Source: Cinnamomum chago (lineage: Eukaryota > Streptophyta > Magnoliopsida > Laurales > Lauraceae). From it: DNA of 64,000 nucleotides. Shown here piece by piece: positions 1-64,000 of this stretch. The stretch is from assembly GCA_038049695.1 (NCBI GenBank), contig CP142452.1, forward strand, positions 70,933,501-70,997,500, written 5' to 3'. The first letter of the stretch is position 1; each line of letters begins with the position of its first letter. The notes below the pieces were generated by a model. That model was not told the DNA's origin. It was given only the letters and a program-made list of their open reading frames with translations, and searched no databases. Both the position numbers and the translations under genes were made by a program.

Positions 1-258
1 TCTAGCAATGAGAAATATCTAGGTAATCCCTCTAGGTTTGGTAAAAATAAAGCAGATGTGTTTAACTTGCTAATTAACAAAGTCAAAGCTAAAATTAGGA
101 GCGGGCAAGCGTCACTCCTCTCCCTAGTAGGCAGAATTACCTTAATCAAATCTGTTGCATCTGCTATTTTAGTATATAACATGTCTGTTCTAAGGTTTCC
201 AAGGAAAAACTCAAAGAAAGTTGATAAAATTTATAGAAGGTTTTGGTGGGGGAGATGA
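1..258 (+). mobile_element. L1-type LINE reverse transcriptase, C-terminal fragment
   Basis: A frame open from the window edge gives a plant LINE pattern: a Lys/Arg-rich stretch, then SLLSLVGRITLIKSV, LVYNMSVLRFP and a final YRRFWWG. These match the region behind the RT catalytic core of plant L1-like elements (usual form LSxAGRxxLIKSV...P.Y...P...FLWG). The frame stops just after WWGR, and no poly-A or tail domain follows, so this is a broken piece whose upstream part lies outside the window. It probably belongs to the same broad family as the LINE tail at 9.9-11.0 kb. Confidence 0.8.
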
Positions 259-267
259 GGAAGACTG

Positions 268-853
268 TGTGAATACGTAGAAGCTGTTAGACTTAGTGGA
301 TTGGGGGCCCACAGACATGTCACCAAATATGTCCCAATCACTTAAAGAACAAAAACACCCCTCACTAATTTATACAGACGTTTTCTCCTTTCTTCCTTTT
401 CTGTTTCCCTTCTTAAAAGCAGACACAAATATCTCTTTCAATGTCTCTTCAACGACTCTCTCCACCTAACCTCTATATAAGGAGGTGAGGAAGAAGAAAC
501 TATATAAATAGTTTTCTTCCCCTCTTTGATTTGGCCAAGTATTCTAAGATGCCAAGAGGCCTTTGAGGAAAAGAAAAAGGAAGAAACCTCCTCTTGAGAT
601 CCAATCCATCCATCAAGAAGTTCACTCATCAGGCATCCATCAGTAAGCCTGTGAACAATAGGGAGTAACTTAAGTGGGTCCATCAGTAATCCTGTGAACA
701 ATAGGGAGTGACTTAAGTGGGGAAGATCTCTAGTAAATCTCCTCCAGCAATTTGACAAATACACGATCTCATATTTTGCGAGGATCCGTCTCTTGTGTTG
801 TAGTGGACTCGTGGCACTCAATCCTAAGCTTCCGTGATGATTTCCAACCAACA
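268..853 (+). mobile_element. LTR-like remnant (possible solo LTR)
   Basis: The block opens with TGTGAATACG, has a TATA-like CTATATAAGG near 472, and ends CCAACCAACA, consistent with a TG...CA long terminal repeat of a plant Copia-type element. No internal element region or clean target duplication was found. A 43 bp direct duplication (637-679 and 680-722) lies inside. Treated as a fossil; family assignment is weak. Confidence 0.35.
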
Positions 854-2268
854 CTGATACATGTGGCATATGATAATAATCGAATTAAATTGTAAGAACG
901 TGGGCCTTTCATCACTAAAACTGGCATACTCATCTTTTAATGCTAACCACATACCTTTAGATGTAGGATTTTGTTCATAAGTGGGCACTAATTCAAAGTG
1001 CATGTATCACAACGTGATATTTCCAGCTGTGCGATTATCCTTTACCCACTTTTCATGTGCTTGAAATGCTGGCCTCGTTGTCTGGTCCTCATCTACTAAG
1101 GGTAGGTCCATATCTTGTTCATCACACATATATATTATGTTCCAATACCAGTAATCATAATTATAGCAGCCAAGTTCGTCCAGTTCAAGGTCACAAAGAG
1201 GTTATTGGATACCATGTACAAGGATATCATGTCCTACAATGTATGAGAATGATGCATAAATTTGGCAAACAGACACAGAAGCAACTCAAGTGCCACTCAA
1301 CTCAATTAAAGTTTAGTTAATTTTGGAGATTCAGTAAATCGAAAACACCTAATCAAACAATCATAAATGGCAATAGGAATCAAATGTAGAAATCTCTCCG
1401 CATAGAAGACTAAACCCTTGGAAAGCCGAAAGATGTTGATGGAAGTTGAGTTCTAAGTAGGGAAAAACTTGATTTTATTTTGAATGAGCTGCTTGGTGAA
1501 ACTCAAAGCAACTCAACTCAAATGAATGAGACTCCCAAATCAGTTCATTATTTTAAATCAGACGAAATCAGGGTCATATTTTTCTATGTTTCTCTTTTTG
1601 TTCTTTTGATTCAGCTAAAGAATCAATCTGAATTTTTTTTTTCATTTTTCCTTTCCTCCCATTTACTAACCACCTGTTGATGTATAACTATCCCAAGTTT
1701 GAGTCTTCCCTAACTAATGTTGAGAAACCCTCATTTATGCATAATTTGTGTTCTTACACTTGGTCTATGAAGATCCAAACATGCCATTTGCAACAAATGC
1801 TCTAAAGGACCACTGCAGAGCAATTTAACTAATGGTACAATCCCATTAATATATCTAAATCAATAAGGTGTGGTCATTTTTTAATTTTTCGTTCTTAATT
1901 ATATATGTGGGTGTAAGGTAGAGGAGCAAAGGTAGAGGAGCATGTATCTGGGTTGTTCTTTTATCATCAATCACTAAACATTATCAAAAAAGAAAAAAAG
2001 GGGATGGGACTTGGGTGTCCAAGCTGTGATGCAATTTATAGTAAAGCTTTACCATATCATAATCTGGAAGAGAAAGCCATTACCACACAAGTTTGGCACA
2101 GAATTCAGAAAAAAGCCAGCCTAACTGATAAACATACATGAGGAAAATGGCCATACATTTCCAGGCTATTCAAACTCGTAACTTTGTTTACTGCCCCACC
2201 TCTATCTTATTCCTCTTTTCTACTATTATTTACCTTAGCCTCATCCATGTTTCAAGCACAAGAAGCTT
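854..2268. other. Downstream flank of the HPt gene; no gene seen
   Basis: AT-rich unique-looking sequence. It must hold the 3' UTR and terminator of the minus-strand phosphotransfer gene that ends at 2269. Short open frames here (e.g. 1057-1320, 1480-1680) have no recognisable protein and low-complexity composition. Nothing else is supported. Confidence 0.5.
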
Positions 2269-5200
2269 CTATTCCATCATGGGGATCGACCCGCCGGCTG
2301 CCAAAATCTGTTGCTCCAGCTACAACCAACATTAAGGAAACATTTTATATAGATAGATAGAGAGATAGATATATAGAGAGAGGGAGGGAGGGAGGGAGGG
2401 AGGGAGGGAGAGAGAAGAGAGAGAATTGTACAAGGTTTCAAAGAAAAAGTTCTCACATCAAGTAGAGATTCAAGCTTGCTCTTCACCAGAGAGAACTCAT
2501 GTTTCACTTGTTGAAGGCATGCTAGACACCTGCACAGGAGCTCTTTTTTTTTAGAGAGTTTACAAAAAATAAGTTCCCATCTGAATACAAATTACTACTA
2601 CTTTTTTTTTTTCAGTACACTTCAATTAATTGGTCTATTTAGACAGGAGTTGGAATCTTGGGAAGACTTTACTTCACATCCAAATGGTTAAGCATTCAAC
2701 ATTGATACGAAACTTTTAATAGTGCAATATATTTAATATGCGTAACCAAAATCTTGCAATATTTTTGGCTTTGCATCAATAGCTAAGAATTTTGTGAAGT
2801 TTTGTCATATGAGAAGTGATGTTACAAGGGTTAGATTGCAACTTCTATGAATTAAATGAATGCATGTAAAAAGACTGTAGATTCAATGAAATTCAATAAA
2901 CATATGGCAGCTATGTGTTGACTATAATAGCAATCATTTATTTATAAAAAGATCAAAGTACTAGTTTCTCCAAATGTATCAACACTGTGATTGACAAGAT
3001 TAAGAAAATTAGAAATGCAAGATTTTTAAGTCTTAACACACCCTTCTCTGTCCTTCTCCTCACAAAGGTTGCGGAAGGCGATGCAGGCATTTCTGACTCT
3101 TTGTGCCCCTACACTGTTCAACAGAAGCAATTCTCAGCCTTTTCTTTTTGCTTAAATTTATAAAAAAAGGAAAGAATCTCAGGAAGAGAAATCATACAAA
3201 AACTGTTCAGAAGGAAGAGACATGGGCTACCAAATGACTGAGGCAATAAAAAGACTAAATATTAAAAGTACATGGATTCTCAGTTTCTTCATCTTTTCAA
3301 CTGTCCAATACTCACATTCATTCCATCATAACACTGTATATTCTCCATATTATTTATACACCAAACAGGATTATTATCAGCCCGTATATATTAGTCACAT
3401 CAAATGTAGAAAGATACACACACGCACGCACTCAGCACTGTCGCGCATTGGATCAATGTGCGCACCTCAACGTGGGGCCCACATGGGGCTCCACCTGAGA
3501 CTGGGACCTAGGGGAATCGAAAAATCTCCCTGGGCCCTTCATTTCTGCAAAAAAAAAAAAAAAAAAAAGCCCCATCCCCAAACACTATCATCCCCATTTA
3601 GGCCCTACAAGTTTAACGATGTACAGTTCATTCGGATGGGTGTGCAATTGATCCAACGGTTTAGTCCATACGGATGGGTGCAAAACACAGGGGGCGTGTG
3701 AAATTCGGGGGTGGGGCGGTCCAATTGGATGGAAGTCCATTTGATGGAAAGATCTATATGAGACCTACCTTTGTGAAAAATTTTGACTTCATAAGATCAT
3801 CCTAACCCTTTGATCCATGGCCCTTAAATTTAATGGTTTTATGACATCATTTTCTTATGATTTCAATCTAGTTGTGTGTGTGTGTGCGTGTGTGTGTGTG
3901 TTTTTAACAGCTGACAAGAACCTATATCTTTGATCTGGGCTAGCTGTAAAACTTTTGTTAGGTTTTGCTTGAAGTACTACAGGTTGTTAAGTGAGAGTTG
4001 GGAAATACATTTAAATTTTTCTCTTCACCACAGGTTTCTGAGATAGAACTATCAAATATGATAGTCATGCAGACTACCAAACTTAGTGGAGGACATATAT
4101 TTGTATGTACCATAAAGATTTTTACTCTCATTATCCAAGTCAACTCAACAGTAACTATAATATTTGATTGATTGTAATTGGGAGAAGATTGATTGAAATT
4201 ATCTTGTAAACAAGGAAAGAGGAGAATACAAATAGAGGATCAAATCACAATGGGCATTCACTTAATTCAATCCAAAATTCTCTTATAGCCAAATGATCTT
4301 CACCTAACAAGAATTGCAGAATGCACGGATCTCCAGGTGGGCCCCACAATGTCTCGTGATCATATGGGCATGAAATGACTGTTGCACATCCAAGAAAGAT
4401 AAAAGAGATCATGTCCTGGCGTTGATGCCATGAAAAAACCGAAAACAAATGCAGAAGAGAATATTAGATCGAATCAAGTGATATCTCATTGTGCTTTAAT
4501 CCTCTATTTGTATTCCCTCTTTCTTTGTTTACAAGATAAATTCAATCAATCTACTCCTAATTACAATCAATCAGATATTCTAATACAGTTGGGTAATCAG
4601 AAGCAAAAATCTCCATGGTAAACCTACTGCACATCAAATATAGGTATGCATATTTCTCCTCTATTGTTGTTTGCACCTTGCTTCTTGAATCTTCTTTCTC
4701 ATCTTTTTTTAGTTTGAAGCCATAAAACTATAGTTCATCTCGTCAATCGGCTTCCTTCCCCTACCAAACTCCTTATATTCATCTTCATTGCCACCATCTT
4801 GACAATAGCCATCTTCATACCTTTGGTTCCTCTTGCTTCATTCATTTGCCACCAATCAAACAAACAAAACTTACAGCTCAATCCAACAAATGTGTTTTTT
4901 TTTTTTGGGGGTGGGGTGGGGGGGTCGGGGGCACTCCAAATTAAAAGGGATATCTTTTCTATGACCCTACCATCCATTGTACACGCACTTCTCAAAATGT
5001 TTTTTTTTTATTCAAAATTCAATATTTCTTTCAACAACACAACATTTCCTCTCTTTCCTCTCCTATCTCAAATCTTTGACTTTTTTTACATTCCTTCCCC
5101 TTCCGTCACTCGTTTAAAGCCAGGAGTTGTCTACCACAGCTGAGCACAACACGAGGACTCTACTGCTGTGCATTTATTCCAAGAACGATCCAGGACATCT

Positions 5201-8200
5201 GGCTTAGCTTCGTGCATTGGCTTGACCTTCCTGTCCACCAAATCACTATGGTATTTCACACTCCTCTTTGTTTACATCTCCACCTTCCTTGAATATTCCT
5301 AAGTCTTATTCCCAGGGTGTCAAATATGAATGTTGGAAAAAGGCAATGCAGGAGGAACTAGATGCACTAGCATAGAATCAAATATGAGACCTAATTCCAT
5401 TCCCTTCCCCATGAGAACATGGGGTAACTATGATGAAACATTTTCTTTTGTCACCAAGATATTGCGGTACATACAGATCTTACAATTGATGCTTCTCCAT
5501 ATTGGCCATTTTTTCAATTGGATGTCAAGAATGCTTTTTTGCATGGAGATCTCAAAGAAGAAGTCTATATGTGACTCCCTCGTGCTCTGATTGCACTAAC
5601 TAATGAAACTATTTGTAGACTTTGATGATTTCTTTATAGATTGAACTAACTGAAAAATTCCACAAGACCTGAAAAGAAGTTGCTTTCCAACAGAGTCATC
5701 TGATCCCTCAATGTTTATCAAATGATCATCGACTGGCATCACAATCTTATTTCTTTATGTTGATGACAGAATTCTCATTGGCAGTGATCTCAATGGATTT
5801 GAAAACCTGCAGCATCTTCCACTCCTCATTTCATATGAAGGACCTTGGCTCTCTTACATATTTTTTAGCTCTTGAGTTACCCAGAACAGAAAAAGAAAAG
5901 ATCACAGAGATCTCATTTCCTAGGCTAAGTTAGAAAACTCTCCACTAGTTGATACACCTCTAGACATAAATGCTAAATATAACAAAGATCATGGAGATCT
6001 TTTGTTTGAACCAACTATTTATCAATAGTTAGTTGGAAGCACAGTCTACTTGACTATTACCAGGCATAACATTTCACATGCAGTCAATTCATGGCAGCTC
6101 ATCATCTTCATTATCTCAAAGGCATGCCAATTTGAGGATTTTTTTATCGGTAAATTGAGGATTGTTATTTCCTGCTGGTTGCAAACTTACGGTTATTGCT
6201 TGAAGTAATGATAAGGCTGGTTGTCCTAATTCTTATCAGTCAACCATGGGATGATACATGCATTTGGGCACCTCATTCATCTCATGGAAGTGCAAAAAAC
6301 AAGATCACTGATTTAAATCTTTCACTGAAGTAGAATACCATGCCATGTGCTATGTTTGTGTTGAGATTATTTGGCTTTGTCGAATATTCTCTGAACTAGG
6401 ATACAATTAGCACCATCCAACTTCATTTCGTACTGACAATACAAGTCCTATTCAAATAATGGCAAATCCAGTCTTTCACGAGAGGACCAGGCACAGTGAA
6501 GGCGACTGTTTCTTCTTCTTTTTTTTTTTTTTTTTTGTAAATCTATTGATTATAAAACCATTACTCTTGCATGTGCCTTCATTCTTCAATCTCCAAACTG
6601 TTGAAATTTTTACGAAGGAATTAACTAGGGATTGACACCATTTCTTTGTACACAAATTGCTACTGGTTGATCCTGTAGCATCCATTGAGGAGGACTGTCA
6701 AATATGATAGTCATGCAGACTACAAAACTTAGTGGAGTACATATATTTGTATGTACCATAGATGTATCATAAAGATTTCTGATTCTCATTTTCCTAGTCA
6801 ACTGTAATTTAGAATATTTGATTGATTGTAATTAGGAGTAGATTGGTTGAAATTATCTTGTAAACAAGGAAATAGGTGAATATAAATAGAACATCAAACC
6901 ACAATGGAAGATCACTTGGTTCAATCCAAAATTTCCTTTTTGGCTTTGCCTTCAGTTTTGTCAAGGACTGCCAACAAACAGTAACTACAGGGTTCGCACT
7001 TGTTAATTAGATAAGTTTGGATGTACAATATGCAATAGAATTGATGGCTATCATTTCTACTGTTTTCATTACTTTTCAGCCTCTACTTACTACTTAAAAT
7101 CAATATTACAATCATCATTAGCACGTTACTGAAGCATCAGAGACCTGATTTGTGAGCTCAACTTCTCTATTTATTCATTGTTAAAGATATGTTTTGTGTC
7201 ACACTAATTGAGACTGTTAATGATTCGAGAAAAATAGGCAGGAAAATAGTGTCAGCTATTGCAGTTTCTGTCATACTAAAAGTAAGTTGGTGAAGAAGAA
7301 AATGGAATCCAACCCAATGTGGTTTTCAATACACCTATCCATGAGAATCTTCACTTTTTTTCACAAAAATGCCCCTGCACAAATGTGCCCTCACAGGCCA
7401 GGGCAGGACTGTTACATTGTTCCCTGTAGAACATTATATTGGTACATTCTAAATAATGTAAGAAATGGAAATCTTCATTCATAATTATGTTTTAGTGTAC
7501 TTTAGATAAAGAATGTAAGAAATGGAAATCTTCATTCATAATTATGTTTTACTTCAGATAAATCATCAAAGCTTTGTCCCAACTATGTTTGAGTCTTTAC
7601 GTGAATTCTATTTCTTCATTTCGATCTATCTTGAACCAAATCCTCAGATGAGTTGTACTTCTTTAGATTCATTTTTACTACCTCCATCCACATCCTCTTT
7701 GGCCTAACCCTTCCCCTTAGTGGGCCGTCAACCTACATAGTCAAACTTTTCCTTACCAACGCTGTTGCCGGCACATGCCCAAACCATCTCAAACTACACC
7801 TAAATGCTCTCGAAAGTGCTCAATTTTAATTCTATCATTCCTAATTTTACCACACATTTACTTCAACATTCTCATCTTTGCACTTTATATAAATGATATA
7901 ATGGTGGAGAAAACAGAGTTTATAATATAGAATGAAAGCACAAAAATAAATTAGGTATAAGGCCATTCTAGGTACATTCAAATGAATCCAACAGTTTCAG
8001 AATAGGATTGATAAGATGGGTTCTCCAGAAAGAATAACAATCTTTGGATAGATTCAAGTACCTAGAACTGCTGCCCTTCAACTGGTGAACATTGGCATCA
8101 ACCTTCTTAAAATCTATAACCTGCTCATCTCTTTAGAGAACAAAGAGGAACCCCAGAACAACAAATCCATGAGCCAGCTTTATTCATTAACGACAAATCT

Positions 8201-8552
8201 AATTAAACTGAAGAGGATAGAAGAAAAAGATTAAAGAACTCACAAAGCCATGCCCAAATTATTCAGAAGCTTCTCAGAATCATCAAAGAAGAGAGATGCA
8301 ACTTCAAAAACGAAATCTGGGTTGCTCTCATCCTGCAATTGCTGAAGTTGAGTGAACTGCTCATCCAGGAATCCCTTCACATCATCACCAAAAAAACCCA
8401 TCATCAAAACCATCTCAATCAATCAAAAGATATAGAAAATCACAAAAGGAGCCAGCTGGGTCATTATTTCTTTTCCTTAAAACCATACTCACCTCATTGT
8501 AGAGAGACGAACTGAGATCAATCAAGCGTGCCTGCAACTGACCCACCTCCAT
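2269..8552 (-). CDS. AHP: Histidine-containing phosphotransfer protein (HPt), cytokinin/two-component phosphorelay
   Basis: Six minus-strand exons, all with GT-AG borders and matching phases: 8552-8493, 8374-8244, 8130-8062, 3113-3042, 2529-2457, 2319-2269. Together they make 456 bp, 151 residues plus stop, the usual length of plant AHP proteins. It starts [20 protein letters not shown], continues [20 protein letters not shown], and carries the HPt motif [13 protein letters not shown] with the phospho-accepting histidine at about residue 79. The C-terminal helices include [17 protein letters not shown] and it ends [16 protein letters not shown]. The family relays phosphate from sensor histidine kinases (cytokinin receptors) to response regulators, moving between cytosol and nucleus. 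The histidine is present, so this is a true HPt, not a pseudo-HPt. Intron 3 (3114-8061) is unusually long and holds a Copia fossil and an RTE LINE piece. The paralogue number cannot be assigned. Confidence 0.95.
2344..2420. repeat. GATA / GGGA simple repeat in HPt intron 5
   Basis: ATAGATAGATAGAGAG passes into a run of about seven GGGA units and then GAGA, within the intron between HPt exons 5 and 6. Likely length-polymorphic. Confidence 0.9.
3540..3570. repeat. Poly-A run in HPt intron 3
   Basis: About 20 A residues after TTTCTGC at 3550-3569. It sits between GC-rich blocks (GTGGGGCCCACATGGGGC) and a segment of dispersed repeat; no element could be bounded on it. Confidence 0.6.
3725..3890 (+). 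repeat. Dispersed repeat copy (GATCTNNATGAGACC family)
   Basis: The segment GGAAAGATCTATATGAGACC, followed by a CTTTGTG..AAAATTTTGAC block and a 'TCATCCTAACCCTTTGATCCA' -like stretch, recurs at 40105-40260 on the same strand and at 41650-41790 reversed. Three copies in one window point to a dispersed, probably transposon-derived family. Ends were not defined. Confidence 0.5.
4050..6955 (+). mobile_element. Ty1/Copia LTR retrotransposon fossil in HPt intron 3
   Basis: Two related terminal repeats (about 4050-4290 and 6696-6950; shared TCAAATATGATAGTCATGCAGACTA and a TTGATTGATTGTAATT block) flank about 2.4 kb with decayed Copia pol text from about 5320 to 6690: traces of the RT core, a ribonuclease H region and the typical pol tail just before the 3' repeat. 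No gag or integrase was recognised. It is broken many times and clearly old. Its direction is opposite to the host gene. A third LTR piece lies inverted inside it (4430-4620). Confidence 0.85.
4430..4620 (-). repeat. Inverted partial copy of the Copia LTR
   Basis: The reverse complement contains GATTGATTGTAATTAGGAGT, TATCTTGTAAACAAAGAAAG and ACAAATAGAGGATTAAA, matching the LTRs at 4050-4290 and 6696-6950. With the upstream LTR it forms an inverted repeat of about 140 bp arms separated by about 160 bp. Confidence 0.85.
7560..7905 (-). mobile_element. RTE-type LINE fragment (C-terminal tail)
   Basis: Translated on the minus strand it shows LRWFGHV, then [20 protein letters not shown] and a [11 protein letters not shown]-like end. 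These are the hallmarks of the C-terminal tail of plant RTE LINEs (LRWFGHVxRRP...RGRGRPKxTWxExVKxDL). It is a short broken fragment in HPt intron 3, downstream of exon 3. Confidence 0.75.
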
Positions 8553-8848
8553 GCTTTGCCTTCCTAACGGGCAACCAGTTCTTTTCTCTGCCTTCTAACT
8601 GGGATCTGCTCTAAAACCATTTAAGCAGTAATGGGCGCTTACTTTTAGAAATGAAGAAGACGAAAAACAATCTCAAACGGGGAAGTGAGAGATGAGAACA
8701 AAATCTTAATGGGATTTGGTGAATTTAATGTTGCCAGAGAAAGAAGGCTTTTTCGTTTGTACATAATAGATTTGTGCCATGTAATTTCACATCTTCCCAC
8801 CAACAGCTATCTAAGTTTTAAGCAAAGGAAGATAGCTATTATTAAATA
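8553..8848 (-). promoter_or_regulatory. Presumed 5' UTR/promoter side of the HPt gene
   Basis: Sequence immediately upstream of the HPt start codon. It is moderately AT-rich; no confident TATA box or named element was identified. Assigned by position only. Confidence 0.35.
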
Positions 8849-9626
8849 GTGGCAAGCAATGTTCGTTTAACTTTCCCTCTCTTTCCTTTTCTCGAAGTTA
8901 TTGCTCTGTCTCTCTCTCACTCTTCTCATTTTTCATCCTCCCTCCATCATCTCTTCTTATCTTCTACTCCCTTGGGTTTTGCCTTTAAGTTGGATTTTAC
9001 TTTTAAGAACTTGTTATCTCTTCTTGGGTCGACCACATGGTCAAGTAATTTGGATGTATGGTGGGCCAACCATGGATAGGGGATGCCCCAATACAGGGGC
9101 TAGTGAGTCCGAATCTTGTGAGGTAGAGTTCGAATCTCGTGAGGTAAAGTCCAATGGTGACTCTGAGTGGACCATTCACACTCCGTTATGCCACTGCGGG
9201 CAACCAACCATATATTCGGGCAAGGGCCACCTACGGTGATGTGGCGGACCCTGAGTGGTCTACTAACGGTCACCATGCATAAACCACTTTGAGGATCTCG
9301 ATTTGCAAGCTAGTTCCTAGTTATCACTTTTAATTGTTTATAACCACCTATTTGTGGGCCACCAATTGAAGGATGTTGGGGATCTTAGATTTGTCATGGA
9401 CCCAATGTACAAGAGGGTCCAAGGTTATGATCTTTGAGAGCGGTGTCTTACCTAAGTAGTAAGACACATCAATTCTCACATTTTGGTCTAAGGTTTTACC
9501 TTGGCCTCCTCCCTCTCCTCACATGTGTGAGTTCATCTCTCCACGCATGTAGTTATCTTCTCATGTTTGCGGGTTCTTTTTCTCGTATGTGTGAGTCTCT
9601 CGGGACCTGCTCCCCTTAGCTGGGAG

Positions 9627-9664
<38 letters not shown>

Positions 9665-9873
9665 AGGTTATAACCTAGCTATTATTTCTATTTTAATGAA
9701 TGTTTATTATTGTGTTTAATTGGGTCTTGAAATCCAAAAGACTTGTAGGTCATCTACTGTTTTAAATGTGTGGGACCTGTGGATGGAGAAACCAGGATTT
9801 TTAATAAGCCCCACAAACTCTAGGCCCAAGCCTTGATCCATTTACAACCTTAGGCCTCTCTTTCACGATCAAG
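8849..9873. other. Unassigned region with a possible GRF-type zinc-finger scrap
   Basis: No gene model can be built. On the plus strand near 9170-9225 the text PLCHCGQPTIYSGKG resembles the start of a GRF zinc finger (CHCGxPA...), a domain often found in transposon-derived plant proteins, but the rest is missing. An (AT)n run lies at 9628-9660. Confidence 0.3.
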
Positions 9874-9885
9874 ACTAGCCATCTG

Positions 9886-11052
9886 ATAAGGATGAGAAGA
9901 TTTGGCCCTTTTCAAAGAATGACAATCTCACTACGAAATCGGCTTATAGAATTATTTATAATAACAATGAAAATGACTCCACTCCATCAATCAATTGGAA
10001 AGCCCTTTAGAGGCTCTCCCTTCCACAAACAGTTCTTATGTTCGGTTGGAAATATCTTTAAAATACTATTCCAGTTAGAGTTATTCTCAAATCAAACTTT
10101 AGCTCAATTGAAGATAAATGCCGCATGTGTGAAAAAGAGGTGGAATCGGTTGGACATGCTCTCATGCTTTGTGATTATGCTAGGGCAATTTGGTTTGCCT
10201 CACTGTGGGGCCTTTGATCCCATTCAATTCGCCATGCGGACATTATGGATTGGTGGAAAAAATACATGTGAGCAAAGCCACCTGACTCCTCCTCTTGGAG
10301 ATGTGCATTAAAAAATGCAGGTTCTTACCATGTGGTGGACTATTTGGAAAGCTGGAAACGATTTCATTCATAGAAGTCAACCCTTACATCCCCATAAGAT
10401 TATGGGATTAGTTGGTAAAATGCTAGAAAGTCCCACAAGCCACATTGGAGACCATCCCAATAGGAAAAATGGAAAGCTTGTTGAGGTCCCTGGAGTGATC
10501 TCTAACAAAGAAGACTTCGTAATCTTCTCGGATGCAACCAACAAGGCTGAGGGAAATGCCTCTTTCGGATTTATTATGAAGTTTAATAATATCATTGTGG
10601 ACGCTGGTGCCATCCAAGGATCCAAAGTCTCATATTCAAAAGAGGCCGAAGCGGGGCAGTCTTAGTAGCTTTGGAAAAAGCAAGGAGAAAAGGTTTTGAC
10701 AGAGCTCGGGTTTTGACGGATGCTAAGGAAGTGATGCAAGTATTGAAGGAAGATAGTGACTGGTCTATAAACTTCATTATTTCATATATTAACGCCTTGG
10801 CCGCTTTTTTCTCTTTTGTAGACTTTGATTTTATTCCCAGGACTCTAAATGAGCAAGCACATATGCTTGCTTAGTTTTGCTAAACTACTAGACATGATAT
10901 AGGTTGGGAATGGGCTTCTATTCTCTTGATGGTTGTGGGTTGAGTTTCTTTCTTTTGCTATTTTTTTGGGTTTTATTTTGTCTTGTATCTTTGCCCTTTC
11001 TCCTTTTTAATGAATTGCTTGTTTTACCAAATAAAAAATAAAAAAAAATCAT
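9886..11052 (+). mobile_element. 5'-truncated L1-type LINE with RNase H tail, poly-A and target duplication
   Basis: The left part (to about 10310) holds degraded text of the zf-RVT region that follows RT in plant LINEs. From about 10500 an RNase H-like domain reads EDFVIFSDATNKAEGNASFGF, with later ARVLTDAKEVMQVLKEDSDW and DFDFIPRTLNEQAHMLA (the usual V.RE.N..AD.LA ending). It finishes in an A-rich tail (11031-11049). A 12 bp direct repeat flanks it: ACTAGCCATCTG (9874-9885) and ACTGGCCATCTG (11053-11064), 11 of 12 identical, as expected from target-primed insertion. Frames are broken, so it is dead. Confidence 0.88.
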
Positions 11053-11264
11053 ACTGGCCATCTGGTTTTTGTTGTTTGACCTACAACGAGGGAATATATG
11101 ATCAAACATAGAAGCTTGTCATTTTGTCAACGGACCTTCCATTTCATGTATATAAATTCGATGATCGATAACATCTTGTGAACCTAATGTTTTGTGGATG
11201 ATTAATCTATAAACATGCAATCATTATCACCATTGTTCAATTCAATGGTGACTAACTGTCGTCT

Positions 11265-11265
<1 letters not shown>

Positions 11266-11298
<33 letters not shown>

Positions 11299-11299
11299 G
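11266..11299. repeat. (AAT)n microsatellite
   Basis: About eleven AAT/TAA units. Confidence 0.95.
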
Positions 11300-11383
11300 A
11301 TTAGCATAACATATCGGCTAGTTTGTAATTCATGGGGGTAGGCGTGTAAGTTTGAATTTATGGGAGCCTGACTGAATTGGACT

Positions 11384-11715
11384 TAGCTAAAGATGGAATG
11401 TATGCCCTTCTTGGGGCTGATTCTAATTTTAGCAAGTATTGCTGATAGTGGTTATATATTCTTAAAGAGAAATGTTCATGTACATCTATCCCTCTTAGCT
11501 AAAGATGGAATGTATGCCATTCTTGGGGCTGATTCTAATTTTAGGTATTGCTAATAGTGGTTATATTTTCTTAAGGAGAAATGTTCATATACATCTATCC
11601 CTCTTAGCTAAAGATGGAATGTATGTCATTCTTGGGGCTGATTCTAATTTTTAGCAAGTATTGCTGATAGTGGTTATATTTTCTTAAAAAAGAATGTTCA
11701 TATACATCCGTCCAT
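11384..11715 (+). repeat. Three-copy tandem repeat, ~110 bp unit
   Basis: TTAGCTAAAGATGGAATGTATG starts near 11384, 11495 and 11604; each is followed by TTCTTGGGGCTGATTCTAAT and GTGGTTATAT. Units are about 95% alike by eye, suggesting recent expansion. No coding content. Confidence 0.9.
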
Positions 11716-12640
11716 AGCCATAGGGTGGGGGACACTTATGTAATTGAAATGAGTCTAGCTTGTCAAAATCCTAAAGGCAAGTATACAATCAAAATCCCTA
11801 ATTTCAATTGAACAATGTAAAGGGCATATCTAATTCTAAAGGCAAGTTTATGGTCAAAATCCCTTGAAAATTATTCATGTGCAGAAGAGGGAATACCATG
11901 AATGCTCATATACAGAAGATGAATGTTGATGTGTATAGAGGGAAAGCCACAAATGTACATCACTCTGGTGAGAGATGGATGTTCATGAACATTCTTCTAT
12001 TTTAAATTTTTTTAAAAACTTCTTATCACAATATAATCTTTGATAAATTCAATTTATTGTCATTAATTTTTCTCTCGATATTTGTAATATCTTTGGATGA
12101 AAACTAGGATAATATGTTCTAAAAGAACTTACTACATTTTATTTTTTTCCCCCTCTGTATTCAACTACTTACATTAACCAAACCAAGTAAAATTCCCAGT
12201 GAGTTGCATCAAATGAGGTAAAATGGCTTAATATTGTAATGGTGAAATCTGAAAGGGGAGGAATGCATCTATCTTCATTTATTGATGCCACTGCACCATG
12301 TTGGTCTTCGTTTCTTTTAGAAAAAAATTTTGGTTTCCTCCCACAGTGAGTTTTCTAGGACCCCACTTGGAGAAGGATAAGTTGAGAAGGGGCTTACAAT
12401 GACAGTGTTTCTATGTCTAGTGAAACAACTACACTTAATAAAGTGAATGCGGACCAAGTTTAGCAGTATCGCGGGAAAGGAAGCCCACACATGTGGGAAT
12501 GGAAGCCTGCACACTCGAAAAAGGTGGCACATCCAATGTTCGAATCGTGGACGGCGAGCTGGGAACTGCTGCTACTTGCCATTTTGGTAAGGAGCTTTTC
12601 TCTCCTTTTGACTTGTTTTGCCATTCAAAAAGTCTATATG
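11716..12640. other. No feature seen
   Basis: AT-rich sequence with only short, unrecognised open frames. The similar fragments AAATCCCT and CAAGTATACAATC / CAAGTTTATGGTC near 11775-11870 hint at a small decayed duplication. Confidence 0.4.
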
Positions 12641-12755
12641 GACAAACTTTTTAGTCAGAATTTTGGACAACCCTATGATATCCCTTGAATATTCTTCTAT
12701 GAATATTCAAGGGATATCATAGGAGTTGTCCAAAATTCTGACAAAAAAGTTTGTC
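12641..12755. repeat. Near-perfect 54/55 bp hairpin with 6-nt loop
   Basis: Left arm 12641-12694 and right arm 12701-12755 are reverse complements except for one mismatch and one 1-nt bulge, separated by TTCTAT. Arm ends are GACAAACTTTTT and AAAAAAGTTTGTC. It could be a foldback MITE, a recent inverted duplication, or the stem of a small-RNA precursor; nothing in the sequence decides this. Confidence 0.93.
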
Positions 12756-13425
12756 TAAGTAGCACTACTGTTTGCCATTTATGTCAATGCTTTCATTGAG
12801 TCCCACCTTCTTTAGACAACAGGAGAAAACCTGCAATGTTCTTTGTTGGGCCTCACACAAAATAAATGTCTTCTTGTTTTTGCCATTGCCGATTGTTTTC
12901 TTTATATATTTAGCAATATGTTTCGATCTAACAATGGGCTCAAGCCCTTTTAGTGTGATATTAACAATAAAAGGGAGACATATTTTGAGAAGCTTAGATT
13001 TTTAATAAAACAAACTCTACTGAGTTTCTTGAGCTTAAAGAACTTCTGTTATGAAGGATCTAAATAGCTTGTAACCAGATGACTTCTTTTCTGTAAATTA
13101 GTTCCTTGGACTTCAGTTTTAACATGGGCTAGTGTCATTGTAGCAGTGGACCCCATATTTGTGTTTGACCGGGGTGGACGCAAATAAGTAGTTGGGTTTT
13201 GGGTGAAAACCCAAGATTTTTTAGTGGGTCTTGGGAATGGATCCAAAGTTTTCATTGGATTTTGGAAGCAGACCCAGATCCAACGGGGATGACCGCCCCC
13301 AAAAGAATGTACTGGGGTCCGTCCCTGCCATGTGTGACTGGTGTTTAGATCCAAACTAGAAGTGTAGGTTGTTGTATCAAGAGAGTGTCATCCAACGTAT
13401 CTCTTACTTTACATTTTTTTTATAC
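12756..13425. other. No feature seen
   Basis: Non-coding sequence without recognisable repeats or protein motifs. Confidence 0.4.
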
Positions 13426-13428
13426 TTA

Positions 13429-14141
13429 GGGTCATTTGTTGGCATTCATTTACATATGTAAATGATGATGGACAAACATAAAACCTACACATGATCGAGT
13501 GCACTCATTTACACTTCACATGTGTAAATGAGGTATAAAAAATTATGTATAAATGAGGTCATTTCCAGCCTTTCATTTACAGACATGAGGAGGTGATGAA
13601 TGATTACATATGTAAATGAGGGAAAGGTTGTACACATGCAATAGAGCTTCCGCTCGGTACAAACTGGATGATCGAGTTCCCTTCAATCACATTTTTTGAT
13701 GAACTTTTGTAAGCCTTAGTTGTTAATCTAACCCATTCCTCATTCATCCTTTTTGTTGGTCTAATAAGCCCTAAGACATTAGTCTCATATCTTAAATCTT
13801 CAGACTTTGAAAAAATTATAAAAAAAACATCAAAAAATTTTTAATTTATAAATCTAATTTGCATCTTTTATTGCTTCAAATTCATGATCCGAACAGTTTA
13901 ATGTTCTTATATTAATAATAAGCATCGAGATGTTTAGCTTCATATAATAAATCTTCATAGATTTTGAGAAACATGTAAAAAATACATAAACATCTAAAAC
14001 TGTTAGATTTACTCATGTGAAAATGGCGCTTTCAGGCAAATATGATAATGTGACAATTGCATATGAAAAAAGTTACAAAATGAACCTTTTACATATATTG
14101 TAAAATCCACTCATATCACATGCGTAAAACGCAAACGACCC
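13429..14141. mobile_element. MITE-like element with imperfect TIRs
   Basis: The left end GGGTCATTTGTTGGCATT and the reverse complement of the right end GGGTCGTTTGCGTTTTAC agree in their outer part. Flanking triplets are TTA (left) and TTT (right), close to the PIF/Harbinger pattern but not identical. Inside, TTACATATGTAAATGA-type palindromes recur near 13450, 13520 and 13600. No transposase; non-autonomous. Confidence 0.5.
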
Positions 14142-14589
14142 TTTGGTTTCAACATCTGTAGCTTAATACAATTATTTCAGTTAGGTTAAAATTTTGAATT
14201 TAGGAATAGTTATGTTGCTCTTTTTTTTCTTTTTTTTTGAACGGTTTTCGAAACTTCTTAATCAATTAAAAGAAGGTTACGAAAAAAGAAATAGTTATGT
14301 TGCTGTTGATGAAGCCTTTATGTGATCACACATAGGGTTAGGCTGCAGTACAAGGGTCCGGGGGTTGAAGCCCCCACCCAAAGTTCAAAACTTCTTAAGC
14401 CCTCTCCCCCTCAACCCGCCCAGCCCTAGGAGAATTTTTTGAGTCTGCCCCTGATCAAGCATGGGTGGTACCAACCATAGGTAAAATACAACTCCATATT
14501 TGAAGAGCACATTCCATCCGTTCGAAGAGTTATATGGATCGATTTTGAAAGTGCCCTTACTGGAATGGAAGCTAGTTCCAGTAGTCAAT

Positions 14590-15195
14590 GCATAGCGGAA
14601 GTAAAGACTTAAAAAAAAAAAAAAAAATAGCAAGCAAATCTACTAAACACACACCATAAGAAGGCAGGCACAACTTTTACGTGGAAATCATATCAAGGGA
14701 GAAAAACCACGATCAGAGAAACCAAACACTATTGAACGATTACAAGATATACTTACAGCTCTCTTTCCTAGTCAGTACATCGACTTAAGGACGGTAGTTG
14801 TTCTTGCACAGCTCCTTGTTGCCACGACTACTTACCGTGCATCACTCCCCATGCTTGATCCTCCAACAATCACATTGAGAATCAAGATGAACCAATCTTC
14901 TACAAGAGAATAAAAGCACCAAACCTTTTAAAGCAAATTTTCAGCCCAATCTCTCAATGACAGCTCTAGAGAATCAAAGAATCTCTCATAGGATTTTGTC
15001 ACCTCAGAACAATGAGAAAATTAATTGATGTGTGTCATAGGCTGAAAGAAACACCCTTTATATAGCCATGAATTCATGCAAGAGTCTTCTAGGTATATTC
15101 TAATCATAATAGAAATAAGATTCAAAAATAGAAATTATTCATGCGCATGGCTCTTTTCAAAGGCTGAGCGCCTTCTTTGCCCTGGACTTCGCTAA
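14590..15195 (-). mobile_element. Copia-type LTR remnant
   Basis: On the minus strand: a TATA-like CTATATAAAGGGTG near 15060, then downstream TTTTTCTCCCTTGATATGAT and TTCCACGTAAAA, and an end region with TTTACTTCCGC before the A-run complement at 14611-14627. This combination is typical of the 3' half of plant Copia LTRs. No internal region was found beside it, so it is a solo LTR or fragment. Confidence 0.45.
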
Positions 15196-16889
15196 AGCAA
15201 AGCATATGTTCTCTATAGCAAACATAGGTTCTGGATTTTGGCTTACCGCTCATAACTCTACAATCTTCACTTTAGGTCTTTCGGTGACTCAGTCACAGTC
15301 CATTCTAAAAGAAATAAAAAATTACAACTCAAAAGACCCAAAGTTTTGTCCGACCCCTAAATTAGCCAATACAATAAAATTACTAACATGTTTTGATTTT
15401 GGAAAGCATCTTTTGTTAGAAAATGAAAAGAAAAATGTGCCTCCTCCAAATTTTAATCATTTGTTGCTGATTTTCCACAACAAAAACCAGCCAAATACTG
15501 AGATTTTAAGATATCAGAGCTCTTGATGGTTTTTTTCATGTTGATATATATATATATATATATATTCTTTTTGCGTGTGGGTGTGCCTACTTGGCCTTCT
15601 GTTAAATTTTTTTTCTAATCTCTACATTTTTATTTGTCATTCACACACAAAAAGAAAAAAGAAAAAAGAAAAAAGAAAAAAAAGACAATGCATTTTAACC
15701 TGGAATTGACAAGTACGATTATGTTCTGTTCCATATGATCTTCTAATCAAATCCCATTACTCAACATCATACGTAAGTTACCACTTATTTTAATCCTATT
15801 TACTGTCTATGGTTGGCATAAAGCTATTTGAAGGTATAAACTATCTTTCAAGTTCTTTAACAATCTACGTTAATCAGCATGAATCGCTTTGAGCATGACA
15901 TCAAAGCATAGTTACCATCTCTGACTCGTTTTCTTACTCGTTTTCTTTTCACAGGAGCAAGAAGTTTCACCTTTTTTCAAATAGAGTCATGATGTTTTTT
16001 TCTTCTCTAATAGGTATTCATCAAGCATCCACACATACACGTCCCTAACAAACGAGCTCCTACAACCAAGAATTAAGCGCTGATTATTTCTAGAGAGGAA
16101 GATGTCTCACCATTGAGCTGTTAATATAGATCGACAATCAGTGTCTATGTGTCATGCTAGCTACACGAAGACTACCTTTTTTAAATCCCCTTGATAAACA
16201 GCTATATGAAACATGTAGTATGATGCCGAGATGCACATGTCCAATCTGCAGATTCATTGGTGAATTGTAGATTATTAAAATACATCTTCGGACACTTTTA
16301 CTTGTTTGAGCTTAAGGCAACCATATGGACACAGTAAAAGATTTCATTTTGTTTCATTGGCCAATCAATTTTATCACATTTGTTCGAATTATTAGAAATG
16401 TCTGAAAAAAGCTAATTTTCAGTGCACCACCAAGAACCCATATTTGTTCTCCAGCAATTCTGTGCTAGATGAATCACGCAAAGTAATTTAATTAATTTTC
16501 ATCCAAAGTTCAGTACACAAGTGAAGAATTTGAGGGTACTAACCAGTGACACCAGGTCTCATTAAATTATTGTAGGACACTGAGGACAATAATTTTCCGA
16601 CCAAACTGACATTTTAATACATCAATCAAGATGTGTATTGGGGGGTTCTAAAGTTGGGAGTCTCTGGCTATGTGATGTGAAATTGTGAACCACATTCCAT
16701 GCAAATGATAAAGAATCAGCTGATGCATTATCTTAATTATACATCTTCGCAAAAGTCCACACCAAATCTAATCCATGATAATATTGTTCTTGTGAATATA
16801 ATCTCTAAAAGTAAGTATTACGATTAGAAAGGCGAATCGGAAACCACCGTGGAAGGACTAGGATTCTTTTAGATATACGTTCATCAGTG
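15196..16889. other. No gene seen; two microsatellites
   Basis: A (TA)n run lies at 15543-15566 and an A-rich AAAAAG repeat at 15646-15682. The 106-residue open frame at 15206-15526 shows no known motif. The rest is AT-rich non-coding sequence. Confidence 0.5.
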
Positions 16890-16899
16890 GGTCTACTTT

Positions 16900-17198
16900 G
16901 CTTGTTTCGATGTGTGGTAAAGTGAAGTGAGATGAGGTAAAGTCTCCATTATCTAAACAAAAAAAGACAAAAAATAATATCAAAAGTACATAATTTCAAA
17001 ATTTCTTCCATCTTTTTCAAACAATGTAAAAAAAACATCATTTCTCCACTAAAAGACAAAAAAAGCTCTACTTTTTTATATAAAAAGTAAAAAACATTCC
17101 ATTCCAAACAACCATAGTAGTATTTTTATATATTTTTTTCTATTGATTTGATGTTTCATCTTACTTTAGTTCAATTCACCCTACATCCAAACACGCCC
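16900..17198. mobile_element. Decayed MITE-like remnant
   Basis: The left edge GCTTGTTTCGATGTGTGG resembles the reverse complement of the right edge GGGCGTGTTTGGATGTAGGG, a Tourist-like GGGC(G)TGTTTGG end. No matching target duplication was found. A/T-rich interior. Confidence 0.35.
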
Positions 17199-17221
17199 TC
17201 AACTGTTCAAAATAACTTTCT

Positions 17222-17405
17222 TGCAAAGGGCATGGGTGTTGGCTCTTCGACTTATGGCACGGATTTGCCCCGAAGGGCCTTGTGCTTGAATCCCCTGAGA
17301 TTTACCTTCTGCACATGTGGAGTGTGCGCATACACCGGGAGGAAAAGTCATGACATATTAATACCATAGGGATACTAATTTCATTGTTAACAAAAAAAAA
17401 AAAAG
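17222..17405 (+). mobile_element. tRNA-derived SINE-like sequence
   Basis: A GGCATGGGTGTTGGCTC leader, a weak B-box-like TGTGCTTGAATCCCC and a 3' A-run of about 14 nt (17392-17405) suggest a decayed plant SINE. The A box is poor and no target duplication was confirmed. Confidence 0.35.
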
Positions 17406-18342
17406 ATCTGCATTGTTTTATCTCTAAGACAAATTTCACTCCAATGTAGTTTGATTCCTTTTGTTTTTCATATTTAACCACCTGTTATAAACGAAATTTG
17501 ATTAATATGAAATTTTCAATTCCAAATTGTTTGAGGATTGATTTTCCTAAGGTGACAGTTAAGAAACCAATCAAGTTCCGCCGCATCACCGTGAGGATGA
17601 CGGCCAGTGGTGACTTCCATTTGGGCAGGCACACAAGGTTACCATGAGGAAAATCCTCACTGAATTCCGTTTTAAAATTTTCTTTTACAACAAAAAAAGG
17701 TGGCATAATAATTTTGAATGGCATGGATTTTACAGGTTGTACCTATTGGTAGATTTGTGGCACTACACTGGGAGAATTTTCTTGGTCCTGCTGCAGGTCG
17801 AGGACCCATGCATCACCTGCTTTTCCAACATGATTGACTCTTGAGGACGTAGACAATTCCCCACTTCAACAAAGTTCAGGATCATTAATCATATCACTTT
17901 TTATCTTAACTTCTCACGTCTGCACTTCGTTTCCCACAGAATCTATGCAAGTTCCATGGATCCATCTTGTTACTGTCGTTGTCACTTTCTAGGATGCTCT
18001 CTGGTTGGATGGTTTTTAAAATCAATGTATTGAAAGATGAATGAGTTCATGGTTCAAAGAAACTAGTACCCTTTTCACTTGTGGGCCAGTGTGAGAACAT
18101 GGGGCGATGAAATGATAACTATGTTATCTTTTCTAATGGGTGGGTGGTGTTGCATTCATGTAACACAGGTTGTAAAAGTGAGACCTTGGGATGGGAACCA
18201 GGGAAGGGAAATGACCACAAGGGATGAATATAGTGTACTACAATTTGATTTCAAATGAGAACTAGGAACAGGCAGATCTAGAATCACATGGGTCATGGTA
18301 CTCATTGATGAAATATTCACTCCATATATGTGATTATGATTG
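17406..18342. other. No feature seen
   Basis: Non-coding sequence up to the left LTR of the large retrotransposon; short frames only. Confidence 0.4.
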
Positions 18343-18347
18343 AATTA

Positions 18348-19105
18348 TGTAAGTGCCTAAAAATTACGGTTTCGTTTAGGTGAGTGTGAGACTCATAATA
18401 ATGTTGTTTAAGTTTTTTTGGGGAAGATGAATCGCCTTAGAATCTGAAAGGGAAGGAGAAATAGAGATCAGAGACCCTTACCGCCGTCAGCCGAAGGCTC
18501 TCCGATGCCTGAGTTAGTGTTGTTACTGAACAAAGGATGGATAAGAAGGGCAAGTATGCTAATCTGGTGTTATCTTGCATGACGTTCTGTAATGTGTGAT
18601 ATGGCATACCTGAGAAGGGATTTGTATCCCTGTATATGTAGAGGTTTCACATGACGCTCCCTTAGTAAGGGTAGGTGGAGATACTGTCTAATCAAATCAT
18701 GAGATGACCTTTCGTATCAATATGGATGTGATTGATAAAGACGACACCTGATCATTATCCAACCATCATCTTGTCTGTCAGCACGTTCTGTAACGTAGCC
18801 ATGACTTTATGGAAGTACAATTATGGTTTGGTACTCATCTCTGTGGATGTACCGAACTGAAGATAATACCGAGACCAGATTTGGACGCATCCTGGTACTA
18901 TTGCCGATGTGCCTTATACCGAGACCAAGATGAGCACAGTCGGTACTCTTACCGATGCTAGCTTAAGCTTGGTGCTGGCTGGCACTGTTGCCGAGCCGAA
19001 AATGTCTTGGCACTATTGTCGAGCTTGGACATCGAGATCGGGATGAGCTGAGCTGGTACTGCTACCGAGACTAGCGTAATCCTACTCTTAGGAAAACACC
19101 CCACA
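18348..19105 (+). repeat. 5' LTR of the 18.3-25.3 kb element
   Basis: Pairs with 24514-25273. Contains several ACCGAGA(C/T) motifs (TACCGAGACCAGATTTGG, ATCGAGATCGGGATGAGCT) that echo the ACCGAG core of the tandem array inside the element. Confidence 0.88.
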
Positions 19106-19799
19106 TAATTGCCCCGAGCTCTTGACCTCTTAGAGTTCTCCAACTTTTTGAGGTCGGAAGCTAAGTGTTGTGTCTGGAGAGTTTGAGATATCAATTCGAA
19201 TTTCACCACGGTGTTGGCTGATGACATCTGATCTTTATCATGAAGTCTGTTCGCTTGCCCGAGACAATAAATAGCACGTCGATGACGCTTCGTCTGCCCG
19301 AGGTGATAAATATCGAGTTGGTGACGTTTCGTCTGCCCGAGGCAATAAATAGCACGCTGTTGTTTTGCCTGCTCAAGGCAATTAATAGAGCATCTGGATC
19401 ATAGTGGGAGATGAACTGGCAGTGCCACGTGTTTCCATCCGGTTGATCGTTCAGCGAATTCGAAGGAACGTGTGGCTTCTGGAATTTGAACGGGCGCCAG
19501 TCTGTTTATAAATAGGGTTTTTCCTCATTCGTCTCTTCACTTTGGCATTCATCAGAGAAAGCTCTGCTGCAAGAGAGAAGAAAAACCTTGCCGGGGCCCT
19601 GTTGGAACTCTGACTTAGCGAATCCGAGTCCGGAGTTCATCTTTGCCTCTTTTTTCTGTGAGTCTTCTCCCTCATCCCTGTCTTTGCGCACTTCCTATCC
19701 TCTGTTAGGGGTTCTGCTTTTAGGGTTTAGGGTTTCTGTCCTTTGCCGTTTTCCAGTTTCTCCATTTTTAGAAAAAATAGGATCTTATAAGAGCTGGGC

Positions 19800-20463
19800 G
19801 GACACCCTTGAGGCCATGGCTGGGTTCAAGGAGAAGTATAGGATCTCAGAAGACGTCCTGACCAAGTTAGATAACCCGAAGAATTTCTTCGATGGTTATT
19901 CTTTCCGGGATGGCTGGATGCCATTTCCGTTAGTTTCAATAATAGAGGGAGGGGTTAGGTTCCCTATTCACCATCTTCTTAGTGCCTGCTTGGCGACATG
20001 GCACCTTGGGCCATGCCAGCTGATGCCCAGTGGTTATAAGGTAATAATGAGTGTCACCGAGCTCAACAAGATTTTGAGCATCAACCTCGGTGTCCATGAC
20101 ATTGAGGATGTATATGACCTTTGCAAGTCCGCGGGGGACGGTCATAGTTACAATCTCCGGGGGAAGCCGAAGTTGGAACCCTTTGTCCACGACCTGCAGG
20201 ACTCGAACAGACATGCCGAGGACGATCGTCTGCTCGTCTCCGGCAACTGGGAGTTCAGCAAGGCAGAGACCGAGACTGAGGCGGAGAAATTGTTCAGGAT
20301 TCTTCGACACTTCGGGGCTCCTCCAAGTTATTATCGAGCTCTGAATGCTTTTGTTTTCTTCCTTCTTTTGCTTTGCCGAACTAATGTTATCTTTTGTCAT
20401 GTAAAGGTCAACCAGAGGAAGCTGGGGGTTGAGCGCGCTGGCTGGAAGAGGAACGACAACTAG
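19800..20463 (+). CDS. Gypsy-type transposon leader protein region (Transposase_28-like)
   Basis: The open frame contains GGVRFPIHHLLSACLATW and GPCQLMPSGYKVIMSVTELN, matching the conserved core of the plant 'putative gypsy type transposon' domain (RFP.H......L...P.QL.P.....). Its function is not established; it usually sits in the gag position of non-autonomous plant LTR elements. Part of the retrotransposon fossil, not a host gene. Confidence 0.75.
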
Positions 20464-21277
20464 TTGAGACTCGTGCACGAGTATCAAGGCCACCACGGCC
20501 GAGCTGCCTGGTTCTTGCTCGGATACTAGCCGAGGCACCATACTTACATCAAGAGGAAGGAGCTTGCGCCCGCCTGCTCGGAGGCTGCCGATTTGTTCGA
20601 GCTCGTTGAGACCTACTCGTCCCCCTCCAACCGAGAAGAAAAAAAGGGAGAGGAGATGGAGAAAAGACGCCCTGTCTTGAAGGTGAAAGACCTGGGGGCG
20701 AAACTTTTTGGAGGTCGAGCTCCCTCCATCTCTACGGTCTCAAGGAGCGTTGGGGTGCTGCTGTTGGTGCTAGTGTTGGAACTGCTGGTGCTAGTGTTGC
20801 TGTTGGTGCTAGTGCTACTGCCGGTGCAGCTCGGCAATGCTCCGCCGAGACCACAAGAGAGGGAGGCCAGGCGGAGAAGAGATCGTGGTCTGAGGGTCGA
20901 GGTGAGAGAGAGGACCCCGACGGAGAAAAGGCCCAAGGGCGAGGGCTCGTCGGAGAAGGGCCCTGGGCAGGCCTCAGCTTCTTAGCCCGCGGGGGCGGCT
21001 CCGTGGAGGCCAAGCCTCCAGCTCGAGCCTGGGAGGCCCTTGACGGTGGAAGACCGTTTATCCAGCAGCCCATTAGTCGTCACCGCTCTCACCAACGCGT
21101 GTGCCCTACCACTCGACATGCAAAGGCACAAGGGAGTGGACGATGTGACGCTGCTGACCTCATCTCTGCAGTCGGTCTTCTCGGTAAGTCTCCATCACAG
21201 ATCTCTGAGTATCTTTCAATTCCGTTTAGCTTCTCTCTGACACCCGTTTCTCTTCTCAAGTTGTGTAGAGGGTTCAC

Positions 21278-21883
21278 GTGGTCCTGGAGAGGACCCGTGA
21301 AAGTGGCTACAAGGTCGAAAAGCTGGAAGTAGAGAAGAGAAAACTCGCTGCGGCCTTGGAGGGGAGTAGTCAGGAGCTAAAAGCCGCGGAGGAGAAGATT
21401 AGCAGCCAGGGGGCAGAGCTCGAGTTTGCACTCAATGAGCTTTGCAATGTGAAGGCCGAGACCCATGAGCTGAAGGGTGCGGCTGCAATTAAGGCGAATA
21501 GGATTCTCGAACTTGAGGCCGAGCTAGTAAAACGGAATGCCGAGCTCGAAATGACGCACAAGGAGAAGGCCGATCTTCAAGTCTCGCTCCAAGCAGAGAT
21601 TGACACATCTTTTCAGGACGGGGTGGATGCGGCGACAAGAGAATATGAGGCCCAAGTCGAGAATATAAGCTCGGCTCTGTTCGAGCTCGGTTGCCGGGTT
21701 GCGCTGAAGAAGGCAGGGATCCCCGAGGATCACCCTGTTTATCAAGACCTGCCCAAGTTTTCTTGCACTGAGCCCGAGCCGAGTTCTGCCCCCATTGGTG
21801 AGGTCGTTGCAGAAGTTGCTCTGACTCCGCCTAAGGCTACTCCCCAAGCTACCACGACTGAGCCTTTTGTCTTTTCTTCTTGA
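21278..21883 (+). CDS. Coiled-coil protein region of the same LTR element
   Basis: About 200 residues, Glu/Lys/Leu-rich with heptad-like spacing (KLEVEKRKLAAALEGSSQ, ILELEAELVKRNAELEMTHK), then a tail of acidic and proline-rich text. Plant gypsy-type leader proteins characteristically end with such a coiled coil, so it is probably the downstream part of that protein family region. The stretch between 20464 and 21277 has a biased low-complexity coding look (Glu/Arg-rich, then repeated Leu/Val). Confidence 0.6.
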   Translation: MVLERTRESGYKVEKLEVEKRKLAAALEGSSQELKAAEEKISSQGAELEFALNELCNVKAETHELKGAAAIKANRILELEAELVKRNAELEMTHKEKADLQVSLQAEIDTSFQDGVDAATREYEAQVENISSALFELGCRVALKKAGIPEDHPVYQDLPKFSCTEPEPSSAPIGEVVAEVALTPPKATPQATTTEPFVFSS

Positions 21884-22369
21884 AATAGCATGTGTGTGCT
21901 TGAATTCTGTTCCACAATTGGGCCCTTAGCATAAACGTCCGACTTTTGACCAAGTAGTTAAGTTCGGTTTAGTAACCGGAACTGAGTGACCATTGGGCAA
22001 ATGACTTCGGTTCCATAACCAGAAGTGACTTAGGCTAATCGAATTCGGTTCAACAACCGGAATTTCAATTGTACTTAAGTTCATATAACTTTAAGAAGTA
22101 CCTGTATCTTTGGAGATAGACAACTTTAGGTGGTTTCGCAACCGAACTAGATTATCATAGGAAGCCATTAAGTTCTTCAATTGCATAGTTGGTTCCATAA
22201 CCGAACTAGGAGAGCTGTCGAGTTCCATAACCTGGCGCGTTGCGCGTTTGGTTCCGTAACCAAGTTGGCTGGTTCCGTAACCGAGCTGAGATTTTGGCCG
22301 AGTTCCATAACTTGGCGCTGTACAGCTGGTTCTGTAACCGGGCTGAAACCACCTTGTTCTATAATAAGG

Positions 22370-23310
22370 TGTTGTACAACTGGTCCGGTAACCGTGCTGA
22401 AGCTTTTGTCAAGCTGGTGCTGTCACCGAGTTGAGGCTTCTGCTAAGTTTTGTAACTACGACACTTTGCGCAGCTGGTTCTGTAATCGAGCTGTAGTCTC
22501 TTCCATGCCGGTGTTGTCACCAAGCTAAGACTTTTACCGAGTTCTGTAACTGCGGCATTTTGCGCAGCTGGTTCTATAACTGAGTTGTAGTCTCTTCCAC
22601 GCTGGTGCCGTCACAGAGCTGAGACTTTTGCCGAGTTCTGTAACTGCGGCATTTTGCGCAGCTAGTTCTGTAACCGAGCTGAAGCTTTTGTTGAGCTGGT
22701 GTCGTCACCAAGCTAAGACTTTTGCCGAGTTCTGTAACTACAGCATTTTGCGTAGCTGGTTTTGTAACCGAACTGTAGTCTCTTCCATCCCGGTGTCGTG
22801 TGTCATCACCGAGCTGAGACTTTTGCTGAGTTCTGTAACTGCGGCATTTTGCACAGCTGGTTCTGTAACCGAGCTGTAGTCTCTTCCATGCTGGTGCCGT
22901 CACCGAGCTGAGACTTTTGCCGAGTTCTGTAACTGTGGCATTTTACGCAGCTGGTTCTGTAACCGAGCTGTCGTCTCTTCTATGCTGTTGCCGTCACCGA
23001 ACTGAGATTTTTGCCGAGTTCTATAACTGTGACATTTTGCGTAGCTGGTTCTATAACCGAGCTAAAACTTTTGTCGAGCTAGTGCCGTCACCAAACTAAG
23101 ACTTTTGCCGAGTTCTGTAACTGCGGCATTTTACGCAGCTAGTTCTGTAACCGAGCTGTAGTCTCCTCCATGCTGGTGCCGTCACCGAGCTGAGACTTTT
23201 GTCGAGTTCTGTAACTGCAGCATTTTGCGCAGCTAGTTTCGTAACCGAGTTGTTGTCTCTTCCACGCTAGTGCCGTCACCGAGCTGAGACTTTTGCCTAG
23301 TTTTGTAATT
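22370..23310 (+). repeat. ~95 bp tandem array inside the LTR element
   Basis: About nine to ten units marked by GCGCAGCTGGTTCTGTAACC, ACCGAGCTGTAGTCTCTTCC and TGAGACTTTTGCCGAGTTC; starts of the GCAGCTGG mark lie about 93-100 bp apart (near 22466, 22562, 22657, 22750, 22850, 22944, 23039, 23132, 23225). Looser GTAACCG / CACCGAG repeats continue to about 21960 on the left and 23690 on the right. Tandem arrays in untranslated parts are common in Tat-type plant elements. Confidence 0.9.
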
Positions 23311-24513
23311 GCAGCAAGAATTGAAGTTACCATGAGAAAAGCTGTTAGGGTCATGGCTGGTGCTGTCACCGAGGCCATTGCCAGGGCTTTGATTTATGTT
23401 TAAAGAAGCTAGGCTGATGCTGGCATTGTCACCGAGGCTGCAGCCGGAGCTGTCGAGATTGAACATGTCCGAGCTGTGACTGGTGCTGTCACCGTGGCCA
23501 CTGTTGGAGCTGTTGATTGCAGAAGCTGAGTTGAGGTTGGTGCAGTTACTGAGCCCGCAGCTGGAGCTTCTACCGGTTTAGCATTTCTACTCGAGCCGTG
23601 GCTGATGTTATCGCCGAGGCCATTGCTGGAGCTGTCACGATTGGAACTGTCTGAGCTGTGGTTGGTGGTATCACCGAGCCAGGGCTTGAGGATAAAGACT
23701 TAGCATGGCGAGTTAAGGAACTATTTCCAAGAGTGCCTTTTCTTTTCTGAAGGGCTTATCCTGCTAGAGATCGAGGTTGTTCTGAGCTTAAGCTCGAGCC
23801 TCGCCTTCTTGGATTACCTGGCTCACCCTGGCGATTAATGCCTTCACCGTGACCATGGGGAACCGAGTTAGGCCCTTTCGAAGCTCATTGCCTAGCGGCA
23901 GAACTTATTTGAAGGATGTGAAGGCCACTCTGTTAGTGGCATTTGTTTTTTGGATGACTTTGCGCTCCTGGAACTTTTCCACGAAGGAGTTTAGGAGCTG
24001 CCACCAGCTTGTAAATGATCCTTCTGGGAACGCGCAGAACCACCTCAAGGGGAGGTCGTCCCGCTGGACAAAATGTCGGATTTGTGCCGCAGGGTCCGGG
24101 TCTTCGTCATGAAGGATGAAACCCGGGTGGACATTTGAGTACGTAGATCAACTCATCTTGTTCCTCGATAACAAGGTTTCGGGCCTAGGTATCCACGAGG
24201 AATGGATCTTCGTCATTACTGTTATTGCGGTCCACCTGGTGGAGGGAACGACGAGACCTAGTTGCTGCTGGAGCTTTGCTTTGCAGGGGAGTCTCCAACA
24301 GGGTAACACTTATGCTGGGGCGCTCCAGTGGATGAGAGTTTTGCTGGGGAGGTGTTGTCATCCCCTTTGCTGATGAACCTGTCTGAGTTACAGGTCCTTC
24401 TACACCTGTCGCACCAGACTTTCCCCCGGACTCCTTCGAAGGGGGATCGTTGGTGATCCTTCACCATTTTTTGAGGCATGACATCTTTGATCTTTCCCAC
24501 AGATGGCGCCAAT

Positions 24514-25273
24514 TGTAAGTGCCTAAAAATTATGGACTTCGTTTAAGTGAGTGTAAGACTCATAATAATGTTGTTTAAGCTTCTTTGGGAAAAGATGGAT
24601 CGCCTTAAAACCTGAAAAGGAAGGAGAAATTGAGATCAAAGACCCTGGCTGCCGTCAGCCGAAGGCTTTCCGATGCCTGAGTTAGTGCTGTCACTGAACA
24701 AAGGATAGAGAAGAAGGGCAAGTATGCTAGTATGGTGTTATCTTGCATGGCATTCTGTAATGTGTGATATGGCATACCTGAGAAGGGATTTGTATCCCTA
24801 TATATGTAGAGGTTTCACCTGGCACTCCCTTAGTGGGGGTAGGTGGAGATACTGTCTAGTCGAATCATGAGATGACCTCTCATATCAATGTGGATGTGAT
24901 TGATAAAGGCGACACTTGATCATTATCCGGCGCCCATCTTGTCTGTCAGCACGTTCTGCAACGTAGTCGTGGTTTTATGGAAGTATAATTATGGTTTGAT
25001 ACTCATCTCTGTGGACGTGCAGAGCTGAATATGATACCGAGACCAGATTTGGACGCATCATGGCACTATTGCCGAGGTGCCTTATACCGAGACCGAGATG
25101 AGCATATTCAATACTCTTACCGAGGCTAGTTCAAGCTTGGTGTTGGCTTTTACAGTTGCCGAGCCGAAGATGTCTTTGCACTATTGCTGAGCTTGGACAC
25201 CGAGATCGGGATGAGCTGAGTTGGTACTGCTACCGAGACTAGAGTATTCCTACTCTTAAGAAACCACCCCACA
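24514..25273 (+). repeat. 3' LTR of the 18.3-25.3 kb element
   Basis: Pairs with 18348-19105; same start and end. Confidence 0.88.
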
Positions 25274-25494
25274 CAACTTAGATGCCTCTTCATTGTAGGA
25301 ACTATCAATGTGAACAAGGGATCATACCAATATTTTGAATCCCTAGAGAGGTACGTGTCACATGATTAAGACTCATGATTCATCGCTGTCAAGGTCATAA
25401 TCATCTTAGGCTTGTCCCATGATCTACATTTGACTTCTAAAATTAAATTGCACGTGATGACACATTTCTTGTACACTTACACCAAGCATAGAGT

Positions 25495-25545
25495 TGAAAA
25501 TTTGTGAACTCACCCACCTCTTTTGCTGAGCACACCCACCTTTAA
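25495..25545 (-). repeat. Outer inverted motif, left copy
   Basis: Its reverse complement reads GGTGGGTGTGCTCAGCAAAA then GAGGTGGGTG; the partner at 38708-38755 reads TGTGGGTGCGCTCAACAAAA then GAAGTGTGTG. About 31 of 36 core positions agree. The two lie 13.2 kb apart and face opposite ways, so they may be matching outer edges or two insertions of one family. Confidence 0.75.
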
Positions 25546-25550
25546 AAAAA

Positions 25551-25790
25551 AAAGGTGGATTTTTTTATGTACGGTGACCCAAAGTCCTCGATTCCTCCCA
25601 CTTGTCACCAAAGTTAACTATTTTATCCAGAAGTCTTACGTATCGTCTATACCACTATTTTGGCTAAAAAGCATTTTTTTACTTGTGATATCACAACCAA
25701 TATTGCAATATCACAATTTATGTTGTAATACTGTAAGTTATTCAGTTATGATACCACAAGTTATGTTGTGATATCGCAAAAAGGGTTATG
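25551..25790 (+). repeat. Left long inverted repeat with GATATC-type palindromes
   Basis: Repeats TTGTGATATCACAA, TTGCAATATCACAA and GTTGTGATATCGCAA between 25690 and 25785. Such phased palindromes near an end look like transposase-binding subterminal repeats. Confidence 0.75.
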
Positions 25791-26099
25791 TTAAAAGTCA
25801 ACGAATGCATCTTTGTTTATAATTTCTTTCCGTTCCGTTGCCTTCGTCTCTGGACTAGGTTCTGTCGAATGTGAATTTTGATCCCCCCCGGAGAGGGAAA
25901 TCGCCATTCATCTATATGTGTTATTTAAATTTTACATCGAAAATGAGGATTCCGACTATCCTCAAAATTGATGGATCACGATCGCTAGCTACGGTAACAG
26001 TCGTAACACCGTTCTTCGACAAAAGCCGAAGAAGAATGAGAGAAAATAAATGGGTAGGTTCTTCATCTCATCTAATGTGTTGCCGACAACACACTACGA

Positions 26100-27195
26100 T
26101 TTTCCTGTCACATTAATTTGAGTCTCTTTGGGTCTCTTTAATATAGGGTCAATTCAGGGTTATGAGTCAAAGTCTAAATAAGGTTAATCCTCACATAACA
26201 AAATCATAGTGTATCCAAGTAAAACAAAATAATTAAAATAGAGAAAATAAAAGGGGGGAGGTGCCAAATATTTAAGAAGAGGATCGGCCCCGTTCCTGGG
26301 TACCCCCTTCTAATCCCTTGGCAAAATAGGGTTTAAATGCTGACTTTTCAAATCAAAATGATGATGCAAATGAGATTTTAACTTGTGATTTCTGTATTTT
26401 TCGTGTGCGATACACGAGTAATAAAGTGAAAAGCCGATGGACTGTAATTGATTGAAGGCGGCCGATGGGCCGGTGTTTGTTTTAGAGTGGCCGATGAGCT
26501 GAAATTGATTTGGAGGGTGGCCGATGTGCCGAAATAAAAATATGCAAAGTGTGTGAAATCACTCATCTTATCTTATTATTCTCATTTATTCAATTTTAGA
26601 AATCAGTTCTTCATTCCCTTTTATCATTAAGCTCGATTAAATATCTGGCACCTAAGATGGAGGAAGAAATAAAGGGAAAATCTTTTTGGATTTATTTTGT
26701 TGGTTTTATAGTTTTTATGGATTTTTGATATTGGGCTAGAAGGACCTAACTAGGGGATTTTACTTGGATTTACGTGATTAATGCTTTATTACTGATCATC
26801 GGATTGACCCTAACCTAAGGTCGTAGACCGCCCACATCAGCTCTCTCGGTCCCTAGCGGAACAAGAAAAGTGATGGGACGGAGCTTAATGCTCTAATCTA
26901 TGCTTAATGCTCTAATCTATCTAGCAAGATATTCTAATCTAATCCTAAAGTGCAAACAACCTAAGTTTGATAATTCTGCCTAAGGAATTTGGTTGTGATC
27001 TTAATTGGTTTGGTTTGTTTTAAATTGAAGGTTGATTAAGATTTATTTAGGGATGGATTAAAGATGTCTTAAGGTTCTGTTTAATGTGTTTTAAAATATA
27101 TTAAGGTTCTGTTTTAGTTGTTGAAGGTTCTGCAGTTTCGGGTTTTACTCCAAATGATGGAAAATATCGAAATCAGCAAAACTAGGGTGGTGGAG
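26100..27195. other. No gene seen
   Basis: AT-rich text before the palindromic array. Near 26830 lies CCGCCCACATCAGCTCTCTC followed by CGGTCCCTAGCGGAAC, of unknown origin. A short direct repeat GCTTAATGCTCTAATCTAT occurs at 26883 and 26904. Confidence 0.35.
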
Positions 27196-27196
27196 G

Positions 27197-30100
27197 ACTT
27201 GGGCGCACCTATGGTGGCGCCTAGGTCACTCTGGTGACTTGGGCGCACAAACAGTGGCGCCCAAGTACCAGGTCTTGTATGGTTGGCTGGTGACGACAGT
27301 ATCGATGTTATATCGATGTTATTTTCAGAATTTATGGAGTTTCTATTTGATGCAAGTCTATGTTTTTATGTTGTTTTAGGTTTTGGGTTGTTTTATTTCT
27401 ATGATCTTAAGTTCGAGAAGCAACTGAATTTCACAACTTGAATTTGACAGAGGACTTGGGCTCATTTATATGTGCGCCTAAGTGGATCTGTGCACTTGGT
27501 CGCACCAGTGGTGGCTCCCAAGTCTTAATTTAATGTTCTTTAGTCTTCTGACTTGATTCGAGGTTCCGGATGGGTCTAAGTTGATTAATGTTTTGATTTT
27601 AAGGCTGTTATTGGTTCTGTGATGGTCTTGGGGTAGTGATTTTGGATTGAGACTAGAGATGAATAAGGGGTTGGTGGTCCCAGGGATTGAAAATGGACTT
27701 GGGCACACTTGTGTGTGCACCTAAGTCTCAATTTAATACTTTTTAGTGTTCTGACTTCGGTTCGAGGTTTTAGGTTAGTTTAAGCTTCTGGCTTCAGTTG
27801 TTTCAAATCGTAAAAGTATTCTGGTGTGTTGATTTGGGTCGAGCTTTGAAATCAATAAGGATTCAGTGGTCCCGTGCTAAAATATGACTTGGGCACACCT
27901 GTGGTGGCGCCTAGGTCTGCAAAGTGACTTGGGCGCACCTGTGGTGGCGCCTAAGTGGTTGGTTTGCGGGTGTTGACTATTTCCGGGATTTTGTTCACTT
28001 AGGATTGGAGTTTCAGGTGATCTATATCAATAATTATGTATCCCGAGCTGGTTTTAAGTTTATAAACCTTAAGTGTGATTGTGACTTGAGTTTGGAAGTT
28101 GAAACGTAACCAAAGTGCGTCATGGGATTGAAATAAGTAGTCGGGCACACCTGTGTGGGCGCCCAGGTGTTTGGGATAACTTGGGCGCACCTGTAGTGGC
28201 ACCCAAGTGGCTGGTTTGTGGGTTTTGGGTCTTTCTAAGTTGGTCTCGTATCTTGGCTGGGGAATGTCTTTATTCTCTGGGTGTAGCTTGGTCTTATTGT
28301 CTTAATTAGGTTTTGATTGGGGTCTTAATAGATTGGAGCTTATTAATTAGTTTGTTAATCAGGACTTTGCTTGGGACTTGTTGATTATGGTCTTGTTCAA
28401 TTAGGATTTTATTAGGAATTGTTAATCAATTTCAGGGATGTAATTAATTAATTCTATGGATTTTAATTGGATGTTTTGATTAAGTATTTTGAGTTAGTTA
28501 AGTGTTTTAGATTAAGGTCGATCAAGTTTATTAATTTACTTAGGCACGAATGGAATAACCTAGGATCATCTACTTAATGTCTACTTTTATAATTCTAATA
28601 CTTCTTTTAATTACTTTCTTTTTGTGTTCTCCTCTCTAATTACTAGAGAGCAAGATGAGAGGAGACGTGTTTTATGATTTTGTGATTTTTTTGGTGTTTT
28701 ATGTAAGAGCAATGCAACCTAACCTAAAGAACAACTTATGATCCTCTATTTAATGCCTACTCTTATTCCCTTTTTTCATGGACTTTTCTATTTCTTTAAA
28801 AAAAAAATTGTTCTCTTCTCTAATTACTAAAGAGCAAGATGAGAAGGGAAGTGTTTTAAGATTTTATATATTTTTTTTTGTATTTTATGCAATATATCCT
28901 AACCTAAAGTGTTGATGATTAAATAGTTTGTAATCTAGAAGTTTAGCAATCAATCAAAATCATCACAAAGATGAAACAACAAGTTAAATGAAGTGCAAAA
29001 TATGGAAAATGCAGGCCAGAAGATGAACTGGGGACTTGGGCGCCACTGTGTGTGTTTGCAGGACTTGGGTGCACACACAGTTGCGCCCAAGTGTTTCCCC
29101 TGCAGATTGTAATGTATCCCTGATCTTTGACGATGTTCGGATGCGATTTCCAACAATTTTCGACTAAATGCAGGGTCCTAATATGAACTATTGATATCAA
29201 AACTGTCGAATTTGAGAGCAATAATGCGATGATCAAAATTCGGGGGGTGGATCCCTTTGCGGGGACTTGGGCGCATCCACAGTGGCTCCCAAGTGCCTCT
29301 GTTTTTTTTTTTTTTTTTTCTTTCTTCTCTTTTCCTTCCTTTCCAACAATAATATTTAATCCTCTTTCGATTCTTTCAATGCTCTTCGCAGACCCGAAAG
29401 CTTTGATATTAACTTATATGAGGATGGACTCGGATCTAGGAAACAAAATGTGCATGAAATGGAAATCGGGGCAAAAAGTTTATTTCAAAGACTTGGGCGC
29501 ACCCCACAATGGCGCCCAAGTGCTTTTTATGCACTTCTCTCTTCTTTTCAGCGATATGTTTGGTCTTCTTCTATTTCTTTCAAGGCTTTTCTCGAATCCG
29601 AAGACTTTAATATTAACTTTTACGAGGATAGACTCGGATCTAAGAACCAGAATATACGCGAAATGGGAAATCAGGGCCAAAGCCCAATCCAGAGACTTGG
29701 GCGCACACACAGCTGTGCCCAAGTGCTTTCCTGCACTTTTCTTCCTCTTTTGTTTATTTTCTCAATTCTTTTCACGCGATTTGGAACACAAAATTACAGA
29801 TCTGAAGGTCTCGATATCAATATGTATGAGAATGAGTTCGGATCTAAGAAATGAAATACACTTTATATGAAAATTCAGGTTAAAAACCCTATGCAGACGC
29901 TTGGGCACACCCACAGTTGCGCCCAAGTGCTCTGTTGCACCTTTTTTTTTTTTTTTAGATTTGGATTTTCCTTAATGAAAATGAGATGGATGCAAAGTCT
30001 ACTCTAATCACGAGTTTAGAATGCTAAAAAATGTTGCAGATCAACAGACTAGGAATGATCCTAAGCATGTTACTAATGATAGATGACTACTAAATATTAG

Positions 30101-30832
30101 ATCTACTAAAAGCACTACTATTAATGCAGATCTACAATGCATGCATGATCCTAAGCATGTTTCTAACCATTAATGATGATGAATATTAATTGAAGAGAAC
30201 TAAATCTAAAAATACCGATTTGAGTTGTATCCTTCAAGTCCTAGATCAAAGCTCTCGCGCAAATCCATGGCTTTCACAAGTCTTCTCCATTGATGATCTT
30301 GGAAACCGGAAGGCTTCTTCTTCTCCTTCCTTCTAGATCTAAAGCTCTCTCTATGGTTATGGTGGCTACTCTCTTTTCTTCTAGTTTTGCTCTCTTTCTA
30401 GTAGCCTCCTTTGCAAATGGTATAAGAGATACGTTTTATAGAGGTTTTGGCGTGGAGGAGGGTTTAGGGTTGCCATTTGCACGAATCTCCAGAAGTTTCA
30501 CACAAACCAAGGAGATTTAGGGTTTTCGAGGACTTGGGCGCACACATAGGTGCACCCATGTGGGTCTTAGGACTTGGGCACACACACAGGTGCGCCCAGG
30601 TCTTCCCTTGGGGTCAAGTGGGCTCATGGTTTGGTTTCGAATCATTTTCAGGTTGAGGTTGGGTCGGAACTACGAATGGCAGAGCGGAACCCACCTAAAT
30701 ATGCACTAAAGTGCTTTCTAGGGCAACTAGGGACTTGGGCACACCACAAGTGTGACCTTGGGACTTGGGCGCTCCTGTGTGTGCGCCCAAGTTCAATTTG
30801 GGACTTGGGCGCACCTATATTGGCGCCCAAGT
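27197..30832. repeat. Array of ~20 palindromic 30 bp cores (ACTTGGGCGC...GCGCCCAAGT)
   Basis: Cores start near 27197, 27237, 27453, 27494, 27697, 27887, 27927, 28139, 28179, 29034, 29063, 29265, 29491, 29695, 29898, 30532, 30572, 30733, 30763 and 30803. Each can fold with 10 bp arms ACTTGGGCGC/GCGCCCAAGT around a 10 nt centre. Several form pairs exactly 40 bp apart. Between 29063 and 29898 the cores mark a ~203 bp tandem unit whose spacer shares GGA(T/C)(G/A)GACTCGGATCTA. Spacers diverge more than cores. Low-complexity open frames across it are not genes. Unknown function. Confidence 0.9.
28557..28915 (+). repeat. Two-copy tandem duplication, ~180 bp
   Basis: GATCATCTACTTAATGTCTA (28563) and GATCCTCTATTTAATGCCTA (28740) begin related halves that both contain CTAATTACTA(G/A)AGAGCAAGATGAGA. 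It lies between the two clusters of palindromic cores. Confidence 0.8.
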
Positions 30833-30999
30833 GTATCCTTGGTGCGGGGCCGCTTGTGTAGCCTTTCGAGGGCCATATCTTTTGATCCGTTGGTCGGAAT
30901 TGGACGTTCCACATATCGTCAGAAAGCTCTCGAAATGTAGAATCTGTTGGTTCATACACCCTAATGGTCACAGGTCAGGAAAAGTAAGGGATACTTGGA

Positions 31000-31739
31000 T
31001 CAATGATTCTAACCTCGTAATTCATGCTAATCGTATCGTACTTAGGCAAACTAAGTGTAATCTCTTTAGGAGCAACCTGAGTGTGTTCTATGTAGTCTGG
31101 AAGGAGCTTGGGTAGCGTTGTAGTCCATTCCTTGTATGAGTAGTGGGTTGAACTCGAGACCTCAACGTGATTTTGCCTTTTCTCTCACAGTTTCTATGAA
31201 TCGTCGAACTAAGTCGAAAATCATCAACGAGCATCTTCATCGTCATTAATTAATTTGAACTATACCATTAACTATTCAATTATGGGTGGAATGGGGGCAC
31301 CATTATATATGATAGGTGTTTAAGGCTATCATAGGGGGACAAATAAGGTGTCTACAAGTTCACTGCAAGTTAAGCTGGGATGCACTTGCATATATAGCAA
31401 GTGATCTCCTGCCACATTCTCTGCAAGTCAACCTCAGGCCATTATCATATATAGTAAGTGAATCTCCTGCCACTTCATTGTCTATGGTGTTCATTCCATG
31501 TTTCCCACCTTGTATGTATCTCTCTTATTTATTGTATTATTTTTTTCTTCTTTTGTGTCTTTTGAAGGTAGTTAGGATACAAGGAATTCCACTTGTAGAA
31601 ACAATTTGTATAAATATTAACAGTGATGAACATGTATAAATATTTACAAATAGGTTGGCGAGGGAGGAGGGGGGTGAAAACGGCTGGGGGAGAGTGTTAC
31701 CGCAAGTGAAAATGATGCATAGTCGAAACAGGGAGGGAT
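31000..31739. other. No gene seen; possible LTR-type junction
   Basis: At 31332-31357 GGGGGACAAATAAGG is followed by TGTCTACAAG, resembling a polypurine tract next to an LTR start. No partner LTR was found on the left, so this is only suggestive. A short repeat GCAAGTGATCTCCTGCCAC / GTAAGTGAATCTCCTGCCAC occurs near 31398 and 31455. Confidence 0.3.
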
Positions 31740-31993
31740 AAAGGATGAAAATGGTTTTTCAAGTTGCGATGTTGCAATACAAATTGCGATATCACAACAT
31801 AAATTGCGGTATCGCAACTTAATAACTTGTGGTATCGCAACATTCGTCGTGATACCGCAAATAAAAAAAAACACCTTTTGGCCAGCTCATGGTACGGACT
31901 ATACAGAAAACGTTTGGGTAAAATAGCTAACTTTGATGACATGAGCGAAGAATCAATGACTTTAGGTTACTGTATAGAAAAAATCCCTAAAAA
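31740..31993 (-). repeat. Right long inverted repeat with GATATC-type palindromes
   Basis: Inverted partner of 25551-25790. Contains AATTGCGATATCACAACA, AATTGCGGTATCGCAACT and TTGTGGTATCGCAACA spaced about 22 bp. Confidence 0.75.
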
Positions 31994-32009
31994 AAATTTA
32001 CACATGACA

Positions 32010-32243
32010 AAAATACCACTAAATTACCCCTCTCCCTGTCTCCCTGCTCCGGCAACCTCCGCCCACCCAGCCTCCTTCTCCTCAACCCCGCCGCCGACCC
32101 ATCTCCCTCTCCTTCCCTCTCTCTCAGTAGCCTACTCCCACTTCTTTCGCATCCACCTACATCCCCTTGGTGCTGCCGAAGGGGAGGGAGCGATAGAGAG
32201 AAAGGGAGGGAGAGGGAGAAGGAGAGACAAGAGGGGGAGAAAA
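32010..32243. other. Pyrimidine- then purine-rich left flank of the CACTA element
   Basis: CCCCTCTCCCTGTCTCCC and related text turns into AGGGAGGGAGAGGGAGAAGG just before the insertion. The right flank (38197-38690) is also strongly purine-rich, so the CACTA element probably landed in a single asymmetric block. Confidence 0.5.
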
Positions 32244-32355
32244 CACTACTAGAAAAATGAGTTTTGGCGCGTCAAAAACGCGGGCGGCCGCCAGGGGCGG
32301 TCGCAAAAGACATCATTAGCGACCGCCATAGGCGGCCGCAGGGCGGTCGCAAAAA
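32244..32355. repeat. CACTA left TIR and subterminal repeats
   Basis: After the terminal CACTA motif come GGCGGCCGCC, GGGCGGTCGC, TTAGCGACCGCC and AGGGCGGTCGC in both orientations, the likely binding sites of a trans-acting transposase. Confidence 0.9.
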
Positions 32356-32462
32356 GTTTTTTCTTCACTCCCTTCCCACTTCTGTTTTTCCTTCTCCCGC
32401 TCTGCTCCCGCGCTCAACCCTTTCCAGCGATTTTTTCCTCTCTCCCAGCGATATTTTCCCTC

Positions 32463-32484
32463 CCTCTCTCTCTCTCTCTCTCTC

Positions 32485-32521
<37 letters not shown>

Positions 32522-32533
32522 TTCTCTCTCTCG
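32463..32533. repeat. (CT)n microsatellite
   Basis: About 70 bp of CT with two TTT interruptions, in the left part of the CACTA element. Confidence 0.95.
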
Positions 32534-32599
32534 CTCACTCTCTCCCCCTCCCTCCCTCTCTCGCTCTGCCCTCGCTCCCGCGCGCCGGAACCGTTGCTG

Positions 32600-35540
32600 A
32601 CGAGGTGCTGTAACAGCTCCCCTTCTCCGAAATCCTCTCCATTGAGAAGATCTCTCTCGGCGGAAAGGTCAGAACTTTCTCCATGTGCGGATTCGTTTTC
32701 CTATTGATTTGGGTGTTGTTTTGGGTTTCTGTGGTTGTTCTTCATTTGAGTTGAGCCGATGAGAGTGTAATGGAGATTTGTCGGCCTCATTTGAGGTCTT
32801 CTTGTTATTATTTATGGTTTCTGTTATTGATTTGGTTTTGAAGTGTTTGGAGTGAAATTTTTGAGATTTCTGATTTCACATTTGAGGTTTCATCTGGAGT
32901 TTTATTCTAAAACCCATCCGTCCTCACGGACGGCTTTTTCTTCTCTTCCCCTTTCATTTCTCCACTACAGGTTTACTGCGAAACCCTAAAATCTCTGTGT
33001 CTCTCCCCCTTTCTTCTTCGTTTATCTTCTCATGATTTTGATTTTGATTTTTGATTTTGACTTTTCTTTTAGAGATTGTAGATCTTATAAGCAAGACAGT
33101 TTCATATTTTAACAGTGTGTGTATATATATAAATTGCAAGTTGCAGTTGCGGTTCTTACTTGGCTGGCAATCGACCTCAGAAATCGGAAAAAGGGCTCCT
33201 GAAACTCATCGCCAATTTCATCAGCCTTTCAGGTACTTGTACTAATATCATTGTTTGCCCTAAATCGACTATTCTTCCTCTCTCTTTTTTATTTTACCTG
33301 TTTTGGGCATGCTTATGTTATGAAGATTTGTATTTTTCTTTTTCTTTTTTTTTTACGTTTCTCAGATCTGTCTGGTTACAGATGGTGTTTTCTTTCTCTT
33401 TCTTCTTTTGTATAGGTTTTTTTGGGTTGCAGACCGACACGGATTCTGTTGTGTTGGGTGATGTTTTTTATTGTGTAGCTTTTGAAGTGATTTTTGTCCT
33501 TCATAGTTGCGGATTTGGATTCGTAAAACTCAAGGAAGAGCTGGATTTATTTATATATTTTGATGGAAGCTTGATATTTTACATATAGATAGATCTGGAG
33601 CTCTGTGCTTAAGCCGAGGAAGGAAGTAGTCAATAGGATTGCACTTACTGATGGTATTCTCATTTGTAGGTTTTTAAGACCATATAAATTATAAACTGTC
33701 TTGTTAATTATTCCTCAATTAGAGTTGAAGCATCTCGATTTTTGTAGGAAGTCTATGGTTTAGCAGAAGGAATGTTCAACTAGGACATATGCCTGTTACA
33801 CCAAAACTCCTGCAGTCGAATTTACCAAGTTATAAGAATAAAAATGATCAAATTTAAAGCTTTCATGCATAAACAAACACAGAGCAACATCTAGTGCTGA
33901 CATGCAAACACCATGTAAGAGATTTACATAAAAACAGAGGAAACCATTTTAACTTCATGACTTGAAAATTGCAATACATTAAAACTAACATTAGAAGACA
34001 GCTTCCACTGACATGAATCACATAGAATTGTAAGAGAAAGATGAAAAGAAAGTTGGGTTGTTCATATGAACCTCAATTGAGTCTATCAAGATGGGACAAC
34101 GTTATAATGTGGTGATGAGGAGATATAAAAGCAATGCAGGAGAGGAAGTGCTACTTCCAGTGTGAGAGGAGTTGGAATGAGTGAACGGAAAGAGATATAT
34201 AGAGTAAAGGTGAAGTTGGATGGGGGTAGTCCAAAGGGGTAGTCAGGACTCACACTTTTTTTTTTTGTTTTGCTGAAAGTCTGGACTCACCTGTTGGTAA
34301 GAAAGTTGGAATGCCATTTGTCTTTGGTCATATTCACATTCCTATGAATGAAAGCCACTGCTACAAAGGGAATAGTGTGTATTGGGCTCTCTCTGCACTA
34401 GTGCCACCTAAATGTTTCTTCTAGATTATACCAATCCAATCTTTGCTATCTTTTGGGAGGAGAATGCATCATGCCAGTGGGCCAGAGAAAGGACAGAATA
34501 TTGCCCAGCTTTTTAGGTGCCAAGGATAGTGCATTGAATTGATGGGTGAAGATCATTGGGTAATTAATCAGTAGGCCTTACTGCATGTACTCTAAGAAAA
34601 GCCAGGAATAGAAGAGGAGTTCATGGGTCCTGGGCCCAATGGCCATTATGTGATGTACCTAATATTTATGCTAAAGCAAGGAAATAGGAAGATGTGGTTA
34701 AGGTAATTAGGAGATTAATGGTTAATAGAGTCACCAATAAGATTCCAAAAAAAAAAATATGTTCTGTCTTTTCTTATAAGATGTTCCACACCATTCAGTG
34801 TTTCTTTGACTCTTACCTTTAATTGGTCGCAAAAAGACGCTAACAAATTTTATCCATAAAAAATTCGTTTTGGTCCTTTGCGCCTTGAAAACAACCTCAA
34901 ATATAAATTATCCGAAAGAATGCTTCTTCTTTACACTTCTATTACCTTTCTCACTATTTTAACATTTCTTTTAAAACAAATTATTCAAATATAAGCTAAA
35001 TCTCTCTTCACTATCATTTGCACCTTAAAGCAAGGCATAAAAAGATTTTCAAATAAGGAACACTCAGTAATCACAGAGATGTTATTGAAAAGGTAATGAT
35101 AGGATTAAATGTTGTTAACACAAGATACCAATATGAAATCTACAGCCATATACAAGTGTTCCTTGCTTCTTAATCATGTCATGGGTGGCCCATTTGGTGT
35201 ATATATGGGGACCCTATCCACATTTCATGAATCTTAATTCCACAGAAAACTAAATTCTATGTTTGTGAAACCTGCTTTTCGCTGAAATGATTTTCTTCCC
35301 ACAACCCTGAAAACAAGCCTAACTCTTGTAAGAGACAACGGAACTCTTGAACGCTTGTTCTAGAGTGATAAGAGTGTGAAGACCAGGAAAAGTAAAAAAA
35401 AATGTAAGAAAGAAAGAAAGAACCCCTCTTTTTTAGTGCTATTGTCAATATGTTTTTCTTAATTTTTTTTTCCTTTTAAAAGCAAATGCAGTTTATTTTC
35501 ATATCATGTTACTATGTGACTCCTGGTTTGCAATTATAGG
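32600..35540 (+). other. CACTA interior without recognised coding sequence
   Basis: Text around 32640-32720 looks like a plant 5' leader followed by a T-rich intron, and 33143-33233 ends in CTTTCAG|GTACTT, a donor-like site after about 90 bp of balanced sequence that could be a captured exon. No known protein matched. 33600-35540 is AT-rich with no motif recognised. Confidence 0.35.
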
Positions 35541-35549
35541 GAAGCCTTG

Positions 35550-36464
35550 ACATTTGATTTTCTGGGTCAGACTCTTTGTGGGAAAGCATCACTTACAATG
35601 GGAATTTGTAGAATTTGACTTGAATTTCAAGTTGCTACAGAAGAAGGAGTTTAGTATCCCAGACCATTTGATGATTCACGACTGGGCTTTCACTGACTCC
35701 CACTACATTATCTTTGGCAACCGGATCAAGCTTGATGTCCCTGGTAATATAATCTCTCAACAATAAATACTTGTTCTTCTTCTTCTTGTTGTTGTTGAAG
35801 AAGTTAATGATATTTAAGAGATTAGAGGCTAAAGAAGCGCAAAGACAAAAAAGATAAAGCTGATGATGTGAATGCCATTTTTGTGTGTTGTGTGTGGTAT
35901 GGATGGGAAATGCAGGATCGATGCTAGCTGTGTCTGGGCTCTCCCCCATGATCTCGGCTTTATCGGTGAACCCAAGCAGGCCCACGTCCCCAATTTACTT
36001 GTTACCACGCTTCTCAGAAGAAGGCAGCAGCCATCTTGATAAGTGGAGAGTGCCCATCGAAGTACCATCACAGCTTTGGCTATCACATGTGGCAAATTCA
36101 TTCGAGCAAAAGGACGACAAGGGCAATCTGGAAATTCAAATATATGCTGCTGCTTGCTCCTACCAATGGTTCAATTTGCAGAAAATGTTTGGTAATTCTT
36201 GCTTCTTCTTTCTTTCTTTTTTTCTCTTTACATGTGGCGACACATAAGATTATTGGGACTTTTTGGTAGGCCCTATGCTAGTAGACAAGTCGAGGCTTGA
36301 TCGATACTGCATTGGTTCATTGATCTCAATAATCCAATCAATGGAACTTGGGAAAGAGAAACATCTTCGGTTTTGCAGGATATGATTGGAAGACTGGGAA
36401 ACTCGATCCTTCCTTCATGAACGCAAGAGAGGGTGAAGAGTCCACACTACCCCACCTAGTTCAG
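35550..36464 (+). pseudogene. CCD7: Captured fragment of carotenoid cleavage dioxygenase 7
   Basis: Three consecutive exons: about 35550(or 35573)-35743, 35916-36191 and 36379-36464, with GT-AG introns and consistent phases (1, 1, then 0). The first reads FVEFDLNFKLLQKKEF and IPDHLMIHDWAFTDSHYI, whose HDW histidine corresponds to an iron ligand of carotenoid oxygenases. The second holds GLSPMISALSVNPSRPTSP and SQLWLSHVANSFE, the third GYDWKTGKLDPSFMNAREG and ends LPHLVQ. These match CCD7 (MAX3/D17/HTD1), the plastid enzyme that cleaves 9-cis-beta-carotene in strigolactone synthesis. Only a central part is present; N- and C-terminal exons are missing, so it cannot make the enzyme. No stop codon lies within the three exons, suggesting recent capture or constraint. 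It sits in the CACTA element, directly before SWEET exons. Confidence 0.9.
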
Positions 36465-36579
36465 GTATATATATTTCTCTCTACCTGGGCCTTGCATTTG
36501 AAATTTGGTTTAAATCAATCATACATTGCATATACATGAGATTGGATGGATGGATTGAATGGGGTCTCTGTTTTTGCAG

Positions 36580-37475
36580 GAAATGTCATCTCTTTCGGCT
36601 TGTTTCTCTCTCCAGTGTAAGTCTTTTAATATTTCCAGTAATTTATATTATTTGCTAAGAGCTTGTTTGTGTAACTGGTGTAATAAGTGTTACTTTGTTC
36701 CAACAGAAAATAAGACAACTTTTCTTAGAAAATGAAGATAATAAGACTCAGAGAAATCATGAGTTGAAAGAGTGGAACAAAGACAGGTAACCTATTGCTC
36801 AAAATGAATGCCCTCATTATACATGGGATGTCTCATAACAACTACAAGATTGATCACATGATGGATAACATGATTTATAAATATGATTGAAATTGTGTTA
36901 ATCATGTTATTCATAACGTGCTCAATCTTTAGGTGGCCCAACTCTTATTCTTGAGCGGTTCAAATTCTCAATAGGTTGGATCTCACTGTGGGCTGATGCA
37001 AATAGCCTTTTATATTGTGATTGTGGGTCCAAAAGGCCTCTACCCATGGAATAGCACCGGGGAGTCTTGTAGAAGGAGGTGGATCCTTTTCCAAAAATTT
37101 CCAAATCGAATGGTTTTATCAAAATGGTGTATTCCCAACGGTTAATGGGGATAATGATTGCTGTGATTTTAGAACATTTTTAATTTTTAACTTGATTCTA
37201 CCAAATCCATGAAATGAATTCAATGAGAAAGGTAACATTTTTACTGTCCTCTTTGCAGGCCAACCTTTTATAAGATATGGAAGAAACGAGACGTGGAAGA
37301 TTTCTCTCCAATCCCATACCTTGCAACCTTACTCAACTGCATGCTATGGGTGTTCTATGGTCTCCCTTTTGTGACTCCTAACAGTTTCGTAGTTGTCACT
37401 ATCAACGGTGCTGAGCTTGTGCTGGAGGGCGTCTACCTCTCCATGTACTACGCCTTCTCAACAAGAAAACAGAGA
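36580..37475 (+). pseudogene. SWEET: Captured fragment of a SWEET (MtN3) sugar transporter, exons 2-3
   Basis: Two exons with GT-AG borders: 36580-36616, exactly 37 bp, and 37259-37475, exactly 217 bp, the sizes of the second and third coding exons of many plant SWEET genes. The first encodes GNVISFGLFLSPV (end of the first membrane helix). The second gives [38 protein letters not shown] and [20 protein letters not shown], covering membrane helices 2 and 3 of the first MtN3 repeat. The donor AGAGA|GTATGT is intact but no later exon follows; the text runs into A/T-rich sequence and CACTA subterminal repeats. The start exon is also absent. SWEETs are bidirectional sugar uniporters; this piece has three helices at most. 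No stop inside the exons. Confidence 0.93.
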
Positions 37476-37764
37476 GTATGTTATCTTGCAGAAGAGAGTG
37501 TTATAATGGTAGAAAATCTACAACGGCACCCTGCACAGATTTTTTTTTTTTTTCTGTAATTGCAATGGATGATATAATTTATTGAAACTTTTGTAATGTT
37601 TTGAATGTAATTAATATAAGACTTTTTTTTGTTATTTGTAATTTTAATTGATGGTAGTAGTTGTATATTACTCATGGTAGTAGTTGTATATAATACATTC
37701 AGGTATAGGTATAAAAAGCAGGAAAAAAATTAAGAAAAAAAAATTTATTAAAAAAAAAAAATCA

Positions 37765-38193
37765 ATTGCTTTAGCGGCCGCTAATACGTGAAAAAAAATA
37801 AAAAAAATAAAAAAATAAAAAAATTGAGTATTAGCGGCCGCCGTTTGGAGTATTAGCGACCGCCATGGCGGTCGCTAATACTTGAAAATTTTAAAAAAAA
37901 TAAAAAAAATAAAAAAATTTGTGCATTAGCGACCGCCGTTTGTAGTATTAGCGACCGCCATAGCAGCCGCTAATACTTTCGAAAATTTTTTTTAAAATTT
38001 TTTAGCGACCGCCACCTTGCCATTGCTAAAAGTATTAGCGACCGCCAGTGGCGGTCGCTAATACTTTTAGCGACGAAGTATCCGCGGCGGCTACTTGGCG
38101 GTCGCTGGGCGGTCGCTAAAGAGTATTAGCGACCGCCAGACCACTTTTAGCGACGGCTCTTGGCGGCCGCTAAAAGTGACTTTTCTAGTAGTG
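37765..38193. repeat. CACTA right subterminal repeats and TIR
   Basis: At least a dozen copies of TTAGCGACCGCC / GGCGGTCGCTAATA separated by A/T-rich spacers, ending in AAAAGTGACTTTTCTAGTAGTG. Some form perfect short palindromes, e.g. GCGACCGCCATGGCGGTCGC at 37857-37876. Confidence 0.92.
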
Positions 38194-38196
38194 AAA

Positions 38197-38700
38197 GGAG
38201 ACTGGGCAGGCGGAGAGAGGGCGGAGAGCGGGCAGGGAGAGGGGGGGAAAGGGAGAAAGAGGGAGAGGGCCGGCAGGGGCTACGACGACGGGCGAGAGAA
38301 AGAGGGAGACTTGGTTGGCGGAGGGCGGGGAGAGGGATAGGGTGGAGTGCGAGTGGGGAGAGGGAGAGGGTGGGCGGGCGGGTGGGGGCTACAGCGGTGG
38401 GCGGCGAGCAAGAGGTAGAGAGCGGGAGAGGGAGAGGGAGAAGCAGAGGTCGAAGGGATTTTGGGTAGGGGCCAGTGGCTGGTGAGAGGGAGAGAGGAAG
38501 AGAGAGGAAAAGAGAAAGGGGAAGGGGGGAGAGAGGGACGGGGGCTGCCGGCGGTAGGTGAGAGAGATAAAGAGAGGGAGAGGAATTTGCGCCGGGGGGG
38601 GGGGGGGGGGGGGGGGTGTGGTTTGGGCGGAGGTGGCCTGAACAGAGAACAGGAAATGAGAGAGGGAGAGGAAAAGAGAGAATAGGAGGTATTTTAGATA
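38197..38700 (+). repeat. Purine-rich block with a 23 nt poly-G run
   Basis: Nearly all G and A on the plus strand (GGGAGAGGG-type text), with poly-G at 38594-38616. Potential G-quadruplex or triplex former. Open frames on both strands across it are compositional and not genes. Confidence 0.85.
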
Positions 38701-38707
38701 CTTTTGA

Positions 38708-38755
38708 AAATGTGGGTGCGCTCAACAAAAGAAGTGTGTGCGTTTAGAATTTCTC
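38708..38755 (+). repeat. Outer inverted motif, right copy
   Basis: TGTGGGTGCGCTCAACAAAA...; inverted partner of 25495-25545. Confidence 0.75.
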
Positions 38756-41640
38756 CACGAAGCTTGACTAATTTCAAGGATCTCATGTTGGTGTCACCAT
38801 CTTCTACTTTTGTTGGCACAGACCCTACATGTAATGTTGCAGTCTTTGTACCCACATGGCACAAACATCCAATCAAGAAGAGCAGGTCATTGCCACCTTT
38901 GTGTGAAAGCCAGGTCCTACCTTGGTGGGGTACTATACTAGAAAAGAGCCATAAATTTCATTTACCCAAAGCAAGAGGACAAATGCATAGAATGTGTAGG
39001 GAGAAAGTATCCAGTACTGTTTATTAAATGGGTGGCCCATGTGCAATGTTCATGTGAGGAAGCAACAAAGCAACAATCAAGGAAGGAGCTATGACTTTTG
39101 CTTTGCCAACTTATGTCTGGTATGTATTTTTTTTTTTTTTCTTGTATCCCTCCATTTTTAGTCGGTGACATAAAAGTCAAAAGATTTTGATTATTGGCAA
39201 CACACTCTGGATTGAGTTTCGTTGGCACTTTAGTTTCACGAACATGCCTAAAGATGGAACCATGGGTCTTCGAGTCTAAAGTATTACTCCCGAGCAATAG
39301 CCCAACCTAGCAAAAAAAGATTTTGATTGTTACATTACATACAGATTGACTCTAATAGTTGATTTTGTTTTGGTTTAATCCGGTTAGGCATGTCTTACCC
39401 CTACATGGCCCATTAAAATTTTGGCTGTAAAGCTCCTACAATAGAATGAAGACGGATAACCAAGAATGCCTAGTCACCTATGATATCCATACATATGTAC
39501 AAGTCCAACGTATCGTATATATCCGAGACTTAAATTGGTACCTAATACTGCACCCATACTTTTGGGGAATAAATTTTACATATCCTGCTTATAAAGTCCT
39601 TTATTCTATATAGTTTTTTTTTCCTGATATTTTCACATATCATCATAAAAAATGCTAAAAAGGAATGAAAACAATAATAATCTCATTTATTTAGAAGTGA
39701 TCTAAAGAAAGAAAAAATTCAGACACCCATATCTGTGTCTTTGTCCTAGATTTTAAAAGCAAGGAGTCGTATCCCCCCATATCAGTGTTTGTATTCATAC
39801 CGGTATCTGGGCATTATAGCCAGGTGCTCACCTAGGGATGCAACTTGTGCAGACCAAATTCAAAAACTTTGCCCTAGCCCATATGAAAATGCAATTTGGG
39901 TTGAACTTTTTTGGACTCCGGTTTGGATTTTTGAGGTCCAAGTGAAATCCGGGATGGGCCTGGGCATTGGTATCCAATTGGGCCTAACACTAAATTACGC
40001 ATATATTGGGAATAGTTTTAATCAGGTGAGAATTGGCTGCACACGGTACCATGATAAGTTAGTTACCTATCTGGCCCATCTAGGGTAATTTCAAACATGG
40101 GGAAGGTGGGGGTGTAAAGATCTCAATGAGACCTAGTGTGTGCAAAATGTCAGCTCCATTAAATTATACTAACCTCTTATCTATAGCCCTCTAGTCCAAT
40201 GGTTTTGAAAGTAACCTTTTCCTTGTATTTCAATCTAACAGTGTGTAAAAGTTGGACTAGCATCAAATCTGAGCTTGTGGCAATTTTCACCTAGGGTAGT
40301 GTCAGTGGAGTTCCTACATCACAGGTGAGCCAGAAAACAGAGTGGACTGTACATGAGAACATCGCATTCTTACTTACCATTCCAATATGGCTGTTCATAA
40401 TGCAGGCCAAAACGCCCAGGTCATTTCAGAGCAGCATCCATGTACGTCCAGGACAAAAGTCTATTTATAAGACAAGGACCCAGCCCATCTGCAAAAATTT
40501 AAGTCCATTTTCCTGGGGCAGGCTGTCTGTCTTGTCCTGCTTTTACGCAAACACATGCCTAGGCCTGGCTGGCACAATAGTTGTTGGGCCAGAGAGGGCT
40601 TAAAGACCAAGGCAGATGAATTCTGTCAATTCACCATTTGTAGGATATGGGCTCCTCTGATAGAATTTTGCCAAGCAACTCACTCTGACTCAGAATGTCA
40701 CTGAACCGTGTAACTTGGAGACTCGACTCTGCTCAAAATGCCACCAAGCCGACCGAGTAACTCGAACAACTCTGACCTAGTACTCAATCAGACTCGTTCC
40801 GCTTGTCTGACTCGTGACCCATCTATTTGAGTGGACTCAAGCAAGTCAGGGTGAATGAGCAAAGTCTCACCAGACTTCCATCTTTGTATTTGTTTTGCTT
40901 TTGTTGCCCGAAAGTCAGCTGTATACAACAAAACAGTCTGATTATGGCTACCAACCATTTCTAGTTTAAACTGTATGAAGCCCACATTCGCATGATTGAA
41001 TCCACTGATTTTACATGGCTAGCTAAAATTTTACTGCAAATCGAAGTTTCATACACTGTTGAATTGATCATGTATAGAAGAATTTACTTCATATTTTGCA
41101 AATGATAAACGAACATGCAGAGTGAAATTGGAGTGACTCTAGACCTAGTGCCCAAAAGAGGGGTGAACTCATCCAAGTCTGTTTGGCTAGAATATCAATT
41201 GGGTCACAACTTTAAACCTATGCAAAATACTTCTGTCAATCATGTTAATGTTCTGACTTAGAACCTTAATGGCCGGACATCTAAAATGCTGAATTGCAAA
41301 TAAAATCTAGACATTTTAATCATATCTGTCGTTGAATCCTGAATTTATCAGATTTGTGCACTTGGATCATCACATTCCCCTCTGGTCTCCACCATAATCG
41401 ATATTAGAGCGGTTTTGACCTGCCCCTTCCTACCCCAACTTCAACTTCAAACATCTTGCAGCAAACAACTGGAATGAAAGGCATTGTAATAATTTGCACA
41501 CTAGTACAGACACTTGCCAAATAAGATTCTAAAACTCAAGACCTACCCAGTAAATTCAAGGTCTAAGGACACCCTTACGATAAAAACGCGCGTGCAAAAA
41601 AAAACCCATGTGACGATTTTTTGCTACAAGCCCAAATTTG
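38756..41640. other. No gene seen
   Basis: Non-coding sequence. A second copy of the GATCTCAATGAGACC dispersed repeat lies at 40105-40260. Around 40680-40820 repeated GACTCG/ACTCGA text is compositional. Open frames (e.g. 39789-40088, 40325-40603) have no known motif. Confidence 0.45.
40105..40260 (+). repeat. Dispersed repeat copy (GATCTCAATGAGACC family)
   Basis: AAAGATCTCAATGAGACCTA then GTGTGCAAAATGTCAGCTCC and ATACTAACC, matching 3725-3890 and, reversed, 41650-41790. Confidence 0.6.
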
Positions 41641-41649
41641 ACACTCATT

Positions 41650-41790
41650 TCAATCACTACTCGCCGTTGGATTGATTTTTAAAGCCATTGATTTGAGGGT
41701 CCAAGATTGGGGTATAGGATGGTTTGATGGGGTTGATATTTTGCACAGTGCTTAGGTCTGATTGAGATCTTTCCACCCTACCCCCCTCTC
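41650..41790 (-). repeat. Dispersed repeat copy, inverted
   Basis: The reverse complement reads GGAAAGATCTCAATCAGACC, CTGTGCAAAATATCAACCCC, then a CATCCTA block and a CAATGG block as in the other two copies. Confidence 0.6.
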
Positions 41791-41884
41791 CGCAACCGTT
41801 CCCATGATTTAAATGTCCCCACATCCCCACATGGGCTCCACACACCAGAATGCATCATCATTGCGTTCAGACGGTTCTCACATG

Positions 41885-41886
<2 letters not shown>

Positions 41887-41922
<36 letters not shown>
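41887..41922. repeat. (AT)n microsatellite
   Basis: Eighteen AT units. Confidence 0.95.
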
Positions 41923-41927
<5 letters not shown>

Positions 41928-41930
41928 TAT

Positions 41931-42068
41931 GGGACACCCCATGACAAATTCAATCCCTTCAAACCCCCAATGAAATAACTCACACCCTAATTTGGCACTA
42001 ATCTGAATAATAATTATGAGGTGTCATGGGGTAAGTGTGAGGAGGATGAATTTGTCATGGGGAGTCCC
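41931..42068. mobile_element. Small foldback (MITE-like) element
   Basis: Left arm GGGACACCCCATGACAAATT and the reverse complement of the right arm GGGACTCCCCATGACAAATT pair over about 26 bp; a further GGTGTCATGGGG copy lies near 42020. Total about 138 bp, flanked by AT microsatellite. Confidence 0.7.
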
Positions 42069-42430
42069 ATGCTGTGGTAAAAAGGTTACCTCTTATGCAA
42101 GTCCGTGAGGACCTCCTAGCAGAACATAGACCTATATATATATATATGTATGTATGTAATTTATCTATATATTTATTTATATATGAGCCTTATTTCATCT
42201 TAGCAAATGATAAAAAGCAAATATGATTTTAGCATATTAGACATAAAAGAACAGAATTATTATGTTCTCAGAAAATACAACACTATCAGTCACAAGCAAG
42301 AAAAGAATATAAAAAACGCCAAAACAAGAAAAATACCAGGTGATAAGGTCTTACTCCTACAAGGGCCAGTAGCAAAACCTATTTAGACTACAACAAATGC
42401 TCTCCAGAAATAAACCAAAAGTCACCCTGG

Positions 42431-45117
42431 CTAACACACCTTACAACTCCTTCTACAGTAGCCAGGTATCTCTGTGGATCCCACCATATACTCTGGGTTC
42501 TTCGTGCATTCTCCCAGGGCTGCCCACCTCTCACAGCTCGCATTTTGATCCACACATTTTCCATCAGCACCCCCCAGGATCTTATCGAAAGAGTCAACAT
42601 GTATCCATTTTGTTGCAGACCATTTCTCACCTTCAATCACAGGGCATCCTGCATGTAGACTCATTGGATCTGGAACCGCATTGGGGAGGAGGCTGAAGAA
42701 AAGAAGTGCATCTCCACGCCTTGGTTTTACTAAGCATTTGTTGTTAGAAAAAGGAAAAAAATAAGCATGATGTAACTCAGTAAAGGTTTTTCATAGAGAG
42801 AAGACTTTGGAGCAATTTATATGTAAATAGTTTTACCTGCAATTCCTTTCTTGGCACAATCTGATAAATCATTGTCCATAACAGGGGCTCTTCTGTGCGG
42901 AGGCTCCTATAAACAATAAGCCGTATCACGTTAAAAAGAATGGAAATATATACTTTCCCCAAGCAGGAGGCGACTCTTATTTTGGGTGAAACTGCCTTTC
43001 TGTGAAACAAGCCATTCATATGGGGTGGTAACAAAATTTCAGTATTGAAGGGCATATTGACCAAACTCAAAACAGGCATGTGTAACAGACGACACCGCAG
43101 CCCATATCATGTGTATGGACTCATTTTTCAAATCATAATAGCTTGCTGGCCAGGCAAGCCCCAGGCCTAAAAGTTACCTAAACAAAAGCCTTGCAAATGA
43201 ATTTACTTCATTATGGACTGCTGCAAGACTCTGCTATTAGGCCATTAATCACAAAGTAAACACCTCCACTTGAGGAAGATTGTTCACAGCATGATCCTTC
43301 CATAGTGGGACTGCACACAAAATGCATCTCTCAAAAGTTTCAGTATAACTGGGTCAATCAAAAACTTGCTGCTTATTTTGATCAAGCATCATATGTAGAT
43401 AGGTTAAGCAAAAAATTGTTGCCAATTTCAACAATATATAATGCCATGTAGACAATTTCTCCATGACCTCACAGACAATTTTCTTTTGGTTCCTAGAACT
43501 GAGATAACTTTAGTTTAAAACACAGACAGGCTGCAGTTTGCTGACATTGAAAGATTTGACAGCCCAATTGCAAACACCATCTGTCCCACAGAGACAGCCC
43601 AGAAACACCATGACAGATTATTATAAATTTTTCACAAAGGAACTTCAACTAGTTCATACAGATGGTAAAGGTAAATAGTACAACTAACCTCTGCTGATGG
43701 AAATACAGTTTCACCACCTTTCACCACATCAGTGAGATACATAAGTACGGTGGCAATGCGGTGCCCACCCCTAGCAATATTGACCTTGTCAGAGAAGTAA
43801 TCATAGTGAGGATCATACTTTTCCCCATGCTCATATCTTAGAATTTGTATATCCTCACCATTTTCTGAAAGAAAAGGAACTCCAAATCAGCTTGCTGGCA
43901 AAAATCTCAAGCAGAAACAATAAGATGCTTCTTTCTAATTTAACCAAAAAAAAAAAAAAAGGGAAAAAAGAGAGGTTTCTTAGCCACATGTACATGCACA
44001 AACAAACCACTACAAACTACCACAGCAGGTCTATACATATAATTAGGAGTGTGTCCTTTTGGAAACATTTTTTATATTTAGATTCAATGACTCGAAAATT
44101 AAATAAGAACATTAAAAGAAACAAAAGTATAGGCATAAAATCAGTAAATGCAATACCTTTTGGTAGAAATGTCCATGCTGCAATTTTGTCCTCTATGCCA
44201 GCAACAATAGGGTCCTGCACAGGATAAGTTTGTGACATAATATTGGAGTCATGCAACCTTTGAAAGCAAACAGTAGCTACTGATAAAACTTTGGATGAAA
44301 AAACTTAAAATAGATTAAAGGTTAAATAATCTGTGAAGAAAGCCACCAGGCTATACAGATAATGCTAACATAGATAAATGGGATAAGCTTACAATGACAA
44401 GGATGATTATACAGAACAAACACAAAATCCAATGGCACATTCTCACATAAACACAAAATCCAATGGCACATTCTCACATAACTTCTTTCGAAAAATAAGG
44501 AAAATAATAAAATGAACAAGGAAAATGGCATTTAATCTGTGATAATTTCAAATTCCGTATTGTGATGAAAGCAAAAGGGTGGCTAGAAGCATGAAAAGAC
44601 AACAACCAAAAATCATCTGGGCAATATCCAGATAAGTAACGTCATTGCAGTATTATTTAGCAGTATTATTTAAAAGAGAGAGCTTCAACTTACAGTTACA
44701 GGAGAAAGGACCTTACTCATTTCATGCTCCAAGATTCTATATACATGTATTAACAACCAGCAATAACAGGAGAAAGGACCTCACTCATTTCATGCTCCAA
44801 GATTCTATATACATGTATTAACAACCAGCAATAACAGGAGAAAGGACCTCACTCATTTCATGCTCCAAGATTCTATATACATGTATTAACAACCAGCAAT
44901 AATAGTATATCAGATTTCAGTTTTAGCTCAAAGATGGATTTCCTTTTACCCCATAATATATGGTGTGAAGTCACTCACACCCTCCATAGTGTAAAGACAT
45001 GAGGTTACCCAGGCAAGAAAAGAATGAAGTTTGATAATGAGGCTCCTGCTGCATCAGTTCTGGTATCATGAAGAGCAGTTGAGCCCTCTCATCTCTGATC
45101 CAAACATGCTCCCCCCC

Positions 45118-45157
<40 letters not shown>

Positions 45158-48100
45158 ACATGAAAAATCAAAATTTCCGACCAACATTGCCACAAATCAG
45201 AAGCTCGGAAACCATCAACTCACACAGGACAAGAATTCAAGAGACAGCTAGAGACTGCACTTTAAGCTCAACAGCCAGTGGTGACGCGGACGAATTGCAA
45301 AAACAACGCAAATTTTGCTCCCACCAAATATTAAAAATAAAATAAAATACCACCAAATGGTTACCCCATAAAAAGAGCCTCTCGCCAAATCTGAATGTAA
45401 AATGACCAACAAATGAGCCATCTAGGGAATACCCAAGAAACTCCAAAGATCTTCAAAAAATAACCCAAATAATTCTGGCAAAGGGACAACAAAGCAGCAA
45501 ATGATTAACTCACCATCTTTCAAGCACAAAATCTAGGCCCAATCGGCTCTAAAAGGACAATAGAAAAATCACCAGTACCATCAGGCCAGGTCAGGCCCAG
45601 CCCGGCTCTCAGCCCAAACAAAAAGACTAGAATAAAAGTAGGGATGTAAATGGGTCCCCGATTCTCCGATTACCTGGAGGTTCCATCCCATTAATAACCA
45701 AGTTCGGGTCCTTATTTAGGTTCCGATAAGTAAATGGGTCTAGGTCCTAGCTTGTGGACCGGTTCCACCTCGGTTCTAGCCTGTGGACCCAACCGACATA
45801 TTACCTCAATTTTTGAGAATTCCTCCTAAAAGTTAGTTTTTTCCCCTAAATCATTCTTTACCCGGACCCGTCCCATATACGGAACTGGTTTCGGTTCCGG
45901 TTAGGATTTCATGTTCTCATTAAAGGTTCTGGTTCCACCATGGACCCATACTAAAACCAACCTGTTTACATCCATAGACAAAAAGAGGGGATCAAACCAC
46001 CATATCCCCCACCATCTCAAAGGAAGCATAGACCAAAACATCTGGGTTGTCCACCATCGTATAGAGAGTTGGGAAGGCCTTTTCCAACACAATTCCAAAA
46101 CATTCTTCCAAAACATATCCAATTATCAACACCAACCCAACCGAATATTGAATATGATGAACAAACACATCATGCACCCCGACAATCCATCGCCACATAC
46201 CTAAGGCCCAAAAGGGGGGACAAGGGACATCCCACCCCTGATTATGAAGATGTCTTTGCTTCTTTAAGGACATAAATACCATACATACATGAGTGAATCA
46301 AGAGAAGGCAAAAGTCAAGCCATGGAGAATAGATCAAAAAAAGAATGCCATTCAATTGATCCCTGAGATTATTTATATAATGCAAAAGAAAATATCAGGA
46401 AAGGATAATTTCTGAGATTTCAAAGGACCATGGGAAGAGATATTGTTTTAGCTTGTTGTCAAACAAAATGCGTTAACCTAGGAGGAGCTAAGGGGCCCGC
46501 TTTGGATCTGCATAAATCAAGCACAAGCAACTTGAGTTACATGTAAGCAAGCATCCCAAATAATTTCCCAGATACATCAGAATAATCAATTACGGGATTT
46601 AATGTCAGATTCATTCTTTTCTTTTAACCATCGGGTCCTAGTCATATGATTTGGTGTTATGATGTTTAAATGGCGTAATCTAAATGAAAGTCTACAGTTC
46701 TTTAGTTCATTCTTTTCTTTTAACTATCGGGTCCTAGTCATTTGATTTGGTGTTATGATGTTTAAATGGCGTAATCTACATGTAAGTCTGCAGTTCTTTA
46801 GTTCTTTGCAATGACTAATTACCTGATTAGAGTTGTGGGTAACCTGAGTACAGTAATTGAGTTGCAAGGATCTGATCAAAATAAGGCTTACGAACTACTG
46901 AACAGATTTGTGGAAAGAGATTCTCTCAATTTCAGATAACGAAGGAATAATGGATTTGCTTGACTACATAGTGCTTGATTCCACCTGAGGATTTAAATGG
47001 TTCAGGTTTGAGTAAAGCCCATGGTGGATTTAGAATCGAGCCCGATTAAGTTTGCTGGACCCAAACCTAAACCTAATACCTTGACGAATCTAATACATGT
47101 GGATCCAAACCCAAGACTACCTGATAATAATAGGTGGGCTCCTTCAGGTACCTAGGGAACAAGCTCATTGTTATCTTCCACACATTGTTTTGGTCTAAAA
47201 CACTAGGCCCAAGCTTACCAAATTTGCCATATATAAAGATATTAATCCATTTTGGTATTTGGGTACGGACCTAAGTGGATAGAATTTTTGACCCAATACA
47301 TAATGGGTCAATAGCTGTGGACCCAATTATCAATTAGTCCTTGGGCATTAGGATTTAGGTTTAGGAAATCATATGGTGATTGCAATTTTCTGTTTTTTTC
47401 TATAGGCTTTGGGGTGTTAATGGATGTTCATAAGTGTGCTTCCATATTGTCCTTCTTGGGGCACTAATTGTAAACATTACCATTTAAAAACCAAGAAATA
47501 AATACAATAGGGGCAAATACGTTTCCAAACCACCCCCAACCCCTCAGCAAGATGGAGCAGCCAAGAAGAGAAGCAAATACCTTTTAGGAGTGACGAGACC
47601 CCCCCCCCACCTCAACAAGATGGAGCAGCCAAAAAGAGAAGCAAATACCTTTTAGGAGTGACGAGGGTTCTCTTGATCAACATGAAGGTGCTGAAAATTT
47701 TGTGGCCCTTGATATTTTCAGTTCTAACAAGTTCCTTTTCATTTAAAAATAAACAAGTTCTTTTCTTATAGATAGAATACCTTCTAGTATATTAAACATA
47801 CAATCGACCATTCAATATTCCCCCCCCCCCCCTCCCAAAAAAAAAATCTATCCTATTCATGTCCCTTCTTGTGTATTTGATGCATTTGTATGTGCATGAT
47901 CTCTCTAATAAAGAAACTAATTAGATCCTCAAAGAATTAGGTGCGTCTTTGTCTGATGTTCCAGTTTCAGAAATGATACAGATGTTTTTTTAATCCTCAC
48001 AGTGGAAAACTCTTTACATCAATGGATGTTACCTTTCATAAGATTACTACATATTTTTTGAAAGGAGGAAATATCAGAGCCTTCCAAAATAAGCAGATTC

Positions 48101-50686
48101 AACCATATGAAATTGTCTTTCCTCTTATCTATGAAGAAACTCCTAATTTAGGTAGTACTAGCCTCATGTTTCCTAAGAAAAATTGTCAATTCCATTCCAA
48201 TCTGGCCAATTCCAGCTAGAATGTTTTGGAATTGGCATGGGGCGGAGCAGAATGCTTCCCCTGAAAGTTTCTGGGCCAGATTATGGCCCATTCAGGCCCA
48301 TGTTTCATACTTTCATTCATATGTAGTGAAATCTAAAAAATGGTCAATTGTGGAGAGTAGTTTATTTTAAAGGGATTTTAACCAAAAAAAAATATGATAA
48401 AGAGACCCTTCATTTAGCAATTGATGATATAGATCTATCATTTTGCTAAATAATGCTAACCACAAATTAGATGATTTTTATTTTGACAAAATTGCCCATT
48501 GCATGACTTATCTTGCCCAAACTCATTCTTTACTCCTTCTACCTCTAAGAAACCCTAACCCCGTTCTCTTTTAATCCTAAACCCTTCTACCTCAGGAAAC
48601 CCCTGTTTTCCACTCCATATTTCATGAATCTTTACCCAAAGAAAAAGATATAGTTTTCACTCCTCGTCTCATGTGGCCTTGTAGGCAAAACAAACATCAA
48701 GATTCGTCTTTTGGGGGGAGTTCCTTGAAAATACACATGATCTTGATTCTTGCCTCCAAGACCCTTACCCTTTTCATTTGGGGTACAATAAAAATGCAGC
48801 TATGGATTAGGAAGAAGCCCCCTTACCTCTCCTGGCTTCTCTTTTCTTTGTCTCTGTCGTGGCTTCCATCCTCTACAATGAGAGAACGGGCAGTTTCATG
48901 TGGAAAGAGAAGCTACATCTACATACCCCTCATTCCGCATTTCCCTCCCTCCAAAAATCCCTGCCCACAAAACCAAGAGAGCTGAGTATGGTGGGTACTT
49001 GTTTGTCTATTATCTTTTACTATTTTGGAGTGCATCGAGAAACCCACCAGATTGGACGTTAATTTTAGTTGCACAACAAACTGCAGCAAGCTGAACATGG
49101 ATGTATGCAAAGAGCTTAGCTTTGTATCTCCCGACACACACAACAGAATGGTTGAAACTTGAAATTGTTCGTCGGAGAATTAGAGGTCCTTAACCCGTTC
49201 AGTCGGCTCTAACATGGATACCGGTTTAAAAACTTGAAATAAAATGCAATCTCAGTCTTCATTTTCTCTAATAAGTGTTACACAATCAGTATTAATTACA
49301 TTCCAACATGACGAATATTTGCTTTACACAAGTTGAAATTGTTCAAACTCAAATGAAAATGTTTCTTGTGTGCTTGTTGGAACAAAACACGGACAAGGAG
49401 CATTGCAGACTATATTTGGGATAGTTTAGCAGATTGGATGTGAAATGGGAAAACTAGGTAGGGTTTGAGAAAAACTATTTTGACATAAAAAATTCACTAT
49501 TTTTTAGCATCACAGACCACCAAGAATTGTGCCCAGCAGGGATTGTGTGACTTTGGCCTGATCTGCTTCTTGAGCAGCTTCCTGCAGCTCCTTGTGAGGC
49601 AAAAATTAAACGCTCACAATTGGGAGGATTTCTTGAGGTAGAAAGGGTTAAAGTTATAAGATAAGGGGAGGATTAACTTTCTTAAGCAGGGGTTTGAAGT
49701 GGGTATAAGCCAAAAAAAAGTTATGATATAGCAAGCTATAGGCAATTTTGACAAGGAAAAAATTCTAATGAGTTGTTAGCATTATTTAGCAAAATGGAAA
49801 ATCTGTCATTAATTGCTAAATAAGAAATTTCTTTATAATCTTTTGGAAAAAACCCCTACTTAAATAATGCAAGTAACCCCAACTACCCATCTTAGGATAA
49901 GTTATGAGCATTATATCCCCTTAAAAAAAATCCTAATCCATTCAGAAGAAGGCCACATTGCAAGCCTACTTCCACAAGCATCTACTCATAATCAAAACCA
50001 GTAACAATAGCAGAACCAATCTCCTTTAGCAATAACACAAAAAGATGCATCCAAACATTCAACAAGAAACAAAAAATAAAAAATAAAAAAAATTAAGAGA
50101 AACGAAAGGACAACCTTAGCCTTTCTAATGAACATTCCAGAACTAGTTCGGACTTGACTAAGCTTGCTTTTCCCAGACAAATTATCAGCAACCGCCGATC
50201 TCTTAAGCTCCGATTTCGCCTATGAAACCCCAAAAAAGAATAACACATAAAATCACATCTCAACCCAAATTTAGTAAAAAAAAAAAATGTCTTTTTTTTT
50301 AAGAAAGGCGACGTAACAAATCATATCATGGAAAGAAAAGAAATGGGACTCTCTGAAAACAGCATTGAATTGTAGAAAGGGGAAGAGCTTAGGTCAACTT
50401 ACCAGAGAAATCAAATGATCGCATTCTTCCTCTGTGAGGAGACCTTCGTAGACAAAAGCTCTGCAACTGCCAATGATCAGATTCTGAATAGAAATTGAAG
50501 AGAGAGAAAATAAGGGAGAGATTTACTTACATACCTTGGTTTCCATGAGATCTGCTTTACTTTGGCTGGAGAGATGATTGAATTCGGATGGGATGAATCG
50601 GAACACGAAGATTCATGGAAGAACAAAGAGATCGATAGGAGGAACGCAAATGAGTTGGCAAAAACCCTAACCCTAGATTGGATCAT
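42431..50686 (-). CDS. P4H: Prolyl 4-hydroxylase with C-terminal ShKT-type domain
   Basis: Seven minus-strand exons with GT-AG borders and matching phases: 50686-50535, 50460-50403, 50219-50115, 44214-44157, 43864-43689, 42906-42837, 42729-42431. Total 918 bp, 305 residues, the normal size of plant P4Hs. An N-terminal hydrophobic anchor (about residues 11-23, NSFAFLLSISLFF) fits a type II ER/Golgi membrane protein. The 2-oxoglutarate/Fe(II) dioxygenase core has the HxD iron pair in KYDPHYDYF (H144, D146), the distal histidine in MSLHAGCPV (H232) and the 2-oxoglutarate lysine in GEKWSATKW (K242). Six cysteines at the end (265, 272, 281, 298, 302, 305; ending GYCRRSCKVC) form an ShKT-type module found in a subset of plant P4Hs. 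The family hydroxylates proline in extensins and arabinogalactan proteins. Intron 3 (44215-50114) is 5.9 kb and full of repeats; all catalytic residues are intact. Confidence 0.96.
44697..44904 (-). repeat. Three-copy 68 bp tandem repeat in P4H intron 3
   Basis: GGAGAAAGGACCT(T/C)ACTCAT starts at 44701, 44769 and 44837. Copies are almost identical, so the expansion is recent. Confidence 0.95.
45111..45155. repeat. Poly-C and (CT)n microsatellite in P4H intron 3
   Basis: Nine C residues followed by about 17 CT units. Confidence 0.95.
45639..45976. mobile_element. hAT-like MITE in P4H intron 3
   Basis: The left end TAGGGATGTAAATGGGTCC and the reverse complement of the right end TATGGATGTAAACAGGTTGG are related. 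Internal text ATTCTCCGATTACCTGGAGG is shared with the smaller copy at 53186-53356. Flanking octamers AATAAAAG and GACAAAAA are only partly alike. No transposase. Confidence 0.7.
46611..46805. repeat. Two-copy 96 bp tandem duplication in P4H intron 3
   Basis: TCATTCTTTTCTTTTAAC starts at 46611 and 46707; both halves contain ATCGGGTCCTAGTCAT and TGATGTTTAAATGGCGTAAT with only a few differences. Confidence 0.92.
47545..47666. repeat. Two-copy 68 bp tandem duplication with poly-C in P4H intron 3
   Basis: CAGCAAGATGGAGCAGCCAA (47545) and CAACAAGATGGAGCAGCCAA (47613), both followed by AGCAAATACCTTTTAGGAGT, separated by a C-run. A second poly-C run lies at 47821-47833. Confidence 0.9.
48371..49857. 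mobile_element. MULE-like element with ~150 bp TIRs in P4H intron 3
   Basis: The left side AGGGATTTTAACCAAAAA and the reverse complement of the right side AGGGGTTTTTTCCAAAAG start a diverged inverted repeat of about 140-150 bp; strongly matching blocks include TTTAGCAATTGATG/TTTAGCAATTAATG, CATTTTGCTAAATAATGCTA and TTGACAAAATTGCC. The 1.2 kb interior has an unrecognised 104-residue open frame (48671-48985) and no transposase. Nine-base target duplications were not clear. Long TIRs fit a non-autonomous Mutator-like element; whether the interior is captured host DNA is unknown. Confidence 0.65.
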
Positions 50687-51020
50687 TTGGAGAGAAAGAG
50701 TTGAAATTCCGTGCGGGAAGGAAAACGGGAAATGCTATGTTTCTTCTTCAGCTCTCAACCACCCGAGTCCGCGGAACTGAGATAATTTTTTTTTTTTTTT
50801 AAATCATTTTTTATTTTGGGCCTTGGGGTCATGAACTTTTTTTTTTTTAATCAGCAAGGGCCAGGACCCAAGAGGGAGCATAAAAATAAAATAAAAAAAA
50901 TAAAAAAAAAAAGAAAAAAAGAAAAAGGGGAAGACGGCCCACACAAATTGAAAAAGAGTATGCACGGACGAAAAGAAAGCCCATACAAAGTGAAAAGAGG
51001 CCACAATTCCATGATGAATC
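50687..51020 (-). promoter_or_regulatory. Presumed promoter side of the P4H gene
   Basis: Upstream of the P4H start codon, with poly-T/poly-A tracts (50788-50803, 50838-50850, 50885-50930). No specific element could be named. Confidence 0.35.
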
Positions 51021-51024
51021 TGGT

Positions 51025-51480
51025 GGACCGGCTATTGTGTCTATTGTTTGGAGCTTGTTTGTATGTATTAGAATACATTGAAATTCCCCCTTGGTTGGAC
51101 ACTCTATTGTGTCTATTGTTTAGGGCTTGTTTGTCCCCCTGCCCCGGCCATCTATTGTGTCTACTGTTTAGGGCTTGTTTGTATGTATTAGAATACATAG
51201 GGATTCCCGTATGTATTAGAATACATAGGGATTCCAACGCCCCCCCACCCCAGACCACCTATTGTGCCTATTGTTTAGGGCATGTGTGTATGTATTAGAA
51301 TCCCCCGCCCCGACCATCTATTATGTCTATTGTTTAGGGCTTGTTTGTATGTGTTAGAATACATAGGGATTCCTGTATATATTAGAATACATAGGAATTC
51401 CAAGCCCCCGCCCCCGCCCCCAGATCCCTCGAACCACTTATTGTGTCTATTGTTTAGGGCTTGTTTGTATGCCCCCCCCC
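51025..51480 (+). repeat. Degenerate minisatellite (CTATTGTGTCTATTGTTTAGGGCTTGTTTG)
   Basis: Six copies of TATTGTGTCTATTGTTTAGG with GGGCTTGTTTGTATG, alternating with one or two copies of GTATTAGAATACATAGGGAT and C-rich spacers (CCCCCGCCCCGACC). The inner unit contains the palindrome TGTATTAGAATACA. Upstream of the P4H gene. Confidence 0.88.
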
Positions 51481-51499
51481 CCCGAAACAAAAACAAAAA

Positions 51500-52540
51500 A
51501 AAAAAGATCGGTTTGGGTATATGTTTTTCGTGAGTTCCGATCCTCTTACCAGGATAAACCAAGAAAACAAAGAAGGAGATTGAATCCGACCCAAAAGTTG
51601 AAAGGGTCAATCAGAACCCTTAATTATAAGGTCGGGTTCAGGCTGAGTTGGAGGTTCATATGAGTCGGCACGGGGTTGGGTTATGGGTCAGATCCCAGTA
51701 GCAATAGTAGATCTAACTTGAAATCAACCCATTTATTAGCTGGATTGAAATTATCAAACCCCACACAGCCTGAAGTAAAATAAGACAACTCAAACTGCCA
51801 ATAACAGAATTGGATCTGAGTTGGGTTGCAGATTGAGTCAAGAATTGACATCCCTAGGAACAAGAGATGGATTCACCCAGTTTTTTCAATTAAATGGATC
51901 CGATCCTAATAATAGTTATAAAAAATTCAAACAGAACTAGCCTGGATTTTTAGGCTGTTGACAAGTCAAGTACTTAGGGCTGCTAAAAAGTAGGTCCAAC
52001 CCAGCCTTTTCTGCTATTGGGCCTAATAGTAAGGCCTTGGTCTCGCTCCCAGGGTACAACCCCTATGCAAAACCTATGTGCCTGTTTATCTTAAATATGA
52101 GATTTTGTCAGGAATGTCTTCATGTAAACATCTTGAGCAGATGGCGGGAAGTGGGGGTGGGGCAAGGTGTGTAAAGAAATCGAGACCTCCTAAATTAAAT
52201 ACGCTACTCCGATGTCTCAAAGGAAAAAAAAAAGAAAAAACCTTTTAAGCCCACATAATGGTGTGATATTGGGAATGGCCATAAATAATTAAAAAAAAAG
52301 CCCCCGCTCTATGTTTTCCACATTCTCAAATGGGCAAACTTAATGCAAGATTTGCATGGCTACCCTACTATATCCATCAGTGTACTTAAATCCTCTTTCA
52401 TGGGCATTTCAAGTTTAAGAAAAAACCCTCACTTATTTCACTGTAAACTTGTGCTGTGGAACATTGACATAAACCCCAAAATCTATTAATATTTCTATGT
52501 GCTTACTAGTTCCCTTTTAGAATTGAACCTATTAGAAATT
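51500..52540. other. No gene seen
   Basis: Non-coding, with a GGGTTGGGTTATGGGTCAG-like G-rich patch near 51670 and A-runs. Nothing else supported. Confidence 0.4.
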
Positions 52541-52548
52541 CAATTATT

Positions 52549-52549
<1 letters not shown>

Positions 52550-52592
<43 letters not shown>
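52550..52592. repeat. (CT)n microsatellite
   Basis: About 21 CT units. Confidence 0.95.
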
Positions 52593-52595
<3 letters not shown>

Positions 52596-52732
52596 TTCTT
52601 AATTTCTTAATTTTTATTTTTTTGCTAGAAGACTGAGATTATATTTATAAAGGATAAGTTAGTACATAGAGTCAAGTTGAAAGAAGCCCACACATCTATA
52701 AATTCCTAAGTATGAAGACAGACATACATATT

Positions 52733-52860
52733 TAGTATTGATAGCTCAATTGGTGAGGCACTTTCCTTTCACAAAATCAACTCAAGATTAATTTGAAAGT
52801 AGGACTGATGACAAGGGCTTGTGTGAGTATGTGGATGTGTGAGTACTTTTAAAAAACAGA
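52733..52860 (+). mobile_element. tRNA-derived SINE-like remnant
   Basis: GATAGCTCAATTGGTGAGGC is a good Pol III A box (TRGCNNARTGG type). A B box is degenerate, and the tail GGGCTTGTGTGAGTATGTGG followed by an A-rich end resembles plant Au-type SINE 3' regions. Decayed. Confidence 0.45.
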
Positions 52861-53185
52861 AAGTAGAACATGGAGACGGTAAAACACTGTTACCCTTTAC
52901 TATGGACTCATTAATCTGATCTTGTACAGTATGTTACTATTCTACTCATGCAATGCTCTTTTTCCTTGGACCTCTGAAACTTATTATTATTTCTTCCACC
53001 TGATCACTGCTTTTGGTACCTTCATTCTCCTATCAGTCTCTGTGATGGTTATGCTGCAGGCTGGCATATTATTCCTGCAAGCCACAAAAACACATCCATA
53101 GGCATAGATCTCATAACTAATGCGAGTGTGGGACAAAACAAACAGGCCAAAGCATGGGCTGCATTCTTAGCTGATCGCCTGTACT

Positions 53186-53356
53186 TAGGGATGCAAATGG
53201 GTATCCCATTCTCCGATTACCTGGAGGTTCCAACCCGTTATGGATCTGGGTTCTTATTTAGACCCCGACAAGTAAATGGGTCCGGGTCCGTTCCACCGGA
53301 CCTGTGGACCCGAGACCCGACATACTCGAACCGGAACCGACCCGTTTATAACTCTA
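53186..53356. mobile_element. hAT-like MITE with 8 bp target duplication
   Basis: Starts TAGGGATGCAAATGGGTATC and ends CGACCCGTTTATAACTCTA (reverse complement TAGAGTTATAAACGGGTCG). Flanked by CCTGTACT (53178-53185) and CCTATACT (53357-53364), 7 of 8 identical, typical of hAT insertion. Shares GATTACCTGGAGGTTCCA with 45639-45976. Length 171 bp. Confidence 0.82.
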
Positions 53357-53578
53357 CCTATACTAAATCACAAATCTAGGCTGCTTATTCTAGCAAAGGG
53401 GACCACGTATGTGATAGGAGGATTCCACCAATTGCCGAGGTCCCATCATGTGGTTTTTATGAGCCATCAAAGTACAAGCAGGCTTGGTTAGGGCCAGTAG
53501 GGCAAGGGTATTCCCCCGCCCAAATTGAGTTCGGCAAGTTGATTGCTAGTGTGGATCCTTAACTTTTCAAGAAACTTA

Positions 53579-56500
53579 GGCCATGTTTGGAAAATCTTAT
53601 CTATATGAAATAAACATGTGGATAATAAATTTGTGTAGAATAGATATTTTACTTTTGAAATGTTTGGTAAGTCTAAATCACAGTTTGAAATAGATGTTTT
53701 AGAACCCTATGATCTAGTGTTTTTCAAGAATCTCTCGAAATCCATGAGTAATTAGGGACTTAAATTTGGCCCAATTAATGTTCCTAGGCTTAGGAAGAGG
53801 TTCAACGGTTCATATCTTAAGATTCGAGCACGTAGAGAAAGTCCATAAACTCGGTGTTTTATGGTCCACGCTTTTTTATAATTACAAGTATCTCGAGATA
53901 AATGAAGAATCAATGGTTGAAATTTCAAATTGTGGTTGTGCCTAAGCTTATAAACAGGATCAACGGTTCTGATTGAATTTTAAAGCTCCATAATTACATT
54001 TTAAAGAATACTAGATTTCATCACGTGCAATCCTAGTCACTTCAAATGTTAGAGGATTAAAGTTTCGCGTTTTTTCTTTATTTTCTTGGTTTCCACGATG
54101 AGCCAAATGTTGAAATTTGATGTCCTAACTGTTGTTGAACTTTTGAAGAGGATCGACTGTTCCAATCTTAATAAAGGGTCCCACATAAGCTTTGAATTTA
54201 GATATGTTGGTTCATGGTTTTTCATAAATATCTCGAGATTCGTGCGTCATCAACAGTTCGGATTTGATGCAATGGTCGCACTAAGTTTATACAGAGGATC
54301 AACTATTCTGATGGAAGTCTAGTGCCCCATAAATATCTCGAGATTCGTGCGTCATCAACAGTTTGGATTTGATGCAATGGTCGCACTAAGTTTATATAGA
54401 GGATCAACTATTTTGATGGAAGTCTAGTGTCCCATAAACCAAACCAAACCAAACCAAATCAAACCAAACATTTTCCTACTAGGTGGGGTCGGCTATATGG
54501 ATTTGACGACGCCGATCAAATCTGTTTAGGGTCATGTCCTCCGTTAAATCCATGTAGGCAGGGTCATGTTTAATAGTTTCTTTCCAACTTCTTTTGGGTC
54601 TCCCTCTCCCTCTCCTACTCCTGACAATCTCCATGTTTTTACACCTTTTAACAGGTGCCTCCGTTGGGCGCCCTCTAACATGGCCAAACCATTTCAGTCG
54701 ATTTTCTCTCATTTTATCTTCAATCAGTATTATTTCTACTTTGCCCCTAATCTCCTCATTCCTAATCCTATCTCTCCTTGTGATCCCGCACATCCATCTT
54801 AGTATTTTCATCTCTGCAACTTCCATCTTCTTAACATGATTATGCTTTACTGCCCAACACTCTGATCCATATAACAACGCTGGACGTACCGCTACCTTAT
54901 AATACTTTCCTTTAACCTTGAGGGGGACTTTCCGATCACACAAGACCCCCGAAACACTCCTCCATTTGGTCCACCCGGCCTGAATCCTATGACTTACATC
55001 AATATCAATCTCTCCATCTTGTTGCACCATAGATCCAAGGTACCTAAAGTTTTCTTTCTCTACAATCTTTTGTGTGCCCAAACTTACTTCTATATTACCA
55101 GGTGTCCTACTTTGACTAAACTTGCATTTCATATATTCCGTCTTGCATAGACTTAGCCTAAACCCTTTTGTCTCTAACGTTTTCTGTCACAATTCTAACT
55201 TAACATTCACTCATTCTCTCATTTCATCCGCTAAAACAATGTCATCTGCAAATAGCATACACTATAGCATCTTATCCATAACTAGGGCAAACAAGTACGG
55301 GCTTAACGCTGAGCCTTGGTGTAGACCAATCGTGATAGAAAACTCTTTAGTCTCTCCGCCAGTGGTTCTTATAGATATCACGACTCTATTATATATATCA
55401 TTTATCCTCAATATATGCGACACATACTCTTTTCTTTTCCCGTACTCTCCATAGAATCTCCCTAGGAACCCGGTCATGGGCCTTCTCCAAGTCAATGAAC
55501 ACCATATGTAAATCTCTCTGACCTTCTCTATACTGTTCCATTAACCTTCTCAGAAGAAAGATAACATTCATGGTTGATCTCCTAGGCATGAAACCAAATT
55601 GATTCTCTAAAACGTTTGTTGTTCTTCTTAGTCTTCTCTAAATGACTGTCTCCCATAATTTCATTGTATGGCTCATCAATTGAATCTCGAGGTAGTTCGC
55701 ACAATTCTGAATATCTCCTTTGTTCTTGTATATGGATATAAGAATACTTTTTCTCCATGCAGCAGGCATCTTCTTGCTCTTTAGCACTACATTAAAAAGT
55801 TTTGTCAACCAACTTATGCCATCCTCCCACAAGCACCTCCAGACCTCAATAGGGATACTATCTGGCCCAACCACTTTCCCATTCTTCATCCTTTTCAATA
55901 CTTCTTTAATTTCTTTCATACTGATTCTCCTATTGAACATATGATTTGATTCTTCCCTAGAAATGGTAAGCTGTCCCAATTGTATGTCACTACTACTGCT
56001 TTCATTAAATAACTTGTAGAAGTAACTCTTCCAATGCTCCTTTATTTCCTCTTCCTTTACTAATACTTTTCATCATCATCCTTAATGCATTTAACAGGAC
56101 TGGGTTTCATCACATGAAAACCTAGTCACTTTAAACGATACAATCTCAATGGTCCACGGTTTTTATTGATTTTCTCGAGATCCATAATGAATTAGAGGCT
56201 AAAATTTCATTTGCTCGTTTAGCTATTCTTGGGTTCTAAAGAGGATCAACTGCTTCGATCTAGAAAAAGTTCCCACAGAAGCCCATAATTTAGATTTGAT
56301 GGTTCACAATTTTTTTTATAAATTAATATCTCAAAGTTCATACATCATTAATGGCTCAAATTTGACATCGTAACCTTTCTTGAGATTCTTTAATTAGAGT
56401 TCTAATGGTTCGGATTTTTATTTAGGTCCTTAGATTCTTTTCTTTTTTTTAAAAAAAGAAAAAAAAAATTGACTGCCCAGTTTCTCACCTAGTACAACGG

Positions 56501-56698
56501 TATGTCCGCTTTAGACCTTTCTCTTTGTAAGAAAAAGTTGGGATTCTGGGGTCTTTCCCATATAGACATAAAATGTTTATTCTCTGTTTCAAATAAGTAT
56601 TACTATTGCATTATTCAAACATTCTTATTTATCTAAACCTCAGTTTGAAACCTCTTTAAGAAAAATAAAGGTAAGATTCAGATTTGCCAAATGCCACC
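53579..56698. mobile_element. PIF/Harbinger (Tourist)-like element, split by an RTE LINE
   Basis: TIRs GGCCATGTTTGGAAAATC (left) and GGTGGCATTTGGCAAATC (right, reverse complement), 12 of 18 identical, flanked by TTA on both sides (53576-53578, 56699-56701). The interior on both sides of the LINE is a diverged repeat built on ATAAATATCTCGAGAT(T/C)C, GAGGATCAAC(G/T)(G/A)TTC and ATTTGATG blocks, including a clean 105 bp direct duplication starting 54223 and 54328. No transposase. Without the LINE it is about 1.46 kb. Confidence 0.72.
54436..56097 (-). mobile_element. RTE-clade LINE, 5'-truncated, nested in the Harbinger-like element
   Basis: Minus-strand frames show RT landmarks in order: [39 protein letters not shown], the GLHQGSALSPYLFALVMD motif, then WFGHVRGRPTEAPV and RRGRGRPKRSWKETIKHD, ending QIHIADPT. 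The 3' end has ATAGCCGACCCCACCTAGTA and a short-repeat tail (GGTTT)n, both typical of plant RTE LINEs. No endonuclease domain is present, so it is 5'-truncated; frames are interrupted, so it is inactive. Same clade as the scrap at 7560-7905. Confidence 0.9.
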
Positions 56699-56701
56699 TT
56701 A

Positions 56702-57310
56702 GAGAAATCATAAGTTGAAGGAATGAAACTTCATAGTACAACCCACTTATTGAAAATCCTTGCTGCTCAAAATAAAAGTCCTCTTAAGTATTCAAAACAT
56801 TTATTTCAATAGGAGTTGTCTCTATCATAAAATTGCCTGTTTGATTAAAAAATTGATAATAAATAATGCATTAATTTGTGGTAATCACATATTTTTTCGT
56901 CAAACAGTCAAGTTTATATTGGGACTAATTTCTATTGGGGTAAAATGTAGAGATGTCTCATCTACTAGGAGAGCCTTTTATTTTGAATGGCTTATGTTTT
57001 CAATAGGTGGGCCCTGTTAGCCAATCCATGGCCCACCTGACCTACCATGGCCCACCTGACCTACCATGGCTCTAATCACAATTACAATAGATTATGATGA
57101 AGTTTTGTCTCTATAGAACTCAATCTACATAGAACTCTGTCCTTGTATGCCTTCTTAGAACTCTATCTCTATTCCATTCCACTTCTATTTAAACTTATCT
57201 TGATAAGGTTCATATAGTCAGAAATTCTAATAAAAGAACAAGCTCTCAGCTTCTCTATTAGAATTTTAAATTTCAACCACATGAAAAGTCTCAAATAACC
57301 TCTCTAATAC
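56702..57310. other. No gene seen
   Basis: Non-coding; a 20 bp direct repeat CATGGCCCACCTGACCTACC occurs at 57028 and 57048. Confidence 0.45.
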
Positions 57311-57313
57311 TTA

Positions 57314-58144
57314 GGGCCTGTTTGGATGCACAATAAAGTTCAAGATTTTTATTTTTTATTTTTAAGAAAGTCTTCTCATCTTCTAAATTGGAGCAGTTTG
57401 GGCCACTCAAAAAACTAACATATTCTTTGTTTTTCTTTTAAACTATCTCAAGATTTGTTTCTACACCCTCACGCTGTAGGAGAAAATCTATAGGAAGATT
57501 TTCTTGCATTTATCAGGCTTCACTCATGACAATACCACTTCTTTTAAAAAAAAATACCTTTCTTCATTTCTCGGTGTCTCTGGAACTTCTCTTCTTCTTC
57601 TTCTCTTTTGCACTCTCTATTATACCTCTTCATACCTCTTTGTTCTTCTCATTCTCTTCCTCTTCCTCTTCTACTTTCATTAATAGCCCCTCCCAGATCT
57701 CTTCTCCTTTTCCTTATATCCCTACCCTTCACTTTTTTCATTTTCAATCTCCATGTCGTCCTCATCCTCTCCCACTTTACTTTTCAGTTCCAAATTCCCA
57801 TATCCACCATGTAGCATTGATAGGCTTTTTGCTGGTTTTCCTCACATACAAAGTACCCAATTTTATCACCATCAGCAACATCATCCTATCAGAATCACTT
57901 ACTGCAAACTATATTTTATGCCTTTATTATTATAAGGTTTTATTTGTATTTTAGGGCTTCTTTGCTTGAATGGATTAGAATTTAGTTTTTAGAATGGCTT
58001 CAACAAAGGATTATAACAAGTTAAAGTAAAAGAAAAAAAAGAGATTGATTTGGTCATGGAATGGAATGGATTGAAACAAAAACAAGAAAAATAGAGATGG
58101 AGAGAAGATAAGTTTATGTTAAGAGGAAGAATAAGAGGAAGTAC

Positions 58145-58197
<53 letters not shown>

Positions 58198-58984
58198 AAG
58201 AATCAAGTAAAAACTCATGTGACTTCAATCGTCTTAATGGTTCTAGAATTCCTATGAGTGGAGGAATCTCGGCCGGTCTTTGTATCGAAAAATCTCATCC
58301 TTTCAATAAACACCTTACTTGCATGGACATCTCTCAATTCTAATCAAGTTTGAATACTAGTCATGTTTCAAGCTTTGGATGGTAAATGGGTCCCATAGGG
58401 CAGAGCAAGACAAATGAGTGTACCTAGGAAATCCCAGTACTGAAAATTGGAACTTTTTACTTTTTAGGAAAATTGATGTAGCTCTTACACCATATACTCA
58501 TGGCATCATCAAGTTATTAGAAAATTAATATGGCTATTAGAACTCTTTGAAACAGTTTGGTCTTATCACTTACAGACACAACTTTGGAGTCTAGGAATGC
58601 ACTTTAATGAGTCATTTTTATGATGCCGCCGGTAAGTACAAAGGAATTTGAACGGATTCTGATGAATTGTATGTGCAAAAATAAATAAATGATAAATAAA
58701 ATAAAATCTATAACAAGTATGATGAAATCCACTCAATCAAGAATATTGGTTTGAGGACTTAAAGAGATGTGATGTCTATATCCTAACACCTAATTCCGGC
58801 ATATATTATAATCTTCAAGCAATTGCGAAACAACTAAGCTCAGAATATGTTGAATTCTTCAAAAACTGCCAAACAATTACATTATTGCAACATTATAATA
58901 TTGTACTATTAGATTCTTTAATATTTTATTCTATTATTATTTAAATATATAAATATTATATTCTGCATGTATCCAAACGGGCCC
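57314..58984. mobile_element. PIF/Harbinger (Tourist)-like element
   Basis: Left end GGGCCTGTTTGGATGCAC and reverse complement of right end GGGCCCGTTTGGATACATG, 15 of 16 outer bases alike, flanked by TTA (57311-57313, 58985-58987). 1671 bp with no transposase; the T/C-rich open frame at 57526-57954 is compositional. Confidence 0.85.
58147..58194. repeat. (CT)n microsatellite
   Basis: About 24 CT units inside the Harbinger-like element. Confidence 0.95.
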
Positions 58985-58987
58985 TTA

Positions 58988-59466
58988 GAACTTCAACTTC
59001 CGTGATATTTGCAAATCCTCTACCCAAGAGGGGGATTTAATTAAGAATCTCAACCAAAGGACTTCTTTCGCAGAGTTTTACAAATTTTCTAGGCATGAGC
59101 TCCCTCATTCTTGCTAAAGAAACAAGCCTTTAGGACATGTTGTTTTACTAGAAATCTTGATAGGAATTCCTCATCCTAGGAATAAATAGACATGATGTAA
59201 TGCTTTGTCCCTCTAGCATCTGTAAATTCCTCATTCTTTGCTAAAGTAATTACAAATTCTAACAACCTGAAAAGTCTCAAATGACCTTTGAAATTCTCAG
59301 AATTTCGGTCTCCTTAGCATTTACGAGGATCTACCCCGCGGGGGGGGGGGTTTCACGAATTTTACCCCCAAGGGGACAACTTTTGGAGAATTTATACATG
59401 AATTCCATAAATTCTAGTAAACAGGGCCTACATGTTTGTCTTATCTACCAATAAACTATGGTAAAC
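58988..59466. other. No gene seen
   Basis: Non-coding between two MITE-class elements; an 11 nt poly-G run lies at 59340-59350. Confidence 0.45.
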
Positions 59467-59469
59467 TAA

Positions 59470-59842
59470 CCCTCTGTTTGGAAGGGGGGGGGGGGGGGGG
59501 GGGGAAGTGATTTTGGGGGGTGTTTCGGAAGGGGGGAGGGAAAATGGGGGAGGGGGAAATGGAGAGAAAATTTAAAAGTTTTCCCTCAAAAAATTTTCCC
59601 CCAAAACAGGGGGGAAAATGAGGGGAAATGGATGAAATGATTAAAGTGCCTTTTTACTCTATTTGAATTTTTTTTTAAAAGCAAAGGTAAAATAGTCTTT
59701 ATCTCTGTACTTCACAAACAAACAAATTTATACATTTTCACTTTCCTTTCCCCTACTTTTTTACTTCCCAAACAAGAGGAGGGAACCCCTTCATTTTCCT
59801 TCCCCCTCAAATTTTCCCTCCCCTCCCCTCCCAAACGGAGCG
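59470..59842. mobile_element. Tourist-like MITE with G-rich arms
   Basis: TIRs CCCTCTGTTTGGAAGGGG and CGCTCCGTTTGGGAGGGG (reverse complement of the right end), 15 of 18 identical, flanked by TAA (59467-59469, 59843-59845). The left arm contains a 21 nt poly-G run and (G)AGGGGGAAAATG text; the right arm carries the complementary pyrimidine-rich version, so the 373 bp element can fold back. No coding content. Confidence 0.87.
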
Positions 59843-59845
59843 TAA

Positions 59846-60387
59846 ATGTCAAACTAACGAAAAAGGTAATGGCTAGGTAAGATGTGTTGTTTCGAGTACA
59901 TACATAATTAATTCAGTATTTAGGAAATAGGTTTGCACTACAGAAAGAACAAAATGACAGCAATAGAATAATTTTGAAAAATAAATCCACTTACTGTTTG
60001 ACGGTAGAAAACATAGAATTTTTGTTGAAGTTAAGTGATCCGAAAATCCTCAAAAAAAAAAGTTGATCAATGCTAGTATTTGACACTGTCCTTAAGACAA
60101 ATTTTGCCCCTGCAATGGTGCTAACGAACTTCAATGGCATTTGTTTCCCATGATACAATGATCGATCCACACAGCAGCAGCACTACAAACTATATGACAG
60201 GCGAACCAATCGTGGAGTGGAACTCTCACTTGACTCAGACTGATGCCCCAAATGCAATGCAGTTGCAATGAATGGAATGAGCAAAAAGGCATGGACATGA
60301 TGATATTTATAGCTTGCTTCATGTCTAATCATGGGGTTGTATCTGTTCAGTGAACAAATGCTTCTTTTTTGACACACCTCTTGGGTT
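59846..60387. other. No gene seen
   Basis: Non-coding sequence; short frames near 60131-60431 show no known motif. Confidence 0.4.
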
Positions 60388-60510
60388 GGACACACCCTTT
60401 CATATGTGAGTGGACACATCACTTTGGACACACCCTTTCATATGTGAATGGATACACATCACTTTGGACACACCATTTCATATGTGAATGGACACATCCC
60501 TTTTGGAAAA
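60388..60510. repeat. Three-copy ~39 bp minisatellite
   Basis: GGACACACC(C/A)TTTCATATGTGA starts at 60388, 60426 and 60466, with spacers GTGGACACATCACTTT. Confidence 0.92.
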
Positions 60511-61560
60511 AAGAAATTTCTCCAAAAATATATAAATGGGTAGTGGACCGAGTTAGGCCCAACTCACGTGAAGCCCAAGCCCAAGCCCGGTTCAGTTCGG
60601 GTGTTTTGAAGGTAATTTCTCATTTACTCCTTAATGAATTAGAGTAACCCAATACATGTTCTTAATCTACTCATGGGGTAGATTACATTCCCATGTATTT
60701 TCACCTAAAATGATAAGTGGGTCCCACTTAAATTTTGGCTCAAAGTTGACAAATATAGTGGTGCTCTTAGCAATTTTTCCGACAAAATGAAGTATGCATT
60801 ATGGTAAGATAAAGATGCATTTTTTTTTATTAGATAAAGTCGGGAAAAGTGGGATGAGAACTCTACTTATCTTTGATGAATGATGATGTGAAAATTATTT
60901 GAGGACTGATAAAGAAAAAAATTAAATACTTTATGGTCACTGAAACGTTACCTCCCTACTTATTTTTACCAATCAAACAAAAGATTCTACTTCCATCACT
61001 TGCAAACAAAATATCACGCAAGCATCTTGAAAACAAGATGCTAGTGTGAGTAATCTCCAGCAGCAACAAACAAACAGGCCAAAGTCAAAAAAGCCCTGGA
61101 GGACTAGAGTCATTGAATTAATAATCCTTGCTCTCCACAGAACTTCAGGGAAAAAACAGACCCATGGCCCCAAGCAACCTGGCATTATTCTACTGACCAT
61201 GACCATACTCAGTACGATGATTTATTGGTCTGAAAAGAATGGAATTATCATCTGATGATTTCCCATATCCCATGTCATTTCCATGTGAACGGCTAAAAAA
61301 GAATGCGGCTGTACATTTCGTGACCAAAATGACAACACCAGTCTGATTAGACTTGACTTTTCATTAATCCCTATGTTCATGATGATGATGTTGTTCTTCT
61401 TGCTCTTGCCTGTTTTCGATAGAATTGGATGTAAATAGGAATCTCATTTCCATTGATATGTCATGTGTGTGTGTGAAAAGTTGATGGGGACACTTGCGTA
61501 TTCGTTTTTGATTTGGACTTTCCACTTCTTTCGTCATTGTGCGATGAACCGCGGTTCCAT
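60511..61560. other. No gene seen
   Basis: Non-coding. An unrecognised frame on either strand at 60973-61255 has no known domain. Confidence 0.4.
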
Positions 61561-61590
61561 CAATTCTTCTTTTATATCTTACAAGTTGAG

Positions 61591-61638
61591 AAGCATGAGA
61601 TGCCTGGTGGGAACGAGGAGCTGCCGCTTCTCACCCAG
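61591..61638 (+). other. Possible isolated short exon
   Basis: ATG at about 61600 opens MPGGNEELPLLTQ and ends CACCCAG|GTTTCT, a donor-like site, in sequence more GC-balanced than its surroundings. It could be the start exon of an unknown gene or a captured piece. No second exon was found downstream. Confidence 0.2.
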
Positions 61639-61699
61639 GTTTCTATATATAGCATCAACCCAGTAACAGTCGCATTCATGCATATTCATTTATCCATTT

Positions 61700-64000
61700 A
61701 ACGTTTCTTCAGATGTAGAAGTATCGGTCTCAAAACGCCGCTTGATTTTCACATCACCATTTATGTACGAGTCTCATCACCTATCGCATTGGTTATATAT
61801 TTATCGTGAGTTGACGAATAATACTCCGCCACGTCATCCAAAAATTTAGGTTATTTTGAAGTTTAAAAAATATAAATAAGAAGAAAGAGAATCACCTAAA
61901 TTTTTGAATGACATGATGTGTAAAATGGTGCAAACAAATATAAGATGCGTAATGATTATGCTTGAACCCTTAAATGAGTGTAAACAAATGACTCCTTTAT
62001 GAGTCCGAAGGGTTATTGCATAGGTTGGATTGATTTTATTTTTTTTTCCTTTAAGTTGTGCTCAGGTTGGTATTTCAAACCAAATTAATAAATGGATTGA
62101 GGTTGAGTTGAGTCCACTCTTGCCATGAGTGTCAAACTCAACCATATGTTACTAATTTCACTTTTACTTGCTAATTCAATCTGAACCAACCTCTGAATTA
62201 ATGGTTCAGATTGGCATTTTTCTTAATCAAACTAATAAATGGGATGATTTTTGGGCTACTTATATATGTTAACAGTAATGCAGAAACCAACCCGCCAACC
62301 CACCCAATTGCCATGGCTGAGCCTCTAGTTGAGCTTTTAAGCTTATGGTACTAGATCGACCTCACCCATTGAACCCCCGCAGGGCTATGCTCATAAGCAG
62401 TGCCCGGGTGCAAGAACTTGGCCAAAATCCAGCCAATGTAGACAGGGCTTAAGTTAGTCCTGGGCTGTCGACCCACCCATGAGAATCCCCAACATGAGAT
62501 GATGCATCTGCACTTTGTTTCAATAGTTGAAAGAGGATGGTTTTGAAATTGAGCTAAAACCAATAGCATATTGCCTGATGGGAATAGGTTTTGGCCACAA
62601 TTAACACTGTTTTTCAATTAATGGATAATTAGTAGGAGAGGAGAATTTTCTTGGACCTCTGTTCTTACCAGCTTTATATCATATATATTTTCTATTTGGT
62701 ACAACTTATAACACTTAAAAATCAATTAAATATGAAGATTCACAATTTCTTCTATTTTAAAAAATATTTTTGAATTTACTCTATAGTTGGAAAAAGACCC
62801 ATACAAACTGAAATATCAGTAATATGGGCCAATACATAATGGTATAGGCCAATGCCGATACATTGTCGCACTTTTTAAATCATGATTAATAGAATATATA
62901 TATATGGGAGGTGCTTCTATGAGAGCATTTCTCACCTTACTATAAGCGATAAATGTGAGGGCCCGCACCTTATATATATATTTATATTTATATAAAGCAT
63001 TCTTTCTTTCACTAGTCAATTCTCAAAATACTCTTCAAAAATATCTTTATGGATTCTTTTTATTGTTTCTATTTTATTTTGATGTTTCTCATGATTTCTA
63101 CCACTATTTTTATTTTTTATCAATATTCAAAAATATTATAATAATTTGTGATATATATGAAATATAATCTTTTTAAGAATGTCACGATATTTCCAAAACA
63201 TCACCAGAAAGTGAGATTATTGTGAGAAAAATAATGAGAAAGTCATATTATATATAAAAATTTAAACTTTAAAAAAATATAAAAAGTATTTGTATTTATT
63301 GCTAATTTTTAATTATTTAGAATGATTTCTTTTTCACCACATATTTCTAATAGCATCTCAAGAATAATCTCAAATTTGAAAATTTTCAAACAGTATTTAT
63401 ATCTGTGACAAAGTACTTCACATCAATTGGAAGGCATGCTTTAATTGGAGGTGGGGGCATGTATAGCTGGTAGAATCCTTTAATGCTCTTCCCTATTCAC
63501 ATCTCCTTCTAGAACTTCTTGTGACTGAAAAGGCCCTCCCCACAAGCATGACTGCTCAAAGTAACCATAAGTCAATTCATGACTCATGAGATCATATTAC
63601 TGCACAAATAGAGGCCCATGTGCAAAAGTTTAGAATATTGTCATCTAGTTTTGAAAAGTGAATCGAACCTACATCTATTTTGCATTTGAATTACATCAAG
63701 ATGATAAGAAAACTTCACTACTTTTGTCGACTACCTTTCGCACATATTAGACTCGATCATTAATTTGCTTCTATCTTTACATCACATGCTCAACTTTAAA
63801 TACACATCAGTTCATTTTAATGATTCATGCTCCACAAACAAAATTATAGAGCCATGTGTGAGGGTAAATTACTCCAATTAAAATAAAATTTGATTATACT
63901 TTTCTAAACAAAGTAAAAAGACAATATCAATTTAATTCATCTTGAGTGACAATAAAAGACGCTTAGACATTTTACTTTTGAAATGCACTCCTTCCACCTT
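61700..64000. other. No gene seen
   Basis: AT-rich non-coding sequence to the window end. Patches around 62040-62260 (GGTTGAGTTGAGTC-type) and 62820-62870 (ATGGGCCAATACATAATGG) look like decayed repeats but have no definable ends. Confidence 0.4.

Follow-up and report, generated by a model that had tools for sequence, protein, structure and literature searches.

The segment at 32244-38193 of the analyzed window is a non-autonomous Pack-CACTA transposon that has inserted, with pieces of two host genes, at no fewer than nine sites of the Cinnamomum chago genome. The best explanation of the data as a whole, which we hold with high confidence, is a Pack-CACTA element with at least nine insertions that carries exons 3-5 of a CCD7 gene and exons 2-3 of a SWEET6b-like gene, both with their introns; its inferred origin, which we hold less firmly, is described below. 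The window, that is, the whole 64-kb stretch of DNA analyzed, corresponds to C2:70933501-70997500 in the assembly of this species' own genome (1.06 Gb, 14 contigs), and the same assembly was used for the genome searches. The features of the element are listed in Table 1.

Table 1. Features of the Pack-CACTA element and its flanks (window coordinates)
Feature	Position	Strand	Evidence or remark
Target-site duplication AAA, left	32241-32243		Sequence flanking the element
Left terminal inverted repeat CACTACTAGAAAAA	32244-32257	+	13/14 match to the right end
Left subterminal repeats, GCGRCCGCC type	32283-32350		6 of the window's 18 motifs
CACTA family 5' region	32354-33605	+	Own-genome DNA search
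Segment common to other loci	33818-35196	+	97-98% identity, entire or partial, at five other loci
Fragment X	35228-35602	+	92% identity to C5:85.399 Mb; terminates in an exon-like stretch
4-nt insert AATT, between GGG and CCD7 DNA	35603-35606		Comparison with L035 and the C7 gene
CCD7 segment, from the last part of intron 2 into intron 5	35607-36569	+	DNA comparison with the C7 gene
CCD7 exon A (gene exon 3)	35612-35743	+	AG/GT borders, open frame
CCD7 exon B (gene exon 4)	35916-36191	+	AG/GT borders, open frame
CCD7 exon C (gene exon 5)	36379-36464	+	AG/GT borders, open frame
CCD7/SWEET junction	36565-36569		5-bp TCTCT present in both source genes
SWEET segment, beginning ahead of exon 2 (inferred intron 1) and reaching the start of intron 3	36570-37519	+	Comparison with the C5 gene
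SWEET exon 2	36580-36616	+	AG/GT borders, open frame
SWEET exon 3	37259-37475	+	AG/GT borders, open frame; Pfam
CACTA family 3' region	37520-38193	+	12 of 18 subterminal motifs, at 37834-38170
Right terminal inverted repeat	38180-38193	-	Inverted partner of CACTACTAGAAAAA, 13/14
Target-site duplication AAA, right	38194-38196		Sequence flanking the element

The original prediction of a CACTA element at these positions was borne out by its nearly perfect terminal repeats, the flanking AAA duplication, and the subterminal motifs: all 18 matches to GCG[AG]CCGCC/GGCGG[CT]CGC in the window are located at the two ends of the element (6 left and 12 right). No other CACTA...TAGTG pair of such quality was found in the 64-kb window, and 100 first-order Markov shuffles yielded 14 comparable end pairs in total, none of which had a 3-bp duplication. 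The region 37770-38193 showed a strong fold as single-stranded DNA (z = -13.8). The element is surrounded by long GA/CT-rich low-complexity DNA (31985-32243 and 38194-38700), which includes 23 consecutive G at 38594.

Pfam detected no transposase in any of the 91 stop-free stretches of at least 35 residues at 32560-37700 (91/91 scored), a scan bounded by the terminal 316 and 493 bp of the element; outside the two cargo families, the one match was to FN-plug, weak (E = 0.011), under the cut-off, and taken as chance. On C9, 5 kb from the interior of a family member contained no open frame longer than 102 residues from stop to stop. Of 1,658 genomic candidates for CACTA transposase frames, 150 were scored, and such frames proved abundant, which makes a supply of transposase in trans plausible, although none of them was linked to this family.

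The three CCD7 and two SWEET exons that had been predicted to lie in the same direction inside the element were all confirmed on the plus strand with AG/GT borders and open frames, the two exon groups being 115 bp apart. The spliced CCD7 translation matched Pfam RPE65 (5.8e-14). Its best relative found was the CCD7 of Cinnamomum micranthum, with identity at 161 of 165 residues if the extra residues of that gene model are disregarded; for Magnolia, the identity was 80%; PDB gave no match for the CCD7 piece. The extra residues in the C. micranthum model (P0121) are identical to the terminal part of the intron that precedes exon C in the element and probably reflect a mis-set splice site. The spliced SWEET translation matched Pfam MtN3_slv (1.3e-22) and agreed at 77 of 85 residues with its best relative, a SWEET-domain protein of Persea americana; this cargo is exons 2-3 of a SWEET6b-like gene.

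A search of the host genome for the full genes, which had been proposed as a check, located both of them. The complete CCD7 gene is on C7, where stop-free matches span residues 1-624 of the 624-residue Cinnamomum protein, and the CCD7 segment differs from it (C7:63255246-63256214) at 15 of 963 sites. The SWEET gene on C5 is apparently complete, judging from matches that span residues 28-243 of the 243-residue Persea protein, the first exons being too short for a protein search; it differs from 36570-37521 of the element at 25 of 940 compared sites. This gene has four private amino-acid changes, and the true donor may therefore be a lost relative. Introns were retained in both cargoes, which indicates capture at the DNA level, and a retro-copy of an mRNA was rejected on this ground. 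CCD7 fragments were also observed at L036 (C6:71.69-71.70 Mb) and L037 (C2:78.30 Mb), the latter without most of exon C. SWEET intron 2 contains an imperfect 30-nt hairpin at 36846-36929, and the hairpin-forming stretch 36841-36949 has many matches of 71-89% identity elsewhere in the genome, so it is perhaps a small dispersed repeat that was already in the SWEET gene.

Further copies with the same cargo, whose search had also been suggested, were readily recovered. A DNA query covering 35540-37530 gave eight whole-length matches at 99-100% identity (the window included) and a ninth on C4 that is split by an insertion; 40 of the 45 candidates were scored, and the count is thus a lower bound. 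At least nine full copies (the window copy and L021-L028) carry both CCD7 and SWEET, and all of them terminate at the corresponding bases. The target-site duplications match in eight of the nine (AAA, ATT, AGA, CTG, ATG, TAT, ACG, and TCT) and are mismatched in L027 (GCG vs TAG). No cross-match was found among the 500-bp flanks of the nine copies, and their mean pairwise divergence is 0.34% (maximum, 0.62%; 5,830 ungapped columns). The terminal repeats match at 13 of 14 bases in four full copies and at 12 of 14 in five (L022 and L024-L027), and three bases are missing from CCD7 exon A in L024-L027. In L028 (C4:52.63 Mb), a 484-bp insertion splits SWEET exon 3; it has an 8-bp duplication on its flanks, and its ends look hAT-like. 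A short copy on C10 (L029, 8.62 Mb), in which 36468 is joined to 38123 over a 4-bp overlap, contains CCD7 without SWEET and has its own 3-bp duplication, GTA. Since it shares the 3-nt deletion in exon A and the end variant with L024-L027, this copy was most likely derived from the full element; we rejected it as a CCD7-only progenitor and regard it as a deletion derivative.

The interior left of the two cargoes consists of several further pieces. The first 750 bp of the CACTA family 5' region were found in at least 25 further loci and the remainder in a smaller set (40 of 188 candidates scored). At three of the five loci that match 33818-35196, the family 5' region lies at a distance of 0.6 to 3.3 kb; the segment may be a further cargo or belong to the interior of the family itself. 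The exon-like stretch at the end of fragment X has AG and GT borders at its source on C5, where it is adjoined by an ORF that resembles an inositol transporter by eye. In the rest of the window, Rfam and tRNA searches of the 64 kb gave no match, and among ten ORFs compared with Pfam, the cut-off was passed only by a prolyl 4-hydroxylase-like exon (identified by eye; its Pfam matches are 2OG-Fe(II) oxygenase and ShK) on the minus strand at 42434-42790, about 4 kb from the element. A tandem array of about ten copies of a 94-bp unit occupies 22380-23316.

The history of the element can in part be read from its junctions and from two relatives. At the left junction, fragment X runs to GGG, followed by the inserted AATT and then CCD7, and the junctions are the same in all nine full copies, barring T-run length changes beyond the third (SWEET/TE) junction. 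The part of the element left of CCD7, up to and including fragment X, tracks a locus on C8 (L035), from which it differs at 22 of 3,299 sites. This locus has no CCD7 and contains 28 bp more of fragment X than the element does at the switch point; the DNA that comes after is repeated, with copies on C3, C5 (two), and C6. In the 27 kb downstream, no right end of the element's type was found, only one of another type. On the other side, a locus on C10 (L031) shares the SWEET/right-end junction with the element and gave no CCD7 match; ahead of exon 2, its SWEET sequence is 163 bp longer than that of the element, and about 12 kb upstream of it contained no left end of the element's type, only one of another type. 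L031 was rejected as the SWEET source gene, as it terminates in a CACTA right end. SWEET also occurs a third time, on C12 (L032), as a longer copy, with a diverged right end of the element's type (71%) about 1.8 kb further on. Over 951 sites of the SWEET segment, the window copy has 20 differences from L032 and 22 from L031; such counts do not by themselves point to L031, and it is the common junction, together with the same apparently derived base at SWEET codon 57, that ties L031 to the element. Because L035 and L031 both extend past the element's junctions, neither can have arisen from the full element by deletion; nor is either half a complete element, no right end (L035) or left end (L031) of the element's type having been found in the stretches given above.

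From these relationships we consider it fairly likely that the element originated in two steps, acquisition of SWEET and then fusion across CCD7 DNA. In the first step, a CACTA element would have acquired the SWEET piece beside its own right end. In the second, a different member of the family would have contributed its left part, with fragment X as the last piece, and this would have been linked to the SWEET-bearing right part across CCD7 DNA by end joining with short homology. A CACTA transposase acting in trans would move the outer ends as a pair, and the cargo itself would have no coding function. The existence of CCD7-less relatives of both sides fits a published model in which neighboring Pack-TYPE insertions are mobilized as one with the intervening DNA (PMC8903248). 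In the 19 kb around the CCD7 gene on C7, no other sequence of the element was seen; this counts against the model of neighboring insertions, which might have left some there, and speaks for serial capture within a single element, in which gap repair with template switching filled an interior break by copying, with SWEET taken up earlier, CCD7 afterwards, and no fusion. The lack of a right end of the element's type at L035 and of a left end at L031 in the stretches examined, and the repeated DNA after fragment X at L035, also count against the model of neighboring insertions. We regard the latter as the less likely course of events, albeit one to be taken seriously: the TCTCT overlap and the small insert fit it as well as they fit end joining, but the CCD7-less left side (L035) and the side with SWEET and the right end (L031) are separate loci that run past the junctions.

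Divergence from the source genes bears on the order of capture. In the nine full copies, CCD7 differs from the C7 gene at 2-3 of 491-494 exon sites and at 10-13 of 469 intron sites. Fisher's test was applied to two copies, the window copy (3 exon and 12 intron differences, p = 0.018) and L022 (2 and 13, p = 0.003). No amino-acid replacement was found in six of the nine copies (L022-L027) and one each in the window copy, L021, and L028; F132L, considered as a sign of decay of the whole family, was rejected as such, being private to the window copy and L021. The SWEET piece differs from the C5 gene at 9-10 of 254 exon sites and 14-17 of 674-686 intron sites, and in the window copy (9/254 and 16/686, respectively), Fisher's test gave p = 0.36. 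In the window copy, there were no silent and eight replaced codons relative to the C5 gene, four private to that gene and four to the element. The simplest reading of these sequence comparisons is that SWEET has been free of constraint in transposons for the longer time and that CCD7 was a late addition; a constraint acting on CCD7 within the element could conceivably account for the pattern as well.

That the cargo works for the host, through a spliced CCD7-SWEET product or through small RNAs from CCD7-bearing copies that lower CCD7 activity, we judge to be improbable. Canonical splice sites are present at all five exons in 9/9 full copies, no stop was found in their aligned exons, and the CCD7 exons have changed less than the introns, all of which agree with a function; late capture from a diverged allele also explains the low exon change. 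The possible chimeric transcript of the original prediction stands in part. When all five exons are joined, SWEET is out of frame and an early stop follows, and a fusion protein from all exons was thus rejected for its frame shift; among 21 exon combinations tested, SWEET is in frame in six, each without CCD7 exon C, so that a chimeric transcript skipping this exon may be formed. Other features argue against a function for the host: each protein is present as a fragment only, the SWEET exon of L028 is broken by its insertion, exon A of L024-L027 has lost three bases, and SWEET L57V and G65E occur in every full copy at columns where L and G are invariant in 70/70 other sequences (among the matches listed, 77 were aligned, two Persea proteins were set aside, and five were dropped for being short, without a starting M, or without proline at position 14). 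Within the element, no exact 14-nt inverted match of the cargo at 35612-37475 was found. That full CCD7 and SWEET genes lie at this locus, or that a misassembly brought together CACTA ends from two elements, can be dismissed: the presence of exons with intact splice sites is the one point in its favor, and the protein matches in the window are limited to residues 297-479 of the Cinnamomum CCD7 and to residue 28 through 100 or 109 of the Persea SWEETs, while the source genes are elsewhere (C7 and C5) and the same two ends recur in nine full copies with unrelated flanks, eight of them with duplications.

Pack-CACTA elements with multi-gene capture are a known kind, published for soybean and maize, and the original view of two-gene capture by a single element as something unusual found no support. 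The soybean Tgm-Express1 is described as a 5.7-kb CACTA element with five gene fragments (PMC1947982), and coding DNA of more than one locus is reported to be frequent in maize Pack-TYPE elements, most of all in Pack-CACTAs (PMC8903248). Tgm-Express1 resembles the chago element in being about the same size and in carrying several unrelated host gene fragments with exons and introns; it differs in its location in an intron of a flower-color gene, in the splicing of its fragments into transcripts, and in the number of fragments (PMC1947982). The chago element, by comparison, has two identified genes plus fragment X, nine copies, and visible source genes. The Pack-CACTAs of Arabidopsis, rice, and maize are likewise non-autonomous, carry coding DNA from at least one locus, and have a proposed origin by fusion of neighboring insertions (PMC8903248), whereas for the chago element, separate relatives extending beyond the junctions are available for both sides, and the junctions themselves can be read base by base. 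CACTA transduplications in grapevine also captured host sequences, but these elements are 10-25 kb long and carry other sequences (PMC2528002). Further accounts of this kind concern Chenopodium (PMC8978399) and include a 2026 review (PMC13317346). Among the titles and abstract openings of the papers listed for CACTA and gene capture with CCD7 or SWEET, or in Lauraceae and Cinnamomum, there was no account of this element.

The point of interest is therefore the preserved assembly history. The mechanism of gene capture by CACTA elements is still argued from few cases; here, nine near-identical copies of the finished element, its source genes, relatives of both sides, and a shortened derivative occur in one genome, so that fusion and template switching can be compared at the level of single bases. 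CCD7 being a branching-hormone gene, the cargo also lends itself to a clean test for feedback on such a gene by small RNAs from its copies in transposons. It is a long shot that the ten CCD7-bearing copies found (nine full and one short) alter CCD7 activity through small RNAs or a chimeric transcript that skips exon C and thereby tune strigolactone-dependent branching; if this were true, a recently spread transposon would tune strigolactone-dependent branching in a tree.
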